A DNA stretch of 64,000 nt, taken from NCBI RefSeq assembly GCF_024494575.1, contig NZ_JANHDO010000002.1, forward strand, positions 496,001-560,000. Direction: 5' to 3'. The translations under genes were made by a program, and so were the position numbers. Below the pieces are notes generated by a model. The model was not told where the DNA came from, made no database searches, and was given only the letters and a program-made list of their open reading frames with translations. Origin of the DNA: Halorubrum salinum (lineage in GTDB: Archaea; Halobacteriota; Halobacteria; Halobacteriales; Haloferacaceae). Of the stretch, positions 1 through 64,000 are shown in pieces (position 1 is the first letter of the stretch; each line of letters opens with the position of its first letter).

Positions 1-2049
1 GACGGCGTTCCGGAAGAGGTTCTCGAAGAGCTGTCGAAGCCGGCTCTCGTCGGCGTTGACCCGCGCGTCAGCCTCGACCGCGAGCGTCGCGTCACCGGTC
101 TCGACCGTCCGCCACGCCGCCTCCGCCACGGCTTCGAGGCGAATCTCTTCTCGGTCCTCGACCGGCTTCCCTTCGCGCGCGACCGCGAGTAGATCGTCGA
201 TGAGGACCTCCATGCGGTCGAGCGCGTTCGCGGCGTCGTCGAGCCGCGGGTCCTCACACGACTCCCTCGCGAGATCGAGGTTCCCGGCGGCCACGCGGAG
301 CGGACTCCGCAGATCGTGGGAGACGAGGCTCGCGAACGCGTCGAGCCGCTCGTTCTGCCGTTCGAGTTCGCGCTCCCGCTCTTTTCGATCGCTGATATCG
401 CGGATCACCCCGACGCGCGCGGCCCCGTCTTCCGACCCCGGAAGCGAGGTAAACCGGAGTTCGGCCGGTATCGTCTCGCCGTCTATCGTCCGGAAGTCGT
501 ACTCGATCCGGGCGACGTCCTGGTCGCGTTGGGCCAGCGACTCGTACATCGCGGTCGTCTGTGCGATCACCTCGTCGCCGACGAGTTCGCGTATCGGTCT
601 CCCGGTCAGCTCCTCGCGGCTCGCCCCCTTCATCTCCGCGTACGCGTCGTTGACGAAGTCGATCCGCCCCTCGTCGTCCAGCGTGTACACCGCGTCCGCG
701 AGCGACTGAACGATCGTCTCGTACCGTTCGAGGTCGCGTTCGCGCGCGGCCCGCTCGCGGTTCCGGACCGCGCGGTGGACGATCTCCGCCACGTCGCTCG
801 CGAACTCGACCTCGTCGTCGGTCCACTCGCGTCTCCCCCCGACGTGCTCGTGACAGACCATCCCGATCACGTCGCCGCCGGACCGGAGCGTCCCGTCGAG
901 CAGCGCACCGACGTCCTGGTCCGCGAGGTAGTCCGCCAACTCGGCCGTTCGCGGGTCGCTCTCGGCGTCGTCGACGGCGACCGCGCGGTTCGTTTCGAGC
1001 GCCTCTAGGTACGTGGGGTGTTCGTCGATCCGCAACCGGGCTCCCGCGCCGTGTTCGCCGGCCTGACGGTCGTAGTCGCCGACGCAGTGAAGGACCCTTT
1101 CGGAAGTCTCCCCCTCCTCGATCGCCGGTTCGGGATCGGCCAACCAGACGTTGACGCGGTCGACGTCGAGCACCCGAGCGGTCGCCTCCGTGATCGTCCG
1201 GATCGCCGTCTCAAAGGAGCCGTCGGCCACCGCGTCGTCCGTGGCCAACCGGAGCAGCGTCTCCCGTTGCCGCCGCTGGCGCTGTCGCCGGCGCTTCGCG
1301 TCGGTCACGTCCACGCCGAACCCGGCGACTCGAACGACCGATCCCGTCTCGTCGCGGATCGGTTCGCCGCGGACCTCGACCCACCGCAGGGTGTCTTCAC
1401 TCGCCGTGACGCGGAACGTCAGCTCGACCGACTCGCCGGCTGTGAGCCGGTCCATGGCGTCTCGCACGCGTCCGCGGTCATCGGGATGGACGCCGTCGAG
1501 GAACGCGGTCGAATCCCTCTTCAGCTCGGCTATCGGCCGCTCCCACAGATCCTCGTAGGCGGCGCTCACGAACAGCAACTCGCCCCAGTCGGCGTCGAAG
1601 ACGAAGATGAGCTGATCGGTGTTGTCCGCGACCTCGACGAGCCGCTGTTCCGCGCGCCGACCGCGGAACTGCGATACGGCGTTCGTAACGCGGTTCGCGA
1701 GCAGTTCGTACTGCTCCGTGCCCGATTCCTTCTGGAGGTAGTCGGTCGCGCCGGCCCGGAGCGCCTCGCTCGCTACCGTCTCGGAACCCTTCCCCGTGAA
1801 CAGCACGAACGGGAGGTGCGGTCGGTCCTCACGGACGGCGCGGAGGAACTCGATCCCCGACCGTTCCGGCATGTCGTAATCGGACACCACGCAGTCGACG
1901 GTCGGTCCCTCGTCGAGCGCGTCGAGGCCCGCCGCGACCGACGCGACCGTCTCCACCGTGAACCGGTCGTCTATCCGCTCAAGGAAGGCCGCAGTGAGAT
2001 CGGCGAAGTCGGGCTCGTCGTCCACGTGGAGAACCCGGATCTCGTCCAT
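1..2049 (-). CDS. Hybrid receiver-PAS-GAF-PAS sensor histidine kinase (3' end outside window)
   Basis: Signal-transduction kinase, probably cytosolic because no membrane segment is seen. In the 683 visible codons the order is: receiver domain (residues 1-125, phospho-acceptor Asp57 in a VVSDYDMP motif, and an FTGKGSE segment), PAS (about 130-260), GAF (about 265-420), PAS (about 430-555) and HisKA (about 565-630, His578 in SHDLRSPL). The frame is open to base 1, where the sequence reads ENLFRNAV, the start of the N-box, so the ATPase domain lies beyond the edge. The ATG at 2049 is 27 nt from a TATA element. This receiver-first architecture is common in haloarchaeal bat/htr-type kinases. The signal sensed is unknown. 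Confidence 0.9.
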   Translation of the reverse strand, partial: MDEIRVLHVDDEPDFADLTAAFLERIDDRFTVETVASVAAGLDALDEGPTVDCVVSDYDMPERSGIEFLRAVREDRPHLPFVLFTGKGSETVASEALRAGATDYLQKESGTEQYELLANRVTNAVSQFRGRRAEQRLVEVADNTDQLIFVFDADWGELLFVSAAYEDLWERPIAELKRDSTAFLDGVHPDDRGRVRDAMDRLTAGESVELTFRVTASEDTLRWVEVRGEPIRDETGSVVRVAGFGVDVTDAKRRRQRQRRQRETLLRLATDDAVADGSFETAIRTITEATARVLDVDRVNVWLADPEPAIEEGETSERVLHCVGDYDRQAGEHGAGARLRIDEHPTYLEALETNRAVAVDDAESDPRTAELADYLADQDVGALLDGTLRSGGDVIGMVCHEHVGGRREWTDDEVEFASDVAEIVHRAVRNRERAARERDLERYETIVQSLADAVYTLDDEGRIDFVNDAYAEMKGASREELTGRPIRELVGDEVIAQTTAMYESLAQRDQDVARIEYDFRTIDGETIPAELRFTSLPGSEDGAARVGVIRDISDRKERERELERQNERLDAFASLVSHDLRSPLRVAAGNLDLARESCEDPRLDDAANALDRMEVLIDDLLAVAREGKPVEDREEIRLEAVAEAAWRTVETGDATLAVEADARVNADESRLRQLFENLFRNAV

Positions 2050-2070
2050 ACCCGTGGTGCTCGCGTCGAG

Positions 2071-2079
2071 AATAAATAG
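2071..2079 (-). promoter_or_regulatory. TATA box of the sensor kinase gene
   Basis: The minus-strand read is GCTATTTATT, centred about 27 nt before the ATG at 2049. This predicts a leaderless mRNA. Confidence 0.55.
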
Positions 2080-2118
2080 CTGTGTTGTCCGTCGGTGAAA
2101 CGAATCGGACGACCGCGT

Positions 2119-2982
2119 TCAGTAGAACTCGCGGACGAGGTCCGTCGCGCCCTCCGGCGCGCCGTCGGGAATGACGGACATGTCCTCGTCGACGCCGTGT
2201 TGCTCGTGGTACGGCACCGACTCCTCGTCCTGATAGATGACGCCCTGATGTTCCTGCTCGCTGTCTAAGATGACGTCTTTGGCGTCCTCGCGGGAGGACG
2301 GGTCGTGGTCGGTCTCCTTCAGGTCGACGAGCGAGTCGCGGAAGTAGTCGTAGGTGTCGACGTCGTTGAACGTGACGCAGGGCGAGTAGACGTTCACGAA
2401 GCCGAACCCGTCGTGTTCGACCGCCTGCTGGACGATCTCCTGATGGCGGAGCGCGTCGGAGGAGAACGACTGCGCGATGAACGTCGCGCCCGACGCCAGC
2501 GCCAGCGCGTGCGGGTTGACCGGCGGCTGTTTGGGGCCCTCCGGGCTCGTCGACGTCTCGAAGTCTTCCCGAGAGGTCGGCGACGCCTGCCCCTTCGTCA
2601 GCCCGTAGATGCGGTTGTCCATCACGACGTACGTCATGTCGACGTTGCGCCGGACGGCGTGGACGAAGTGGCCCGCGCCGATGGAGTAGCCGTCGCCGTC
2701 GCCGCCGGCGACCATCACTTCGATGTCCGGGCGGGCCATCTTGACGCCCGTTCCCACGGGGAGCGCCCGACCGTGAACGCCGTGGAGCGCGTAGCTGTGC
2801 ATGTACGTGCCGATCTTTCCGGAGCAGCCGATTCCGGCGACGACGAAGGTGTTGTCGGGGTCGTTGCCCGTCTCCGCGAGCGCCTTCATCATGCCGTTCA
2901 TCGTGCCGAAGTCGCCGCATCCCGGGCACCACGTCGGCTGCTTGTCGGACTTGAAGTCGGTGAATCGAATGTCTGAGCTCAT
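2119..2982 (-). CDS. korB: 2-oxoacid:ferredoxin oxidoreductase, beta subunit
   Basis: TPP-binding catalytic subunit of a 2-oxoacid:ferredoxin oxidoreductase, which oxidatively decarboxylates a 2-oxoacid (probably 2-oxoglutarate) to acyl-CoA and reduces ferredoxin. In 287 aa I see the CPGCGDFG motif (Cys19, Cys22), GIGCSG (Cys53), the TPP/Mg motif GGDGDGYSIG, and the downstream MDNRIYGLTKGQ segment. These are the usual beta-subunit features, and the cysteines probably hold the single 4Fe-4S cluster. It starts 3 nt after korA and is surely co-transcribed. The kor rather than por assignment rests on remembered similarity to haloarchaeal kor pairs and on the adjacent FAD/NAD oxidoreductase, so substrate specificity is inferred. 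Confidence 0.88.
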   Translation of the reverse strand: MSSDIRFTDFKSDKQPTWCPGCGDFGTMNGMMKALAETGNDPDNTFVVAGIGCSGKIGTYMHSYALHGVHGRALPVGTGVKMARPDIEVMVAGGDGDGYSIGAGHFVHAVRRNVDMTYVVMDNRIYGLTKGQASPTSREDFETSTSPEGPKQPPVNPHALALASGATFIAQSFSSDALRHQEIVQQAVEHDGFGFVNVYSPCVTFNDVDTYDYFRDSLVDLKETDHDPSSREDAKDVILDSEQEHQGVIYQDEESVPYHEQHGVDEDMSVIPDGAPEGATDLVREFY

Positions 2983-2985
2983 TGG

Positions 2986-4743
2986 TTACGCCTCCACCTC
3001 CGCCGCGAGGGTGGCTCTTATCTCCGCTGCGAGTTCGTCGGCCTTGAACCGCACGCCGTTGTACTTGTTTATCCGGTCGACCCGTTCGAGCACGTCGTGC
3101 TCCACGAGGTCGGCGAACTGTCCCTGCTCGTTACACTCGACGACGACGACGTTCTCCGCCGCCGCCACGTCCTCGGACAGGTCCGGCCGCGGGAAGATGT
3201 ACGGAACGGAGAGCACTCGGACGTCGATCCCCTCGTCGTCGAGGAACTCGATCGCCTCCGCGAGCGCGCCCTCGTTCGATCCCCACGTTATCACGAGCGT
3301 GTCGGCGTCCGCGTCGCCGAACTCGCGTGGACCCCAGTCCTCGCGCTCGCGGGCGGTCTCGACCTTCCGGTTGCGCTTGTCGACCTGCTCGACGCGCATC
3401 TCCGTGTCCTCCGTCCGGCGGCCCTGCTCGTCGTGTTCGAGGCCCGTGGACATGTGCGCGCCGTCAGCGGTGCCGGGGAACGCGCGCGGCGAGATGCCGT
3501 CATCGGTGATCTCGTGGGGCTGGAAGCCGCCCGACTCGCTCATGTGGTCGTCGATCGCGGACTCGTCGACCACGAAGCCGCGGTCGATCTCGACTGCGTC
3601 CATATCGAACGTCTCGGGCGTGAACGTCTGTTCCGTGACCGCCATCGAGAGGTCCGCGGTGATGTACACCGGCAGCTGGTATTTCTCGGCGAGGTTGAAC
3701 GCCTCGACGGTCTTCCAGAAGCACTCGGCGATCGTCGTGGGCGCGAGCACGAACCGCGGGACCTCGCCGTGGCCGCCGTACAGCATCTGATTCAAGTCGC
3801 CCTGCTCCTGTTTCGTCGGCATCCCGGTCGATGGGCCGGAACGCATCACGTTACAGATGACGAGCGGCGTCTCCGAGGTGGCGATGAGCCCGAACGTCTC
3901 CGTCATCAGGTCGATCCCCGGACCGGACGTGGCGGTCATGGCGCGCGCGCCTCCGCGGGCGGCCCCGAGCGCCATGTTGATCGCGGACAGCTCGTCTTCG
4001 GCCTGCACGACGTGGCCGCCGTACCGCTCGATTCGACCGGTGAGGTACGTCATCACGTCGGTCGCGGGAGTGATCGGATAGCCGGCGTAGAAGCGGCAGC
4101 CGGCCGCGATGGCCCCCATCCCGATCGCCTCGTCGCCGTTGAGGAGGACGTAGTCCTCGTCGGTCGTCTCCAGGTCGTAGTCGAACTCGTGATCGAACTC
4201 CTCGGCGACGTACGACTGCCCCGCCCGCGCGGCCTCCTTGTTGTTGTCGACGAGCTTCTGTCCCTTGTCCTTGAAGCGCTTTTCGAGCGCCGAGTCGAGG
4301 TTCTCGATCGGGAAATCGGCGACCTCACAGGCGGCGCCGAGCGCGACGACGTTCCGCATGATCGCCCCGCCCGCCTCCTCGGCGAGCCGCTTGAGCGGCA
4401 CGTCGATCCCGATCATCTCGTCGGGGATTTCGACGTCCTGCATCGTCGTCCGCTCGCCGTCGTAGATGATCACCGACCCCTCGTGAAGCTCGTCGAGGTT
4501 CTCCTCGATGGTCCGCGGGGTCAACGCGATGAGCACGTCCAGACGGTCGACGACGCTCTGTACCTTGTCGACGGACGTCCGCACCTTGTACGCGGTGTAT
4601 CCCCCTCGGATACGCGACGCGAAGTCCTTCGACGTGAACACGTGCCGACCCGCCCGAGAGAGCGCTTGCGCGAAGATCTTCCCGGTCGAGTCGATGCCGT
4701 CACCGGCCTCTCCGCCGACGGCCCAGTTGAAGTCCGCAGCCAT
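2986..4743 (-). CDS. korA: 2-oxoacid:ferredoxin oxidoreductase, alpha subunit (gamma-alpha fusion)
   Basis: Partner of KorB. Residues 1-180 are the gamma-type domain (GGEAGDGIDSTG, SRIRGGYTAYKVR). From about 195 the alpha/pyrimidine-binding domain begins (YAGYPITPATDVM, EDELSAINMALGAARGGAR, TATSGPGIDLMTE), and about 480-585 is the C-terminal transketolase-like domain. The fused 585-aa layout is the haloarchaeal form. It is first in the korA-korB operon. A minus-strand CTTTTGA element lies about 30 nt upstream at 4771-4780. Upstream is an unusually AT-rich region shared with the divergent oxidoreductase gene. The complex takes the place of an NAD-linked 2-oxoacid dehydrogenase in haloarchaeal central metabolism. 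Confidence 0.9.
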   Translation of the reverse strand: MAADFNWAVGGEAGDGIDSTGKIFAQALSRAGRHVFTSKDFASRIRGGYTAYKVRTSVDKVQSVVDRLDVLIALTPRTIEENLDELHEGSVIIYDGERTTMQDVEIPDEMIGIDVPLKRLAEEAGGAIMRNVVALGAACEVADFPIENLDSALEKRFKDKGQKLVDNNKEAARAGQSYVAEEFDHEFDYDLETTDEDYVLLNGDEAIGMGAIAAGCRFYAGYPITPATDVMTYLTGRIERYGGHVVQAEDELSAINMALGAARGGARAMTATSGPGIDLMTETFGLIATSETPLVICNVMRSGPSTGMPTKQEQGDLNQMLYGGHGEVPRFVLAPTTIAECFWKTVEAFNLAEKYQLPVYITADLSMAVTEQTFTPETFDMDAVEIDRGFVVDESAIDDHMSESGGFQPHEITDDGISPRAFPGTADGAHMSTGLEHDEQGRRTEDTEMRVEQVDKRNRKVETAREREDWGPREFGDADADTLVITWGSNEGALAEAIEFLDDEGIDVRVLSVPYIFPRPDLSEDVAAAENVVVVECNEQGQFADLVEHDVLERVDRINKYNGVRFKADELAAEIRATLAAEVEA

Positions 4744-5046
4744 GCTATAGCCGGACGTTTCACCGGACTCATCAAAAGACTTCTGGAAGGAGCCACCGAC
4801 GGAGATCTGTACGTCCGTGTTTTAAATCGCAATTATTGCCTCCTTAAAAAACATATGATGGCTCATACAAAAATAACTGGACATACGTACTCTGTTTCCC
4901 TCACGATCGACCCTTTCTGTCGCAGTGTGTTTCGACGTTCGTCGAACTGTCAGTGGGCCGGCCGGACGCGATCCGCTCGGGGTTTCGGCCGGGGCAGGAC
5001 CGACGCCGACGGGAACACGTTTGTGTCCGCCGGCCGGATCGACGCC
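4744..5046. promoter_or_regulatory. Divergent intergenic region, AT-rich with two inverted repeats
   Basis: This 303-bp gap separates korA from the divergent oxidoreductase gene. Bases 4820-4925 are far richer in A+T than the rest of the window. They hold an 11-bp palindrome GCAATTATTGC (4829-4839) and an inverted repeat TATGA-N4-TCATA (4854-4867). TATA-like runs occur on both strands. No credible ORF or tRNA is seen. The palindromes look like regulator operators, but this is inference. Confidence 0.5.
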
Positions 5047-5691
5047 ATGGACACGACAGCCACGGTCAGCGCGGTCGAGACGGTCGGTCGCGACACGTAC
5101 GCCCTCCGGTTTCACGCGCCGGACGGCTTCGACGCCGAGCCGGGACAGTTCGTGAAGCTCGGCACCGAGATAGGCGGGGAGTCGGTCGCTCGCTTCTACA
5201 CGCTCTCCTCGCCGACCGTCGGCGACACCTTCGAGGTCACCGTGGGCATCGACCCCGACGACGGCGGCGACTTCTCCGCGTTCCTCGCGAACGCGGAGGC
5301 CGGAACCGAGATGACGCTCTCCGGGCCGTACGGCGACCAGCACTACGACGGCGAGGATCGGGCGGTCGTCGTCGCCGGCGGCCCCGGCGTCGGACCGGCG
5401 GTGGCCATCGCGGAACGCGCGCTCGACGACGGCGGCGAGGCGGCGATCGTCTACCGCGACGCCGACGTGGCACACGCCGACCGGATCGAGGCGCTGACGG
5501 CGCGCGGCGCGACCGTTCACCTCCTCGACGCCGACGCGGACCTTCGCGACGCGCTCGAAGACGTGGTGACCGGATCGGCCGACGAAACGCTCTTCGTCTA
5601 CGGCTTCGCCGACCTCGTCGACGACGCGACCGCGGCGATCGAGGCGGTCGGCGGCGACCCGGACGCGGCGAAAGTCGAGAACTTCGGCTGA
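5047..5691 (+). CDS. FAD/NAD-binding oxidoreductase (ferredoxin reductase-like)
   Basis: Two-domain flavoprotein of the ferredoxin-NADP+ reductase superfamily, 214 aa. The N-terminal FAD beta-barrel includes GQFVKLG and the flavin-binding ARFYTLSSP motif (about residues 30-60) and ends in LSGPYGD. The NAD(P) domain begins with VVVAGGPGVGPAVAIAERAL (about 110-130), and the C-terminus KVENFG is typical. The ATG at 5047 is chosen because homology begins there and a weak TATA (CGTTTGTG) sits about 25 nt upstream. It is divergent from korAB, which suggests exchange between reduced ferredoxin and NAD(P)H. The electron partner cannot be read from the sequence. Confidence 0.8.
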   Translation: MDTTATVSAVETVGRDTYALRFHAPDGFDAEPGQFVKLGTEIGGESVARFYTLSSPTVGDTFEVTVGIDPDDGGDFSAFLANAEAGTEMTLSGPYGDQHYDGEDRAVVVAGGPGVGPAVAIAERALDDGGEAAIVYRDADVAHADRIEALTARGATVHLLDADADLRDALEDVVTGSADETLFVYGFADLVDDATAAIEAVGGDPDAAKVENFG

Positions 5692-5742
5692 CGACGCGAC
5701 TGCGACGGCCAGCCCGTCAGAACCGGCGACCGATCGGCCGAA

Positions 5743-6891
5743 TCAGCGTTCGTCGACGGGAACGAACGAGACGTCGTCGGGGCCGGTGTACCGCGCCCGC
5801 GGCCGGATGAGGCGGTTGTCCTCTTGATACTCGACGACGTGTGCGATCCAGCCGCCGACGCGGCTCATCGCGAAGATGGGCGTGTACATGTCGACGGGAA
5901 TGCCAAGCGAGTCGTACACCGACCCCGAGTAGAAGTCGACGTTCGGCGCGATCCCCTTCTCTAAGAGCCCCTGATCGGTGAGGTACTCCTCGATCGCGGT
6001 GGTGTAGTCGAGCCACTTCGTGTCGCCCGAGGACTCGGCGAGGTCACGCAGCTTCTCTTCGAGGATCTTCGCGCGGGGGTCCTTGACCGCGTAGACGCGG
6101 TGGCCGAAGCCGGGAATTCGCCGGCCGTCGTCCCGAGCGTCTTTCACCCACTCGACGGGGTCTTTCGCGGACGCGTCGATCTCGTAGAGCACCTCCATGA
6201 CGTCTTGGTTCGCCCCTCCGTGGAGCGATCCGGAGAGCGCCCCGATACCGCCGGTGACGCCGGAGTAGACGTCGGCCATCGTCGAGCCGATCACCATCGC
6301 GGTGAACGTCGAGGCGTTGAGTCCGTGGTCGGCGTGAAGCGTGAGCGCCATATCGAACGTCTCCGCGCTGACGGCGTCGGGTTCGGTCCCAGTGAGCATG
6401 TAGAGGAAGTTCGCCGCGTGCGAGAGGTCGGGATCGGGCGCGATCGGGTCTTCGCCCTGCCGCGCGCGCTCGAAGGCGGCCAGCACCGTCGGGATCTTCG
6501 CCGTGATCCGACGTCCCTGCCGGAGCGTCGCCTCGAGGTCTTCCGGGTCCGCGTCGGGCTCGGGCTCGTACGCGGAGAGCATCGACGTCGCGGTACGGAG
6601 CGCCGCCATCGGCCGCTCGCCGGCGTCTGCCAGCGTGCGGACCGTTTCGAGCACGTCGTCGTCGACGTCCCGTTCGGTCGCGAGCTCCGCGGTGAACGCG
6701 TCGAGTTCCTCGCGCGTCGGCAGCGAGCCGTACCACAGGAGGTACAACACCTCCTCGTAGCTCGCGCCGCGCGCGAGGTCTTCGATGTCGTGCCCGCGGT
6801 ACACGAGCTTGCCAACCTCGCCGTCGACGTAACTCAGATCCGACTCCGCGACGAGGACGCCTTCGAGCCCGCGCTTTAACTCGTCTGACAT
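5743..6891 (-). CDS. citZ: Citrate synthase
   Basis: Condenses oxaloacetate and acetyl-CoA to citrate, the entry step of the TCA cycle. The 382 aa show the family landmarks: HGLNAST, GSLHGGANQDVMEVL (first catalytic His), GFGHRVYAVKDPRA (second His) and NVDFYSG (catalytic Asp). The length is normal for the short type II-like archaeal/bacterial enzyme. The ATG at 6891 lies 27 nt from a TTTTTTGG element. The gene is convergent with the oxidoreductase upstream of it (51 bp gap). A methylcitrate synthase activity cannot be excluded from sequence alone, but nearby korAB supports a TCA role. Confidence 0.93.
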   Translation of the reverse strand: MSDELKRGLEGVLVAESDLSYVDGEVGKLVYRGHDIEDLARGASYEEVLYLLWYGSLPTREELDAFTAELATERDVDDDVLETVRTLADAGERPMAALRTATSMLSAYEPEPDADPEDLEATLRQGRRITAKIPTVLAAFERARQGEDPIAPDPDLSHAANFLYMLTGTEPDAVSAETFDMALTLHADHGLNASTFTAMVIGSTMADVYSGVTGGIGALSGSLHGGANQDVMEVLYEIDASAKDPVEWVKDARDDGRRIPGFGHRVYAVKDPRAKILEEKLRDLAESSGDTKWLDYTTAIEEYLTDQGLLEKGIAPNVDFYSGSVYDSLGIPVDMYTPIFAMSRVGGWIAHVVEYQEDNRLIRPRARYTGPDDVSFVPVDER

Positions 6892-6913
6892 GGAGGAGGG
6901 TTCCTTCCACCAC

Positions 6914-6923
6914 CAAAAAAGCG
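6914..6923 (-). promoter_or_regulatory. TATA box of citZ
   Basis: The minus-strand read is CTTTTTTGG, centred about 27 nt before the ATG at 6891, so the transcript is predicted to be leaderless. Confidence 0.55.
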
Positions 6924-7018
6924 TTATCTTTCAGGAGGGATACGATTCGACGATCGTGGTACTTCATTTGAACCGAACGACGGAGGCGGTGGAGCGGTCT
7001 CGGTCGGCGCCGGGAGAG

Positions 7019-8920
7019 TCAGCGCGCCGGGACGACCGTCACCCGCCGCTTCCGGTCGATCGCGTCTTCGAGCTCCTCCGCGATCGCAGAGCCGCGTGAC
7101 ACCTGAACTTCGCCGCCGCGACCGACGGTAGCGGTGAAGAGGTACTCGCCGTCCGCGCGGACTTCGACGGTTTCGCCGACGCCGTCGTCGACGTCGATGA
7201 CGACGTGCCGGGAGGTGATCTCCGGCTCGACGACGGTGCCGCGCTCGTCGCCCACCTGTCCGCCGGCGCTCCCGTCCGTCCCGCCCGTTCCGTTGGTTCC
7301 GGCACCGGTCGAGGCGCTACCGCTCCCACCGGGCTTGTCCGCGTGCGTCCGCACGTCGATCTCGATGCCGAGCCGGTTCTCGATGTCGCTGATGCGCCCG
7401 CCGCCCTTGCCGATGACGGTGCCGATGTCGCCCTCCGTGACGTACACGACGGCTTTGTCGTTGCCTTTCAGTTCGACGTCGACGTGCCCGTGCGCGACCG
7501 ATCGGATCTCCCGTTCGATCTCCTGTTTGGCGATCCGACCGACCCCGGACTCCGCGTCGCCATCGTCCGCGTCGTCGAGCGGCACCGTGACGACCTGCCG
7601 GTTGAACGTGTAGATCTCGTACTCCGGACGGCCGGTCTCGAAGTTCGACACTTGGATGACCGGCCGCGCGAGGTCCTCTGCGGTGAGTCCCGCCGGCACC
7701 TTCACCTCGGTCTCGACGTCGTAGACCGTGTGGACCTCGCCGGCCTCGATGTAGACGACCGTGTCGACGATCTGCGGGATCATCCCGAGTTCGACGCGGC
7801 CGACGAGCCGCTGGAGCGCGTCGATGGCGCGGGAGGCGTGGACGACGCCGACCATTCCGACGCCGGCCATCCGCATGTCGGCGAACACCTCGAAGTCGTC
7901 GGTCTTCCGGACCTCGTCGTAGACAGTGTAGTCGGGACGGACGAGGAGCAGGGAGTCGGCGGTGTTCGCCATGTCGCCGCCGAGCGCGCCGTACTGGGTG
8001 ATCTCCGGACCGACCTGCAGGTCGCGCGGCTTCTCCATCGTCTTCACGGCGTAGTCGGCGTCGTTCAGGAACTCCGCGACCGCCTGCGCGAACGTCGATT
8101 TCCCCGCGCCGGGCGATCCGGAGATGAGCACGCCGCGCTTCCGTTCGAGGAACCGTTCGCGGAGTTCGTCGGCGAACTCGTAGTCGTCGAGCGTCGTCTT
8201 CGCGATCGGCCTGACGGCCGTGATCTCGATCCCGTCGGCGAAGGGCGGCCGCGCGACCGCGATCCGGTAGTTGCGGAACTGGACGATGTCCATCCCGTCG
8301 TCGGAGAGTTCGATGAACCCCTCGTTCGACTGGCGCGCGAGGTCGACGATCGAGTTGGCCCACTCGCGCATCTGCGCCTCGTCGGTCGGCTCCTCTTCGA
8401 TCTCGACGTACCGCATCTCCCCGAGTTGGCCCCGTTTGGCCTTCGGAACGGTGTCGGTCTTGAGGTGGACCGACATCGTCTCGTCGGTGAAGAAGTCCTG
8501 TATCGGGAGATCGTCGACGACGCCCCGCGCGACCGGCTCGACGTACTCGACGTCGAGCCCCTTCGCGCGGGCGACCTCGGCCTGCACGATGTCGCTCGAT
8601 AGGAGCGTGGCCCCGTGGTCCGTCGCCAGATCGCGGATCAGCGCGTCGACGTCGCCCTCGTGCGCGTGCGACCGGGCGTCGCCGCTCGCGCGCTCCCCGA
8701 CGTATCGCAGTTCGATCGTCCCGTCGTCGGCGAGGTCGGCGAGCCGCTTGAGTTCGCTCAGGCCGTCCCACCCCGACTCCAGGCCGTCGTTGGCCTGCGA
8801 CTCCAGTTCGCCGACGACGGCCTCGGGGACGAGGACCGTCACCGACTCGTAGCTCCCGGCGGCGACGCGTTCGGACACGCGGCCGTCGACGACCGCACTG
8901 GTGTCCGGTACTACCTTCAT
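7019..8920 (-). CDS. PIN domain - P-loop ATPase - KH domain protein
   Basis: Likely RNA-processing ATPase of 633 aa. Residues 1-135 form a PIN nuclease-like domain (PDTSAVVDGRV, with acidic residues at 6 and around 91-110). Residues 240-400 are a secretion/PilT-type ATPase with Walker A GSPGAGKS (268-275). A KH domain follows (VIGKGGGRISDIENRLG, about 510-540), then a Gly/Ser-rich linker (about 550-575) and a small beta-rich C-terminal domain. This fusion is conserved in archaea, but the substrate is unknown to me. It is monocistronic, with a TATA (CCTTATACC) 27 nt before the ATG. The ATPase resembles type IV pilus motors, yet the RNA-binding domains argue against a pilus role. Confidence 0.88.
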   Translation of the reverse strand: MKVVPDTSAVVDGRVSERVAAGSYESVTVLVPEAVVGELESQANDGLESGWDGLSELKRLADLADDGTIELRYVGERASGDARSHAHEGDVDALIRDLATDHGATLLSSDIVQAEVARAKGLDVEYVEPVARGVVDDLPIQDFFTDETMSVHLKTDTVPKAKRGQLGEMRYVEIEEEPTDEAQMREWANSIVDLARQSNEGFIELSDDGMDIVQFRNYRIAVARPPFADGIEITAVRPIAKTTLDDYEFADELRERFLERKRGVLISGSPGAGKSTFAQAVAEFLNDADYAVKTMEKPRDLQVGPEITQYGALGGDMANTADSLLLVRPDYTVYDEVRKTDDFEVFADMRMAGVGMVGVVHASRAIDALQRLVGRVELGMIPQIVDTVVYIEAGEVHTVYDVETEVKVPAGLTAEDLARPVIQVSNFETGRPEYEIYTFNRQVVTVPLDDADDGDAESGVGRIAKQEIEREIRSVAHGHVDVELKGNDKAVVYVTEGDIGTVIGKGGGRISDIENRLGIEIDVRTHADKPGGSGSASTGAGTNGTGGTDGSAGGQVGDERGTVVEPEITSRHVVIDVDDGVGETVEVRADGEYLFTATVGRGGEVQVSRGSAIAEELEDAIDRKRRVTVVPAR

Positions 8921-8941
8921 ACCGTGGCTCCGAGCGGGAGC

Positions 8942-8950
8942 GGTATAAGG
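8942..8950 (-). promoter_or_regulatory. TATA box of the PIN-ATPase-KH gene
   Basis: The minus-strand CCTTATACC is 27 nt upstream of the ATG at 8920. Confidence 0.6.
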
Positions 8951-8984
8951 GTGTTCGACCCGGACGCGCTCCGAGCGGACGCGC

Positions 8985-9701
8985 TCAGTCCCCGGCCGCG
9001 GCCGCCGACTCCCGATCGGCTTTCAGCCGCCGAGCGTACGCGACGAAGTTGTCGAAGATCCCCTTCGCCTCACACGCGGCGTCGTAGGCGTCTGGCGTGA
9101 TCTCCTCCAAGACGGCGTCGACGCGGGCGTCGCCCAGACGCTCGCGCTTGCCGTCCGTGACGTCGCGCGCCGTGTCGACGTCGTACTCCGGATGAAACTG
9201 CACGCCCCAGCAGTGCCCGTCGCGGAACGCGTGGACGCCGTGGTCGTTCTCGGCGAGCAGCGTCGCGCTCGGCGGGAGGTCGACGACCGTGTCGCCGTGC
9301 GTCGTGAAGACGGTGAACTCCTCGTCTATCCCCTCGAACAACTGATCGTTCCCGCGGTGTCGCACCGTGTTGTAGCCGATCTCGAACCCGTCCATCCCGG
9401 CGACGCGGCCGCCGAGCGCCTCTGCGAGCACCTGGTGGCCGTAACAGACCCCGAGCACCGGAACGCCCGCGTCGGCGGCGTCGGCGACGTACTCGACGAG
9501 CGGGGGGATCCACGCCTCGTCCCAGTAGACGGAGGACCGCGACCCGGTGACCACGACGCCGTCGAAGTCGGTGTGGTCTGGAAGATGGCCGTTCGCGGCG
9601 TCGAACTCCGCGAGGTCGGCGTCGAGTTCGCGGCGGAAGTTCCGCCGGGTGTTCCCGTCTGTTTGCGCCGCGTTCAACAGCGCGAACCGGAGGCGTGTCA
9701 T
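8985..9701 (-). CDS. Class I glutamine amidotransferase-like protein
   Basis: Stand-alone amidotransferase-fold protein of 238 aa. The nucleophile elbow VLGVCYGHQVLAEALGG (Cys86) and the His170-Glu172 pair in GVQFHPEYD complete the triad, so glutaminase or a related hydrolase activity is expected. It resembles the GMP synthase amidotransferase family (COG0518) rather than a GuaA subunit, because no synthetase gene is adjacent. I choose the ATG at 9701 (protein MTRLRFALLN) over an in-frame start 51 nt upstream, because a TATA-like CCGTTTTCA lies 27 nt before it and the extra residues look non-homologous. The physiological acceptor is unknown. Confidence 0.82.
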   Translation of the reverse strand: MTRLRFALLNAAQTDGNTRRNFRRELDADLAEFDAANGHLPDHTDFDGVVVTGSRSSVYWDEAWIPPLVEYVADAADAGVPVLGVCYGHQVLAEALGGRVAGMDGFEIGYNTVRHRGNDQLFEGIDEEFTVFTTHGDTVVDLPPSATLLAENDHGVHAFRDGHCWGVQFHPEYDVDTARDVTDGKRERLGDARVDAVLEEITPDAYDAACEAKGIFDNFVAYARRLKADRESAAAAGD

Positions 9702-9752
9702 TGACCGAACGGTGGACAGAGACACTGAAAACGGTTGTGGCGCGCGGTTCAC

Positions 9753-10556
9753 TCAGGAGAGCGGATCGGCGGCGTGCTCCGCGAGCCATCCGACCAGCGC
9801 GTCGTTGACCGCCGCGGACGCCTCCACGCCGACGAGGTGTCTCGCGTCATCGACGACGAGCGACTCGCCGCGTGGAAGCCCGTCGGCGAGCGTTTCCGCG
9901 GCCGTACGCGGACAGACGGTGTCCGCCGCGCCGTGGACGACGAGCGTCGGGGTCGTGATCTCGTACAGCCGATCCGACACGTCGAACCCCTCCACGGCCG
10001 CGCGGTGCGCCTCGAACGTCTCGCGGTCGGCGTCCTCTCTCGTCCGCCAGTCGGCGATCCGTGAGAGCACGTCCGGGTGCACCTCGCGGAACGACTCGGA
10101 GAGGAGTCCGGTCAGCGACCCCTCGACCGCCGTCGGCGTCGACGGGTCGGCCCACACCCCGCGGGCGTTGTAGTCCGCCCCCGACGGCGGCGTCCCGACG
10201 ACGGTCAGGCTCGCGGGCCGCGACGACGTGAGGGCGTACGCGAGCGCGACCATCCCGCCCAGCCCGTACCCGACGACGTGGGCGTTCCGTACTCCCGCCG
10301 CGGCGCAGACGGCGTCGACGTCGCTCGCCAGGGTCTCGACCGAGTACGGTCCCGGTGGCGCGTCGGAGCGGCCGACGCCACGCGTCTCGGGCGTGACGAC
10401 CGTGTGCGGCCCCGCGACCGCGGCGTGTTGCCAGCCGAACTGCCACGCGCCGAGGCCGGCGTCGCCACAGAACACGACCGCCTCGTCCGGGTCGCCCGCG
10501 CCGGTCGCGTCGACCTCGTACCGGATCGAGACGCCCGCGTTGTCTGCTCTCGGCAT
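9753..10556 (-). CDS. Alpha/beta-hydrolase fold protein with Gly at the nucleophile position
   Basis: 267-aa alpha/beta-hydrolase fold protein. The expected elbow Gly-X-Ser-X-Gly reads GYGLGG at 96-101, with Gly98 where the catalytic Ser should be. The other triad positions seem kept: Asp212 in VVHGAADTV and His240 in DDARHLV, with the oxyanion loop FCGDAGLGAW (29-38). It begins 12 nt after alaS on the same strand, so the two are probably co-transcribed. It may be a non-hydrolytic binding protein, or use another nucleophile. I cannot assign a substrate. Confidence 0.8.
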   Translation of the reverse strand: MPRADNAGVSIRYEVDATGAGDPDEAVVFCGDAGLGAWQFGWQHAAVAGPHTVVTPETRGVGRSDAPPGPYSVETLASDVDAVCAAAGVRNAHVVGYGLGGMVALAYALTSSRPASLTVVGTPPSGADYNARGVWADPSTPTAVEGSLTGLLSESFREVHPDVLSRIADWRTREDADRETFEAHRAAVEGFDVSDRLYEITTPTLVVHGAADTVCPRTAAETLADGLPRGESLVVDDARHLVGVEASAAVNDALVGWLAEHAADPLS

Positions 10557-10568
10557 CGGCGTCTCAAC

Positions 10569-13346
10569 TCACGCCTCTTGGACGCGGTGGACGATCTCCG
10601 GTGCCGCCTCAAGCGCCTCGTCGAGCGCGTCGGCGTCCGGGCCGCCGCCCTGGGCGAAGTCCGGCGGCCCGCCGCCGCCGCCGCCGACTCGGTCGGCGAG
10701 CGCAGAGACGACCTGTCCGGCGTTGACACCGACGTCGTCGGGCACGCCGACGACGAAGCTCGCGGACCCGTCGGCACCGCTCCCGACGACGGCGACCTTT
10801 CCGTCGTCGACGTGGGCGTTCGCGGTCGCACGAAGCTCGTCCGCGTCGCCGTCGAGCCGCTGGACCACGACCGTCACCCCGTCGACCTCGACCTCCTCTG
10901 CGTCTGCGCCGCCGGAGGCGCGCGCGGCCGCGAGCTCTTCTTTCAGCGACTCGATCTCTTTGCCCCGCGCCTTCCACTCCTCGAAGAACCGCTCTGCCGT
11001 CTCCGGCACGTCGAGCGGGTCGACGTCGAGCGCGTCGGCGGCGTCGTACAGCGCGTCCTCGGTGCGCTGGGTCGCCTCGACCGCCGCGCCGGCGGCGGCG
11101 AAGACGATCCGCTCGACGCCGTCCTGGACGGGCTCCGTCTTCAACACCTTCACCGCGCCGATCTGTCCGGTGCGGTCGACGTGCGTGCCGGCACACGCCT
11201 GCACGTCGGCGTCGCCGACGTGGACGAGACGGACGTTGGTTCCCGGCGGGACGCCGCCCTGGTAGAGGTCGAATCCGTGTTCGGCCTCCGCCTCGTTGCG
11301 GTCCGGCCACTCCTGTCGGACCGGGACGTTATCGCGGACCAGCTCGTTCGCGACCCGCTCTATCGCTTTGACCTGATCTCTCGTGATCCGATCGTAGTGG
11401 CGCACGTCGAGCCGAGAGGAGTCGATCCCCTTCTGTGCGCCCGCCTGACGAACGTGGTCTCCGAGCACTTCGCGGGCCGCGTGCCCGATCAGGTGCGTCG
11501 CCGTGTGGTGCGCGCGCAGCCGGTCGCGGCGGTCGCCGTCGACCTGTCCGCGAACGAACTCACCTTTCCCGGGATCGGCGTCGGCGCGGTGGAGGACGAC
11601 TCCCCCGACCTCCTGTACGTCCGTCACGTCGACCGTGGTCTCGCCGACCGTGAGCTGTCCCCGGTCCGCGGGCTGTCCGCCGCCCTCGGGGTAGAACATC
11701 GTCTGGTCTAACACGACGTCGTACCCCTCCTCGCGCTCGAACACGTCGAGGACGACCGCCTCGAACTCGGTTCGGCCCTGGTCGTCGTAGAAGAGCTTCT
11801 CCGTCTCGGGGAGGTCGTCGAACCGCTCGTCGCGCTCCGCGGCCGCGTCGTCGCCGTCGGCCTCCTCGTGGCGGTCGGCGACGAGCGCGTAGAAGTCGTC
11901 GGGAACGTCGACGGTCGCACCGCGCTCCGCCGCGATGTCGGCGACCATGTCCGGCTGGATGCCGTGTGAGTCGTACAGCTCCAACAGCGTCTCCGTCGGG
12001 ATCGGTTCGTCGGTCCCGGCGTACTCGTCTGCGAGCTGTTCGACCTTCCGGGAGCCGCGCTCCAGCGTCTTGCGGTACTTCCGCTCCTCGCTGCGAACGA
12101 TCTCGCGGATCGTGTCGCGGTTCTCGTAGCCGAGCCGCTCGGCCTGCATATCGACCAGCTCGTCGAGCGGCGCGTCGACGCCGGCCTCGTCGACCAGCCG
12201 CTTCATCCGACGGAGCACCATCCGCGCGAGGTAGCCCGTCCCGACGTTCGACGGGACGATGCCGTCGCCGAACATGTACGCGAGCGTCCGCGAGTGGTCC
12301 GCGATCGCGTAGATGGCTTCGAGCGGCTCGACAAGCTCGCGGAGCCGCTCCACGTCGACGTCGAGCCGGTCGGCGATGTCACCGCGGGCGGCCTCCACGT
12401 CGTCGACGTCGTCGATGTCGAGCCGGCCGGAGAGCGTCGCGGCGCGGTGGACGATCTCGCGTTCCGCCTCGGTGTGTTCGATGCCGGCGTTCTCTTTGAG
12501 GAAGTCGATGGCGTCCGGATAGATGGCCTCGTACACCGTCGCCGTCCCCTGACTCATCCACGTCCACCGCTCTAACCCGTACCCGGTGTCGACGATGTAG
12601 GTGTCCATGAACGAGTACGTGTGTCCGTCTTTCATCTCGTAGTCGCCGTCGGGGTCCCGCTCCATGCACATGAAGACGAGCGTCGCCAGCTCAGCGCCCT
12701 TGTAGATGACCTCGATGGCGGGCCCCGCGTTGCCGCCGCCGACCCACGGGTCCTCGATGTAGGTTATCTCCTCCAGATCGGCCCCCAGGCTCTCGAACAA
12801 CTCGTCGCAGTACCGGACCGTCTCGTCTTTCCAGTACACCTCGCCCTCGTAGGCGTACTCCGCCTCGGCGTCCTCGCGCGTGTTGAACGCGTGGTGAGCC
12901 ATCATCTCGAACGCCATCGTGTGTCGGCCGGTCTTGCCGACGTTGTCGATGTCTTGCATCCGAATGCAGGGCTGTGAGATGGTGAGCGGGTTCGCCGGCG
13001 GCGGCGTCTGTCCGGAGGTGACGAGCGGCTGGAAGTCGTAGATCGACGCCTGCGTCAAGAGCACGTCGTCGCGCCAGCGGTTCGCCGCGACCGGGTACGG
13101 ATCGATCCGCTCGTGACTGTGCTCTTCGAAGAAGGAGAGGAACGCCTCGCGCATCTCCGACAGCGAGTGCGGCTCCGGAAAGCCCGGGTCGTCGATGAAG
13201 CTGTAGTCCGCACAGGGCGGTTCGCCGCACAGTTCGCGGTCGGCGTCGCGGGTCCAGAAGTGTGCGCCACAGGAGGGACACTCCTTGCGCTCGAACCCCT
13301 CCTCCTCGAAGTAGTCGAGACGGTACTCCGCTTCGAGATCGCTCAT
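10569..13346 (-). CDS. alaS: Alanine--tRNA ligase
   Basis: Charges tRNA-Ala and edits mischarged Ser/Gly. This is the 925-aa archaeal type. An N-terminal Cys-rich segment (CPSCGAHF...CGEPPC, about 22-45) is followed by the class II catalytic core (about 60-460), the editing domain with the [11 protein letters not shown] motif and the [10 protein letters not shown] zinc motif, and the C-terminal domain with the Gly-rich [15 protein letters not shown] end. The ATG at 13346 is favoured over an upstream in-frame start, because the protein begins [10 protein letters not shown] as in archaeal relatives and a TATA (CCCTTTTGG) sits 27 nt upstream. Confidence 0.96.
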
Positions 13347-13369
13347 TACACGAACGTGGCCCGTGTTGC

Positions 13370-13379
13370 TCCAAAAGGG
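13370..13379 (-). promoter_or_regulatory. TATA box of alaS
   Basis: The minus-strand ACCCTTTTGG is centred 27 nt before the ATG at 13346. Confidence 0.55.
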
Positions 13380-13506
13380 TTCCGGGGTGGATCCCGCAAC
13401 GGCTCCGCCGACCGTGGGGCCCGTCGTCTGCGTCCCCGCGCGGCCCGTGCGAGTGCGATCCGACGCCCACACCGGCCCTCGAACGACGCCGACCGCGTCC
13501 GAAACG

Positions 13507-13515
13507 ACCTTACGC
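13507..13515 (+). promoter_or_regulatory. TATA box of srp19
   Basis: CCTTACG is centred 27 nt before the ATG at 13538. This supports that start over an in-frame codon much further upstream. Confidence 0.5.
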
Positions 13516-13537
13516 CGCGCGCTCGCCTCTCCGGTAT

Positions 13538-13816
13538 ATGGTCGAGAACGTCGTCTATCCCGCGTACTTCGACGCCGATCGGTCGCGGTCCGCGGGCCGC
13601 CGCGTCCCGACGGACCTGGCGGTCGAGGACCCGACGGTCGACGAGATCGCGAAGGCCGTCCAGCAGATCGGCTACGACGCGGTGATCGAACGCGACAAGG
13701 CGTACTCCCGCGAGTTCGAACCCCGCGGAATGGTCGTCGTCCGCGGAACGGACGACACGGCGAAAAACGACCTCGTGCAGGCGATCGCCGCCTACCTCGG
13801 GGTCATCCGAGAGTAG
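13538..13816 (+). CDS. srp19: Signal recognition particle 19 kDa protein
   Basis: Binds SRP 7S RNA helices 6 and 8 and helps SRP54 assemble, so it acts in co-translational targeting to the membrane. The 92-aa length and the landmarks [20 protein letters not shown] at the N-terminus, [21 protein letters not shown] in the middle and [14 protein letters not shown] near the end match archaeal SRP19. The ATG at 13538 is 27 nt from a TATA and gives exactly the family N-terminus. gar1 follows after 2 nt, so the two form an RNA-protein operon. Confidence 0.93.
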
Positions 13817-13818
13817 CG

Positions 13819-14049
13819 ATGCGGCGAGTTGGTTCGGTCGTCCGTACCGCCGGGGGACTCGCTATCGCCCGCGCCGACGCCGACGAGGAACCGCCGCGGA
13901 TCGGTTCGTCCGTCGTCGACGAGTCGCTCTCGACGGTCGGCCGGGTGGTCGACGTGTTCGGTCCCGTCGACCGCCCCTACGTGGCGGTGACGCCGAACGA
14001 CGGCGTCGGACTCGCGTCGCTCGTCGGCGGGAAACTGTACGCTCGATAG
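13819..14049 (+). CDS. gar1: H/ACA ribonucleoprotein subunit Gar1
   Basis: 76-aa Gar1, a beta-barrel subunit of the H/ACA guide-RNA pseudouridine synthase that contacts Cbf5. The pattern VGSVVRTAGGLAIARAD, the GRVVDVFGPVDRPYVAVTP core and the C-terminal LVGGKLYAR are characteristic. It is the second gene after srp19, with 2 nt between stop and start, and has no promoter of its own. It converges on the zinc-ribbon gene at 14090 (40 bp gap). Confidence 0.9.
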   Translation: MRRVGSVVRTAGGLAIARADADEEPPRIGSSVVDESLSTVGRVVDVFGPVDRPYVAVTPNDGVGLASLVGGKLYAR

Positions 14050-14089
14050 GTCGACATCGGCGAACGACCCTCGCGTCGAGGTGACCGGA

Positions 14090-14386
14090 TCACTCGACCG
14101 CCGTCGCGTCGGGACCGTCGACCACGTCGAAGTCGGAAAGCGTCTTCGTCGTCCGAGTGAGCCGTTCTGCGATCAGCAACTTCTCCGTCCGGTCCAGCCG
14201 CGCCCAGTCGAACTCCTCCGGCGGCGACTCCTCGAACTCCCGAAACGTCTGGAACACCGCCTCGTTGACGAACCGCTCGAACGACTCACACGACGGACAC
14301 GTCACGGAGAGGTGAGACGTGTCGAACTCGCGGTCTAGCGTGTGATCGAGACAGCCCAGACACCGGTACGTGCGAGTGCGTCCCAT
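14090..14386 (-). CDS. Small zinc-ribbon protein, haloarchaeal conserved hypothetical
   Basis: 98-aa protein with two Cys pairs, CLGC (9-12) and CPSC (30-33), which form a likely zinc ribbon near the N-terminus. An acidic helical C-terminal half follows (FEESPPEEFDWARLDRTEKLL). Function is unknown; such ribbons often bind nucleic acid or partner proteins. The ATG at 14386 lies 27 nt from GCAGATATTC (14411-14420), which fixes the start even though the frame stays open far upstream into the nuoN region. Confidence 0.75.
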   Translation of the reverse strand: MGRTRTYRCLGCLDHTLDREFDTSHLSVTCPSCESFERFVNEAVFQTFREFEESPPEEFDWARLDRTEKLLIAERLTRTTKTLSDFDVVDGPDATAVE

Positions 14387-14410
14387 ACCGATCGGAGGCG
14401 CCGGACACTC

Positions 14411-14420
14411 GAATATCTGC
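14411..14420 (-). promoter_or_regulatory. TATA box of the zinc-ribbon gene
   Basis: The minus-strand GCAGATATTC is centred 27-29 nt before the ATG at 14386. Confidence 0.5.
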
Positions 14421-14478
14421 GGGTACCGGTCGAATCGAACGCGAAAAACGAGCGGATCAACCGCCGTCTCCGAGGCGG

Positions 14479-15987
14479 TCAGAACAGCGCGGACGCGGCC
14501 GCCTCGGCGGTCTCGATGACCGGCCCGAAGCCGGGCAAGAGCAGCACCGTCGCGACGGCGGCGAACACGACCGCGGCGTACAGCGCCGTCGGCCGCACGT
14601 CGATCGCGTCGAGCGCGCTCGGCGAGTCGGGGTCGTCGATGAACAGCGCCTTCACGACCCGGCTGTAGTAGTACAGCGAGATCACGCTGTTCACCGCGCC
14701 GAGCGCCGCGAGCCACACGAAGCCGTTGTCGATGGCCGCCTGGAACAGGAAGTACTTCGAGAAGAACCCGGCGAACGGCGGGAGCCCCGCGAGCGAGAAC
14801 ATGAACACGGCCATCGCGGTCGACGCGACCGGCGCGCGACGCGCCAGTCCGGCGTAGTCCGCGAAGGTCCGACCGACGCCCCACCGCTCCGCCATCGCGA
14901 CGAAGAGGAACGCGCCGGTGTTCATGAACCCGTAGACGAGCAGGTGCGCCATCGCCGCGCCCATCACGGTCCCGTTGGCCTGACCGCCGGCCGAGAGCGC
15001 GGCGAGACCGATGAGCGCGTAGCCGGCGTGACCGATAGAGGAGTACGCGAGCATTCGCTTGACCTCCTCTTGAACGGCGGCCGCGAAGTTCCCGAGCGTC
15101 ATCGTCACGGCCGCGATGATCCCGAACGCGAGCACCCAGTCGATGTTGGCACCGACCGACGCCCCGACGGGGAACGCCTCCGTGAACAGCTGGAACGCCA
15201 CCACGAAGCCGGCCGCCTTCGACGCCGACGAGAGGTACGCGCTCACGGGAGCGGGCGCGCCCTCGTACGCCTCCGGAGCCCAGAAGTGGAACGGGACGGA
15301 GGCGGTCTTGAACGCCACGCCGCCGACGATCATCACGATGCCGAGCCCGGCGACGCCCGCGAGCCCGTCGAGCGATCCGACGGCCTCGGCGACGTCACCG
15401 AACAGCAGCGACCCGGTCGCCGCGTACACGAGCGAGATCCCGAACAGGAAGATCGCAGACGAGAGCGCGCCGACGAGGAAGTACTTCATCCCCGCCTCGA
15501 CGCTCCCGCGGTTCTGTTTCAAGAACGCGACGAGCACGTACGACGGCAGCGACACCATCTCCAAGGCGACGAAGACGACCGCGAGCGAGTTGGCCACCGC
15601 GAGAAGCGCCATGCCCGTCGTCGCGAACAGCACGAGCGAGTAGAACGCCGCGGGGTTCGCGTGGTCGTGGAAGTAGTCGTGGGCGGCGACGACGACGAGC
15701 GCCGTCACCGACGCGAAGATGGCGATGAAGAACAGCGCCATCGTGTCGACCGCAATCGTGTCCGCGAACAGGCGGACCGCGCCCGCGTCGACGCCCACCG
15801 TTCCAGAGACCACGAGCCACGCGGTCGCCCCGAGCGCGCCCAGCGACCCGAGCGCGCTGACGACTGCCATCGAGGTGTTCGACCGCCCGGACGGGCGGAT
15901 CGTGTCGATCAAGAGCAGCGCGAGTCCGGTGAGTGCGAAAAGCAACACCGGGAGCAGCGCCGTCACCGCCGTCGGCGCGTTAACCAT
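14479..15987 (-). CDS. nuoN: NADH dehydrogenase-like complex subunit N
   Basis: Membrane proton-pumping subunit of complex I, 502 aa with about 14 hydrophobic segments. Antiporter-family landmarks are present: SLPSYVLVAF, a VPFHFWAPEAYEGAPAPVSAYLSSASKAAG stretch and MLAYSSIGHAGYALIG. It is the last gene of the nuo operon and its start overlaps the nuoM stop by 8 bp. In haloarchaea this complex feeds electrons to menaquinone. Confidence 0.95.
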   Translation of the reverse strand: MVNAPTAVTALLPVLLFALTGLALLLIDTIRPSGRSNTSMAVVSALGSLGALGATAWLVVSGTVGVDAGAVRLFADTIAVDTMALFFIAIFASVTALVVVAAHDYFHDHANPAAFYSLVLFATTGMALLAVANSLAVVFVALEMVSLPSYVLVAFLKQNRGSVEAGMKYFLVGALSSAIFLFGISLVYAATGSLLFGDVAEAVGSLDGLAGVAGLGIVMIVGGVAFKTASVPFHFWAPEAYEGAPAPVSAYLSSASKAAGFVVAFQLFTEAFPVGASVGANIDWVLAFGIIAAVTMTLGNFAAAVQEEVKRMLAYSSIGHAGYALIGLAALSAGGQANGTVMGAAMAHLLVYGFMNTGAFLFVAMAERWGVGRTFADYAGLARRAPVASTAMAVFMFSLAGLPPFAGFFSKYFLFQAAIDNGFVWLAALGAVNSVISLYYYSRVVKALFIDDPDSPSALDAIDVRPTALYAAVVFAAVATVLLLPGFGPVIETAEAAASALF

Positions 15988-17512
15988 CGAGCGTCACCCC
16001 CTCGACCACGGGAACGGCTGCGTCACGAATCATCTCGAAGAAGATGTCGGGCGCGACGCCGAGCACGATGATCGCCACCAGAAGCACCGCGAGCGGGGCG
16101 ACGTCGTGGAACGGCGCGGGACCGACCTCGTAGTCCGTCTCGAGGTGGAACGGCCCGAAGAGCGTGCTCTGCATCGCCGACAGCAGGTAGCCGGCGACGA
16201 TGACGATACCGAACATCGCGAGCGCGGTGAACACGGGCGCGTACGGGAGCGCCGGTGCCGAAAGCGAGCCCACGAAGATGAAGAACTCGCCGGCGAAGCC
16301 GGCCATCAGGGGAAGCCCCATGTAGCCGAACGCGCCGGCGACCAGGATCCCGACCGTGATCGGCATCCGGTCGGCCATCCCGGCCATGTCGCCGACCATC
16401 CGCGTGTGCGTCGCGTTGTAGACGACGCCGACGGCCATGAACATCAGCCCGGAGATGAGCCCGTGAGCGACCATCTGGAACGTCGCGCCGCCGACGCCGT
16501 ACTCGGTGAACACGACGAGCCCGAGGATGACGTACCCCATCGACGAGACGGACGAGTACGCGACGATGCGTTTCAGGTCCTTCTGTGCCAGCGCCAACAT
16601 CGCGCCGTAGATGACGCTGATGACGGCTATCGCCGCGATGGGAATCGCGAGTGCGGACGCCTGATTCGGGAGCATCGTGAAGTTGAATCGGAGCAGCGCG
16701 TACGTCCCCATCTTCAGGAGCACGCCCGCCAGAAGCACCGACACCGGCGTCGGCGCTTCGACGTGGGCGTCGGGCAGCCACGTGTGCACCGGAACGATCG
16801 GGACCTTCACGGCGAACCCGAGGAACATCGCGAGGAAGGCGAGAAGCGCCATCCGCTCGGGCGCGATCCCGAACCACGCCGAGAGGTCTCCGGCCGCGAT
16901 GGCCTGCGTGATCTCCGGGAGCGCGAACGAGCTCACCGAGTCGCCGAGCGCGAACACGAGCGACATGAACCCGATGAACATCAGGAGCGACGCCGCGTTC
17001 GTGTACACGAAGAACTTGATCGCGGCGTACTTCCGACGCGGACCGCCCCAGATGCCGATGAGGAAGTACATCGGCACGAGCACGGCCTCCCAGAAGATGA
17101 ACCACAGGAAGAAGTCGAGCGCCGTGAACACGCCGAGCAGGTTGGCCTGCATGAACAGCATGAGCCCGTAGAACTGGCTCTGCCGGGAGTCGATCGGCGT
17201 CCACGCACTCACGATAGCGAGCGGGACGAGGAACGTCGTGAGAACCACGAGCGGGAGGCTGATCCCGTCGAGGCCGACGAACCACGACACGGACCTGCCG
17301 CCGACTTCGAGCCACTCGACCTGCGTTCGGAACGCGATGTCACCGCCCGTGAGCGCGTTTCCGGAGCCGTCGAAGGCGGACCACAGGTACAGCGACCCCG
17401 CGAACGGGATCAGGCTGAGCGCGAACGCCAACTTCCCCGCCCACTCGTTGGGCGCGAGGAGGACGACGAGCGCGCTCACGAACGCGACCGCGATGAGCGC
17501 TTCGAGTATCAC
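15980..17512 (-). CDS. nuoM: NADH dehydrogenase-like complex subunit M
   Basis: Antiporter-like proton-pumping subunit, 510 aa. Landmarks include LDGISLPLVVLTTFLVPLA, FFLWFIFWEAVLVPMYFLIG (conserved Glu of the pump), VPIVPVHTWLPDAHVEAPTP and RIVAYSSVSSMGYVILG. I choose the GTG at 17512, which overlaps the nuoL stop as GTGA, because this gives the expected short N-terminus MILEALIAV. The in-frame sequence further upstream is only the shadow of nuoL. Confidence 0.93.
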   Translation of the reverse strand: MILEALIAVAFVSALVVLLAPNEWAGKLAFALSLIPFAGSLYLWSAFDGSGNALTGGDIAFRTQVEWLEVGGRSVSWFVGLDGISLPLVVLTTFLVPLAIVSAWTPIDSRQSQFYGLMLFMQANLLGVFTALDFFLWFIFWEAVLVPMYFLIGIWGGPRRKYAAIKFFVYTNAASLLMFIGFMSLVFALGDSVSSFALPEITQAIAAGDLSAWFGIAPERMALLAFLAMFLGFAVKVPIVPVHTWLPDAHVEAPTPVSVLLAGVLLKMGTYALLRFNFTMLPNQASALAIPIAAIAVISVIYGAMLALAQKDLKRIVAYSSVSSMGYVILGLVVFTEYGVGGATFQMVAHGLISGLMFMAVGVVYNATHTRMVGDMAGMADRMPITVGILVAGAFGYMGLPLMAGFAGEFFIFVGSLSAPALPYAPVFTALAMFGIVIVAGYLLSAMQSTLFGPFHLETDYEVGPAPFHDVAPLAVLLVAIIVLGVAPDIFFEMIRDAAVPVVEGVTLDG

Positions 17513-19536
17513 AGGAACCACCCCCCGGTCACGCCGAGGACTAGAACCAAGGCGACAAGCCCCAGCGTCAGAAGCGCCGTGTACTGCGAGACGACGCCGC
17601 TCTGGAGCCGACGGATGCGGTTCCCGCCGAAGAGGCTCACCGACGAGACGCCGTTGACGACGCCGTCGATGATCCCCTGATCGAAGACGTTGGCCACGCC
17701 GGCCACGTCCTCGGTGCGATACGCGAGCCATACCTGCAGTTCGTCGAGGTAGTAGTTGTTGTACAGCACGTCTTTGATCCCGCCGAGCTTCGCCGTGTGT
17801 TCCGTCGGCGACGGAACGCCGTAGAGCCGCCACGCGAGCCCGAGGCCGGCAAGCGCCAGCCCGAGCGAGACCGCCGCGCCGACGAGGACCGTGCCGACCT
17901 CGCCGCCGACGAGGTACTCGCTACTGTACGGACCGAGGTCGGCGTAGTGGTGCGAGGAGAGTCCCTCGATTCCGCCCCACTCGTTGTCGAGCCAGCGGTG
18001 GAGCACGTCTATCCCCTCGATCCCGAGCACCTTCTGGACCGGAACCATGTTGATCACGCCGGTGACGACGGCGAGCGACCCGAGCACCGTGAGCGGCCCC
18101 TTCACGTTCCAGCGAACGGGTTCAGGGTCGCGGGCAGTGGCGCTGCGCGGCTCGCCGTGGAAGGTCAAAAAGACCATCCGGAAGGTGTAGAAGGCGGTGA
18201 CGGGAACCGCGAGCAGCCCCATCAGGTAGCCGCCGAACAGCAGCGGCTCGCCGGGCGCGTGGACGAGCGCCTCGTAGAGGATCTCGTCTTTCGACCAGAA
18301 TCCGGCGAACGGGAAGATGCCCGCGAGCGCCAGCGACCCCGCGAGGAACGTGTAGTAGGTGACGGGAAGCTTCGACTTCAGCCCGCCCATGTCCCACATG
18401 TCCTCGTTGTGGTGCATCGCGATGATGACCGAGCCCGCGCCCAAGAAGAGCAGGGCCTTGAAGAACGCGTGGGTCGTCAGGTGGAAGACCGCGGCCACGT
18501 ACCCGCCCGCGCCGAGCGCGAGCATCATGTAGCCGTACTGCGAGATGGTCGAGTACGCGAGCACCTGCTTCAGCTCGTCTTTCACCACGCCCATCGTCGC
18601 CGCGAACAGCGCGGTGAAGCCGCCGATGAAGGCGATCACCGCGAGCGCGGTCGGTGACAGCGCGTAGAAGCCGTACATCCGCGCGACGAGGTAGACGCCG
18701 GCCGCGACCATCGTCGCGGCGTGGATCAGCGCGGAGACGGGCGTCGGACCCTCCATCGCGTCGGGTAGCCACGTGTGCAGCGGGAACTGCGCCGACTTCC
18801 CGACCACGCCGCCGAGCACCAGCAGCCCGACGATCGTGAACCACGTGTCCACGGCGAGTCCGCCGGGCGTCCACGCGACCTCACCGGCCTCCGCGAGCGC
18901 CGGGAACGACTCCGGTCCGGCGAACTGCGCGGTGCCGAACGTCGCGAGCACCGCCACGACGCCGATCAGGAAGAAGTAGTCGCCGAAGCGGGTGACCAGG
19001 AAGGCCTTCTTCGCCGCCGACGGCGGCCCCGGCTCCCGGAAGTGGAAGCCGATGAGCAGGTACGAGCAGAGCCCGACCAGTTCGAAGAACATGAACGCCA
19101 TGAGCAGGTTGTCAGCGACGACGAATCCGAGCATCGACGCCGTGAAGAGCCCGAGCCCAGCGTAGTACCGCGGGAGCCCGGTCTCGCCCTCGTCGTTCAT
19201 GTAGCCCAGCGAGAACACGTGGACAAGAAGCGCCACGAGCGTCACGATGACGAGCATGAGCGCCGAAAGCGGGTCCACGAGGATGCCAAACGTGAGCTCC
19301 ACGTCGGTCGGGCCGATGCCGCCGGCGCTCGCCCAGGTGTAGATGGTCCGGTTCGCTGCCTGTCCCCCGGCCACGGTGGCGAGCACCCACAACGAGAGCA
19401 GGAACGACCCCGCAGTCGCGGCGATGCCGCCGAAGGCACCCCCCTTCGGGAGGTACTTGCCCGCGCCGAGCGCGACCAGGAACGAGAAGAACGGCAGGAG
19501 AACGATCGCCGGAACGTACGAGAACACGTCTATCAT
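17509..19536 (-). CDS. nuoL: NADH dehydrogenase-like complex subunit L
   Basis: Distal proton-pumping subunit, 675 aa with about 16 membrane segments and a long amphipathic C-terminal helix region (about 560-640). Landmarks: GDYFFLIG, KSAQFPLHTWLPDAMEGPTPVSALIHAATMV, KQVLAYSTISQYGYMMLALG. It sits between nuoK (1 nt gap) and nuoM (4 nt overlap). Confidence 0.96.
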   Translation of the reverse strand: MIDVFSYVPAIVLLPFFSFLVALGAGKYLPKGGAFGGIAATAGSFLLSLWVLATVAGGQAANRTIYTWASAGGIGPTDVELTFGILVDPLSALMLVIVTLVALLVHVFSLGYMNDEGETGLPRYYAGLGLFTASMLGFVVADNLLMAFMFFELVGLCSYLLIGFHFREPGPPSAAKKAFLVTRFGDYFFLIGVVAVLATFGTAQFAGPESFPALAEAGEVAWTPGGLAVDTWFTIVGLLVLGGVVGKSAQFPLHTWLPDAMEGPTPVSALIHAATMVAAGVYLVARMYGFYALSPTALAVIAFIGGFTALFAATMGVVKDELKQVLAYSTISQYGYMMLALGAGGYVAAVFHLTTHAFFKALLFLGAGSVIIAMHHNEDMWDMGGLKSKLPVTYYTFLAGSLALAGIFPFAGFWSKDEILYEALVHAPGEPLLFGGYLMGLLAVPVTAFYTFRMVFLTFHGEPRSATARDPEPVRWNVKGPLTVLGSLAVVTGVINMVPVQKVLGIEGIDVLHRWLDNEWGGIEGLSSHHYADLGPYSSEYLVGGEVGTVLVGAAVSLGLALAGLGLAWRLYGVPSPTEHTAKLGGIKDVLYNNYYLDELQVWLAYRTEDVAGVANVFDQGIIDGVVNGVSSVSLFGGNRIRRLQSGVVSQYTALLTLGLVALVLVLGVTGGWFL

Positions 19537-19537
19537 G

Positions 19538-19858
19538 TTACCACCTCATCTCCGTTGGAACGGTGACGTCTGTGACGCCGAAGTTACGGTACAACACGAG
19601 GATGATTCCGATGCCGATCGCGACCTCGGCGGCGGCGAGCGCGATGACGAACAGCGCGAACACCTGGCCCGTGAGGTCGCCGTAATACAGCGCGAACGCG
19701 ACGAAGTTGATGTTCGCGGCGTTCATCATGAGCTCGACGCTCATGAGGAAGTACAGCGCGGACCGTCGCGTGAGCACGCCGAGCAGTCCGATACAAAACA
19801 CCGTGGCCGCCAAAAGCAGGTACCACGACGGGGGGATGGACGCGGCGACGGCGGTCAC
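19538..19858 (-). CDS. nuoK: NADH dehydrogenase-like complex subunit K
   Basis: 106-aa membrane subunit with three hydrophobic helices and the conserved acidic residue in the SVELMMNAANINFVAF segment. The second conserved Glu lies in the ALAAAEVAIGIGI helix. It overlaps nuoJ2 by 4 nt (ATGA) upstream and precedes nuoL. Confidence 0.95.
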   Translation of the reverse strand: MTAVAASIPPSWYLLLAATVFCIGLLGVLTRRSALYFLMSVELMMNAANINFVAFALYYGDLTGQVFALFVIALAAAEVAIGIGIILVLYRNFGVTDVTVPTEMRW

Positions 19859-20199
19859 TCCCGCTCACCCCCGTCGGTGAGCGCCTGCCCGACGGCCGCG
19901 ACGATGGAGCCGTCCTCCTCGCGTTTGGCCAGATACACCGCGCCGTCGACGGCGACGTCGAGGGCCACTGCGGCGATCAGGAAGGCCGCGAGGAACCCCT
20001 CGGCGGGAACCGTCGTCACGTCGTACTCGCCGAGCCCGAACAGGGCGTACCCGATGTTGTGAACGATCGACGCGTCGGCCGGGAAGCCGGCCACCGCACC
20101 GAACTCCGCCGAGAGGGCCGTGAGAGCCATCACGACGAACAGGGCCGCGACCGCGATGACGGGGACGATCCGGCCGACGCCGGAACTCGAGTCGCTCAC
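19855..20199 (-). CDS. nuoJ2: NADH dehydrogenase-like complex subunit J, second half (J2)
   Basis: 114-aa membrane protein that matches the C-terminal part of bacterial NuoJ (NIGYALFGLGEY..., LAAFLIAAVALDVAVDGAVYLAKRE). In haloarchaea NuoJ is split into two genes, and J1 lies just upstream with a 4-nt overlap. Confidence 0.88.
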   Translation of the reverse strand: MSDSSSGVGRIVPVIAVAALFVVMALTALSAEFGAVAGFPADASIVHNIGYALFGLGEYDVTTVPAEGFLAAFLIAAVALDVAVDGAVYLAKREEDGSIVAAVGQALTDGGERE

Positions 20200-20462
20200 G
20201 CGCTATTCACCTCCGTTTCCGTGTCCGTTCGCGTGAGCATCACGGCGAACGTGACGAGAATGAGAACCCCGCCCACGTAGACGAGGATCTGCATGGCGGC
20301 GATGAACTCCGCCTGTAACATCACGTAGTGCACCGCGACGCTCGTCAGGGCACCGCCCAGAAGCAACGCGGCGTGGAACACGTCGCGCGCCAAGACGACC
20401 CCGAGGCTGAACGCCAGCGTGACAGCGGCGAACAGCCCGAACGCGATGGTAGCATAAACCAT
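20196..20462 (-). CDS. nuoJ1: NADH dehydrogenase-like complex subunit J, first half (J1)
   Basis: 88 aa with three membrane helices. The YVMLQAEFIAAMQILVYVGG segment is the conserved NuoJ core, including the pi-bulge helix region. The other half of NuoJ is the next gene. It follows nuoI after 49 nt, the only notable gap inside the operon. Confidence 0.9.
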   Translation of the reverse strand: MVYATIAFGLFAAVTLAFSLGVVLARDVFHAALLLGGALTSVAVHYVMLQAEFIAAMQILVYVGGVLILVTFAVMLTRTDTETEVNSA

Positions 20463-20511
20463 TGTGTGTGTCTCCTATGAGAGTCCCTTTGAAGATTTCG
20501 AGACGCGCCCG

Positions 20512-20973
20512 CTACTGGTAGTCGACCTCGCCGTCTCCCTCCCCGATCCACGCGCTGCGATCGGGGTTCCGGGACTCCAGCGGGTCGATCCCCTTGTACC
20601 ACGGGACGTTCTTGAGCTGTTCTTTGTTGAACACGAAGTCGTCTTTCGTGTCGGCGGTGAACTCGAAGTTCTGGGTCAACAAGATCGCGTCGACGGGACA
20701 GACCTCCTCACAGAGCCGGCAGTAGATGCACTGGCCGATGTGGAGGTTGTACTGCTCCCCGTTGCGCTGGTCGTCTTGAACGATCTGGATCGTGTCGTTC
20801 GGACAGACGTTCTCGCACTGTCGACACCAGATACACCGCTCTTGGCTGAACTTGTGAACGCCGCGGAACCGCGGGCTCACCTCGGGTGCGTCCTCCGGGT
20901 ATTCCACCGTGAACGTCGACCCGTCCAGCGCGTGTTTCATCGTCGTCGCCATGGATTTCATGAGTCCGATCAT
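20512..20973 (-). CDS. nuoI: NADH dehydrogenase-like complex subunit I (2x 4Fe-4S)
   Basis: 153-aa peripheral-arm subunit with two 4Fe-4S motifs, CIWCRQCENVCP (47-58) and CIYCRLCEEVCP (82-93), that carry electrons to NuoB. The C-terminal extension past 100 is acidic, as usual in halophiles. The ATG at 20973 overlaps the nuoH stop by one base. The frame continues upstream, but that sequence is the nuoH shadow. Confidence 0.95.
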   Translation of the reverse strand: MIGLMKSMATTMKHALDGSTFTVEYPEDAPEVSPRFRGVHKFSQERCIWCRQCENVCPNDTIQIVQDDQRNGEQYNLHIGQCIYCRLCEEVCPVDAILLTQNFEFTADTKDDFVFNKEQLKNVPWYKGIDPLESRNPDRSAWIGEGDGEVDYQ

Positions 20974-22046
20974 TACGCGATCACCCCCACGATTACGGCC
21001 GTGAGAACCAGGTTCGCGAACGACAGCACCAACATGCCCTTCCAGCCGATCTCGATGAGCTGGTCGATGCGGACGCGCGGCAGCGCGGAGCGGGCCCACT
21101 GCGTGAACAGGAAGAAGGCCCAGAGCTTCACCACGAACCAGATGAAGCCGATGCTCTCCGGCCCGGGGCCGGACGCGCCGCCGAGGAACGTCACGGCGAG
21201 GATCGCGCCGCCGAGGAAGATGTGCACGAACTCGCCGAGATAGAAGAGGACGAAGTACGCCGAGGAGTACTCGGTCTGGTACCCGGCGACGATCTCCGTC
21301 GGTGCCTCCGGGATGTCGAACGGATTCCGCCCGATCTCAGCGAGGTTCGCCGTGAGGAACAACACGAACGCGAACGGGTTAACGAACGCGTACCACGCCG
21401 GAATATCGAGTCCGGCGATCGTGACGAGGGTCTCCGTCTGTGCGCCGACGATGCCGCTCATCTGGAGCGTCCCCGAGAAGATCACGACGGACATCGCCGT
21501 GACGATGAGCGGGATCTCGTACGCGAGGTTCTGTGCGACCGCGCGGAGCCCGCCCAAAAGCGAGTACTTGTTGCTCGACGCGTAGCCGGCCATCACCAGC
21601 GAGACCGACGCGATGGACGCGAACGCGAACACCAGCGCGAACCCGACTTCGGGGTCGGCGAGGTGGAAGTTTATCGGACCGAGCCGTCCCATCGGGATCA
21701 CGGCGAAGCCTAAAAGCGCGGACGCCGGCAGGATGATGGGCGCGATGTCCCACGAGGGGCGGTCGACGCCCTCGGGGACGATGAGCTCCTTCGCGAGCAG
21801 CTGCACTGCAGACGCCGGGATGATGAGAAGCCCGAAGGGACCGACGCGGTTCACCGCGATCCGGTCCGTGAACGCCGCCGTGATCTTCCGTTTCGCCCAC
21901 GGGCCCGCGACGCCCGTGAACGCGAGCACGATGTTGCCGACGACCGCCGCGGCGATGAGCGCCGCGACGACCTCGCCGAGCACGCCCGGCAGCCCGAACG
22001 TCTCCGCGAGCCACTCGGGGAACAGCTGTGCGGGTGCCGTCCCCAT
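20973..22046 (-). CDS. nuoH: NADH dehydrogenase-like complex subunit H
   Basis: 357-aa membrane subunit that forms part of the quinone chamber. Landmarks: RVGPFGLLIIPASAVQLLAKE (usual GPNRVG-type loop), EIGRNPFDIPEAPTEIVAGYQTEYS and the PRVRIDQLIEIGWK end. The ATG at 22046 overlaps the nuoCD stop by one base and gives an N-terminus [13 protein letters not shown] of the usual length. Confidence 0.95.
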   Translation of the reverse strand: MGTAPAQLFPEWLAETFGLPGVLGEVVAALIAAAVVGNIVLAFTGVAGPWAKRKITAAFTDRIAVNRVGPFGLLIIPASAVQLLAKELIVPEGVDRPSWDIAPIILPASALLGFAVIPMGRLGPINFHLADPEVGFALVFAFASIASVSLVMAGYASSNKYSLLGGLRAVAQNLAYEIPLIVTAMSVVIFSGTLQMSGIVGAQTETLVTIAGLDIPAWYAFVNPFAFVLFLTANLAEIGRNPFDIPEAPTEIVAGYQTEYSSAYFVLFYLGEFVHIFLGGAILAVTFLGGASGPGPESIGFIWFVVKLWAFFLFTQWARSALPRVRIDQLIEIGWKGMLVLSFANLVLTAVIVGVIA

Positions 22047-23710
22047 CAGCGGTCCACCTCCCCGAGCACGATGTCCAGGCTCCCGAGCGCCGCGATGACG
22101 TCGGGGATGTACTCGCCGTTCGCCATCTCCGGGAGCGTCTGGAGGTTCGAGAAGCACGGCGACCGGATCTTGAACCGCCCCGGCTTGTCGGTGCCGTCCG
22201 CGCGGATGTAGATCCCGAGTTCGCCCTTCGCGCCCTCAACGGCGCGGTAGATCTCGGTGTCGTCGTCGGGACGCAGCGTGCGCGGCACGTTCGCCTGAAT
22301 CGTCCGCTCGTCTTCCGGCCAGTCTTCGAGCAGGTCCACGCACTGCTCGATGATCTTCGCCGACTCCTCGACCTCGCGCATCCGGACGAGCAGGCGGCTG
22401 AAGTTGTCGCAGCCGTCCTCGGTCACGACGTCCCAGTCGAGCTCGTCGTAGTAGCCGTACGGGTCGTCCCGCCGGAGGTCGTAGTCGACACCGGACCCGC
22501 GAGCGACCGGACCGGTCGCGCCGTAGTTCTTCGCGACGTCCGGCGGCAGGATCCCCGTGTCGATCGTCCGCATCTGGAAGATCTCGTTCGACGTGACGAG
22601 GTTGTGGTACTCCTCGACGGACTCCGGAAGCTGGTCGAGGAAATCGCGCGTCTTCGAGAAGAACTCCTCGCGCGGCTCCGGGAGGTCCCAGACGACGCCG
22701 CCGAGCCGGAAGTAGTTGAACATCAGCCGCTGGCCCGTCAGATCCTCCAAGAGGTCCTGTACGCGCTCGCGGTCGTTGATGGCGTACATGAACGTCGCCG
22801 TGAAGTCGCCGTTCACGTCGAGCGCGAACGTGGCGAGCGCGAGCATGTGCGCGGCGATGCGGCACATCTCCGCGCCCATCGTGCGGATGACCTGCGCGTA
22901 CTCCGGCACCTCGATGTCGGCGAGGTCCTCTGCCGCGCGGGCGTACGCCCACTCGTTGAGCAGCCCCGCCGAGATGTAGTCCCAGCGGTCGGGGTACGGC
23001 ATGATCTGGTGGCGGTAGGTCCCCGACTGGGCCATCTGCTCTTCGCTGCGGTGGAGGTAGCCGATGTCGGGCTCGACGTCGACCACCTGCTCGCCGTCGA
23101 GCACCGTCTTCAGGTGGAGCACGCCGTGGGTCGCCGGGTGGTGCGGCCCGATGTTGAGGAACATCGTGTCGGACTCGTCGTCCTTGTGATGGTCCTGTAG
23201 CGGGTTCGCGTGCTCCGGGAGCGTGGCGATCTGCGGCCGGTCCCTGTCGTAGTCCATCGACAGCGGGTGGCCCTGCCACGTCTCTGGCAACAGGATACGC
23301 CGGAGGTCTGGGTGTCCCTCGTACTCGATGCCGATCAGGTCGTACGCCTCCCGCTCGTGCCAGTCGGCGGTGCGGAAGACGGGCTCTCCCGTCTCGGAGA
23401 CGGGGTCGTCCTTGTCGGCGGGGACGACGACGCTGACCTCTTGGGTCGGATCGTCGTACTTTTTCAGGTGGTAGATCGACTCGTAGCGATTCTCGTACTC
23501 CTGTGCGGTGACCACCGAGAGGTGGTCGTACCCCGCCTGCTCTTTCAGGATCGAGAGCGTTTCCTGAACGGTGTCCGGGCGGATGACGAACCCGGGCGCG
23601 TTCAGATGGTCGTCGCGGCCGACGACGAGGTCACCGAGCAGGGCTTCGAGTTCGTCCGGCGTCTGCGCCGGGACCCCGTCGTCGACGGTGTCTGGTCGTT
23701 CGAGGCTCAT
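22046..23710 (-). CDS. nuoCD: NADH dehydrogenase-like complex subunit CD (fusion)
   Basis: 554-aa fusion. Residues 1-165 match NuoC (ERPDTVDDG..., [19 protein letters not shown]), and about 185-554 match the 49-kDa subunit NuoD ([35 protein letters not shown], and the C-terminal DIVLGEVDR). NuoD helps form the quinone site. The CD fusion also occurs in E. coli and is usual in haloarchaea. It overlaps nuoB by 4 nt. Confidence 0.95.
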
Positions 23711-24405
23711 GGCGAATCAGCGAAGTTGTACCGCATGACGAGTTCGTCGTCGTCGATCTGGTCTGCGAGCTTGTCCACGAGCTCGTCCCGCTCGAGGTCC
23801 GAGAACTCCTCAAGCTCGTAGGGCTTGACGGTCACCGGTGCCGCTTCGCCGTTCGCGACGCGCTCTTGCAGCTTCACGACGCCGTAGACGAGCGCCTCGG
23901 GACGGGGCGGGCAGCCCGGGACGTGGATGTCGATCGGGATGACCTCCTCCGCGCCCTTGATCACGTTGTACCCCTCTTGGAACGGGCCGCCGGAGATGGT
24001 ACACGATCCCATGCCGACGACGAACTTCGGCTCGGGCATCTGGTCGTAGACGCGTTTCATCCGCGGCGCGAACTTCGAGACGATCGTCCCGGGGACGATC
24101 ATCACGTCGGCCTGTCGCGGCGACGCGCGCGGGACGCCCGACCCGAACCGGTCGAGGTCGTGTTTCACCGCGTAGGTGTGCATCATCTCGATGCTGCAAC
24201 AGGCGATCCCGAACTGCAGCATGAACATCGAGGAGCCGCGGCACCAGTTCAGGAACTTGTCGAACTTGGTGAGGATGAACGGCGAGGAGCCGAACGCCTC
24301 CCGAAGCCGAGAGTTGAACCGATCGCCCTGCCCGGTCATCCGGGCGTCGCGGGTCTCGGTTACGACTTGCGATTCGTCGGTGATGAAAGGTTGATCGCTG
24401 CTCAT
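23707..24405 (-). CDS. nuoB: NADH dehydrogenase-like complex subunit B
   Basis: 232-aa subunit with the terminal N2 4Fe-4S cluster. The tandem-Cys motif [11 protein letters not shown], the later [11 protein letters not shown] and [14 protein letters not shown] supply the four ligands. Residues 1-45 and the acidic C-terminal 40 residues are haloarchaeal extensions. The ATG overlaps the nuoA stop. Confidence 0.95.
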
Positions 24406-24821
24406 TAGTTGAGGTCACGCTCCGTCTTTCTGCTGGTCGCGCGGGGGCTCCGGGCCCAGCTGATGGCCCCGGACCGCCACGCCCAGACGAGCCCGATGGC
24501 GAGGATGCCGACGAACGCCAGCATCGGCCACAGGAGGGCGGTCATCGGGACGCCGGCCTGTATCGCCGGACGGTAGATGACGGCCCACGGGAACAACAAC
24601 ACGGTCTCGATGTCGAACACGACGAACAACAACGCGACCATGTAATACTGGATGTTGAACCGGATCCGCGTCGTGCCCGTCGGCGTCTCGCCGGACTCGT
24701 AGGTGGTACTTTTACCGGTCTCAGGCACGCTCGGACGGAGCAACGCCGACACGCTCATCATCCCGACGGGGATGAGCAGGCCGACGGCCGCCAAGGCGCC
24801 GATCGCTATCCAATCGCTCAT
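24405..24821 (-). CDS. nuoA: NADH dehydrogenase-like complex subunit A
   Basis: First gene of the nuo operon, 138 aa with three membrane helices. It shows the conserved YESGETPTGTTRIRFNIQYYM and FVVFDIETVLLFPWA segments of NuoA/ND3. I use the ATG at 24821, since the protein MSDWIAIGAL starts the first helix and a promoter lies 40 nt upstream. The frame remains open further upstream in non-coding sequence. Confidence 0.94.
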   Translation of the reverse strand: MSDWIAIGALAAVGLLIPVGMMSVSALLRPSVPETGKSTTYESGETPTGTTRIRFNIQYYMVALLFVVFDIETVLLFPWAVIYRPAIQAGVPMTALLWPMLAFVGILAIGLVWAWRSGAISWARSPRATSRKTERDLN

Positions 24822-24858
24822 ATAGGTCTCCGTAACGTGCGGGGATTTGGACCGCCCC

Positions 24859-24868
24859 CTCATAAGCG
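24859..24868 (-). promoter_or_regulatory. TATA box of the nuo operon
   Basis: The minus-strand ACGCTTATGAG sits about 43 nt before the nuoA ATG, so a short leader of roughly 16 nt is predicted. No clear Shine-Dalgarno is seen. Confidence 0.5.
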
Positions 24869-25062
24869 TTGAGTCTTGTACGCCCGCGTGCGTCTGCCTC
24901 GAGAACAGCCGTTTTCGACCGAAGCGCCGCCGAAGCGCCGCCCTGACCTCGATCCGTTTCGCCGACCGATCGAGCGGGTCCGGTACGGCGGCCGGCGTCC
25001 CCGAGCCGGTGGACGGACGCGGCGGACTCGGCGGCGGGCCGGTGACACGCGTGTCCCCGGCC

Positions 25063-25072
25063 ACGTTATGGG
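25063..25072 (+). promoter_or_regulatory. TATA box of the GST-like gene
   Basis: ACGTTATGGG is centred 27 nt before the ATG at 25094. Confidence 0.5.
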
Positions 25073-25093
25073 CATAGAACCCCACGTCGGGGT

Positions 25094-26125
25094 ATGAACC
25101 AACTCGTCGACGGCGAGTGGCGAACGGACGCGTACGAGACCACGAACGCGGACGGGGCCTTCGAGCGCGGGACGACGACGTTCCGGAACTGGGTCGCGGG
25201 CAGCGACGTTCCCGCCCACGTCGACGCCGAGCCGGACGAGCGGTTCCAGCCGGAGGCCGGACGGTACCACCTGTACGTCTCGTACGCCTGCCCGTGGGCG
25301 CACCGAACGCTTCTCGCGCGGTCGCTTCTCGGACTCGAAGACGCGATCGGCGTGAGCGTCGTCGACCCGTGGCGGGGGGAGGACGGCTGGCAGTTCTCAC
25401 CCGAGAAGGACGGCTGTACCCCGGACCGACTCCACGGTAGCGACTACCTCCGCGAGCTGTACGTCGACGCCGACCCCGACGCCACCTGTCGAGTGACGGT
25501 CCCTGTCCTGTGGGACACGAAGGAGGGGACCATCGTCAACAACGAGTCCCGCGAGATCCTCCGGATGCTGTCGACCGCGTTCGCGGAGCTGGGCAACGGC
25601 GCGTCGCTGCTCCCCGCCCCCGACGACGAGGCGACCGTCGCGGACGTCGACGACGCAATCTCCGACATCTACGAGCCGATCAACAACGGCGTCTACCGCG
25701 CCGGGTTCGCCACCTCTCAGGACGCCTACGACGAGGCGATAGACGACCTGTTCGAGGCGTTGGACCGCTGGAACGACCACCTCGCAGACCAGCGATACCT
25801 CGTCGGCGACTCCCTGACCGAGGCGGACATCTGCATGTTCACAACGCTGGTCCGCTTCGATCAGGTGTATCACACCCACTTCATGTGCAACCGGAAGTTC
25901 GTCCACCAGTACGACCACCTCTGGCCGTACCTTCGAGACCTCTACCAGACGCCGGGCGTCGCGGAGACGGTGAACATGAGCCACATCAAAGAGCACTACT
26001 ACACGACGCACCCGGACGTGACCCCGTCTGGCATCGTCGCGCGCGGACCCGACCTGGACTTCGACGACGCACACGACCGCGAGGAACTCGACGGCACCGC
26101 GCCGACCCCGACGGCCGGCGACTGA
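25094..26125 (+). CDS. Glutathionyl-hydroquinone reductase-like protein (Omega/Xi-class GST)
   Basis: 343-aa thioredoxin-fold/GST protein of the ECM4/YqjG (COG0435) family, which reduces S-glutathionyl-hydroquinones. The catalytic motif YACPWAHR carries Cys66. Further markers are VPVLWDTKEGTIVNNESREILRM and the helical C-terminal domain (about 180-320). Haloarchaea are known to use gamma-glutamylcysteine rather than glutathione, so the physiological thiol is probably different. It appears monocistronic and divergent from the nuo operon. Confidence 0.87.
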   Translation: MNQLVDGEWRTDAYETTNADGAFERGTTTFRNWVAGSDVPAHVDAEPDERFQPEAGRYHLYVSYACPWAHRTLLARSLLGLEDAIGVSVVDPWRGEDGWQFSPEKDGCTPDRLHGSDYLRELYVDADPDATCRVTVPVLWDTKEGTIVNNESREILRMLSTAFAELGNGASLLPAPDDEATVADVDDAISDIYEPINNGVYRAGFATSQDAYDEAIDDLFEALDRWNDHLADQRYLVGDSLTEADICMFTTLVRFDQVYHTHFMCNRKFVHQYDHLWPYLRDLYQTPGVAETVNMSHIKEHYYTTHPDVTPSGIVARGPDLDFDDAHDREELDGTAPTPTAGD

Positions 26126-26323
26126 CACCCGCTCTTGCGGTGCTACCGTTCGGCGACGGGGTCGTCGACGGCACTTCGGCGGCGGCACCGTTCGTCGTCT
26201 GAACTGTTCGGCCTCGCTCAGCCTGTCGTCACTCCGCCGCAGTTCGGCGCAGGCGCGGGCCCGCCCGCCTCGGCGCGGTCGCCAACGGGTTCAAGTGCGC
26301 GGTCGACGGAGCGGATCCCAGCT

Positions 26324-28684
26324 ATGGAGTCGCCGAACATCGAGCGTCTGGACGAGCGGACCGTCCAGCGGATCGCGGCCGGCGAGGTCGTCGAGCGCCC
26401 GGCGAGCGTGGTGAAAGAGCTGATCGAAAACAGCCTCGACGCGGGCGCGAGCAGGGTCGCCGTCGCCGTCGAGTCGGGCGGCACCGAGGGGATCCGGGTC
26501 CGCGACGACGGTGTCGGCATCCCCGCCGACCAGCTGGAGGCGGCCGTCGCGGAACACGCCACCTCGAAGATCGGCGACATCGACGATCTCGATCGCGGGG
26601 TCTCGACGCTCGGCTTCCGCGGCGAGGCGCTGTACACCGTCGGTGCCGTCTCCCGGCTCACCGTCCGCTCGCGACCGCCGGGCGCAGACGCCGGCGCGGA
26701 GATCACGGTCGAGGGCGGCGAGGTCGGCGACGTCCGCCCCGCGGGTTGCCCCGCCGGCACGACTGTCGAGGTCGAGGACCTCTTTTTCAACACGCCCGCG
26801 CGCAAGAAGTTCCTCAAGCGGACGGCGACCGAGTTCGACCACGTCAACACCGTCGCGACGAGCTACGCGCTCGCGAATCCAGACGTTGCCGTCTCACTGG
26901 AGCACGACGGGCGAGAGACGTTCGCGACCGAGGGGAACGGCGACCTTCGGTCCGCCGTGCTCGCCGTGTACGGCCGCGAGGTCGCCGAGTCGATGATCGA
27001 CGTCGAGTGGACGCCCGCGGGACGCACCGACGGCGACGGCGGTGACCACCCCGGCGGGTCCGCCGACTCGCCGCCCGTTTCTCGGGTGACCGGGCTCGTC
27101 TCGCACCCGGAAACGACGCGTTCGACCCGCGAGTACCTCTCGACGTACGTCAACGGCCGGTACGTGACCGCGAACGCGCTTCGCGACGCGACGCTCGACG
27201 CCTACGGCGGCCAGCTCGCTCCCGACCGGTACCCGTTCGCGGTGCTGTTCGTCGAGGTCCCCCCCGGCGACGTGGACGTGAACGTCCACCCCCGCAAGCT
27301 CGAAGTCCGGTTCGACGAGGAGCCGGCGGTGCGGTCGGCCGTCGAGACCGCGGTCGAGTCGGCGCTTCTCGACCACGGACTGGTCCGGTCGACGGCCCCG
27401 CGCGGACGGTCCGCGCCCGACGAGACGGCGGTCCGTCCGGAGTCGCCGGACCACGCCGCCGTCGGCGGCGCCGGAACCGATCACGAGCGCGCGGCGCGCG
27501 CGAGCCGCGAGGAGGACACGCGCGAGAACAGCGCCGAACGCGAGGCGGGCGGGAGCCCCCGCGAGAGCGAGACCGAAGGCGACCAGACCGGCGAAGCCGC
27601 CGAACTCGACCCCACCGACGCGGACGCGTGGGCGGTCGACGACATCGGCGAACCCCGGCCTTCGGGCGGCGGCGCGGATCGGCGGCCGGAGGCGACCGCG
27701 AGTGCTGACCCCGAAACGGCGGGACCGGAATCCGGATCCGACGAGGGGACGGCGACCACGGAGCCACCGACGGCGGAGCCATCAACGACGGATCCGACGA
27801 CGACAGGTCCAGCGACGGAGTCGGACGCCGAACCGTCGGCGACCGCGGAGGACACAGACGCCGCGACTGCGCCGGCTGCGACTGACCGCCCGTCACCGCG
27901 GACCGAGCGGTCGGAGTCGGGCGAGGCGAAGCCCACTGAGACGAACCCGCAAGCCGGCGACCCGTCCGACCCCGAGCGTGCCTCCACGACCGACCGCGCC
28001 GCCCGGTCCGTGCCGACAGACCAGTCGACGCTCGGGGGCGAGACGACGGGGAGCGAGCGGGTCTACGATTCGCTGCCGCCGCTTCGGGTGCTCGGACAGC
28101 TCCACGAGACGTACGTGGTCGCGGAGGCGCCCGAGGGCCTCGTGTTGATCGACCAGCACGCGGCCGACGAGCGGGTCCACTACGAGCGGCTCCGCGAGAC
28201 GTTCGCCGACGGCGCGGACGCGCAGGCGCTCGCGGATCCGGTCCGCGTCGAACTGACGGCGCGGGAGGCGGCGTTTTTCTCGGAGTTCACGGACGAGCTC
28301 GTCGAGATGGGCTTCCGGGCCGAGCGGGCCGGCGACCGGGAGGTCGTCGTCGAGGCTGTCCCCGCGGTGTTCGACACCGCGCTCGACCCCGACCTCCTGT
28401 GCGACGTGCTCTCGTCGCTCGTGGGCGACGCGACCGAGGGCGACGAGCCCGTCGCGGACGTCGTCGACGAGCTGCTCGCGGACCTGGCGTGTTACCCCTC
28501 CGTCACCGGCAACACCTCGCTGACCGAGGGGCGGGTCGTCGACCTGCTCGACCGGCTCGACGCGTGTGAGAACCCGTACGCGTGCCCGCACGGGCGACCG
28601 GTCGTGATACGGCTCGATCGGGAGGAGATCGGCTCCCGGTTCGAGCGCGACTACCCCGGGCACGCCGGACGCCGCGCGGAGTAG
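26324..28684 (+). CDS. mutL: DNA mismatch repair protein MutL
   Basis: 786-aa MutL. The N-terminal GHKL ATPase (1-340) shows VVKELIENSLDAGA, DDGVGIP and GFRGEALYTVG. A very long low-complexity, acidic, Thr/Pro/Ala-rich linker follows (about 360-570). The C-terminal dimerisation domain contains the endonuclease motif DQHA-X2-E-X4-E (Asp610 onwards), so it should nick DNA as in organisms lacking MutH. The ATG at 26324 gives the family start MESPNIERLDERT, and a weak TATA lies about 32 nt before it. No mutS is adjacent in this window. Confidence 0.95.
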   Translation: MESPNIERLDERTVQRIAAGEVVERPASVVKELIENSLDAGASRVAVAVESGGTEGIRVRDDGVGIPADQLEAAVAEHATSKIGDIDDLDRGVSTLGFRGEALYTVGAVSRLTVRSRPPGADAGAEITVEGGEVGDVRPAGCPAGTTVEVEDLFFNTPARKKFLKRTATEFDHVNTVATSYALANPDVAVSLEHDGRETFATEGNGDLRSAVLAVYGREVAESMIDVEWTPAGRTDGDGGDHPGGSADSPPVSRVTGLVSHPETTRSTREYLSTYVNGRYVTANALRDATLDAYGGQLAPDRYPFAVLFVEVPPGDVDVNVHPRKLEVRFDEEPAVRSAVETAVESALLDHGLVRSTAPRGRSAPDETAVRPESPDHAAVGGAGTDHERAARASREEDTRENSAEREAGGSPRESETEGDQTGEAAELDPTDADAWAVDDIGEPRPSGGGADRRPEATASADPETAGPESGSDEGTATTEPPTAEPSTTDPTTTGPATESDAEPSATAEDTDAATAPAATDRPSPRTERSESGEAKPTETNPQAGDPSDPERASTTDRAARSVPTDQSTLGGETTGSERVYDSLPPLRVLGQLHETYVVAEAPEGLVLIDQHAADERVHYERLRETFADGADAQALADPVRVELTAREAAFFSEFTDELVEMGFRAERAGDREVVVEAVPAVFDTALDPDLLCDVLSSLVGDATEGDEPVADVVDELLADLACYPSVTGNTSLTEGRVVDLLDRLDACENPYACPHGRPVVIRLDREEIGSRFERDYPGHAGRRAE

Positions 28685-28760
28685 CCCGCCCGGAGCCGAG
28701 ACGCGTTCGCGGCCGACGGCAGCTCGCGGGCCGGCGCTCTCACTCGCCCGCAGAGAGGTA

Positions 28761-28769
28761 CGTTTTAGT
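28761..28769 (+). promoter_or_regulatory. TATA box of the thiolase-like gene
   Basis: CGTTTTAG is centred 27 nt before the ATG at 28792. Confidence 0.55.
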
Positions 28770-28791
28770 CGACCGCGGTGAACCGACGGGT

Positions 28792-29952
28792 ATGGAACGC
28801 GTAGCGATCATCGGCGCGTCGATGACCCGGTTCGGGCAGCGTGACGCGTGGGTGCGAGAACTGTTGGCAGAGGCGGGCGCGGCGGCGCTCGACGACGCCG
28901 GGGTCGACGGCGACGACCTCGACCACCTGTACGTCTCGAACATGGCGAGCGGCGAGTTCGAGGGACAGACGGGCGTCTCGAACGCGCTGGCTCACGACTT
29001 GGCCGCGACGCCGGCGTACACCGCCCGCATCGACCAGACGTCCGCCTCCGGTGGAGCCGGCGTGTACAACGCGTGGCAGTCGGTCGCGTCCGGCGCGAGC
29101 GACCTCACGCTGTTGGTCGGTGGCGAGAAGATGACTCACCGCTCCACCTCGGAAGCGACCGACGTGATCGCGTCGCTCACGCACCCGGTGGAGTACAAAC
29201 ACGGCGTCACGCTCCCCTCCTTCGCGGGGATGACGGCGCGGCTCTACCTCGACGAGTACGACGCGCCCCGCGAGAGCCTCGGCAAGGTCGCCGTGAAGAA
29301 CCACAGAAACGGCGTCGACAACCCGCACGCCCAGTTCCGCAAGGAGGTCGACCTCGATACGGTTCTCGACTCACCGATCGTCGCCGACCCCCTGCGGCTG
29401 TACGATTTCTGTCCGATCACGGACGGCTCCGCGGCGCTCGTGCTCTGTCCCGAATCCGTCGCCGAGGAGTACGTTCCCGCGGACGAGTACGCGGTGATAT
29501 CCGGGATCGGCGGTGCGACGGACACCCACGTCGTCCACGAGCGCGTCGACCCGACGACGATGGGCGGCGTCGTCGACTCCTCCGAGACCGCCTACGAGAT
29601 GGCGGGTGTCGGCCCGGACGACGTCGACGTGGCGGAACTCCACGACATGTTCACCATCTTGGAGTTCCTCCAGTCGGAGGATCTCGGCTTCTTCGAGAAG
29701 GGCGAGGGGTGGAAGGCGGTCGAGGAGGGCGTCACCGACCGAGACGGCGACCTCCCGATCAACACCTCCGGCGGACTCAAATCGAAGGGACACCCGCTCG
29801 GGGCCAGCGGCGTGGCACAGGTGTACGAGATATTCGAACAGGTCACTGGCGACGCCGGCGCGCGACAGGTCGAGGCCGACACGGGTCTCGCCTGCAACGT
29901 CGGCGGGTTCGGCAACTGCGTGACTACCGCGATCTTAGAGGGCAACCAATGA
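28792..29952 (+). CDS. Thiolase-fold protein with Ser at the nucleophile position
   Basis: 386-aa member of the archaeal/SCP2-type thiolase family, which normally condenses or cleaves acyl-CoAs. At the position of the nucleophilic Cys (family pattern Cys-Ala-Ser-Gly) the protein reads DQTSASGGAG, so residue 84 is Ser. The other active-site segments are kept: ELHDMFT (His), GLKSKGHPLGASG (His) and GGFGN near the C-terminus. It overlaps the next gene as ATGA. In archaea such thiolases pair with a DUF35 protein to channel acetoacetyl-CoA to HMG-CoA synthase, and this pair looks like a derived, perhaps non-catalytic, version. Confidence 0.85.
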   Translation: MERVAIIGASMTRFGQRDAWVRELLAEAGAAALDDAGVDGDDLDHLYVSNMASGEFEGQTGVSNALAHDLAATPAYTARIDQTSASGGAGVYNAWQSVASGASDLTLLVGGEKMTHRSTSEATDVIASLTHPVEYKHGVTLPSFAGMTARLYLDEYDAPRESLGKVAVKNHRNGVDNPHAQFRKEVDLDTVLDSPIVADPLRLYDFCPITDGSAALVLCPESVAEEYVPADEYAVISGIGGATDTHVVHERVDPTTMGGVVDSSETAYEMAGVGPDDVDVAELHDMFTILEFLQSEDLGFFEKGEGWKAVEEGVTDRDGDLPINTSGGLKSKGHPLGASGVAQVYEIFEQVTGDAGARQVEADTGLACNVGGFGNCVTTAILEGNQ

Positions 29953-30422
29953 GCGACCACGACGAAACGCGAACGGACGGCGGCGGGGAGACGGGCATGG
30001 AACCGACCTTCGAGGCGGCCGAGTACGCTGACGGGTCGGTCACGTACCCGCCCCACACCGTGAGCCCGAACGGCGCGGACCGAACGGGATCGATCGACCT
30101 CCGCGAGTACGAGGCGCGGGTCGTCACGTGGACGACCTCGACGGCGACGCCGCCGGGCGTCCGCGAGCCCAACACGCTCGCTATCGTCGAGTTCGAGATG
30201 GGCGACGGCTACGACGGGCCGCCGGTCCGCGCGCTCGGACAGGTCGCCGACCGCGACGGCTCGGGGGACGGCTCCGAGGACGGCGACGGCGAGCAGTTCG
30301 GCGTCGAGATCGGTGACCGCGTCGAACCGGTGTACGCCGACGAGATCCGCGAGCCCGGAGCCGGCATCCGCGAGCCCGACAGTCAGGAGTGGGACGGGTT
30401 CCGGTTCCGCCCGGTCGAGTAG
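29949..30422 (+). CDS. OB-fold (DUF35-like) partner of the thiolase-like protein, without zinc ribbon
   Basis: 157-aa acidic protein whose start overlaps the thiolase-like stop (ATGA), so the two are translationally coupled. The middle (GSIDLREYEARVVTWT, TLAIVEFEMG, IGDRVEPVYADEIRE) has the beta-strand pattern of the DUF35 OB domain. Canonical DUF35 proteins carry a four-Cys rubredoxin-like ribbon at the N-terminus. This protein contains no Cys at all. A role as subunit of the thiolase-like protein is inferred from position. Confidence 0.72.
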   Translation: MSDHDETRTDGGGETGMEPTFEAAEYADGSVTYPPHTVSPNGADRTGSIDLREYEARVVTWTTSTATPPGVREPNTLAIVEFEMGDGYDGPPVRALGQVADRDGSGDGSEDGDGEQFGVEIGDRVEPVYADEIREPGAGIREPDSQEWDGFRFRPVE

Positions 30423-30444
30423 CCGGACGCCCCGTTTGCGGGTC

Positions 30445-31020
30445 TCAGGCTCGGAACCGCGACGCGGCGGAATCCGTGAGCGCGCCGAGCCGCTCCTCGT
30501 GGACCCCGTCGAGCGTGTAGGCGTCGGGGCGGTATCGGATCTCTTCGGTCACTCCGTGGGCGTCTCTGAGCCGGCGCCGCACCCGATCGACGTCCGCTCG
30601 ATCGAAGTAGTTCGGCGTGAACACCAGCACGGCGTGTTCCGTCTCGTCGAACGCCTCGCGGCCGGCGCGGGTCGTCGCCTTCGCGTCCCAGAACCGCCCG
30701 GCCGCGACGTCTTCGACCACCGCTTCCCAGAGGTCGTCGACCGTCGCCGCGGGACGCTCGACGAGCCACTTCCCGCTCAGGTAGGTCGCCTCCAGCGCGA
30801 GTCGGTCGGCGTCGCGGACGGTCTCGCGGTCGGCCGGGAGCGGCTTCTCCCCGGGATCGATGTCCGGCAGGTCCGCCTCGGTCGTCGCCGCCGGCCGGGT
30901 CACGTCGTGGTCCGGGAAGTAGCCGTCGCGGGCTTGCCGGGGGAACCCGGTCACGTGTTTCACTCGGAGCCAGTGCCACCCGGCCTCGTCGATCGCCGTG
31001 GGCGAGCGGTCGGTGACCAT
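30445..31020 (-). CDS. Conserved haloarchaeal hypothetical protein (possible Bles03/phosphothreonine-lyase-like fold)
   Basis: 191 aa, soluble, with an N-terminal WHWLRVKHVTGFPRQARDGYFPDHDV segment, a central SGKWLVERP...DDLWEAVVEDVAAGRFWDAKAT block and a C-terminal AVLVFTPNYFDRADVDRVR strand-helix. The central block resembles what I recall of Bles03 (DUF1917), a fold related to phosphothreonine lyases, but catalytic residues cannot be assigned. The ATG is preceded at 27 nt by a CCGTTTTCC element. It is convergent with the DUF35-like gene. Confidence 0.68.
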   Translation of the reverse strand: MVTDRSPTAIDEAGWHWLRVKHVTGFPRQARDGYFPDHDVTRPAATTEADLPDIDPGEKPLPADRETVRDADRLALEATYLSGKWLVERPAATVDDLWEAVVEDVAAGRFWDAKATTRAGREAFDETEHAVLVFTPNYFDRADVDRVRRRLRDAHGVTEEIRYRPDAYTLDGVHEERLGALTDSAASRFRA

Positions 31021-31089
31021 GGGTCCGGTTTCCGCGCCGCGAGGGAAAACGGTCCCGCCGGCCGTGACGAGACGGCGGGATCGCGGCGC

Positions 31090-31872
31090 TCAGACCCGGC
31101 GATAGTCGCCGAGTCGCGTCCCGTCTAGCAGGTACGCGTCCGCGTCCGGCAGCGCCGCGGGGAGGAACGGCGCGAGAAACGACCGTCCCTCGACGTTGAC
31201 CCACGTTCCGCCGGACCGGTCGTTGAACGCCGGAAAGACGACGAGTTCGGGCGGATCCCCGTCTCCGGTCGATCCTCCCGCTGCCTCCACGAACGCGTCC
31301 GGATCGACCTCGCCGCGGAGCCACGCGCGCTCGACGCGAGAGCCGCCGACCGCGTCCTCCAGCCGGACCTGCGGGTGCTCGTGACCCATACAGACCACGT
31401 CGGCGTCGAGCAGACGGGGGTCGGGCAACGTGTGGCCGTGTAGGAGGGCGACGCCCCGACCGCCGCCCGCGCCGTCCGTCCCGATCACACCCCCCTCCGG
31501 TCCGATCACGTCGACGCGGTCGGCGAACGCCTCCGCGACGCCCGCGTCGTGGTTCCCCTCGACGAGCGTCAGCGGAACGCGGTCGGTGACCGCCCCGACG
31601 AGCGCCGCCAGCTCCTCGCGCTCGTCGCCCTCCGGCGCGGCGATCCGGTGTGCGAGGTCGCCGAGGACGACGAGTCGGTCGGCGTCCGTCTCGTCGATAA
31701 GCGCACAGAGCCGCCCGCGCCGCTCATCCGCTCGGCTGTCGAGTTCGACGCCGCGCTCGTAGCGGAGTCCGGTCTCGATGCCGGCGTGGACGTCGGCGAC
31801 GAGTACTGCTCGCTCCTCGCCGAGGTCCGCGACCGCGGCCGGCTCGCCGACGACCGGCTCGACGCGCGCCAT
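31090..31872 (-). CDS. rpe: RPA-associated metallophosphoesterase
   Basis: 260-aa calcineurin-like phosphoesterase (COG1407). All five metal-ligand motifs are visible: VADVHAG, VLGDLAH, VEGNHDAG, LLHGHT and MGHEHP, so it should be active. It is the third gene of the rpa1-rpap1-rpe operon, with its ATG overlapping the rpap1 stop (TGATG). The same order is described for Haloferax volcanii. Its substrate is unknown; coupling to single-strand DNA metabolism is inferred from the operon. Confidence 0.88.
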   Translation of the reverse strand: MARVEPVVGEPAAVADLGEERAVLVADVHAGIETGLRYERGVELDSRADERRGRLCALIDETDADRLVVLGDLAHRIAAPEGDEREELAALVGAVTDRVPLTLVEGNHDAGVAEAFADRVDVIGPEGGVIGTDGAGGGRGVALLHGHTLPDPRLLDADVVCMGHEHPQVRLEDAVGGSRVERAWLRGEVDPDAFVEAAGGSTGDGDPPELVVFPAFNDRSGGTWVNVEGRSFLAPFLPAALPDADAYLLDGTRLGDYRRV

Positions 31873-33476
31873 CAGATGGGCTTGAGAACGCCGTCGCCGG
31901 GCTCGTAACACTTCCCGCTCATCAGCGCGTCTTGGATCGCGTCGTCGACGTCGTCCGCGTCCGCGCCGTGCTCGTCGACGACGCGCTCGACGACGGCCTC
32001 GCGCTCGGCTCCGTCGCCGTCGTCGAGCGCCGCCATCGCGTCGACGGCCGCGGCTTCGAGGTCGACGTCGTCGGTCTCGGCGTCGTCCGCGTCGTCGCCG
32101 TCGTCTTCTGTCTCGGCGGCGGTCGGATCGACGGACGCTTCGTCGGTCTCGGTGGTCGGCGCTTCATCGGTCGCAGCGCCGTCGGTCGACGGGGCGTCGT
32201 CGATCGGTTCTTCGGCGATCTCGTCGGGGTCGGGCACGTCGATGTCGGCCTCGCCGGGCTCGTCGACCTCCGTGCCGGTCGAGAAGTCAGTCCCGTACTC
32301 GGCTTCGATCTCCTCGCGCTCCTCGTCGTCGAGTTCGTACATGTCGTCCGGGGCGGGCTCGCCGTCGTCGTCCCCGGCCGGATCCGTTCCGTCTCCCCCG
32401 GCGTCGAAGTCGCCCAGTCCGGCGTCGCTCGGTTGGTCTTCGGGGCCGGCATCGTCGGTCTCGTTCGCCTCGGCTCCGACGGCGTCGGCAGTGTCCTCGT
32501 CGATCGAATCCGGTTCGGTCGCCGAGTCGGCCGCTTTCGTCTCACCTGCCGGTTCGGTCGCCGAGTCGGGCGCGTCGGTCGTCGACACCGCGGGCTCCGG
32601 GTTCGCGGCTTCCGGCTTCGGATCCGCAGTTTCCGCCTCCGCCTCCGCGTCCGCGGCCTCCGGCTCCGCATCGGCGACTTCCGGTTCCGCGTCCGCGCCA
32701 CCGTCATCCGCGGGTGCGTCGGTCGCGGCGTCCGCGGACGCGTCGATCGACACCTCGGTCTCTGGGAGCGGGCCGATCACGGCGTCGCCGCCGCCGTCGG
32801 GCGCGAACTCGGGCGCGCGGACCTCGTCGCGGTCGCCGGCGACGAGTTCGAGCGCGTCGACCGCGAGCCGCCGGACGGCCTCGACGTAGGCCGTCGAAGT
32901 GCCGTAGTGGTCGATCGCCCGCGGGATCCCGTCCGCCAGCGCCGCCGGCGCGCCGCCGGCCTCGAGCGCCTCGCGGAGGGCGTCTCCGCGGAGGTCCGAG
33001 TCGAGCGCTCGCGCGAAGACGGCGAGCCGGTCGAGCGTCGCCTCCGCGGCCGAGACGACCCACCGGTCGCGGGTGTCGGCGTCCACGTCGGTGAGGCTCT
33101 CCGGACGGACCGAGGTGAACACGCGGTCGGAGTCCTCGGGTTCGAAGGTGCGCGCTTTCCCGGTCAGCGCGACGAACGCCGGCGGGTCGGCGCGCTCCAG
33201 GAAGGTCTGTGCCTCCGGCTGGTACTGGCCGGCGTAGGTGACGAACGCGCCGGAGGGGTCGACGACCCGTCCGCGCCGCGTCTCGTCGTTCACGCGCTCG
33301 ACCTCGGTGAGCACGCCCGCGACGAACAGCCGATTCACGCGCGCGCCCGTCGGCGTGACCACGTAGTTCGGGGCGCGCTCCTCGTCGCTCTCGGAGTACG
33401 ACAGCGAGGCGTCGTCGAACTCGGCGGCGAACACGCGGCGTGCGACCTCGCGTGTCCCCGGCCCGTCGGCGCTCAT
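31872..33476 (-). CDS. rpap1: RPA-associated protein
   Basis: 534-aa partner of RPA (COG3390). Residues 1-225 form the conserved domain, an OB-like fold with NYVVTPTGARVNRLFVAGVLTEVE and the VYAGQYQPEAQTF-like region. Residues about 230-470 are a highly acidic, repetitive Glu/Asp/Ala/Pro/Thr linker. The last 60 residues look like a small winged-helix domain (VERVVDEHGADADDVDDAI... GKCYEPGDGVLKPI). The ATG at 33476 overlaps the rpa1 stop (ATGA). RPAP proteins are reported to bind their cognate RPA and support DNA repair. Confidence 0.88.
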   Translation of the reverse strand: MSADGPGTREVARRVFAAEFDDASLSYSESDEERAPNYVVTPTGARVNRLFVAGVLTEVERVNDETRRGRVVDPSGAFVTYAGQYQPEAQTFLERADPPAFVALTGKARTFEPEDSDRVFTSVRPESLTDVDADTRDRWVVSAAEATLDRLAVFARALDSDLRGDALREALEAGGAPAALADGIPRAIDHYGTSTAYVEAVRRLAVDALELVAGDRDEVRAPEFAPDGGGDAVIGPLPETEVSIDASADAATDAPADDGGADAEPEVADAEPEAADAEAEAETADPKPEAANPEPAVSTTDAPDSATEPAGETKAADSATEPDSIDEDTADAVGAEANETDDAGPEDQPSDAGLGDFDAGGDGTDPAGDDDGEPAPDDMYELDDEEREEIEAEYGTDFSTGTEVDEPGEADIDVPDPDEIAEEPIDDAPSTDGAATDEAPTTETDEASVDPTAAETEDDGDDADDAETDDVDLEAAAVDAMAALDDGDGAEREAVVERVVDEHGADADDVDDAIQDALMSGKCYEPGDGVLKPI

Positions 33477-34747
33477 TCGCCCACCTCCGCGAGCGCGGCG
33501 CGAGCGGCGTCCGCCGGGTCGTCGTCCGCGACCGCGAACTCGGTCGCGTCGAGCGTCGCGCCGTAATCGTCCACGGAGAGGTTCCCGCGGACGCGGTACG
33601 CCCGCCCGACGACCTCGTCGGCGATATCGTCGGACACGACCGACTTGTCCATCGCCTCCTGTGCCGCGGCCAGCGCCTCGTCGAGCCCGCCGCCGTACAC
33701 CTCCGCGGTCAGCTCGTCGTCTAGGACGACGGTGACCGTGTCCGTCCCGTCGTCGAGGATCGCTTTCACGCGCAGGTCGTCCTCGCCGTCGACCGCGCCG
33801 TGACTCCGACACTGGCCGTTCTGGACGACGCGACCGCACTCCGGACAGCGCTCGATGAGCCCGGAGCCGTCCCGGATTTCGAGGACGTTACCGACGACCT
33901 CGACGTCGAACATCCCGCCGGAGGCGACCGCGTCGGAGACGGAGAGCCGCGGGGCGTCGGTCGCGACCTCGACGGGGTCGGGGAGCGGCGTCACAGTCGA
34001 GAACTCGGTGAGGTTGAGCGAGGGGACGCCGCGGAACTCGCGGACGTACACGTCCTCGATCCGGAGGTCGGCCCCGGGATCGAGGGCTGAGCGCGGCTGC
34101 CAGTCGGTGAAGGGGAGCTTCGCAGTCTCGTCGCCGACGACGCCCTCGACTATCTCCGTCTCCCCGTCGCGCCCGGAGATGGTCTTCGCTTCCGCCTCCA
34201 GCACGCGGACCTCGACGTTTCGACCGCGGTCGCCCGCCTCGATGTCGACGAGCGAGCGGTCCCCGCCGACCTCGCGGTCGACCTCGACCGGTTCCTCGGC
34301 GATCGCGACGGTGGTGGAGTCGTTGAGGTTGAGCTCCGGCTCCCCGTCCCACTCGCGGACACCGGCGTTGCCGATCGTCAGCGAGTCGCCCGGCTCGAAA
34401 CCGAAGTCCTGCCACGCCGTGTACGAGACGACACCGGTCTCGTCGGCGAACTCCCCCTCGCGAATCGTGAGGTCGTCCCCCTGATAGCGGATGGTTCGAG
34501 TCCCTCGCGTGAGCACGCGGACCGTGACCGTCACGCCGTCGTGGTCGGTCGTGATATCGCCGACGTCGACGGAATCGGGCGTCGGCGTCGACCCCCCGCC
34601 CCCGCCGCCGTGCTTCCGGCGAACGCTCTGTTTCGCCTCGTCTATCGGGACGCTGTACTCCAGTAGGTTCTGCAGGTCGGCTTTGACCTCCTCTTTGTCG
34701 ACACCGAGGTCGGAGGCGAGTTCCTCGGCATGGCTGTTGACGTCCAT
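33473..34747 (-). CDS. rpa1: Replication protein A (single-strand DNA-binding)
   Basis: 424-aa archaeal RPA. A helical N-terminal segment (1-55) is followed by a Gly-rich spacer (KHGGGGGGSTP), then three OB folds (about 65-165, 175-270, 280-380) with repeated EWDGEPELNLN and EFRGVPSLNLTE signature loops. The third has a zinc finger CPECGRVVQNGQCRSHG. It binds ssDNA in replication and repair. The start at 34747 is 27 nt from a CCTTTTG element; an upstream in-frame ATG is rejected. Confidence 0.93.
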   Translation of the reverse strand: MDVNSHAEELASDLGVDKEEVKADLQNLLEYSVPIDEAKQSVRRKHGGGGGGSTPTPDSVDVGDITTDHDGVTVTVRVLTRGTRTIRYQGDDLTIREGEFADETGVVSYTAWQDFGFEPGDSLTIGNAGVREWDGEPELNLNDSTTVAIAEEPVEVDREVGGDRSLVDIEAGDRGRNVEVRVLEAEAKTISGRDGETEIVEGVVGDETAKLPFTDWQPRSALDPGADLRIEDVYVREFRGVPSLNLTEFSTVTPLPDPVEVATDAPRLSVSDAVASGGMFDVEVVGNVLEIRDGSGLIERCPECGRVVQNGQCRSHGAVDGEDDLRVKAILDDGTDTVTVVLDDELTAEVYGGGLDEALAAAQEAMDKSVVSDDIADEVVGRAYRVRGNLSVDDYGATLDATEFAVADDDPADAARAALAEVGE

Positions 34748-34769
34748 CGAAGCGAGATTCGACGCGACC

Positions 34770-34779
34770 GCACAAAAGG
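34770..34779 (-). promoter_or_regulatory. TATA box of the rpa1-rpap1-rpe operon
   Basis: The minus-strand TCCTTTTGTG is centred 27 nt before the ATG at 34747. Confidence 0.55.
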
Positions 34780-34891
34780 ATTCACCCGCACGCCGGCTCA
34801 GCGACTCGCACACCAGATCAGTGACTCGCCTGCCAGACGGGTGACCGCTGTCCCCCTCGCCGACGTCGTCCGACGACCCGCCCCGGCCGGT

Positions 34892-34901
34892 AGGGCTAAA
34901 C
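34892..34901 (+). promoter_or_regulatory. TATA box of the 105-aa gene
   Basis: AGGGCTAAAC is centred 27 nt before the ATG at 34924. Confidence 0.5.
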
Positions 34902-34923
34902 CGCTCCCGTCCGACCGTGAGGC

Positions 34924-35241
34924 ATGGACGAGATCGACATCGACGCGCGCGTCACGGACGACCGCACCGTCATCGACGTGACCGGTACCCGCGACGTCGC
35001 CGTCGTCGTCCGGTCGGACGGCGGCGAACGGATCTACCTCCCGCCGGAGGGGTTCGACGAGCCGGTGTCCGAGTCGCCGTACACGTCGCCGTATCAGGGC
35101 GGAAGCGGGATCGACGGCGAGGAGAGTCCGTACGGCGGAACCTCTGGCAGCACACGCGGCGTGGTCGAGACCGCCGACGGGTTCCGCATCACGCACCCGG
35201 CGGCCGCGACGGAGTTCGACGTGTTCCGAGGCGACGAGTAG
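34924..35241 (+). CDS. Small acidic haloarchaeal hypothetical protein
   Basis: 105 aa, soluble and beta-rich. It shows VIDVTGTRDVAVVVRSDGGERIYLPPEGF in the N-terminal half, then a Ser/Tyr/Gly-rich stretch (SPYTSPYQGG, SPYGGTSGS) with two SPY motifs. The C-terminal TADGFRITHPAAATEFDVFR looks structured. I recall a haloarchaeal-only family of this kind (possibly DUF7510), but its function is not known to me. It is divergent from rpa1. Confidence 0.7.
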   Translation: MDEIDIDARVTDDRTVIDVTGTRDVAVVVRSDGGERIYLPPEGFDEPVSESPYTSPYQGGSGIDGEESPYGGTSGSTRGVVETADGFRITHPAAATEFDVFRGDE

Positions 35242-35265
35242 GCCGCCGGCGACGCGAGAGGTGTC

Positions 35266-36312
35266 TCAGGCGACGTCTTCGTACACCGCGAGCGTGTCCT
35301 CCGCGACCGCCGACCACTCGCGGCGCTCGTACGCGGGCGGCGCGTCGCGGTCGAGCGCGGTGATCAGTCCCTCCACGATAGACTCCGAGTCGGTCTCGAC
35401 CTCGACGAGACACCCGTCGGGGAGCACCTCGGCGACCCCGGAGCGCGTCGCGACGACCTGCGTGCCCGCCTCCAGCGCCTCGGTGATGGTTATCCCGAAC
35501 GGCTCCGCGAAGGAGGGCGAGACGAACGCGTCGGCGGCGGCGTAGTAGTCGCCGAGCTCCTCCTCGGGGACGTAGCCGACGAACTCGACGCGCTCCTCGA
35601 TGCCGAGCAGCTCTGCGAACCGTTTCAGTTGCTCCGTCTGGTGGCCGGAGCCGCCGACGACGAGCGTCGTGTCGCGTCCCCGGAGCTTCTTCATCGCGTA
35701 CAGCAGGTGCGAGATACCCTTCTGGTCCGTGTGGCGACCGACGAAGAACAGCATCTCGCCGTCGATCCCGAGGTCCGCGCGCACGTCTTTTCCCGAGAAC
35801 GTCGGCGTCGAGAAGCCGTTGTACACGACGCGGGAGTCGGCGTCGTACAGTTCTCGGATGTCCTCGCGGACGATCTCGCTGACGGCGACGTTCGTGTCGG
35901 CCGCGTTCGCGAGCCGGCGCTCCGTCTCCACTTCGCGTTTCGGCGGATCGATGTTCCGGTCGCTCGCGAGCGAGTGGAACGACGACACCCACGTCGCGTC
36001 CGACACGCGAGCTGCCTGTCGGCCGGGCGCGTAGCCGAACCAGTCGTGGGTGTGGATCACGTCGTGGTCGGGCGCGAGCTCGGCGAACCGGTCGCTGAGC
36101 CGCTCGACCCGCGTCGCGACGTCGCCCTCGCCCGTCTCGACCGGTTCCAGCCCCGGCTCGTCGTCCGGCGCGAACTCCGCGGGCAACACGAGGGTGGCGT
36201 CGACCCCGAGGTCGTCGCGGAGCCCTGAGAACAGTTCACCGACGTGGACGTCGAGACCGCCGGTGATGTTCGGCGGATACCCCCATCCCAACATGAGTAC
36301 GCTCGGCGGCAT
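35266..36312 (-). CDS. GT4-family glycosyltransferase
   Basis: 348-aa GT-B enzyme. The N-terminal domain begins VLMLGWGYPPNITGGLDVHV with the donor-loop GG. The C-terminal domain shows LFFVGRHTDQKGISHLLYAM and the EX7E-type motif ESFAEPFGITITEALEAG (here PSFAEPFGI). Family 4 transfers a sugar from an NDP-sugar with retention. The acceptor is unknown; surface glycans and glycogen-like chains are possible. I favour the ATG at 36312 because a TATA lies 27 nt upstream. The ATG at 36318 would add two residues. Confidence 0.85.
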   Translation of the reverse strand: MPPSVLMLGWGYPPNITGGLDVHVGELFSGLRDDLGVDATLVLPAEFAPDDEPGLEPVETGEGDVATRVERLSDRFAELAPDHDVIHTHDWFGYAPGRQAARVSDATWVSSFHSLASDRNIDPPKREVETERRLANAADTNVAVSEIVREDIRELYDADSRVVYNGFSTPTFSGKDVRADLGIDGEMLFFVGRHTDQKGISHLLYAMKKLRGRDTTLVVGGSGHQTEQLKRFAELLGIEERVEFVGYVPEEELGDYYAAADAFVSPSFAEPFGITITEALEAGTQVVATRSGVAEVLPDGCLVEVETDSESIVEGLITALDRDAPPAYERREWSAVAEDTLAVYEDVA

Positions 36313-36333
36313 ACCCATCCGTTTCGGGAGTCA

Positions 36334-36343
36334 CCACTTAGGT
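36334..36343 (-). promoter_or_regulatory. TATA box of the glycosyltransferase gene
   Basis: The minus-strand ACCTAAGTGG is centred 27 nt before the second of two close ATG codons (36312), which favours that one for a leaderless mRNA. Confidence 0.45.
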
Positions 36344-36383
36344 ATGCCCCTCGTTCGCTCGGAGAATCGACCGCGCCGACCGG

Positions 36384-36662
36384 TCAGGCCGCCTGCACCG
36401 CGTCGCGAAGATCGGCCGTCTGGTCCGTGATCGAGTCCGCCGCCTCGCCGACCAGATCGAGCGGGTCGCCGGACTCGGCTTTCACCGTCAACACCGGCTC
36501 CGTCTGTCCGCCGGACTGCTCGGGGTTCACGTCGTAGGTCGCGGCCGCGACGTCCTCGGTCTCCAGCAGGACGCCCTTCAGCACGTTCATGAAGGTGTGA
36601 TCCTCACCGGCGACCTCGATGCGGAGTTCCGTGTCGGTCTTTTCGATGACCCGCAGTTCCAT
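36384..36662 (-). CDS. rpoL: DNA-directed RNA polymerase subunit L (Rpo11)
   Basis: 92-aa RNA polymerase assembly subunit that pairs with Rpo3. The signature [24 protein letters not shown] (D/L family) spans residues 22-45. The ATG at 36662 is 27 nt from a CTTGAAAC element and is preferred to an upstream in-frame start. It stands alone on the minus strand between the glycosyltransferase and rps3ae. Confidence 0.92.
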
Positions 36663-36683
36663 GCTCGAAACCTCGGGCGAGCG

Positions 36684-36693
36684 GCGTTTCAAG
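36684..36693 (-). promoter_or_regulatory. TATA box of rpoL
   Basis: The minus-strand GCTTGAAACG is centred 27 nt before the ATG at 36662. Confidence 0.5.
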
Positions 36694-36843
36694 CTTTCGT
36701 CTCTCTGATCGCGGCGGTCGCGGGACGCCCTCTCAGATCCCCCGCTCGGCCCGAACGCCGACGAGAGCGGTCCGATACGGCTGGAAAGCGCGGCCGCTAG
36801 CCAAGGGGAATAAACGGAGAACGTCGGTCCGCGCGGCGAGGCG

Positions 36844-37491
36844 TTACTCGTCGGCGTCGACGGCCACTTCGTCGGCGTCGACGTCGACGGCGGCCTCCTC
36901 TTCGGCGGCGACCTCGGACGGGCGCGCTTCGAGGGTCAGCTTCTGGACCTCGACGCGGCGCAGCGGGTAGATGGTCTTCGCCTCGCCGTAGACCGCAGAC
37001 GAGAGGTTACCCTCGACGATCGCGTCGACGAACGACTCGAAGGTCCGGTCCGCGGCGGCCGCGTTGACCTTGTCGATCATGACGCGGCGGATCGCCTTCT
37101 CCTGGGACCGGTCGGCCTTCTTCGTCGTCAGCGCGACGGGCTGGACGCGGATCCGGTAGTCGTCCGTCGTCAGCACCGTGATCGACGCCTCGACCTTCGA
37201 GGCCCCGCGGCGGACGAGAGAGCGCAGGTAATCGCGCGTCAGCTCGTACTTGACGAACTCGGTGTACGCCGAGTCGCTGCCGACGTCGGTGATCTTGAAC
37301 GTCAGCTTCGTGTTGTTCGCGCCGGAGTCGCCGGTGAGCTCGCCGAGCGTCGTCGTGATCGTGCGGCCGACGACCTGCTGGGGCTCCTCGGCGAGGGTCT
37401 CGCCGATCTCCTGTCGGTCGAACTGTTCGGGCGCTAGCACGGAGTACCAGCGCTTCTGTTCTCTGCTCTTGGATACGGATCGTTCGCTCAT
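36844..37491 (-). CDS. rps3ae: 30S ribosomal protein S3Ae (eS1)
   Basis: 215-aa archaeal/eukaryal ribosomal protein. The [22 protein letters not shown] start, the [15 protein letters not shown] stretch and [15 protein letters not shown] match eS1. The last 20 residues are acidic with a repeated VDADE motif ([14 protein letters not shown]). It is the last gene of the rps15 operon and overlaps pcc1 by 4 nt. Confidence 0.94.
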
Positions 37492-37841
37492 GTGTTGGTG
37501 TCTGTGGTGTCTGCTGTGTCTACAGCGTTCGCGCCGTCTTCGGCGTCTGCAGCGTTCGCGCTGTCTGCTGTGTTTGCGTCCGGACCGCGGGCGGCTCGGT
37601 GTGCCCGCGCCCGCTCCGCGATCCGGTCTGCGACGTGTAGGTTCACGACGTAGTCGTCGACGGTCGACTGCAGCCCGCCGGTCGTCCCTCGCTCGATCTC
37701 GCAGGCGATCGCGTCCCCGTCGACTCGGGTCGCCATCGACTCGGTGTCGTCGGGCGCGAGCGCGGCCGCGACGAGCGCGGCGTCGACGTGGGTCGTCCGG
37801 AGAGTCGCCGTCCGAGCCGAGTCGGACTCGGTCCCGGTCAT
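37488..37841 (-). CDS. pcc1: KEOPS complex subunit Pcc1
   Basis: 117-aa Pcc1, the dimerising subunit of the KEOPS complex that makes t6A37 in ANN-decoding tRNAs. The core (residues 8-90: RTTHVDAALVAAALAPDDT, IACEIERGTTGGLQSTVDDYVVNL) is canonical. The last 30 residues are a low-complexity Ala/Asp/Thr/Asn tail ([10 protein letters not shown] end), encoded by GTCT-rich near-repeats at 37490-37570, which is unusual for this small family. It overlaps rps3ae and the DHH-like gene by 4 nt each. Confidence 0.88.
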   Translation of the reverse strand: MTGTESDSARTATLRTTHVDAALVAAALAPDDTESMATRVDGDAIACEIERGTTGGLQSTVDDYVVNLHVADRIAERARAHRAARGPDANTADSANAADAEDGANAVDTADTTDTNT

Positions 37842-39064
37842 ATCGCCTCCCTGAGCGCGGCGAGCGCGCTCGTGATGTCGGCGTCTGGCTCGCTTCGCCC
37901 GTCCGTCGCCGCTCCGTCGCGCTCGACGACCGCGAGCCCGCCGCGGTCGGCGGTCCCCCAGCCGTCGGCGTCGAACTCGGCCGCGACCGACCGGCAGGCG
38001 TCGCCGAGCCTCATCGGTTCCGTGGCGGCCGCCGCGAGCCGGCCGCCGGTCTCGTCAACCGCGACGGCGACCGGTTCCGGCGACCGGAAGTCGCGGAGCA
38101 GCCGGGCGACCGTCGGGAGGACGGCACGCGGCGTGCCGGCGTCGTCCGTCGACTCGCGCCCCTTGACGCGGGCGACGACGCAGCCGTCGTATCGGCTGAC
38201 CGTCGCGGCGTCCAGCGCGCGGTGTGCCGCGAGCCCGTGGGACCGCCACGCGTCAAGCGCCGCGGTCCGCACCCCGTCGCTCGGGTCGGCGGCGATCGCC
38301 AGCGCGATCCCGGTTCCGGGGGCCTCTCGCGCGAGCGCGTCGAGCACGTCGGCGTAGCCGCCGACCGTCTCGACCGGTGCCGCACCTCCCGCTACCGCGT
38401 ACGGACGGAGAGCGCGCTCGACGGCCGAGGCCGAGCGGGCGGCCGCGTCCTCCTCGCCGACGACGTCGACGGCGACGAGCGACGCGAGCCGCCGGTGCGC
38501 GTCCCCGTCCATCTCGGCCGGGAGGCCGAGGTCGGCGAGGGTCGCGTGGGCCGCCTCCGGGTCGCCGGAGTACGGCGTCCGAACGAGCGTCGAGGCCGCG
38601 AGACCGTCCGCGAGGTCCGCGGTCGGGATCGCGACTCCCGGGCGTCGCTCGACCAGCCCGTCTCGCTCGGCGGCGTCGAGCGCGTCGCCGGACCCGTCCG
38701 TGCCGGGGACGGAACCGGCGGCGACAACGCCCGCGAGCGCGATGATCGGATCCGGGTCGACGCCCAACTGTCGGGCGACGGCGAACGCGTCAGCGCTCGC
38801 CGGCCGGGCCGTTCCCGGTATCGCGTGTGCGCCCCGATCGACGCCGACAGTCACCGCGACCCCGTCGTCGACGTCGTCGGGAACCGGATCGCGGTCGACG
38901 CGGACCTGAAACGGCGCGCCGGCCGCTCTGAGGCCTCTCGCGAGCAGCCCGGCGGCTGCGAGCGCGTCGCCGTCGTCGGTCGCGACGAGCCGGACGAACG
39001 GCGCGTCGGCGAGGACGCCGGCGAGGGCGTCGGGGGCGGTCGTGGCGGATGTCGCTTCGGTCAT
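37838..39064 (-). CDS. DHH/RecJ-like protein with degenerate catalytic motifs
   Basis: 408 aa. The start (FVRLVATDDGDALAAAGLLARGLRAAG) aligns with the first DHH-superfamily motif (usually His-X-Asp-X-Asp-Gly), and the C-terminal third resembles DHHA1 (GYADVLDALAREAPGTGIALAIA, DGCVVARVKG). No DHH triad is present: at that position it reads VTVGVDRGAHAI. It is probably a non-catalytic RecJ/GAN/Cdc45-like protein. It lies between rps15 and pcc1 on the same strand with a 44-bp gap to rps15, so it is likely co-expressed with translation genes. Confidence 0.72.
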   Translation of the reverse strand: MTEATSATTAPDALAGVLADAPFVRLVATDDGDALAAAGLLARGLRAAGAPFQVRVDRDPVPDDVDDGVAVTVGVDRGAHAIPGTARPASADAFAVARQLGVDPDPIIALAGVVAAGSVPGTDGSGDALDAAERDGLVERRPGVAIPTADLADGLAASTLVRTPYSGDPEAAHATLADLGLPAEMDGDAHRRLASLVAVDVVGEEDAAARSASAVERALRPYAVAGGAAPVETVGGYADVLDALAREAPGTGIALAIAADPSDGVRTAALDAWRSHGLAAHRALDAATVSRYDGCVVARVKGRESTDDAGTPRAVLPTVARLLRDFRSPEPVAVAVDETGGRLAAAATEPMRLGDACRSVAAEFDADGWGTADRGGLAVVERDGAATDGRSEPDADITSALAALREAI

Positions 39065-39108
39065 GGTCGGGCGGGTCGTGTCTGTCGTCGCAGGTGGATG
39101 TGTCTGCG

Positions 39109-39579
39109 TTACTCGTCGGCGAGCAGCTCGGCGGCGCGCTCGTAGGTGTACGTGAACTCCTCGTCGATCTCGTCGCCGCGGTAGTAGTTCGCGAGGCGAC
39201 GGATCTTCGACTCGGTGTTCTGTAGCGCGCGCTTGTTCTGGTAGTCCTGCCCGTTCTCCTCCATGTGCTCGCGCAGGCGGACGGCCTGTGCCATCAGGTT
39301 GCGGAGGTCCTCGGGGTACTCGGAGTCGGCGTCGTGTTCTTCGAGTATCTCGGTGACCTTCTTGCCGGTCGCCAGCTTCACGTCGGGGACCGGGACGCCC
39401 TTGACGCCCTCGTCACGGAGCTTGAGTCCGATGACGCTGGGGTCGTGGCCCTGCTCCGCCAGTTCGACGACGCGGGACTCGATGTCCTCTGCGTCGACGT
39501 CGCTCCACTCCGGGTTCTCGTCCGTCGCCGGCTTGTCCGAACCGGACGAACCGCGACGGCGCGTGTGCATTCGTGCCAT
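39109..39579 (-). CDS. rps15: 30S ribosomal protein S15 (uS15)
   Basis: 156-aa archaeal uS15, longer than bacterial S15 because of the N-terminal archaeal/eukaryal domain (MARMHTRRRGSSGSDKP, PSVIGLKLRDEGVKGVPVPDV). The conserved C-terminal half includes HMEENGQDYQNKRALQNTESKIRRLANYYR. It is the first gene of the rps15 - DHH-like - pcc1 - rps3ae operon. I do not see a clear TATA at the usual distance. Confidence 0.94.
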   Translation of the reverse strand: MARMHTRRRGSSGSDKPATDENPEWSDVDAEDIESRVVELAEQGHDPSVIGLKLRDEGVKGVPVPDVKLATGKKVTEILEEHDADSEYPEDLRNLMAQAVRLREHMEENGQDYQNKRALQNTESKIRRLANYYRGDEIDEEFTYTYERAAELLADE

Positions 39580-39895
39580 TGTTTCGAAATTGGAACGGCA
39601 CAACCACAACGTGCGGCTCCGGACGACGCGGCTACCGGATGCTCGCGGCTGCGAGCGACCCGGCGGACGGACCCGCGAACGCGGACCCGTCCCGGCCGCG
39701 ACGCCGGAGGCGTCGGCGCACTGCCACATTCCCAAGCCGTGGGCGAAGAGGCCCCGGCGCGTCGGATCTGCGGCTGTGCTGTTCCCGTTCGACCGGTTGC
39801 CGCCGAGGTTCTTAAGCGTGTTCGTGTGGCTCGGCCGCGGCACAGAAACGAGGATTTAGGTGGATCGTCGGGCACAGGGGGTGTAGGAGCGACAC
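39580..39895. other. Intergenic region between rps15 and nhaC
   Basis: 316 bp between divergent genes. I see no tRNA, ORF or repeat. It must hold the rps15 promoter (not evident) and the nhaC TATA at 39808-39816. Confidence 0.5.
39808..39816 (+). promoter_or_regulatory. TATA box of nhaC
   Basis: GTTCTTAAG is about 85 nt upstream of the ATG at 39896, which implies a 5' leader of roughly 57 nt. An AGGAG sequence lies about 8 nt before the ATG, so this is one of the few leadered genes here. Confidence 0.45.
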
Positions 39896-41542
39896 ATGAT
39901 CAACCCACCCGACGACGATTCGACGGATCGAACCGACGACGCGCCACCGGGCGACGCGCCGCGTGGCGACGAACCACGGAGCGGCGGTGGCGGAGCCGAG
40001 ACGACCACCGACGACGAGCCGGTCGCCGTCGCGGACGGCGGGTTCGCGGACGACCCGGACGCCGCGGTCGGCCCGCGGATCTCCTTTTACGGCGGGAAGT
40101 GGGCCAGCACGATCCCGCTCGTCGTGTTCATCCTCTGGGCGATCTTCCAGAGCGGCGTCCTCGGCATCGGCGACACCAACGGCCTCGTGATCGGAGCGCT
40201 TCTCGGCACCATCCTCGGGATGTTCTTCGTGCGCGGCGACTGGAAGGCGTACGCGAACACCATCTTCGAGGGGATGACCCAGCGCGTCGCGGCCACGGCG
40301 ATCGTCGCGTGGCTGTGGGCGGGCATGTTCGCCGAGACGCTGCAGGTCGGCGGGTTCGTCGAGGGGCTCATCTACGCCGCCGACGCGCTGAACGTCGGCG
40401 CGGCGACGTTCCCGGCGGCCGCGTTCGTCCTCTGCGGCCTGCTGGCGACGGGCATCGGGACCGGGTACGGCGCGACCGTCGCGTTCGTGACGCTGTTTTT
40501 CCCCGCGGGCGTCCTCATCGGCGCGAACCCCGTCCTGCTCTTCGCCGCGATCCTGTCCGGGGCCGTCTTCGGCGACAACCTCGCGCCCGTGAGCGACACC
40601 ACGATCGTGAGCGCGGTGACGCAGGACGCCGACATCGGCGGCGTGGTCGCCTCGCGGTTCAAGTACGCGATCCTCGCCGCGGTGCCCGCGTTCGTCGCGT
40701 ACCTCGTGATGGGGTCCGTCCTCTCCGGCGCGAGCCTCGAGGGCGCGGCCGCGCTCCGCGAGTCGGCGACCGCGCCCGGGCTTGTCCACCTGATATCGAT
40801 GGGCGTCGTGATCGCGACCGCGGTCGCCGGCCGCCACATCGTCGAGGCGATCTCGTGGGGGCTGATCGTCGCGATCGCCTTCAACCTCGCGTTCGGGCTC
40901 TCCTCCGTGTCCGATATCCTCGTGTTCACGGTGACCGAGGCGGGCGCGTTCACCTCGCTTCCGTTCGTCGCTGTCGGCGAGACGGCGGGCGTCGGGGGGA
41001 GCCTCTACGCCGGCGCGATCGGCTTTTTCCCGCTCATCGTGCTCACCCTCCTGATCGTCGGGATGGCGCGGATCATGATCCGCGGCGGCGGGTTCGAGGC
41101 GATCTTGGAGTTCCTGTTGAACTCCGTCGCGACCACCGTCCGCCGCGCCGAGGTGACGATGGTGCTCGGCACCGCCGCGATCAACGGCATGATAACGATC
41201 AACACCGCGGCCGAGATCGCGATCGCGCCGTACATCGCCCGGATCGGCGAGAAGTTCAACATCAACGGCTACCGGCGGGCGAACATTCTCGACGCCAACA
41301 CGTCGGCGCTCGGCTACATCTTCCCGTGGGCCGGCGGCGTCCTCGTCGGCTATCAGGTGATGGTCGGACCGAACGGGCTCGGCGCGGAGTACGGACCCGA
41401 GATGGTCGTTAACCCGATACAGGCCGTCCCGTACGTCTTCCACGGCTGGTTCCTCGTGATCGTCTTCCTGATCGCCGCCGTGACCGGCTTCGGCCGGGAG
41501 TACATCCCGGACCGGACCTCCGAGGAGGTGTCGCGCGCATGA
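39896..41542 (+). CDS. nhaC: NhaC-family Na+/H+ antiporter
   Basis: 548-aa membrane antiporter with an acidic, disordered N-terminus (about 1-60) and some 12 membrane segments. Family motifs include FGDNLAPVSDTTIVSAVTQDADI and INGMITINTAAEIAIAPYIARIGEKF. It exchanges Na+ (or a coupled metabolite) for H+, important for pH and Na+ homeostasis at high salt. Some NhaC relatives move other substrates, so the ion specificity is family-level inference. It overlaps the next gene by 4 nt. Confidence 0.88.
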   Translation: MINPPDDDSTDRTDDAPPGDAPRGDEPRSGGGGAETTTDDEPVAVADGGFADDPDAAVGPRISFYGGKWASTIPLVVFILWAIFQSGVLGIGDTNGLVIGALLGTILGMFFVRGDWKAYANTIFEGMTQRVAATAIVAWLWAGMFAETLQVGGFVEGLIYAADALNVGAATFPAAAFVLCGLLATGIGTGYGATVAFVTLFFPAGVLIGANPVLLFAAILSGAVFGDNLAPVSDTTIVSAVTQDADIGGVVASRFKYAILAAVPAFVAYLVMGSVLSGASLEGAAALRESATAPGLVHLISMGVVIATAVAGRHIVEAISWGLIVAIAFNLAFGLSSVSDILVFTVTEAGAFTSLPFVAVGETAGVGGSLYAGAIGFFPLIVLTLLIVGMARIMIRGGGFEAILEFLLNSVATTVRRAEVTMVLGTAAINGMITINTAAEIAIAPYIARIGEKFNINGYRRANILDANTSALGYIFPWAGGVLVGYQVMVGPNGLGAEYGPEMVVNPIQAVPYVFHGWFLVIVFLIAAVTGFGREYIPDRTSEEVSRA

Positions 41543-41805
41543 GCGTCTTCGACAAGTTCCTCGCCGGCTGGTCGTTCCGGAGTTCGACCCCGGATTACGA
41601 GCCGGGCCAGACGATCGAGGTGATGGTGACGGGCCGCGAGGGCGAGACGGCGATCGCCCGTATCGGCGACTCGACGCTGCAGATCGGCGAGGCTCCGGCC
41701 GACGCGGTGGACACCCGCGTGCTCGTCGAGGTCGAGACGTGGGACGCGGGCGAGCGCCGCGGCACGGGCACTTACCGCGAGACGGTCGGCGAGAGCGCGT
41801 TCTGA
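41539..41805 (+). CDS. TRAM-like small protein (DUF7513-like)
   Basis: 88-aa protein translationally coupled to nhaC (ATGA overlap). PGQTIEVMVTGREGETAIARIGDSTLQIGEAP resembles a TRAM/OB-like beta-barrel, and RVLVEVETWDAGERRGTGTYRETV continues it. I recall a haloarchaeal family of this kind. It may modulate the transporter or bind RNA; function is unknown. Confidence 0.7.
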   Translation: MSVFDKFLAGWSFRSSTPDYEPGQTIEVMVTGREGETAIARIGDSTLQIGEAPADAVDTRVLVEVETWDAGERRGTGTYRETVGESAF

Positions 41806-41905
41806 CCGGTCGACACCGCCGGCCTTCCCCGGCGTCACCGACCTGTGCCGGCCGCCGCACGCCGGGGTGCCACCGGAACGGGGCCGGCCGCTCCGGACCG
41901 AGGCG

Positions 41906-41914
41906 CTTTTTAAG
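41906..41914 (+). promoter_or_regulatory. TATA box of the PHP gene
   Basis: CTTTTTAAG is centred 27 nt before the GTG at 41936. This picks GTG over an upstream in-frame ATG. Confidence 0.55.
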
Positions 41915-41935
41915 TCGACTCGCGAACGTGAACGC

Positions 41936-42619
41936 GTGCTATCGGTCGAGCTGCACGCGCACTCGGCGCTCTCGTACGACGGGCGCGACCCGGTCGACCT
42001 CCTCTTGGAGCAGGCGGCGGGGGTCGGCCTCGACGCGCTCGCCGTCACGGACCACGACGAGATCGACGCCAGCATCGAGGCGGCCGAGAAGGCCGCCGAC
42101 TACGGGCTCGTCGGCATCGTCGGCATGGAGGTGACCTGCGCCGCGGGCCACGTCCTCGCGTTCGGCATCGACGAGCGCGTCGAGAGCGGCCTCCCCTTCG
42201 ACGAGACGCTCGACCGCATCCGCGAGATGGGCGGGATCGCGGTCGTTCCCCACCCCTTCCAGAAGTCCCGCCACGGCGTCGCAGCTCACATCTCCGACGA
42301 GCAGCTGGCGAGCGCCGACGCCCTCGAAGTGTACAACTCCCGGCTGTTCACCGGCCGCTCGAACCGACAGGCGGAGACGTTCGCGATACGCCACGGGCTC
42401 CCGATGACCGCCGGAAGCGACGCGCACATCTCCGAGATGGTCGGACAGGCGGTGACCGAGGTCGCGGCCGAGGAGCGGTCCGCCGACGCGATCCTCGACG
42501 CGATCCGGGAGGGGCGGACCAGCGTCGTCGGAAAGCGGACGCCGTGGCGCGTCTCGCTCCGGCAGTTCGGCGGCGGCGCGAAGCGACGCGCGCTCCGCGC
42601 GCTCCGGGGGCTCCGCTGA
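41936..42619 (+). CDS. PHP-domain phosphoesterase
   Basis: 227-aa PHP-domain protein with metal-ligand motifs HAHSALSYDG (near residue 8), AVTDHDEIDA, VVPHPFQ and TAGSDAHISEMVG. It is of the TrpH/YciV type, nucleoside 3',5'-bisphosphate or RNase-like phosphoesterases, though substrates vary. The GTG start at 41936 is set by the TATA. The last 15 residues are basic (AKRRALRALRGLR). It is 5 nt upstream of the asparagine-synthase-like gene, so the two are co-transcribed. Confidence 0.83.
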   Translation: MLSVELHAHSALSYDGRDPVDLLLEQAAGVGLDALAVTDHDEIDASIEAAEKAADYGLVGIVGMEVTCAAGHVLAFGIDERVESGLPFDETLDRIREMGGIAVVPHPFQKSRHGVAAHISDEQLASADALEVYNSRLFTGRSNRQAETFAIRHGLPMTAGSDAHISEMVGQAVTEVAAEERSADAILDAIREGRTSVVGKRTPWRVSLRQFGGGAKRRALRALRGLR

Positions 42620-42624
42620 CGCCG

Positions 42625-43857
42625 ATGACGCGGACGCCCACGCTCCGCGGCGCGCCGGTCGGTCGCGTTCGGGCGGCCCTCGGCACGCGCGACCCGCTTC
42701 CCGGCGGCCGCGGCTTCGCGGGGCGGATCGCCGATCCCCCCGGCCGGTCCGGCCCCGTCCTCGTCCGCGACGTGCTCGGCCGCGAGCCGATCTTCGTCGA
42801 ACGCGACGCGACGCCGGAGACCGACCGTGACCCACCCACTTCCGACCGCGATCCGACCGCTCCGACCAACTGGAGCTTCGACCGGCACGATCTCGACGAT
42901 CCGGTGTCAGTTCCCGCCGGCGGCGTCGCGTCCGCCGAGGGGACGGAGCGCGTCTGGACCCTCCCCGACGACGGACCCGTCGATCCGGACGCCGGGCAGG
43001 CGGCCGTCGACACCGCGCTCGACGACGTCCTCGACGACCTCGCTCGCGACGGGGGGTCGGCCGACGGAGCCGACGGAGCCGGCTCGGTCGGCGAGAGCGG
43101 GGCCGGCGACCTCGCCGTCGCGTTCTCCGGCGGCGTCGATTCCGGCGTCGTCGCCGCCGCGGTGCCGAATGCTCCCCGGTACGTCGCCGGATTCGAGGGA
43201 TGTCACGACGTCGCGGCCGCGCGTGAGGCGGCCGCGGCGGCGGACCGACCGGTCGACCTGCGCGTCGTCGAGATCACACACGAGGAGCTGGTCCGCGCCG
43301 CCCGCGCGGTCGCTCACGCCACGGGGCGACGGAACCCGATGGACGTCGCCATCGCGGTCCCGCTGTACCTCGTCGCCGAGGCGGCCGCCGACGACGGGTT
43401 CGATCGGATCGCGGTCGGACAGGGGGCGGACGAGCTGTTCGGCGGCTACAGCAAGGTCGTCGATCCGGCCGACGACCACCGCGTCGACGCGGACACCGTC
43501 CGGGGGGCGCGGACCGAGACCGTCCGCACGCTCCCGGACCAACTCGAACGGGACGTGCTCGCGATCCGGGCCGCGGGAGCGGAGCCGGTCGCTCCCCTCC
43601 TCGACGACCGGATCGTCGACGCCGCGCTCGCGCTCCCGGGGGCGCTTCTGTCCGCCGGCGGCGAGCGGAAAATCGCCCTGCGCCGCGCGGCGGCGGGACG
43701 CGTCCCCGAATCGGTCCGAACGGCCGACAAGAAGGCGGTCCAGTACGGGACGTACGTCTCGCGCGAACTCGACCGGCTCGCGCGACGGGCGGGGTTCAAG
43801 CGTCGCATGGACGACCACGTCGGGCGGTACCTCGACGAGCTGTTGAGCGACGACTGA
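42625..43857 (+). CDS. Asparagine-synthase-like ATP pyrophosphatase with degenerate glutaminase region
   Basis: 410 aa. The C-terminal adenylating domain has the PP-loop SGGVDSGVVAAAV (about 173-185), GQGADELFGGYSKV and the KKAVQYGTY end typical of AsnB. The N-terminal half is short and lacks the catalytic Cys2 of class II glutaminases, keeping only a GPVLVRDVLGREPIFVE trace. It is thus probably ammonia-dependent or uses another amine. Its pairing with a PHP protein is unexplained, and the product is unknown. Confidence 0.78.
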   Translation: MTRTPTLRGAPVGRVRAALGTRDPLPGGRGFAGRIADPPGRSGPVLVRDVLGREPIFVERDATPETDRDPPTSDRDPTAPTNWSFDRHDLDDPVSVPAGGVASAEGTERVWTLPDDGPVDPDAGQAAVDTALDDVLDDLARDGGSADGADGAGSVGESGAGDLAVAFSGGVDSGVVAAAVPNAPRYVAGFEGCHDVAAAREAAAAADRPVDLRVVEITHEELVRAARAVAHATGRRNPMDVAIAVPLYLVAEAAADDGFDRIAVGQGADELFGGYSKVVDPADDHRVDADTVRGARTETVRTLPDQLERDVLAIRAAGAEPVAPLLDDRIVDAALALPGALLSAGGERKIALRRAAAGRVPESVRTADKKAVQYGTYVSRELDRLARRAGFKRRMDDHVGRYLDELLSDD

Positions 43858-43867
43858 GCCTCGGCTG

Positions 43868-43950
43868 AAAAAAGGCCCGTGAGGGCCGATGCTGACCAAG
43901 CCGCCGTATGGAGTACCAGTCCTACGGCCGACGCCCGATCGTTCGGGCGT
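43868..43950 (-). ncRNA. Candidate small structured RNA, about 83 nt
   Basis: Read on the minus strand: a TATA (TTTTATAA, 43973-43982) is centred 27 nt before base 43950. From there the sequence folds as stem-loop 1 (43931-43950, 8-bp stem, loop ACGA), stem-loop 2 (43903-43928, GCCGUA/UACGGC stem plus two G-C pairs, about 9-nt loop), a 15-nt single-stranded linker (43888-43902) and stem-loop 3 (43874-43887, GGCCC-UCAC-GGGCC), then six U (43868-43873) as an intrinsic-terminator-like end. It does not match tRNA, SRP RNA, RNase P or box C/D RNA. No minus-strand ORF with a credible start fits it. Confidence 0.55.
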
Positions 43951-43972
43951 CTGGTGTCACAAAGCGGCGACC

Positions 43973-43982
43973 GTTATAAAAC
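43973..43982 (-). promoter_or_regulatory. TATA box of the candidate small RNA
   Basis: The minus-strand GTTTTATAAC is one of the best TATA matches in the window. Its spacing predicts a transcript start at about 43950, the first base of stem-loop 1. Confidence 0.6.
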
Positions 43983-44177
43983 ACGGGCAGTAGTGACAAA
44001 TATAGCTGTTCTACGAGCGAAATGCTGACGATCGGGCTGTCCTCCGTCCGCTTCTTGTCGAACGATCCGATCTGCGACCCAGAGTGCCGCCGGAACTCCA
44101 CGTGTATCAGGCGAGACGATCGGAGAGGTCAAGCGGCCGGCTCGACCGCCCGGTGGAGCGCGGGTCGCCCGCTCGGA

Positions 44178-44834
44178 TCACCTGACCAGATACGGGTCGC
44201 TGCCGGCGATGAAGCGACCGAGGTCGCTCTCTCGGCGGAAGTCGGTCGACCGAAGCTCTCGGAGCGACTCGACGAGCCGGCCGGCGTCTCCGTCGCTCCA
44301 CTCCGCGGGGTCTCTGATCGGGACGACGAGCCAGCCGGACCCGAGGATCTCCTCGGCGTGGAGCGCTTCCATGTCGACGTCGGTCTTCCACGCCCGCGCG
44401 GTGTACTGCCGGAGAACGTGGTCGGTCGCTCGCGCGCCGACCGGGAGGAGAACGTGGGCAGCGATCGCCCGGAGCTCCGCGTCGAAGAACCGCTCCATGT
44501 CGGCGTAGTCGTCCTCGCTCGGCGTCCCCGCCGTCGCACACATGTGGAGGTACGAGAAGAACGAACACTCGGATCGGATCGGCGTCTCGCCGGCCGCTGA
44601 CGCGCCGTCCGGATCGAACTCCGCGATCAGCCCGGCGTCGGAAAGCGCCGAAAGGAATGCGGCCGACCACGGCTCACCGGTGAACGGGACGCCGGTCTCG
44701 ACGCCGCCGTGGACGCCGGGGTGATCGCCGACGACGTGGAAGTCCGCGTTGGCGTCGCCGTAGCCGGGGACGTACGACTGACAGTCGGGCCGCATCCCGA
44801 ACGGGTTGCGGGTCCGGTCCGTGACGTTCTGCAC
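44178..44834 (-). CDS. Uracil-DNA glycosylase superfamily protein
   Basis: 218-aa UDG-fold protein. An N-terminal NPFGMRPDCQSYVPGYGDANADFHVVGDHPG segment carries a motif-I-like GDHPGVHGG, followed by GVPFTGEPW. The C-terminal half has HVLLPVGARATDHVL. Family 4 UDGs usually have four Cys for a 4Fe-4S cluster; only three Cys (18, 92, 99 region) are visible, so the cluster is uncertain. I choose the GTG at 44834, not the ATG 51 nt upstream, because a TATA (GATATATCC) lies exactly 27 nt before it. It probably removes uracil or another damaged base. Confidence 0.78.
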   Translation of the reverse strand: MQNVTDRTRNPFGMRPDCQSYVPGYGDANADFHVVGDHPGVHGGVETGVPFTGEPWSAAFLSALSDAGLIAEFDPDGASAAGETPIRSECSFFSYLHMCATAGTPSEDDYADMERFFDAELRAIAAHVLLPVGARATDHVLRQYTARAWKTDVDMEALHAEEILGSGWLVVPIRDPAEWSDGDAGRLVESLRELRSTDFRRESDLGRFIAGSDPYLVR

Positions 44835-44856
44835 GCGAACCGATAGGCGGGCGCTC

Positions 44857-44866
44857 GGATATATCC
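44857..44866 (-). promoter_or_regulatory. TATA box of the UDG-like gene
   Basis: The minus-strand GGGATATATC lies inside the in-frame extension of the ORF and is centred 27 nt before the GTG at 44834, which marks the true start. Confidence 0.55.
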
Positions 44867-45133
44867 CGTTCGGTCCGCTCTCCATCCTCAGTCGATCTCG
44901 GTCGCCCTCGGCGACACCGGGTGCCGGTCACGGTCCGACACTCCGAACCGTACGACGCGCGAAGCGAGGCGCACGAGTCGGTAGTAATTCACATAACTTA
45001 TGGAAACGAACGGGGTTCACACGGCCTGTGATACGGATCGCTCGGTCGACCGGCCGAGTCATTTCAACATAGAGATACAAATTCACCAAACCGCACGACT
45101 GCGACGGGTTCGATACGACGTGCGCCACGGAAA

Positions 45134-45143
45134 GTATATATAC
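45134..45143 (+). promoter_or_regulatory. TATA box of the 57-aa gene
   Basis: GTATATATAC is about 34 nt before the ATG at 45173 and is the strongest TATA in the window. It is palindromic, so it could also work on the minus strand. Confidence 0.6.
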
Positions 45144-45172
45144 ACCCCGCTGCTCGGCTCGGGTGAAGACCA

Positions 45173-45346
45173 ATGTTCGACCGCATCCGTTCGGCGGCCC
45201 TCTTCGGGCTGCACCAGGCGACCGTCGCCATCGGCATCTCGCTGTTCCCGGTTGCCGTCTTCGCGCGCAACCGACTCGGCATCAACGTCCCCATCGGCCG
45301 GCTCGTCGAGACCACCGGCTCCGCGTACGAGAACGTCAGCAAGTGA
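45173..45346 (+). CDS. Small hydrophobic peptide, 57 aa, unknown function
   Basis: 57-aa protein MFDRIRSAALFGL... with one hydrophobic helix (about residues 8-29, FGLHQATVAIGISLFPVAVF) flanked by charged ends. It is a single-pass membrane peptide or a helix that packs on a partner. The C-terminus ETTGSAYENVSK is polar. Its strong TATA suggests good expression. It lies upstream of psmB but has its own promoter and a 148-bp gap, so co-regulation is not shown. I do not recognise a family. Confidence 0.6.
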   Translation: MFDRIRSAALFGLHQATVAIGISLFPVAVFARNRLGINVPIGRLVETTGSAYENVSK

Positions 45347-45460
45347 GGATCCACGGCCCCGGCGTGTCGCTGCGACGGAGCACGCGGTCCCGCCCGAGGC
45401 GGGCCCGGTCGCGGTGGACTGATAGTCCCGTCGGAACCGGCGGTCGGTCCTCGAAGGGTT

Positions 45461-45470
45461 GCCTTTATCA
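45461..45470 (+). promoter_or_regulatory. TATA box of psmB
   Basis: GCCTTTATC is centred about 28 nt before the ATG at 45495. Confidence 0.55.
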
Positions 45471-45494
45471 GCGCGCCGAGCCAACAACTGCGTA

Positions 45495-46226
45495 ATGCGA
45501 CCACCGACTGGCGATCTCTCCAGCAGCCCGGTCGACGAGTTGGGCCGCGACCAGCCCGTCTTCGGACCGGAGATCGGCGAGTTCGAACACAGCGAGCGCC
45601 GTGCGGCGCAGGCCGACGGCGAGGGCGAGATGAAGACCGGCACGACGACCGTCGGCATCCGCACAGCCGACGGCGTCGTGATGGCGACCGACATGCGCGC
45701 TTCCATGGGCGGCATGGTCTCCTCGAAGGACGTCCAGAAGGTCGAGGAGGTCCACCCCCGCGGCGCGCTCACCATCGCCGGATCCGTCTCCGCCGCACAG
45801 AACCTCATCTCCACGCTCAAAGCCGAAACGAGCCTCTACGAGACTCGCCGGGGCAAGGACATGTCGATGGAGGCGCTCTCCACGCTCACCGGCAACCTCC
45901 TCCGGACGGGCGCGTTCTTCATCGTCCAGCCGATCCTCGGCGGGGTCGACGACGACGGCGCACACATCTACTCCATCGATGCCCTCGGCGGCACGACCGA
46001 AGAGGAGTACACCGTCACGGGCTCCGGCTCGCAGTACGCCCTCGGTGTCTTAGAACAGGAGTACCACGACGAACTCACCGTCGACGAGGCGAAGGGCGTC
46101 GCCGCCAAGGCGATCCAGTCCGCCGTCGAGCGCGACCTCGCGTCCGGCAACGGGATCAACGTCGCCGTCGTCACCGACGAGGGCGTCGACATCACCCGCT
46201 ACAAGGAGTTCGACGAGCTGCTGTAG
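45495..46226 (+). CDS. psmB: Proteasome subunit beta
   Basis: 243-aa catalytic 20S proteasome subunit. The propeptide (residues 1-49) ends at Gly49, and Thr50 of GTTTVGIR is the nucleophile after autocleavage. ADGVVMATDMRASMGG holds the catalytic Asp, and the GSGSQYALGVLE region is conserved. It acts in the cytosol with the alpha ring and a PAN-type ATPase. The ATG at 45495 is 28 nt from a TATA; an upstream in-frame start is rejected. Confidence 0.96.
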   Translation: MRPPTGDLSSSPVDELGRDQPVFGPEIGEFEHSERRAAQADGEGEMKTGTTTVGIRTADGVVMATDMRASMGGMVSSKDVQKVEEVHPRGALTIAGSVSAAQNLISTLKAETSLYETRRGKDMSMEALSTLTGNLLRTGAFFIVQPILGGVDDDGAHIYSIDALGGTTEEEYTVTGSGSQYALGVLEQEYHDELTVDEAKGVAAKAIQSAVERDLASGNGINVAVVTDEGVDITRYKEFDELL

Positions 46227-46290
46227 GGCGGTCTCGTCTCCCCGTCAACGCTGTTTTTCCTTCCGACGTTCGCGGCCCCGCAGCCCGCGC

Positions 46291-47040
46291 TCAGGCCCGT
46301 CGTTCCCTCGTCTCCTCCGGCGACCGGATCCCGTCGCCCCAGTAGAACCGCGGACCGAGGAGCAGGTAGCCACACGAGAGGAACAACAGCGCGAACGCGA
46401 ACCCCTCGCCGATCCACGGCGGAAGTCGCGCCGTCGCCATGTGCGCCGCCGGCGTGAGGATCACGGCGGCCTGCACGACGCCCATGACGAGCGCGTCCTG
46501 CGCGTGGAGGTCGGGGTAGGTGATCGTCGACCCCATGAGTAGGGCGAACGCGGCCGTGACCGCGGCGAGCGCCCCCGGCGCGGTGTATCCAGCGATGACT
46601 CCCGCGGCCAACACCGTCGCGGCGAGCGTGGTCGGCACGCCGACCGTCTCGCGGCTGTCGCTGTCGTACGCGGTGTACATCCCCAGCCGGGCGACCGCGG
46701 CCGCGACGAACAGCGCCGCCGCCCCCACGCCGCCACCGACGAACAGGGGATCGGTCGCGAACGACCGCGCGTCGAGGACGAGGAACGCGACCAGCCCGGC
46801 GGGAGCGACGCCGAACGAGGCGACGTCGGCCAGCGAGTCGAGGTACGGACCGGCCTCCGTCGAGCCGCGGTGTCGGGCGACGACGCCGTCCAGACCGTCT
46901 GCGACCGCAGCGAGGAGGATCAGTCGAGCTGCGAGCGTGGCGTCGACGGTCGCGACCACGACGGCGAGAAAGCCCACCGCCGCGTTCGCCACCGTCACCG
47001 CGTCCGCGAGCCCCAACCGCTCGACGAACCGCAGGTACAT
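46291..47040 (-). CDS. pssA: CDP-alcohol phosphatidyltransferase (archaetidylserine synthase-like)
   Basis: 249-aa membrane enzyme with about 8 hydrophobic segments. The signature DG-X2-AR-X7-G-X3-D-X3-D is seen at residues 51-72 (DGVVAR... GPYLDSLAD). It transfers a phospho-group from a CDP-archaeol donor to an alcohol; Ser is the likely acceptor in archaetidylserine synthesis, but inositol or glycerol phosphate are possible. The ATG at 47040 is 27 nt from a CTAAACC element. Confidence 0.82.
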   Translation of the reverse strand: MYLRFVERLGLADAVTVANAAVGFLAVVVATVDATLAARLILLAAVADGLDGVVARHRGSTEAGPYLDSLADVASFGVAPAGLVAFLVLDARSFATDPLFVGGGVGAAALFVAAAVARLGMYTAYDSDSRETVGVPTTLAATVLAAGVIAGYTAPGALAAVTAAFALLMGSTITYPDLHAQDALVMGVVQAAVILTPAAHMATARLPPWIGEGFAFALLFLSCGYLLLGPRFYWGDGIRSPEETRERRA

Positions 47041-47060
47041 ACCGGATCGGTCGACGAGCC

Positions 47061-47070
47061 GGGGTTTAGG
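47061..47070 (-). promoter_or_regulatory. TATA box of pssA
   Basis: The minus-strand CCTAAACCC is centred 27 nt before the ATG at 47040. Confidence 0.5.
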
Positions 47071-47170
47071 GTTTATTATCACGAGCCGCGGGGGAGCGGC
47101 ACGACGAGCGCGTCCAGCGAGCCGCCGAGACCGCTGCGGCCGCCGAGCCGATCGACGGGCGGCGGCCGAA

Positions 47171-47179
47171 GTATTAAGC
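47171..47179 (+). promoter_or_regulatory. TATA box of the SPFH gene
   Basis: GTATTAAGC is centred 27 nt before the ATG at 47202. Confidence 0.55.
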
Positions 47180-47201
47180 GTCCGATGGCCTAACCGTCGG
47201 T

Positions 47202-48344
47202 ATGGGCCCGATTACCCTCCAATCCGGTCTCGGCTTTGGGCTGGTGAGCGTCGGTCTGCTCTTTCTGCTTCTGGCGATCATCACCCTGTGGCAGTCGGTC
47301 GAGATCGTCGACGCCTACGAGAAGAAGACGCTCACGGTGTTCGGCGAGTATCGGAAGCTGCTCGAACCGGGTATCAACCTCATCCCGCCGTTCGTCTCCC
47401 GCACGTACCCGTTCGACATGCGGACCCAGACGCTCGACGTCCCCCGCCAAGAGGCGATCACGCGGGACAACTCGCCGGTGACGGCGGACGCGGTCGTCTA
47501 CATCAAGGTGATGGACGCCAAGAAGGCGTTCCTCGAAGTGGACGACTACAAGAAGGCCGTCTCGAATCTCGCCCAGACCACGTTACGGGCCGTCCTCGGC
47601 GACATGGAACTCGACGACACGCTGAACAAGCGCCAGGAGATCAACGCGAAGATCCGCAAGGAGCTGGACGAGCCGACCGACGAGTGGGGGATCCGCGTGG
47701 AGAGCGTCGAGGTCCGCGAGGTCAACCCCTCGAAGGACGTCCAGCAGGCGATGGAACAACAGACCTCCGCCGAGCGTCGCCGCCGGGCGATGATCCTCGA
47801 AGCGCAGGGTGAGCGCCGCTCGGCGGTCGAGCAGGCCGAGGGTGACAAGCAGTCGAACATCATCCGCGCGCAGGGTGAAAAGCAGTCGCAGATCCTCGAA
47901 GCGCAGGGCGACGCGATCTCGACCGTGTTGCGCGCGCGGTCTGCCGAGTCGATGGGCGAACGCGCCATCATCGAGCGCGGCATGGAGACCCTCGAAGAGA
48001 TCGGGAAAGGCGAGTCCACGACGTTCGTCCTCCCGCAGGAACTCACGAGTCTCGTGGGCCGCTACGGCAAGGCGCTCTCCGGCTCCGACGTCCAACAGAT
48101 GGACGGCCTCGAAGGCAAGGAGTTCGACGAGGAGACGCGCACCATGCTGGGACTCGACGACATCGACGAGATCCTCGGACAGATCGAGGAGTCCGCGGAG
48201 ATGGACGTCGAAGAGCTAGAAAAAGAGGCGGAGGCGGTGAAAGCGGGCGACGCGGGCGCGAACATCAGGTCGGCAGACGAGGTCATCCAAGAGATGGACG
48301 AGGAGGACGCGGACGCCGAGGTCGAACGCGAGCCCGAGTCCTGA
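47202..48344 (+). CDS. SPFH/Band 7 (stomatin-like) membrane protein
   Basis: 380 aa. An N-terminal membrane helix (about 8-30, LGFGLVSVGLLFLLLAIITL) is followed by the SPFH domain (about 30-200, EYRKLLEPGINLIPPFVSRTYPFDMRTQ). A coiled-coil region with repeated EAQGERR/EAQGDA and RAQGEKQ units spans about 200-260. The acidic C-terminal tail runs to the end. Stomatin-like proteins oligomerise at membranes and often scaffold proteases, though no partner gene lies next to it. Role here unknown. Confidence 0.85.
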   Translation: MGPITLQSGLGFGLVSVGLLFLLLAIITLWQSVEIVDAYEKKTLTVFGEYRKLLEPGINLIPPFVSRTYPFDMRTQTLDVPRQEAITRDNSPVTADAVVYIKVMDAKKAFLEVDDYKKAVSNLAQTTLRAVLGDMELDDTLNKRQEINAKIRKELDEPTDEWGIRVESVEVREVNPSKDVQQAMEQQTSAERRRRAMILEAQGERRSAVEQAEGDKQSNIIRAQGEKQSQILEAQGDAISTVLRARSAESMGERAIIERGMETLEEIGKGESTTFVLPQELTSLVGRYGKALSGSDVQQMDGLEGKEFDEETRTMLGLDDIDEILGQIEESAEMDVEELEKEAEAVKAGDAGANIRSADEVIQEMDEEDADAEVEREPES

Positions 48345-48386
48345 GACGCCGAAAGGGGCGATTCGAGCCCGTTCGCCCCGAACGAA

Positions 48387-48396
48387 GTGCTTTTGC
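48387..48396 (+). promoter_or_regulatory. TATA box of the winged-helix regulator
   Basis: GTGCTTTTGC is centred 27 nt before the GTG at 48420. Confidence 0.5.
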
Positions 48397-48419
48397 GCTG
48401 TCGACGACTAGCGAACGCC

Positions 48420-49025
48420 GTGACCGACGACTTCGACGGACGGAAGCGGGAGACGCTCCGGCGGTTCGCCGCCATCGGAGCCGCCGCCCCGTTCGTCGGA
48501 ACGGCGAGCGCAGACACCGGGGACGACAACGAGACCCGCGAGGCGATCCGCGGGTACGTTCCGACGACGCCCGGCGCGCACTTCTCGAAGCTCCGCGACG
48601 ACCTCAAGCTGGGTACCGGCGAGGCGCAGTACCACCTGCGGACGCTGGCCGACGCCGGCGAGATCGAATCGACGAAAGACGCCGACTACCGCCGGTACTT
48701 CCCGGCCGGACGCTTCGACGACCTCGACAAGCGAGCGCTCGGCTACCTCCGACGCGAGACCGCACGCGGGCTGATCCTCGCGCTGTTGCGTGACCCGGAC
48801 GCGACGGGCGCGGAGCTGGCAGCGACCCTCGAGGTGTCGCGTCCGACGGTGAGCGCGACCGCGGCCGCGCTCGAAGACGCCGGCCTCCTCGATCGGACCG
48901 ACGGGTACGCGCTCACCGAGCCGGAACGGCTGCTCACGCTCGTGGTCCGATACGCGGACTCCTTCGACGCGGACGCGGTCGCGTTCGCGGACGCCGCCGC
49001 CGACCTCGTCGCGTACGACCCGTAG
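48420..49025 (+). CDS. Winged-helix regulator with a Tat-signal-like N-terminus
   Basis: 201 aa. Residues 35-100 form a winged helix (HFSKLRDDLKLGTGEAQYHLRTLADAGEI) and 105-170 a second one (ATGAELAATLEVSRPTVSATAAALEDAGLL), so it is a DNA-binding double-wHTH protein. Before these, residues 8-31 read RKRETLRRFAAIGAAAPFVGTASA, a twin-Arg followed by a hydrophobic stretch and an AXA site, like a Tat signal. A DNA-binding protein with such a leader is odd: it could be a membrane-anchored regulator or a chance resemblance. The GTG at 48420 is set by the TATA. Confidence 0.75.
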   Translation: MTDDFDGRKRETLRRFAAIGAAAPFVGTASADTGDDNETREAIRGYVPTTPGAHFSKLRDDLKLGTGEAQYHLRTLADAGEIESTKDADYRRYFPAGRFDDLDKRALGYLRRETARGLILALLRDPDATGAELAATLEVSRPTVSATAAALEDAGLLDRTDGYALTEPERLLTLVVRYADSFDADAVAFADAAADLVAYDP

Positions 49026-49280
49026 TCAGCTCGTGACCATCCACGTCGTTCCCGAGGAGTACCCCCACTTTTCGACGTCGATGTCGGCGGCGGCGTCCGC
49101 GACGGGACCCATGTTCGCGCCGACCTCCTTCGCCGAGAGGCCGAGGTCGTCGGCTATCAGCCGCGATTTGAAGTACGTCCGGTCGTCGGCGTTCTCGCGG
49201 AGGTACCGCAGGATCTGCGTCTGTTTCGCCGAGAGGCCGGCGGGCTCGACGACAGCCGCGTCTGGGGATGCCGTGCTCAT
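49026..49280 (-). CDS. Small wHTH-like protein (DUF7123-like)
   Basis: 84 aa with one winged-helix-like fold (LSAKQTQILRYLRENADDRTYFKSRLIADDLGLSAKEVG...) and a C-terminal WGYSSGTTWMVTS strand. It matches a haloarchaeal family of small DNA-binding-like proteins that I recall as DUF7123. The ATG at 49280 is 27 nt from a CTTATGTG element. Its stop abuts the end of the convergent regulator gene. Confidence 0.75.
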   Translation of the reverse strand: MSTASPDAAVVEPAGLSAKQTQILRYLRENADDRTYFKSRLIADDLGLSAKEVGANMGPVADAAADIDVEKWGYSSGTTWMVTS

Positions 49281-49302
49281 ACCTGACACTCGTCGGCTCG
49301 TC

Positions 49303-49311
49303 ACATAAGGC
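49303..49311 (-). promoter_or_regulatory. TATA box of the DUF7123-like gene
   Basis: The minus-strand GCCTTATGTG is centred 27 nt before the ATG at 49280. Confidence 0.55.
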
Positions 49312-49432
49312 GGTTGGTAGAGCGGGTTAACACGCTCTGGTCGTGCGGTTTTCCGGATCCCGTGCTCGCGACGGACCGCTCCAGCGGCGCGTTTGGGTAC
49401 GATCCGTGAACGGCGGCGGTCGGCGTCGCCCG

Positions 49433-49948
49433 TCAGTACAGCCCCGAGACGACCGGACCGAGCGCGCCGGCGACGGCGGTCGCGAGCGCGTCGGCGCGCT
49501 CGACGCGTCCGTCGGTGAGCGCGCCGGCGGCCCCGCCGCGGCGAGCGACGCCCTCGGTGTCGAGCACGTCGTCCATCACGGGTCCGAGCTCTTCGCCGGC
49601 GTCGATTCGGGCCGCGATACGGTCGGGGAGCGCGAGGCTCGGACCGGCACCTCGTCCGACGCGCTCCCCGTCGTCGGCGACCGCCCACATGACGAGGAAC
49701 AGGCCGTCCGCTCCGTCGACCCGCGCCACGCCGCCTTCGATGCCGACGCCGAGGTCGTACGCCCCTTCCCCGAGGACCGCCGCGGCCCGGTTCTCCGCGC
49801 CGGCAATCGTCTCGGCGCGACCGACCGGCTGTTCGCTCACCCCGGACGGAACGGGGACCGATTCGATCGCGTCCGCGTCGAGCACCCGTTCGACGGCGCG
49901 TCGCTTCACCGGGTTCCCGCTGCCCACGCCGATCCGGTACGTGGTCAC
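49433..49948 (-). CDS. DUF84 / YjjX-like inosine/xanthosine triphosphatase
   Basis: 171 aa with the family pattern GVGSGNPVKRRAVERVLDA near the N-terminus and LGVGIEGGVARVDG with acidic metal ligands. DUF84 proteins hydrolyse ITP/XTP and remove non-canonical purine nucleotides. The GTG at 49948 overlaps the stop of the upstream BtuF-like gene (GTGA), so the two are coupled. Substrate is inferred from the family. Confidence 0.82.
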   Translation of the reverse strand: MTTYRIGVGSGNPVKRRAVERVLDADAIESVPVPSGVSEQPVGRAETIAGAENRAAAVLGEGAYDLGVGIEGGVARVDGADGLFLVMWAVADDGERVGRGAGPSLALPDRIAARIDAGEELGPVMDDVLDTEGVARRGGAAGALTDGRVERADALATAVAGALGPVVSGLY

Positions 49949-50748
49949 GCGTCTCCCTCCTCGCCCTGGTCGGCCGACCGGAACGCCGTGGGGTGAAACA
50001 CCCGCGCCAGTCGCTCGATCCCGTCTATCAGGGTCGGGCTCGGTTGGTTCAAAAGCGAGTCGTCGATCACGTGGGTCGGCGCGTCGACCGCCCAGTCGCG
50101 GTCGTCGACGGTCGCGGGGTCGACGCGATCGCCGCGCCCGCAGACGTGGACGACGACGTGGTCCGGGTCGGCCGCGGCGACCGCGTCGAGCCCGATCTCT
50201 CGCGAGCGCTCGCCGGCGTCGACGAAGGGGTACCTGCCGCCGGCGGCGCGGACGGCTTCGGGGACCCAGTTGCCGGCGGCCATCGGCGGGTCGGACCACT
50301 CCTCGCAGTAGACGGTCGGTCGGGGTCGGCCGGCGACCGCAGCCGCGACGCGGTCGAGGCGCTCGCGGGCCGCGGACGCGAGCCGCTCGCCGGCCGCCGG
50401 TCGCCCCACGTCGTCGCCGCGGGCCGCGAACGTCTCGACGACCGCGTCGAGGTCTGCCGGCTCGCGGTGGCTGACCGAGAGCCCTCGGTCGCGACACGTC
50501 TCGGCGAGGTCGGCCTGCAATCCGTCGCTCGTGAGGACCGCGTCCGGATCGAGGTCGGCGACGCGGTCGAGGTCGGGGTTCAGCCAGCCGCCGACCGTCT
50601 CGGGCGGCCCGTCTCGGTCGTGTGCCCTGCCGGCGTCGTCGGGCGGATCGCAGTGGCCGGTGACGCCGACGAGCAGGTCGGCGGCACCGAGCGCCGAGAC
50701 GGTCGCCGTCGCGCTGGGCGCGAGCGAGACGACGCGGGGTGACGTCAT
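49945..50748 (-). CDS. BtuF-like (cobalamin-binding) protein without signal peptide
   Basis: 267 aa with the class III substrate-binding-protein fold: VVSLAPSATATVSALGAADLLVGVTGHCD at the N-terminus, PETVGGWLNPDLDRVADLDPDAVLTSD in the middle, and SPTLIDGIERLARVFHP at the end. The homologous BtuF is exported, but here no signal peptide, lipobox or membrane helix precedes the domain, so it appears cytosolic. No permease or ATPase gene is adjacent, which argues against a transport operon. It may instead bind or store a corrinoid. Confidence 0.75.
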   Translation of the reverse strand: MTSPRVVSLAPSATATVSALGAADLLVGVTGHCDPPDDAGRAHDRDGPPETVGGWLNPDLDRVADLDPDAVLTSDGLQADLAETCRDRGLSVSHREPADLDAVVETFAARGDDVGRPAAGERLASAARERLDRVAAAVAGRPRPTVYCEEWSDPPMAAGNWVPEAVRAAGGRYPFVDAGERSREIGLDAVAAADPDHVVVHVCGRGDRVDPATVDDRDWAVDAPTHVIDDSLLNQPSPTLIDGIERLARVFHPTAFRSADQGEEGDA

Positions 50749-50880
50749 AGCTCGACGTCCGAGCGCGACCGGCCCAAGCGTTTCGATCGGTGCGTTCGGT
50801 CCGGCTCGTTTTCCCCGCGATCGCCGGTAACGCGTGATAGATCGTGTTCTTTCGTCGGGTTTTCGGCGACACGTTCCGGT

Positions 50881-50890
50881 CGTTTTAAGT
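50881..50890 (+). promoter_or_regulatory. TATA box of tfb
   Basis: CGTTTTAAGT is about 73 nt upstream of the ATG, so a leader of roughly 45 nt is predicted. The leader ends with GGGAGAGGG close to the ATG. Confidence 0.5.
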
Positions 50891-50958
50891 TCGGTTCCGC
50901 CGTCTATCGGGCAAGATCGCTCTCGGGCAGTGTTCAGTTACCGGGAGAGGGTTACGCC

Positions 50959-51930
50959 ATGAGTGAACGATTACACACACGGGGGAGTCGCTCCCGAACG
51001 GAGACGGAAGACGAATCGGAACGCACCGACGAGACGCTGAGCTGTCCGGAGTGCAGCGGGAACGTCATCAACGACGAGGAGCACGGCGAGAGCGTCTGTG
51101 CCGACTGCGGGCTCGTCGTCGAGGCCGACTCGGTCGACCGCGGACCGGAGTGGCGCGCGTTCGACTCCCGCGAGAAAGACGAGAAGAGCCGCGTCGGGGC
51201 CCCGACCACCAACACGATGCACGACAAGGGGCTCTCGACGAACATCGACTGGCGCGACAAGGACGCGTACGGCCGCTCGCTCGGCGCGCGCCAGCGCCAG
51301 AAGATGCAGCGGCTCCGTAAGTGGAACGAGCGATTCCGCACGCGCGACTCGAAAGAGCGCAACCTGAAACAGGCGCTCGGCGAGATCGACCGGATGGCGA
51401 GCGCGCAGGGGCTTCCCGACAACGTCCGCGAGACCGCGTCGGTCATCTACCGCCGCGCGCTCGACGAGGACCTGCTCCCCGGCCGCTCCATCGAAGGCGT
51501 CTCGACCTCCTGTGTGTACGCCGCCGCCCGGATGGCCGGCGTCCCGCGCAGCCTCGACGAGATCGCGGACGTGTCTCGCGTGGAGAAGGCCGAGATCGCC
51601 CGCACGTACCGCTACGTCGTGCGCGAACTCAAGCTCGAAGTGAAGCCGGCAGACCCCGAGCAGTACGTCCCGCGGTTCGCCTCCGACCTCGAACTGAGCG
51701 AGGAGTCGGAGATGCGCGCAAAGAGCCTCCTGCGCAACGCCAAAGAGAAGGGCGTCCACTCCGGGAAGTCGCCGGTCGGCCTCGCCGCGGCCGCCGTCTA
51801 CGCCGCCGCGCTGCTCACCAACGAGAAGACGACGCAGGCGGCCGTCTCTGACGTCGCCGACATCAGCGAAGTCACGATCCGAAACCGGTACCACGAGCTG
51901 TTAGAGGCCGAAGACGGCCTCGTCGCCTGA
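50959..51930 (+). CDS. tfb: Transcription initiation factor TFB
   Basis: 323-aa TFB. It has an N-terminal zinc ribbon (CPECSGNVINDEEHGES... CADCG), the B-finger/linker (EWRAFDSREKDEKSRVGAPTTNTMHDKGLST) and two cyclin folds (about 130-225 and 230-320). It recruits RNA polymerase to TBP-bound promoters and sets strand choice through the BRE. Haloarchaea carry several tfb copies with different roles, and which one this is cannot be told. It is leadered, unlike most genes here. Confidence 0.94.
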   Translation: MSERLHTRGSRSRTETEDESERTDETLSCPECSGNVINDEEHGESVCADCGLVVEADSVDRGPEWRAFDSREKDEKSRVGAPTTNTMHDKGLSTNIDWRDKDAYGRSLGARQRQKMQRLRKWNERFRTRDSKERNLKQALGEIDRMASAQGLPDNVRETASVIYRRALDEDLLPGRSIEGVSTSCVYAAARMAGVPRSLDEIADVSRVEKAEIARTYRYVVRELKLEVKPADPEQYVPRFASDLELSEESEMRAKSLLRNAKEKGVHSGKSPVGLAAAAVYAAALLTNEKTTQAAVSDVADISEVTIRNRYHELLEAEDGLVA

Positions 51931-51988
51931 TCTCGGTCGCCGATCGAGAGTCCCTATTCTAGCGCCCCGTCACACTTCTAGTGTCGCG

Positions 51989-52672
51989 TCACACCATATC
52001 GCCCCGCACCGACGCGCCCTCCTGTTCGGCCCGTCTCGCGGCGAGCGTCTCCGCGGCCGCGGTCGCGACCTCCTCGTCCGCACCGAGCATACCGAGCGCG
52101 TCGGAGAGCGTCGGCATCGCGAACGACGCCGCCCGCAGCCGGTCGAACGCCTCCTCGTCGCGGGTGCCGTCGACCCACAGACAGACGCCCCGCGGGTCGA
52201 GCACCTCCTCGTAGGCGTCGCGGGCCAGCGCGCCTTTCAGTCGCTGGCGCACGTTGTCCTCGAAGCTCGCGTTGCACACTTCGAGGTGGATCGGCTCGTC
52301 GTCGGGATTCGCCCGACTGCCCGAGGGACTCTGTCCCTCGCTGCCGACGAGTTCCGCCGCGAGACACTTCTCGGGAGCCGCGTACCCGTTGTCGCTCGCG
52401 CGCACGCGGTCCGGGTGCGCCTCGGCCCACTCGGCGTTGACGGAGGTACCGACCCCCTTGATGCCGTACGCCGCCTCGAACTCGGCGGCCGCCTCGGCGT
52501 CGCCGCCCATGATCACGTCCTTGGTGAGGTAGACGTCGAGCCGCTCTATCGGGTCGAGCCCGAGCGCCACGTCTCCGAACGCCCATACCTCGCGAACGGG
52601 CACGGGCATCGGCTCGCGCTCGACGCGGTCGACGAGCGCCTCCAGTCTGTCGACGGCCCGATCTCTTTCCAT
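51989..52672 (-). CDS. Haloarchaeal hypothetical protein (DUF7095-like)
   Basis: 227-aa acidic soluble protein. The N-terminal PVPVREVWAFGDVALGLDPIERLDVYLTKDVIM and the FEAAYGIKGVGTSVNAEWAEAHPDRVR block look structured, and the C-terminal 80 residues are helical. I recall a haloarchaea-only family of this kind. It has no recognisable catalytic motif. It is monocistronic on the minus strand, with a weak TTTGCCC promoter element at 27 nt. Confidence 0.72.
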   Translation of the reverse strand: MERDRAVDRLEALVDRVEREPMPVPVREVWAFGDVALGLDPIERLDVYLTKDVIMGGDAEAAAEFEAAYGIKGVGTSVNAEWAEAHPDRVRASDNGYAAPEKCLAAELVGSEGQSPSGSRANPDDEPIHLEVCNASFEDNVRQRLKGALARDAYEEVLDPRGVCLWVDGTRDEEAFDRLRAASFAMPTLSDALGMLGADEEVATAAAETLAARRAEQEGASVRGDMV

Positions 52673-52720
52673 CGCCGTCGGGTAGGCGGCCGCCGGGCAA
52701 ACGCGTTACGCTCGCGCGCG

Positions 52721-53278
52721 TCAGAGCGCGTCGAGCCGAGCGCCCACGTCGTCCCAGTGGCTTCCCTTCCAGAACCAGCGGCCGCAGTCTCGACAGCGCC
52801 ACCCCGGCCTGTCGACGGCGACGTCGTCGGGAACGTATTCGGGACGGTCGACCGGACGATCGGTGGAGCCGACGTCGGCTCTCCGCTCGACGCGCTCGAC
52901 GGACCCGTTGCAGGCCCCACAGCGCGTCGGTTCGTCCGCGAGTTCGACGGGGAACCCGGCGGCCCGTAACTCGCGGAGCTGACCGATCACGTCGCGCTCG
53001 GTGAGCAGGACCGCGTCACCGCCCGCATCCGTCACGCTCTCCTCCGCGTTCCCGGCCTGTTCCGCGCGAGCGACGAGGTCGCGGTCGCGGGTGACGAGGG
53101 TTCGGTCCTCCTCGGCTGCGAGCGCCAGCATCCGGTCGTCGGCTTCGACGCCTCGATCGAGAGCGTACGCCGCGTCGTAGCCGCACATCCGGAGGTACGT
53201 CGCGAGCGAGCCGCACATCGCGTCGAGGAGGACCCGCGGCGGCCCCTCGCCGGCGGGAGTCGGCGGCTGCGGCGGCAT
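52721..53278 (-). CDS. Mut7-C / DUF5615-PIN-type RNase domain protein with zinc ribbon
   Basis: 185 aa. It shows the PIN-like Mut7-C pattern: VLLDAMCGSLATYLRMCGYDAAYALDRG (acidic residue 19), DRMLALAAEEDRTLVTRDRDL (conserved Asp/Arg). A zinc ribbon follows (CGACNGSVERVERR... CRDCGRWFWKGSHW). The family is a putative RNase. Its ATG is immediately downstream of the polX stop (0-nt spacing), so the two are co-transcribed and probably co-translated. Confidence 0.83.
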   Translation of the reverse strand: MPPQPPTPAGEGPPRVLLDAMCGSLATYLRMCGYDAAYALDRGVEADDRMLALAAEEDRTLVTRDRDLVARAEQAGNAEESVTDAGGDAVLLTERDVIGQLRELRAAGFPVELADEPTRCGACNGSVERVERRADVGSTDRPVDRPEYVPDDVAVDRPGWRCRDCGRWFWKGSHWDDVGARLDAL

Positions 53279-55099
53279 CTACGCGTCGAGGAACGCCAGC
53301 AGATCGTCGAGCGAGCGCGCGTTGAGCACGTCCGCGGTCTCGGCCCACCCGCGGCGAGCCGTGTGGACGCCGTACCGGACGTTGTCGAGCTCCCGGGGCG
53401 CGTGCGCGTCGGTGTTGACGGCGATCGTCGCGCCAGCCTCCATCGCCGCGCGTACGAACCCGCCGTCGGCGTCCAGCCGGGCGGGGTTCGCGTTCACCTC
53501 GATCGCGGTGTCGGCCGCGGCGGCCGCCTCGGCGACCGATTCGACGTCCGGGTCGAGCCCCGGTCGCTCGTTGATCAGCCGGCCGGTCGGGTGACCGAGC
53601 ACGTCGACGTGAGGGTGTTCGACCGCCCGGACCAGTCGCTCGGTCGCGCGATCCGCGTCCTGTCCGAGCCCCGAATGCGGCGAGGCGACGACCAGATCGA
53701 GGTCGGCGAGCGTCTCGTCGGCGGTCGAGAGGTCGCCGTCGGCGTCGATGTTGGCCTCGATCCCGTGGAGCACCTCGATGCCGTCGACCTCCGCTGCCAC
53801 CTCGGCGACCGCGTCGGCCTGCTCGGCGATCTCACTTTCATCGAGGCCGACGCCACCGACCATCCCGGGACCGGTCGCGTGGTCGGTGACGACGTGGTAC
53901 TCGTACCCCCGCTCTGCGGCGGCCGCGACCATCTCTTCGATCGCGAACCCGCCGTCGGACCAGTCGGTGTGCGTGTGGAGGTCGCCGCGGATATCGTCGC
54001 GTGTGAGGAGGTCCGGAAGCTCCCCCTCGGCGGCGGCCGCGACCTCGCCGGTGTCCTCTCGGAGTTCGGGTGGTATCGGGTCCAGATCGAGCGCCTCGTA
54101 GACGCCGTCTTCGGTCGCGCCCGCGACGCGCTCCCCGGCGCGGGTGGCGGTCGCCTCGGCTGGGTCGTCTCCGGCGTCGTCGTCTCCGCTCTCCGCGTCC
54201 GCGTCACGGTCTCCGTCCTCCGCGCCGTCGACGCCGCTCACGTCGAACAGGCCGTACTCGTTGAGCTTCAGTCCCCGCTCTATCGCTCGGTTCCGGACCG
54301 CGACGTTGTGCGCGCGCGACCCGGTGAAGTACTGCAGTGCCGCGCCGAACTCGTCGGGATCGACGATCCGGAGATCGACGCGGGTACCGTCCGAGCGGAC
54401 GCTCGCCTTCCCGGTGCCCGCCTCGATCGTCGCGTCGGCGTCGGGCCACGCGGTGAACGACTCGACTATCGGCTCGCGCGCGTCGCTCGCGACGAGCAGG
54501 TCGATATCGCCGATCGTCGCCTTCCAGCGACGGATCGAGCCGCATACCTCGGCGGCCGCGACCGCGTCGAGCGCGTCGAGGTACGACAGCGCTGCGTCGG
54601 CGACGGGGCGAGCGTCCCCCAGACGGGTGCGTTCGCGCGACTCGCGCGCGAACGGGACGTTGTCGAGGATGTTCTGCTCCGTCGTCGCGCCGAACCCCGA
54701 CACCTCCCGTATCTCGCCCACCTCCGCCGCCGATTCGAGTTCGTCGAGCGTCGTGATTTCGAGCGCCTCGTACAGCGATCCGACCGTCTTCGGGCCGACG
54801 CCCTCGACCGCGGTCAGCGCCGCCATGTCGGCCGGAAGCTCCGCGCGAAGCTCCTCCAACTCCCCGATCGATCCGGTCTCGACGTACTCCACGATCTTCG
54901 CCGCGATGGCGTCGCCGACGCGGTCTATCTCCGCGACCGCGTCCTCCCCGTCGGCCGCGAGCGTCTCGACGGCCGCGGGGTGCTCGCGCACGTTCTCGGC
55001 GGCGCGGCGGTACGCGGTCGGCTTGTACTCCACGCCGGTCGCTTCGAGTAGGTCGGCGAACTCGTCGAGGCGGTCGGCGACCTCGTCGTTCCGGCTCAT
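53279..55099 (-). CDS. polX: DNA polymerase X with PHP domain
   Basis: 606-aa family X polymerase/3'-5' exonuclease. Order: HhH region (about 1-160, LTAVEGVGPKTVGSLYEAL, VSGFGATTEQNIL), pol beta palm with GSIRRWKATIGDIDLLVAS (catalytic Asp pair) and VDLRIVDPDEFGAALQYFTGS, then an acidic insert (about 305-345), then a PHP domain (LHTHTDWSDGG, HYHVVTDHATG-like, EVNANPARLD, NTDAHAP). It acts in base-excision or gap repair. The ATG at 55099 is 27 nt from a TATA; an upstream frame extension is rejected. Confidence 0.94.
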   Translation of the reverse strand: MSRNDEVADRLDEFADLLEATGVEYKPTAYRRAAENVREHPAAVETLAADGEDAVAEIDRVGDAIAAKIVEYVETGSIGELEELRAELPADMAALTAVEGVGPKTVGSLYEALEITTLDELESAAEVGEIREVSGFGATTEQNILDNVPFARESRERTRLGDARPVADAALSYLDALDAVAAAEVCGSIRRWKATIGDIDLLVASDAREPIVESFTAWPDADATIEAGTGKASVRSDGTRVDLRIVDPDEFGAALQYFTGSRAHNVAVRNRAIERGLKLNEYGLFDVSGVDGAEDGDRDADAESGDDDAGDDPAEATATRAGERVAGATEDGVYEALDLDPIPPELREDTGEVAAAAEGELPDLLTRDDIRGDLHTHTDWSDGGFAIEEMVAAAAERGYEYHVVTDHATGPGMVGGVGLDESEIAEQADAVAEVAAEVDGIEVLHGIEANIDADGDLSTADETLADLDLVVASPHSGLGQDADRATERLVRAVEHPHVDVLGHPTGRLINERPGLDPDVESVAEAAAAADTAIEVNANPARLDADGGFVRAAMEAGATIAVNTDAHAPRELDNVRYGVHTARRGWAETADVLNARSLDDLLAFLDA

Positions 55100-55121
55100 T
55101 GGCCGTCCGTTCGGCCGGCCG

Positions 55122-55131
55122 ATACTTATAC
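55122..55131 (-). promoter_or_regulatory. TATA box of polX
   Basis: The minus-strand TATAAGTATC is centred 27 nt before the ATG at 55099. Confidence 0.55.
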
Positions 55132-55169
55132 CGCTGCGTCGCCGGGTCGCCGCCGACACGCGCGCCGGC

Positions 55170-55676
55170 TCACTCCGCGATCTCGACCGCGACCGCGTCG
55201 CGCTCGACCGCGAGTTTGAACGTCGGGACCGTCCGGTAGACGACCTCGACCACGTTCTTGCGTTCGAGGCTGCGGAGCGCGCGCCGCACCGCGTCGACGT
55301 CCGGATCGATACCGAACGCGTCGCGGACGGCGTCGAGCACGGCGACGACCGACTGCGAGCGCTCGTCGGGGCCGGCGACCACCTCGAACACCCGCGCCTC
55401 CAGCTCGGGGACGCGGATCGTCTCGGGGACGCCGCCCTTCGCGACCGCGTCGGCCTCGATGCCGGGCTCGACGTCGACGAGGTCGTTCGCCTCGACCGTC
55501 GACCGGATCAGGCTGTCGTCGTCGCGGTAGTAGTACTCCTTGAGGTGGTTTTCGAGGTACTGATGGACCTCACTGCCGCTCTCGAGTTCCCACGCCTCCT
55601 GCAGTTCGCCGTTCTTCGTCGGCTGCAGCCGGACCACGTCGGCGAGCCGGCTCAGCTCCTCGTCGGTGAGGCTCAT
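55170..55676 (-). CDS. DUF5797-like protein
   Basis: 168 aa, soluble. LTDEELSRLADVVRLQPTKNGELQEAWELESGSEVHQYLENHLKEYYYRDDDSLIR is characteristic of the haloarchaeal DUF5797 family; the rest is a wHTH-like helical region (ALRSLERKNVVEVVYRTVP). It is the third gene of the gatC-gatA operon and overlaps gatA by 4 nt. Function unknown; translation coupling suggests an RNA or translation role. Confidence 0.82.
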   Translation of the reverse strand: MSLTDEELSRLADVVRLQPTKNGELQEAWELESGSEVHQYLENHLKEYYYRDDDSLIRSTVEANDLVDVEPGIEADAVAKGGVPETIRVPELEARVFEVVAGPDERSQSVVAVLDAVRDAFGIDPDVDAVRRALRSLERKNVVEVVYRTVPTFKLAVERDAVAVEIAE

Positions 55677-56974
55677 CGCCCCTCGACCGCGCTCGCCGCG
55701 CGGATCACCGTCCGTTCACCGAACTTCGGCCCGACGAGCTGGAGCCCGACAGGGAGCCCGTCCGCCTCGCCGGCGGGGACCGAGACCGCGGGGAGGTTCG
55801 CGAGGTTGACGGGCGTCGTGTTCGCGTCCGCGAGGTACATCCGCAGCGGGTCGTCGAGGCTCTCGCCGAGTTCGAAGGGGAGCACCGGCATCGTCGGCGA
55901 GGCGATCACGTCGACGTCCTCGAAGGCCTCGTCGAAGTCCTGCCGGACCCACGCGCGGGCGTCTTGGGCCTTCTCGTAGTACTTGTCGTGATACCCCGCG
56001 GAGAGCGCGTACGTTCCGAGCAGGATGCGGCGTTTGACCTCCGGGCCGAACGCCTCGCGGGTCTCCGCGAACGACTCGTTCCAGTTCCCGTCGCTCTCGC
56101 TCCGGTGGCCGTACCGGACGCCGTCGAAGCGAGCCAGGTTCGAGGAGGCCTCCGCCATCGCGATCACGTAGTACGCCTGCACCGCGTGCTCGACCGAGGG
56201 CAGCGAGATTTCGGTCGTCTCCGCGCCCTGCGCCTCCAGGTCCGCGATCGCGGCCTCGACCGTCTCGACGACGCGCTCGTCAGCGCCGTCGAACAGCTCC
56301 GTCGGGATCCCGACGGTGAGCCCGTCGACGTCGCCGTCGGCGGCCGCGGCGTAGCTCGCGTCGGGGTCCGCCCCCTCCACGTCCGCGAGGTCCCGCGTCG
56401 TGCCGTCGTTGGGGTCCGGGCCGGCGATCACGTCGAGCGCGGCCGCCGCCTCCTCGACGGTCCCCGCGATCGGGCCGATCTGTTCGAGCGAGTTCGCGTA
56501 CGCGATCAGCCCGTATCGAGAGACCAGCCCGTAGGTGGGCTTGATTCCGACGACGCCGCAGAAGGCGGCCGGACAGCGCACGGAGCCGCCGGTGTCGGAG
56601 CCGAGCGCCACGTCCGCCTCGCCCGCCGCGACCGCGGCCGCGGACCCCCCGGAGGAGCCGCCCGGGACGCGCTCCGGGTCGGCGGGGTTCCGCGTGGGAC
56701 CGAACGCGGAGGTCTCCGTGGTCGTCCCCATCCCGAACTCGTCCATGTTCGTCTTGCCGACGACCGTCGCGCCGGCCTCGGTCAGCCGCTCGACGACCGT
56801 CGCGGAGTACGGCGGGACGTAGTCGGCGAGCATCTCGGAGCCGCAGGTCGTCCGGATTCCGTCGGTCGAGATGTTGTCCTTGACCGCCACCGTCTTGTCC
56901 GCGAGCGGCCCGTCGGCGTCCGCGTCGCCGTCGATCGTCGCCTCGGTGATGAAGGCGTTGTGATCGTCCGCCAT
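55673..56974 (-). CDS. gatA: Aspartyl/glutamyl-tRNA amidotransferase subunit A
   Basis: 433-aa amidase that releases ammonia for conversion of Asp-tRNA-Asn or Glu-tRNA-Gln. The Ser-cisSer-Lys triad is visible: VAVKDNIS (Lys), GGSSGGSAAAVAAG (cis-Ser) and GSDTGGSVRCPA (Ser nucleophile). The ATG at 56974 overlaps the gatC stop (TGATG); a GTG one codon earlier is also possible. It needs GatB, which is not in this window. Confidence 0.93.
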   Translation of the reverse strand: MADDHNAFITEATIDGDADADGPLADKTVAVKDNISTDGIRTTCGSEMLADYVPPYSATVVERLTEAGATVVGKTNMDEFGMGTTTETSAFGPTRNPADPERVPGGSSGGSAAAVAAGEADVALGSDTGGSVRCPAAFCGVVGIKPTYGLVSRYGLIAYANSLEQIGPIAGTVEEAAAALDVIAGPDPNDGTTRDLADVEGADPDASYAAAADGDVDGLTVGIPTELFDGADERVVETVEAAIADLEAQGAETTEISLPSVEHAVQAYYVIAMAEASSNLARFDGVRYGHRSESDGNWNESFAETREAFGPEVKRRILLGTYALSAGYHDKYYEKAQDARAWVRQDFDEAFEDVDVIASPTMPVLPFELGESLDDPLRMYLADANTTPVNLANLPAVSVPAGEADGLPVGLQLVGPKFGERTVIRAASAVEGR

Positions 56975-57312
56975 CACGACACCTTCGGCCCCACGAAGAA
57001 GCCGTCCTCCGTCTCGGCGGCGTTCGCCAGCGCCTCCTCCTGGGTGAGTCCCTCCTCGATCTCGTCTTCGCGCATCACGTTTATCAGGTCCTCCTCGCGG
57101 TCGGTCTCGGGGACCTCATCGAGGGCCTCGAAGGAGTCGAGGATGTCGCCGAACTGGTCTGTGAACGCCGCGACTTCCTCGTCGTCCAGGCGGACGCGAG
57201 CCAGTTCCGCGACGTGACGGACCTCGTCGGCGTCGACGGCCGCGGCGGCGTCGTCGCCCTCGGCGGGCGTCTCCTCGGCCGCCTCGTCCGTCGACTCGGA
57301 CGTATCGCTCAT
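56974..57312 (-). CDS. gatC: Aspartyl/glutamyl-tRNA amidotransferase subunit C
   Basis: 112 aa. It has an acidic N-terminal extension (1-28, EAAEETPAEGDDAAAAVD), then the GatC core VRHVAELARVRLDDEEVAAFTDQFGDILDSFEALDEV and the partially disordered LINVMREDEIEEGLTQEEALANA end. It is a structural/assembly subunit that overlaps gatA. The ATG at 57312 is 27 nt from a CTTACTC element. Confidence 0.9.
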   Translation of the reverse strand: MSDTSESTDEAAEETPAEGDDAAAAVDADEVRHVAELARVRLDDEEVAAFTDQFGDILDSFEALDEVPETDREEDLINVMREDEIEEGLTQEEALANAAETEDGFFVGPKVS

Positions 57313-57334
57313 ACGTCGAGGTGTCCCGGACCGG

Positions 57335-57344
57335 GAGTAAGGGT
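57335..57344 (-). promoter_or_regulatory. TATA box of the gatCA operon
   Basis: The minus-strand ACCCTTACTC is centred 27 nt before the ATG at 57312. Confidence 0.5.
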
Positions 57345-57506
57345 TTCGGAACGCCGCACGGCCCGGCCGTCGACGCGCGGCGCGTGTCCGACCGCTATCG
57401 GAGGGTACATTTCACCGCGCCGGAAAGGCGGGTGCATGTGTCGGGGTAGGCGACGGGTCGTCGGCGTCTGCGGACGATGCGACGATCCGACGGGGTGGAG
57501 CGGCCC

Positions 57507-58679
57507 ATGAACTGGCAGTACCGCCACACCGTGTTGGCGCTCTGTATGCTCGCCTTCTTCGTGACGTACTTCGCCCGGCTGGCGATAAGCCCCGTCGTCC
57601 CCTTCATCGTCGACGACTTCGCGGTGTCGAACACCGCCATCGGAGCGGCGCTGTCGGGCATGTGGCTCGCCTACGGCGTCTCGCAGTTCCCGAGCGGCAT
57701 CCTCGCGGACCGGTTCGGCGAGCGCCGGGTGATCCTCGTCGCCGTCGGCGGCTCGGCGGCGATGAGCGCCCTCCTCGCGTTCGCGCCGGTGTTCCCCGCC
57801 TTCGTGCTCGTGGCGGTCCTCCTCGGCCTCGCCGCCGGCCTCCACTACGCGGTCGCGACGACGCTGCTCTCGCGGACGTTCGACGAGCTCGGCACCGCGG
57901 TCGGGCTCCACTCCGTCGGCGGGCCGCTCGCCGGGCTGACCGCCCCCGTCGCCGCCGCGTGGATCGGCGTCAGGTACGGGTGGCGGCCGGCGGTGGCGCT
58001 CGCCGCCGTCGTCGGCGTGCCCGTCTTCGTGCTGTTCGTCCGCGGCGTCCGTCCGACCGAACCCCGCCGACCCGACCAGCCGATGCGCGACCGGCTCAAG
58101 CTCGCCCCGCTCGTCGAACTGCTCTCGCGGCCCGCGATCCTGCTGCCGCTCTTCGTCGCGATGATCGGCACGTACGTCGTCCAGGGGGTCATGTCGTTCC
58201 TCCCGACGTTCCTCGTCGCGTTCCGGGACTACTCGCCGGGGACCGCCGCCGCGATCTTCTCCGCGTTCTTCGTCGTCCGGACGGTCGCGCAGGTCGCCAC
58301 CGGGAAGGCGGCGGACCGGTTCGGCCGCGACGCCGGGATCGGGATCTCGATCGCCGCCGGCGCGGTCGGTGCCGCCGGATTCGTCGCCGTCCCCGGCGTC
58401 GCCGGCGTCGCGCTCGGCGTCGTCGGTGCCGGGCTCGGCTCCAGTTTCTTCTCGGCCATCGACCCGCGGTTCATGGACGCGCTGAGCGACACCGAGCGGG
58501 GCGCGGGCTTCGGGCTCGTCCGCACCGTCTACACGGTCGTCGGCTCGACCGGTTCCTTCGGCGTCGGACTGGCCGCGGACCTGTTCGGTTGGGGCGTCTC
58601 TTTCGCGCTGCTCTCCGGGCTGTACGTCGTCGCGCTCGCGGTGTTGGTCGGGAACAAACTGCTCGGAACGGGGTACTGA
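57507..58679 (+). CDS. MFS transporter
   Basis: 390-aa major facilitator protein with 12 hydrophobic segments in two six-helix halves. The loop 2-3 signature GILADRFGERRV is clear, and a second-half equivalent GKAADRFGRDAG is seen. The substrate is unknown. The ATG at 57507 is chosen because a GGTGGAG lies 6-12 nt before it, a plausible Shine-Dalgarno; an in-frame start 30 nt upstream would add charged residues before helix 1. The gene is convergent with the aminotransferase gene. Confidence 0.83.
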   Translation: MNWQYRHTVLALCMLAFFVTYFARLAISPVVPFIVDDFAVSNTAIGAALSGMWLAYGVSQFPSGILADRFGERRVILVAVGGSAAMSALLAFAPVFPAFVLVAVLLGLAAGLHYAVATTLLSRTFDELGTAVGLHSVGGPLAGLTAPVAAAWIGVRYGWRPAVALAAVVGVPVFVLFVRGVRPTEPRRPDQPMRDRLKLAPLVELLSRPAILLPLFVAMIGTYVVQGVMSFLPTFLVAFRDYSPGTAAAIFSAFFVVRTVAQVATGKAADRFGRDAGIGISIAAGAVGAAGFVAVPGVAGVALGVVGAGLGSSFFSAIDPRFMDALSDTERGAGFGLVRTVYTVVGSTGSFGVGLAADLFGWGVSFALLSGLYVVALAVLVGNKLLGTGY

Positions 58680-58725
58680 AACGGCACTCGATGGAGAGGA
58701 ACCCCCGCCGCGTCCCGGTCAGCGG

Positions 58726-58815
58726 CTCGTCGGCGGTCTGCCGGTCTACAACAGGTCGTCGGCGATTCGCCAGTTCTACAACAGATCCTCGGCGGTCTGC
58801 CCGGCTCTACAACAG
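58726..58815. repeat. About 30-bp tandem repeat, 3 copies, across the aminotransferase stop
   Basis: On the plus strand TCTACAACAG recurs at 58745, 58775 and 58806, each ending a unit of about 29, 30 and 31 bp (58726-58754, 58755-58784, 58785-58815). On the minus strand each copy reads GA(C/T)CTGTTGTAG, so each repeats the last codons and stop (DLL-stop) of the aminotransferase. The copies are imperfect, with several substitutions. Confidence 0.8.
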
Positions 58816-59961
58816 ATCGTTCGCGACGAGCCGGTCGACCGCCTCGCGGAGCCGCTCCGCGCTGGCGGCGTAGGAGATGCGCGCGTATCCCGGTGCGTTG
58901 AACGCGCTTCCCGGGACGCACGCGACCGAGGCCTCCTCGATCGCCGCTTCACACCACGCCTGATCGTCCTCGTCGACGGGGAGCATCATGTAGAACGCAC
59001 CGTCGCCGACGTCGACGTCGATCCCGTGTTCGTCGAACAGGTCGACGAGCAGGTCGCGCCGGTCGGCGAACGCCTCCCGCATCTCCGCGACGGCCTCGTC
59101 CGTGTTCTCTAAGGCCTCCACGCCGGCGTGCTGGACGAAGTTGACCGCACACGAGACGGAGTGCGAGTGGAGCTTGCCGGCCTCGCCGACGAAGTCGCCC
59201 TTCGCGTGGATGTAGCCGAGCCGCCAGCCGGTCATCGAGTACGCCTTCGAGAAGCCGTTGACCGTGATCGTGCGGTCGGCCATGCCGTCGAGGCTCGCGA
59301 GCGAGACGTGCTCTGCGTCGTAGACGATCCGCTCGTAGATCTCATCGGAGATCACGGCGATGTCGTGTTCGACGGCGAGGTCGCGGACGCCCTCCAGGGC
59401 CGTCTCGGAGAAGACGGCACCGGTCGGGTTCGACGGGGAGTTGACCACGAGCAGCTCGGTGTCGTCGGAGACCGTTTCGGCGAGCTCGTCGAGCGCGGGC
59501 TCCAGCTGGAACCCGTGCGGAGACAGATCCACGCGGGAGAGGTCGCCGCCCGCGAGCTTCGTCATCGCCTCGTAGGAGACCCACGCCGGGTCGAGGAGGA
59601 CGACCTCGTCGCCCTCGTCGATCAGCGTCTGGAACGTCTCGTACAGCGCCTGCTTGCCGCCCGGCGTGACGATGACCTCGTCGGCGTCGGCGTCGATTCC
59701 GGTCCCGCGGAGCTTCTCCGCTATCGCCTCCTTGAGCTGCGGGATCCCGTTCGAGGAGGTGTAGCCGGTGTGGCCGGCGTCGAGGGCGTCTTTGCCCGCT
59801 TCGACGATGTTCTCCGGCGTGTCGAAGTCGGGCTCGCCGACGGACAGATCGACGATGTCGGCCCCTTCGGCCTCCTTTTCGGCGGCGAGGTTCGATATCG
59901 CCAGCGTCGCGCTGGGTGCTACGCGTTCGATGCGGTCCGAGAAGTCGTATGCGTCAGTCAT
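58807..59961 (-). CDS. PLP-dependent aminotransferase, aspartate aminotransferase-like
   Basis: 384-aa fold type I class I/II aminotransferase. Landmarks: VNSPSNPTGAVFS, the internal-aldimine SKAYSMTGWRLGY (PLP Lys about residue 240) and AVISDEIYERI (Asp that H-bonds PLP). It resembles AspB/AlaT-type enzymes; the exact amino acid cannot be fixed. It follows ribH by 27 nt on the same strand, so they may be co-transcribed. The region after the stop carries a tandem repeat of the 3' end. Confidence 0.88.
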   Translation of the reverse strand: MTDAYDFSDRIERVAPSATLAISNLAAEKEAEGADIVDLSVGEPDFDTPENIVEAGKDALDAGHTGYTSSNGIPQLKEAIAEKLRGTGIDADADEVIVTPGGKQALYETFQTLIDEGDEVVLLDPAWVSYEAMTKLAGGDLSRVDLSPHGFQLEPALDELAETVSDDTELLVVNSPSNPTGAVFSETALEGVRDLAVEHDIAVISDEIYERIVYDAEHVSLASLDGMADRTITVNGFSKAYSMTGWRLGYIHAKGDFVGEAGKLHSHSVSCAVNFVQHAGVEALENTDEAVAEMREAFADRRDLLVDLFDEHGIDVDVGDGAFYMMLPVDEDDQAWCEAAIEEASVACVPGSAFNAPGYARISYAASAERLREAVDRLVANDLL

Positions 59962-59988
59962 TGTCGTGTGTGAATCGGAGTCGGTCTG

Positions 59989-60393
59989 TCAGTCGAGTTC
60001 TGTCGCGAGGTCGATCGCGGCGTCGGCCGCGTCCGCGCCCTTGTCGATCCGCTCGCGCGCTTCGGCCCCGGACATCCCCGGACCGCTCACGCCGAACGTG
60101 ACGGGGGTGTCGCGGTCGAGGCTCACCTCCGTGAGCGTCTCGGCGGTCGCGTTCGCGATGACGCGGTCGTGGTCGGTGTCGCCGGTGACGATGGCTCCGA
60201 CGACGGCGACCGCGTCGACGTCGTCGCGGCGAGCGAGCCGGTCGGCGGCCAGCGGACTGTCGTACGCGCCCGGCACCGACAGCTCGTCGACGACGACGGC
60301 GTCGCGCGCGGCCGCCGCCTCGCGGGCCGCCTCGGCCATCGGCTCCGTGACGGAGTCGTTGAACCGTGCCACCACCAGTCCCAGCGAGACCAT
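59989..60393 (-). CDS. ribH: 6,7-dimethyl-8-ribityllumazine synthase
   Basis: 134-aa penultimate riboflavin enzyme. LVVARFNDSVTEPMAEAA, DELSVPGAYDSPLAA, VGAIVTGDTDHDRVIA and VTFGVSGPGMSGAEARERI are typical, and the His of GDTDHD is the general base. The ATG at 60393 is 27 nt from an ACCTTTGACG element. It precedes the aminotransferase gene; flavin supply also links it to flavoproteins such as the FAD oxidoreductase here. Confidence 0.92.
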   Translation of the reverse strand: MVSLGLVVARFNDSVTEPMAEAAREAAAARDAVVVDELSVPGAYDSPLAADRLARRDDVDAVAVVGAIVTGDTDHDRVIANATAETLTEVSLDRDTPVTFGVSGPGMSGAEARERIDKGADAADAAIDLATELD

Positions 60394-60414
60394 ACCCGTC
60401 GGTCACACGGGAGG

Positions 60415-60424
60415 CGTCAAAGGT
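60415..60424 (-). promoter_or_regulatory. TATA-like element of ribH
   Basis: The minus-strand ACCTTTGACG is centred 27 nt before the ATG at 60393. Confidence 0.45.
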
Positions 60425-60482
60425 CTGCCGTTCGACCGGCGTCTCGGCCTCCCGCTCGCGAGCCGCCGGACTCCTCGATCGG

Positions 60483-61448
60483 TCACGGCGCGGCCGGCAG
60501 GTCGCGCCACGTCGTCTCGTCTCGGTCCGCGAGCAGCGAGACGTGAACCACGATGAACGCCAGCGCGTAGCCGAGGAAGTGGACGTACACGTTGACCCGC
60601 GGCCCGGTGGCCGAGACGGTCGGGAACCCGATGAACGGATACGCGAGCAGCACGACGACGGCGACCGCGACCAGCTCGCCGCACCCCGGCCGAGAGAGGA
60701 TCCGCCGAAGCGTCACTCGCGGCGGTTCGTGCCCGTCGCCACGACCGCGCTTCGGGGAAGCGTCCCGGTCGCGGGCGGCGGCTCGGCCTCGTGTCTCGGC
60801 ACGGTCGCGGACCGCCTCGCGTCCGTACGGGAGCGCGAACGCGACGCTGGCGACCCCGACGCCGGCGGAAACGACGGACACGGGCAGCGCGATGAGAGCG
60901 ATGTACGCGATCGAGACGAAGAACTGGCCGGGCGCGTACCGTCGCCACCCGACGCCGAACCGCTCGTCGATCGCGAGCGGTAGGACGACGGCGATATAGC
61001 CGAAGAAGGCCATGTTGACGCCCGAGAAGCCGTATCCGATCGCGTTCCGCGGGACCGCGAGGTTCAGCCCGGAGAGGACGAACGGGAACGCGAGGAGAAA
61101 CGTGGCCGCGGCGGCGAAGAAGAGCCGCCGCCGCCCGGCCAACAGGCTCAGTCCGTACGCGACCGACGCCAACAGCGCGAAGCCGACCACGTTTCCGACG
61201 AGGTGGGGCACCGTCAGGTGGACGTAGTGGGCGGTAAACGCCGTGGGAAGCGTCGGCTCGGTGTACGAGAACGCGGCCGCTCGTTTCGTCGACTCGGGCA
61301 GCGTGAACACCGCGAGCAACACGGCGGGGACGACGAGAAGCGCGGCCGCATCGGCGACGACACGGGTCGTTCCCGCGCGTGTCGCCGACTCGGATCCTCC
61401 GGTGTCTGGCCCCTCGTGTGCCGGTTCCCCGCAGTCCGTCACTGTCAC
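60483..61448 (-). CDS. Rhomboid-family intramembrane serine protease
   Basis: 321 aa with about 7-8 membrane segments. The conserved TM4 motif GFSG holds Ser142 (GYGFSGVNMAFF), TM2 has HLVGN with His82 and Asn86, and TM6 has His290 (VYVHFLGYALAF), so the catalytic dyad is complete. A charged Arg/Asp-rich loop (about 209-248) interrupts the later helices. It cleaves single-pass membrane proteins; substrates unknown. I pick the GTG at 61448, 27 nt from a CTAAACC TATA, over an ATG at 61490 that precedes the TATA-predicted start. Confidence 0.82.
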   Translation of the reverse strand: MTVTDCGEPAHEGPDTGGSESATRAGTTRVVADAAALLVVPAVLLAVFTLPESTKRAAAFSYTEPTLPTAFTAHYVHLTVPHLVGNVVGFALLASVAYGLSLLAGRRRLFFAAAATFLLAFPFVLSGLNLAVPRNAIGYGFSGVNMAFFGYIAVVLPLAIDERFGVGWRRYAPGQFFVSIAYIALIALPVSVVSAGVGVASVAFALPYGREAVRDRAETRGRAAARDRDASPKRGRGDGHEPPRVTLRRILSRPGCGELVAVAVVVLLAYPFIGFPTVSATGPRVNVYVHFLGYALAFIVVHVSLLADRDETTWRDLPAAP

Positions 61449-61469
61449 ATGCGGAGAGACGCACGCGAC

Positions 61470-61479
61470 CGGTTTAGCT
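61470..61479 (-). promoter_or_regulatory. TATA box of the rhomboid gene
   Basis: The minus-strand AGCTAAACCG is centred 27 nt before the GTG at 61448. Confidence 0.45.
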
Positions 61480-61665
61480 GTTCGTCGCAAATTATCTCGA
61501 CTGATTTCTGTGGTCGCGGCGGGTCACACACCGACCGACACAGCCGCGCATCCGTCCGAATTCCTTGTTTCGCTGATAACTGCCGCCGCGGCTGGAGCTA
61601 TCGATCCAGCGATCGACTCGGAACTCGGTCACGAACCGACGCGGCAACGGTTCAGAAAACGACTC

Positions 61666-61682
61666 GAAAAACCGATCGGTTC
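61666..61682 (-). terminator. Palindrome with T-run downstream of the surface protein
   Basis: On the minus strand the perfect palindrome AACCGATCGGTT (61670-61681) is followed by a TTTT run, just after the stop at 61688. A Rho-independent-like end is plausible, but archaeal terminators are mainly T-runs, so this is tentative. Confidence 0.35.
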
Positions 61683-61687
61683 CGTCC

Positions 61688-63214
61688 TCAGCGGAACGGG
61701 TTCTTGTCGTTCGACCGCCGCCGGCGACGCACCGCGACCGCGGCCGCGGCGACGACCACTAGGGCGATCAGTCCGCCGATCGCCGGGAGACCGAGACCGG
61801 CCGGCTCCTCGGTCGGTTCTCCGTCGTCCGTCCCGCCGTCCGTGCCGTCGCCGGCGTCCGTGCCGGATTCGACGACGAGGTCTGCGGTGGCGGTGTCGGT
61901 CTCGCCGGCGTCGTTGGTGACGGTGAGTTCGACCGCGTACTCGCCCGTCTCGTCGATCGTCGCGGTCGCGGTCTCGCCGGAGAGCGACTCCCCGGCGACC
62001 GACCAGTCGTACGCGACGATCTCGCCGTGTTCGGTCGTCGAGCCGCTGCCGTCGAGCGTGACCGTTTCACCGGCGGACGCCGTGCCGGGGTCGACCGCCG
62101 CGGCCGCCTCCGGCTCGCTCACCGCGTTCACCGCGAAGTACGAGAACCCGGGCGTTTGGGCTTCGAGCGTCACGCCATCAGCGGTCTCCTCGGCGACGGT
62201 CGTGTCGAGCGTCTCCCACTCGCCGCCCGACAGCCGGGTGACCCGGAGTTCGTCAGCGGTCGCGTCCGTCTCGTCGAGCCGGTCGGCCGAGACCTGCATG
62301 CGGATCGTTGCCGGCGCGTCGGTCGCGTCGTCGGGGACGGTGATCTCAGAGACCTGCACCGCGGTGCCCGGCGACGGGGTGACGTCGGCCGGTTCGGACG
62401 TCTGTGTCGTCACGTCGACGGACCCCTGCACGTCTGCGCTCTCGAAGGCGACGGACTCCACCGGCGCGCCGGCGTCGAACGTCGCCTGCGCGCCCTCGCC
62501 GCCGTCGGCGGCCTCGATCGACGCCTCGGCGCTCTGAACCACCGATCCGTCGCCGCTCGGCTCTGCGTCGCCCTCGTCGACTGCGGCCGCGCCGCCCCCG
62601 CCACCACCGCCACCACCGCCACCGCCGCCGCTCGCGCCGTCGCTTCCATCACTACCGTCGCTACCGTCGCCTCCATCGCTTCCATCGCCTCCATCGCTTC
62701 CATCGCCTCCGTCGGTCGCGACACCCTCGAACGAGAGGCTCACCTCGCGCACGTCGCCCTCTTCCCACGTGACGGTCGTGTCTGCTGTCACGTCGCCGAC
62801 CCGGAACTCGACCGTGTCACCGGAGTCGGGCTCCTCGACGGTGAGCTTCTCTTCGAACGGGCCGGACCCGCCGAACGACCCCGCCTCCTCGACGGTGATC
62901 GTGTCGTAGACGGTGCCGTCGACGACCGCCTCGATCTCCGTGCCGGGTTCGGCCGGCTCGCCGTTGACCGTCACGTCGCCGTAGTAGGACGCCGGGACGG
63001 CCTCCTGTCCCGCGGCGAGTCCGGGGACGGCGGCCGTCGCGACGAGCACGGCGAGGAGGACGATCACCCCCGCGTGGAGCCGCCTTCGGAGTGGTGTTCC
63101 GGTGGCTCGCGTGGCTCGCGCTGCGAGCCCGCGGACGGTCGCCGGCGCGCGGGCCGTGCGCCGCTCTGTGTCTGTCGATCGCGTCGTGCGGTTCGAGGGT
63201 GTGGGATCTGTCAT
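61688..63214 (-). CDS. PKD-domain surface protein with C-terminal membrane anchor
   Basis: 508-aa cell-surface protein. An Arg-rich N-terminus leads into a signal-like helix (about 45-68, LHAGVIVLLAVLVATAAVPGLAAGQ). It continues with a beta-rich ectodomain (about 70-165), a low-complexity Asp/Gly/Ser linker (DGGDGSDGGDGSD, 13-Gly run), a PGF-pre-PGF-like module (about 235-380, ending FSYFAVNAV), a PKD domain (about 385-460, VDPGTASAGETVTLDGSGST), and a hydrophobic anchor AIGGLIALVVVAAAAVAV plus RRRRR. The anchor begins GLGLP rather than the usual PGF motif of archaeosortase substrates. Confidence 0.82.
   Translation of the reverse strand: MTDPTPSNRTTRSTDTERRTARAPATVRGLAARATRATGTPLRRRLHAGVIVLLAVLVATAAVPGLAAGQEAVPASYYGDVTVNGEPAEPGTEIEAVVDGTVYDTITVEEAGSFGGSGPFEEKLTVEEPDSGDTVEFRVGDVTADTTVTWEEGDVREVSLSFEGVATDGGDGSDGGDGSDGGDGSDGSDGSDGASGGGGGGGGGGGGGAAAVDEGDAEPSGDGSVVQSAEASIEAADGGEGAQATFDAGAPVESVAFESADVQGSVDVTTQTSEPADVTPSPGTAVQVSEITVPDDATDAPATIRMQVSADRLDETDATADELRVTRLSGGEWETLDTTVAEETADGVTLEAQTPGFSYFAVNAVSEPEAAAAVDPGTASAGETVTLDGSGSTTEHGEIVAYDWSVAGESLSGETATATIDETGEYAVELTVTNDAGETDTATADLVVESGTDAGDGTDGGTDDGEPTEEPAGLGLPAIGGLIALVVVAAAAVAVRRRRRSNDKNPFR
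61884..62028. repeat. 145-bp block identical to 63500-63644 (paralog copy 1)
   Basis: This segment of the PKD-domain coding sequence is identical, base for base as I read it, to 63500-63644 in the neighbouring paralog (offset 1616 bp). Identity drops sharply on both sides (first mismatches at 61883 and 62029). That points to recent duplication or gene conversion. Confidence 0.82.
62590..62714. repeat. Low-complexity Gly/Ser/Asp coding repeat
   Basis: Tandem 9-bp units (plus strand CCGCCACCA at 62590-62630, then TCGCCTCCA / TCGCTTCCA at 62641-62714) encode the Gly-run and the GDGSDG linker of the surface protein. It is a slippage-prone stretch inside the ORF. Confidence 0.75.
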
Positions 63215-63321
63215 CGGTTGTGTTTCGTGTGGTCGTTCGTTCGGGCGGTTCCTCAGTCGGGCCCGTCGGACGGGCGATCGCGACCTGCGACCCGCATGCC
63301 GCCGGTCGCAGGCGGTCCGGA

Positions 63322-64000
63322 TCAGCCGTTTCGGCGGACCCAGACGACCGTCGCGGCCGCGAGCAGCGCGAGAGCCACGAGCAGCGCGATCGCCGTGGTC
63401 CCGAGCCCCGCGGGCTCGTCCGTCGGATCTCCACCGTCCGTTCCGTCACCGCCGGTCGCGCCGTCGCCGGCGTCTGTGCCGGAGCCGACGACGAGGTCGG
63501 CGGTGGCGGTGTCGGTCTCGCCGGCGTCGTTGGTGACGGTGAGTTCGACCGCGTACTCGCCCGTCTCGTCGATCGTCGCGGTCGCGGTCTCGCCGGAGAG
63601 CGACTCCCCGGCGACCGACCAGTCGTACGCGACGATCTCGCCGTACTCGTCTGTCGAGCCGCTGCCGTCGAGCGTGACCTCGTCACCGGCGGACACCGTG
63701 CCGGGGTCGACCGCCGCGGCCGCCTCCGGCTCGCTCACCGCGTTCACCGCGAACACGGAGAAGCCCGGCGTCTCGGCTTCGAGCGTCACGCCGTCCGCGG
63801 TCTCCGCGGCCACCGTCGTATCGAGGGTCTCCCACTCCCCCTCGTTCAGCCGGACCGCGGTGAGTTCGCTCGGTTCGGCTCCGATCGCGTCGAGTCGGTC
63901 CGCCGAGACGCCGAACTCGATCGTCGCCGATCGGTCGGTCGCGTCGTCGGGGACCGATATCTCCTGCACCGTGACGGCCGCGCCCGGCGGGTTCACGTCC
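63322..64000 (-). CDS. PKD-domain surface protein, paralog (5' end outside window)
   Basis: 226 codons visible; the frame continues past the right edge, so the N-terminus is missing. It resembles the C-terminal half of the upstream protein: PGF-pre-PGF-like region (SADRLDAIGAEPSELTAVRLNEGEWETLD, FSVFAVNAV), PKD domain, a short GDG-rich spacer, then the anchor GLGTTAIALLVALALLAAATVVWVRR. The 145-bp identity and tandem arrangement show a duplicated pair, and both belong to the cell surface. Confidence 0.8.
   Translation of the reverse strand, partial: DVNPPGAAVTVQEISVPDDATDRSATIEFGVSADRLDAIGAEPSELTAVRLNEGEWETLDTTVAAETADGVTLEAETPGFSVFAVNAVSEPEAAAAVDPGTVSAGDEVTLDGSGSTDEYGEIVAYDWSVAGESLSGETATATIDETGEYAVELTVTNDAGETDTATADLVVGSGTDAGDGATGGDGTDGGDPTDEPAGLGTTAIALLVALALLAAATVVWVRRNG
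63500..63644. repeat. 145-bp block identical to 61884-62028 (paralog copy 2)
   Basis: This is the second copy of the identical PKD-coding stretch. First mismatches are at 63499 and 63645. Confidence 0.82.

Follow-up and report, generated by a model that had tools for sequence, protein, structure and literature searches.

Does the short stretch on the minus strand at positions 43,868 to 43,950 of the window (the whole 64,000-nucleotide stretch of the Halorubrum salinum genome that was analysed) encode a regulatory RNA, and if so, which message does it act on? An earlier note, made from the sequence alone, had proposed a new small RNA (sRNA) with three stem-loops, its own TATA box and a terminal U tract, and had suggested the unpaired linker between the second and third stem-loops as the region that pairs with target mRNAs. 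We consider it likely, going by the comparison of related genomes described below, that positions 43951-43868 of the minus strand are the gene of a trans-acting non-coding sRNA, which would pair with and repress the probably leaderless mRNA of a winged-helix (wHTH) regulator. The gene and the pairing are well supported; the repression we infer. The features of the locus are as follows.

42544..43857, plus strand: asparagine-synthase-like gene (PF00733), the convergent neighbour, outside the proposed mechanism
43868..43951, minus strand: candidate small RNA gene, shared by 51 of the 52 Halorubrum genomes and by the majority of the family's genera
43868..43887, minus strand: stem-loop 3 and six U, the putative terminator, from the fold
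43888..43902, minus strand: unpaired linker, from the alignments, with GGCUUGGUCAG nearly invariant
43903..43928, minus strand: stem-loop 2, carrier of the predicted target-pairing loop, with family-wide covariation at three pairs
43911..43922, minus strand: predicted target-pairing segment GGACUGGUACUC, covarying with wHTH mRNA positions +3 to +14 in 20 genera
43930..43951, minus strand: stem-loop 1, 9 bp with the loop ACGA, at the very 5' end, from the fold
43974..43980, minus strand: TATA box TTTATAA, from the sequence, 23-30 nt upstream of the foot of stem-loop 1
43989..44003, minus strand: upstream promoter element ATATTTGTCACTACT, conserved in the genus alignment through to the TATA box
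44178..44885, minus strand: gene of the UDG superfamily (PF03167, E = 2.9e-7), the constant upstream neighbour

The gene and its conservation

The TATA box, the three stems and the six U of the earlier note were all found in place on the minus strand, except that stem-loop 1 is one pair longer and starts at 43951. On this strand, stem-loop 1 reads GACGCCCGA-ACGA-TCGGGCGTC (43951-43930), stem-loop 2 reads GCCGTAGGA-CTGGTAC-TCC-A-TACGGC (43928-43903), and stem-loop 3 reads GGCCC-TCAC-GGGCC (43887-43874) and runs into six T at 43873-43868, a tract that is missing from a few relatives. Promoter spacing places the predicted 5' end near 43951, and the 3' end is predicted to lie in the T tract. The 83 nt fold into the three stems with an energy of -37.9 kcal/mol, compared with -29.1 kcal/mol (sd 3.4) for shuffled sequences (z = -2.63), and 6 of 200 shuffles folded as well as the sRNA. 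Taken alone, this is modest support, and it is the conservation of the element, in the genus and in most genera of the family, that decides for a real element.

A Blast search with a 141 bp query found the element in 51 of the 52 Halorubrum genomes, the sole genome without a match being an incomplete assembly (79% complete). Across the class, the same approach gave nothing convincing outside Halorubrum, and because Blast was limited to the genus, structure-aware models were needed. A covariance model built from the genus sequences (R1) detected the element in other genera of the family, which includes both Halorubrum and Haloferax, and a second model, composed of stem-loop 2, the linker and stem-loop 3 (R2), detected it in most of them, with no convincing match outside the family. 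Among the named records, those of Haloferax, Halegenticoccus and Salinigranum also carry the element. The RNA was not found in genera g7, g9 and g17, and at most remnants were found in g5 and g15. The parts kept genus-wide are the promoter, stem 1, the top of stem 2 (GGACTGGTACTCC, with 13 invariant bases), the linker motif CTYGGTC and stem 3.

Compensatory changes, which the earlier note had proposed to look for in all three stems, were found in stem 2. In 40 sequences spanning the family this stem is paired in 96.8% of cells and shows changes on both sides at three of its seven pairs; the 30 double-change cells compare with 8.8 in shuffles, none of which (0/500) scored as high. Stem 1, paired in 96.5% of cells among 48 distinct sequences of the genus, contains few informative changes, and stem 3 is paired in 94.8% in the genus. 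Variation in these two stems is too limited within the genus for the alignments to prove them.

The claim of an sRNA gene with its own promoter and a U-tract end is thus upheld by the family-wide conservation, by the covariation of stem 2 and by a promoter that is conserved like the RNA itself. The promoter ATATTTGTC...TTTTATA is kept across the genus, and TTTTATA is invariant in the 51 genomes of the genus alignment. There is no complete ORF starting with ATG inside any of the 51 Halorubrum RNAs, which, together with the conserved promoter and terminator, points to an independent non-coding gene. The RUGAUGA, CUGA and 3' ACA motifs of box C/D and H/ACA guide RNAs are absent from 43951-43868 of the minus strand, and ARAGORN reported no tRNA or tmRNA within the window. 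A search of Rfam at E <= 5 left the element without a match, in keeping with the remark in the earlier note that it resembles no named RNA family, and a search of a plasmid collection gave no match either.

The upstream element ATATTTGTCRCTACT (43989-44003, minus strand) is conserved as strongly as the RNA, and a TATTGGC-like sequence occupies this place in other genera; a dedicated regulator of the sRNA promoter is possible. A promoter regulon defined by ATATTTGTCRCTACT was considered and rejected, as the genome has no second exact copy of it.

Complementarity to a winged-helix mRNA

Two unpaired segments of the RNA are invariant, the linker and the loop of stem-loop 2, and we looked for exact complements of both in 11 genomes. 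The linker complement CTGACCAAGYC was found only at its own locus and at zero to two scattered, non-orthologous sites per genome, which is fewer than for the reversed control pattern. With no recurrent complementary site in the 11 genomes, the proposal that the linker (43888-43902) is the target-pairing region had to be abandoned. This nearly invariant segment must have a role other than target pairing, and it may bind a protein. Its core GGCUUGGUCAG (43892-43902, minus strand) varies least among the unpaired parts of the RNA family-wide; it reads AATTGATCAT or AAGTGATCAC in the AT-rich loci L204 and L205, where the loop is unchanged. A possible pseudoknot of the linker with the stem-loop 2 loop, through GACUG and CAGUC, was rejected, as it is not conserved in Halorubrum, g4 and g13.

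The loop complement GAGYACCAGTC had a match at one gene's start codon (ATGAGTACCAGTCC) in several Halorubrum genomes. The remaining matches were set aside, being mostly Glu-Tyr-Gln-Ser codons inside ORFs. The candidate target encodes a 90-residue winged-helix protein (PF13412, E = 1.4e-6), for which solved structures gave no match at E <= 0.01 and which has relatives in all 157 of the 157 genomes searched across the family. In this genome the gene lies on another contig, outside the window (G000:C5:42088-42357, minus strand), and its match, ATGAGTACCAGTCA, amounts to 11 bp. The covariation with this gene described below had no influence on its choice.

The loop of stem-loop 2 is complementary to positions +3 to +14 of the wHTH mRNA. 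The apical loop CUGGUAC (43919-43913) forms the middle of the pairing segment, and the two partners differ between groups in a matched manner: mRNAs with GTACCAG, GCACTAG and GCACTCG go with the loops CUGGUAC, CUAGUGC and CGAGUGC, respectively. In Halorubrum, all 39 of 39 genomes combine the mRNA sequence GAGTACCAGTC(C/A) with the loop segment GGACUGGUACUC. The corresponding mRNA and RNA sequences are GAGCACTAGTCC and GGACUAGUGCUC in g8, g10, g11, g12, g20 and g22, GAGCACTCGTTC and GGACGAGUGCUC in g3, and GAGCACCAGTA and GACUGGUGCUC in the other large group; in Haloferax and g4 the mRNA reads GAGCACCAC and 8 bp are retained. Positions +3 to +9 are complementary in 88 of 88 genomes (20 genera), with full complementarity of the 7-nt loop in 71 of the 88. 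Complementarity to an mRNA encoded elsewhere has therefore been kept in evolution.

A shuffle test with one representative per genus, which preserves the make-up of each column and not the relatedness of the genomes, gave 212 Watson-Crick pairs out of 240 against a shuffled mean of 194.8, and none of 20,000 genus shuffles scored as high. The outcome was again 0/20,000 when Halorubrum was removed, and when both Halorubrum and g3 were removed. Among 61 registers around the start codon (18 genera), this is the only one that exceeds its shuffles. When the changes were placed on a UDG tree, position +9 required four changes on the RNA side and four on the mRNA side, and the joint count is also four, so that all coincide. 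Position +6 showed one joint change, and position +10 showed one joint change, in g3, in addition to partnerless RNA changes in g13 and g99. Because the UDG tree is weakly supported, it is uncertain how many of the matched changes arose independently. Positions +6 and +9 are silent third codon positions (AGT/AGC for Ser and ACC/ACT for Thr); in g3, a codon change from Ser to Arg is accompanied by a change of the loop. In g99 (G414; L391 and L414) the RNA loop is two bases shorter, and the mRNA is one codon shorter at the matching place (MSTTAD for MSTSTAD).

The wHTH ATG is preceded at 24-27 nt by a TATA-like box (CTTTAC) in nearly all genomes. Given archaeal promoter spacing, this position suggests that the mRNA starts at or near the ATG, and the message is probably leaderless or nearly so. 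The wHTH promoter (ATATGTAGCYAACCTTTACCA), about 25-46 nt before the start codon in L297-L386, is unusually constant across the family, and the gene is possibly autoregulated.

Several groups fit the pairing less well. The duplex is only 7-9 bp long in Haloferax, g4, g13, g98 and g99. In g5 and g9 the mRNA retains GAGCACCAG although no RNA is detectable, so that part of this sequence must also be conserved for another reason. Downstream of the UDG gene of g15 (G158, L388), a promoter like that of Halorubrum precedes a diverged hairpin, GGTCCTGGTCC, which mismatches the g15 mRNA, GAGCACTAGTAC. The pairing prediction failed there unless this RNA is dead, and by its sequence it may be a decayed or retargeted copy.

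Proposed mode of action and competing explanations

In the mechanism that we propose, the exposed 7-nt loop CUGGUAC would serve as a seed and make the first contact with the AUG-proximal end of the mRNA. The GGA/UCC top of stem 2 would then open and the duplex would grow to 10-12 bp, covering the G of the AUG and codons 2 to 5. Such a duplex would block ribosome loading and lower the amount of the wHTH regulator. Stem-loops 1 and 3 would shield both ends of the RNA. We also lean, with less assurance, towards a wider reading: throughout the family the hairpin-loop seed of an sRNA would seal the 5' end of a leaderless mRNA, silent codons of the regulator would be held or changed in step with it, and leaderless mRNAs would thus be open to sRNA regulation at their first codons.

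The pairing evidence says nothing about the direction of the effect, and the same duplex could activate or stabilise the wHTH mRNA, for example by shielding its 5' end from decay. We regard this as unlikely, since a duplex over the start-codon G and codons 2-5 would block initiation on an mRNA that is probably leaderless, and the analogy with sRNA162, which represses its target (PMC3510493), would also favour repression. Slightly less credit is given to a conserved structured RNA with some other role, such as protein binding through the linker, with the wHTH match due to coincidence or shared ancestry. It would explain why the most constant unpaired part of the RNA has no target, and it can draw on the g5, g9 and g15 findings and on MSTS being a common protein start, so that a single start-codon match is not rare. 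It does not account for three positions with matched changes, of which two leave the protein unaltered, for a count that no genus shuffle reached, or for the restriction to a single register.

Nor do we think it at all probable that the RNA is processed from the 3' UTR or terminator region of the UDG mRNA and is no independent gene. In nearly all loci examined, the RNA does follow the same UDG-superfamily gene in the same orientation, at a distance of 170-330 nt. However, the promoter between the two is as conserved as the RNA, three loci (L204, L205 and, in g3, L206) carry the RNA without an adjoining UDG gene, no such RNA follows the UDG orthologues in other families, and the loop covaries with an unlinked mRNA. 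The base composition of L204 and L205 suggests that they are Haloquadratum-like. The neighbour on the other side of the RNA varies, being asparagine-synthase-like in Halorubrum, g20 and one g3 locus and a different gene elsewhere.

Relation to described small RNAs

Haloarchaea have thousands of catalogued sRNAs, few of which have known targets and which show little conservation. The sRNA described here is conserved across most of a family, its one target is predicted from matched mutations, not just from energy, and the predicted site lies at the beginning of an mRNA that is probably leaderless. The question of sRNA control of leaderless translation thereby becomes directly testable in Haloferax or Halorubrum. 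Literature searches by sequence and by Haloferax locus tags returned no described sRNA, and no description of the family or its target was found; as far as searched, the sRNA is new as a family.

There is a close likeness to sRNA162 of Methanosarcina mazei (PMC3510493), another trans-acting archaeal sRNA, which pairs where translation of a transcription-regulator mRNA begins and is also built of three stem-loops and an unpaired linker. It differs in being 191 nt long, in pairing through its linker and not a hairpin loop, and in hiding the Shine-Dalgarno or ribosome binding site of an mRNA with a long leader; its homologues are known from two relatives only, and natural covariation with the target is not reported there (PMC3510493). 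The Haloferax volcanii RNAs sRNA132 and s479 are likewise intergenic and act in trans on mRNAs, but their target sites, whether predicted or demonstrated, are located within ORFs and 3' UTRs and not at 5' ends (PMC6560208, PMC8155600), which has been explained by most mRNAs being leaderless (PMC6560208). Blast detected sRNA132 in no other haloarchaeon, and 22 of 27 Haloferax sRNA genes were not detected in any other species (PMC3956466).

The Haloferax homologue of our RNA (GACGCG...CCCCGC) is 111 nt long and has a 32-codon open frame from ATT. Its length and open frame, the two features on which we compare them, agree with those of sRNA_61 of H. volcanii, a chromosomal, abundant and ribosome-associated RNA of 111 nt with a 32-residue frame without a stop, for which no protein was found (PMC12482152). 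If the two are the same RNA, its expression is already known, and its family and target had not been described. A very abundant antisense RNA has also been assigned to the UDG gene HVO_RS09685 of H. volcanii, its strand given as opposite (PMC5892119), and may or may not be the same transcript.

As for the neighbour itself, models of family-4 UDG match its protein over about 35 residues only, far below the cut-off. Going by gene order on the Haloferax map, we take the Haloferax locus to be that of HVO_1038. The product of HVO_1038 is a uracil-DNA glycosylase (PMC9997560). The protein of the UDG-superfamily neighbour is widespread in the order.
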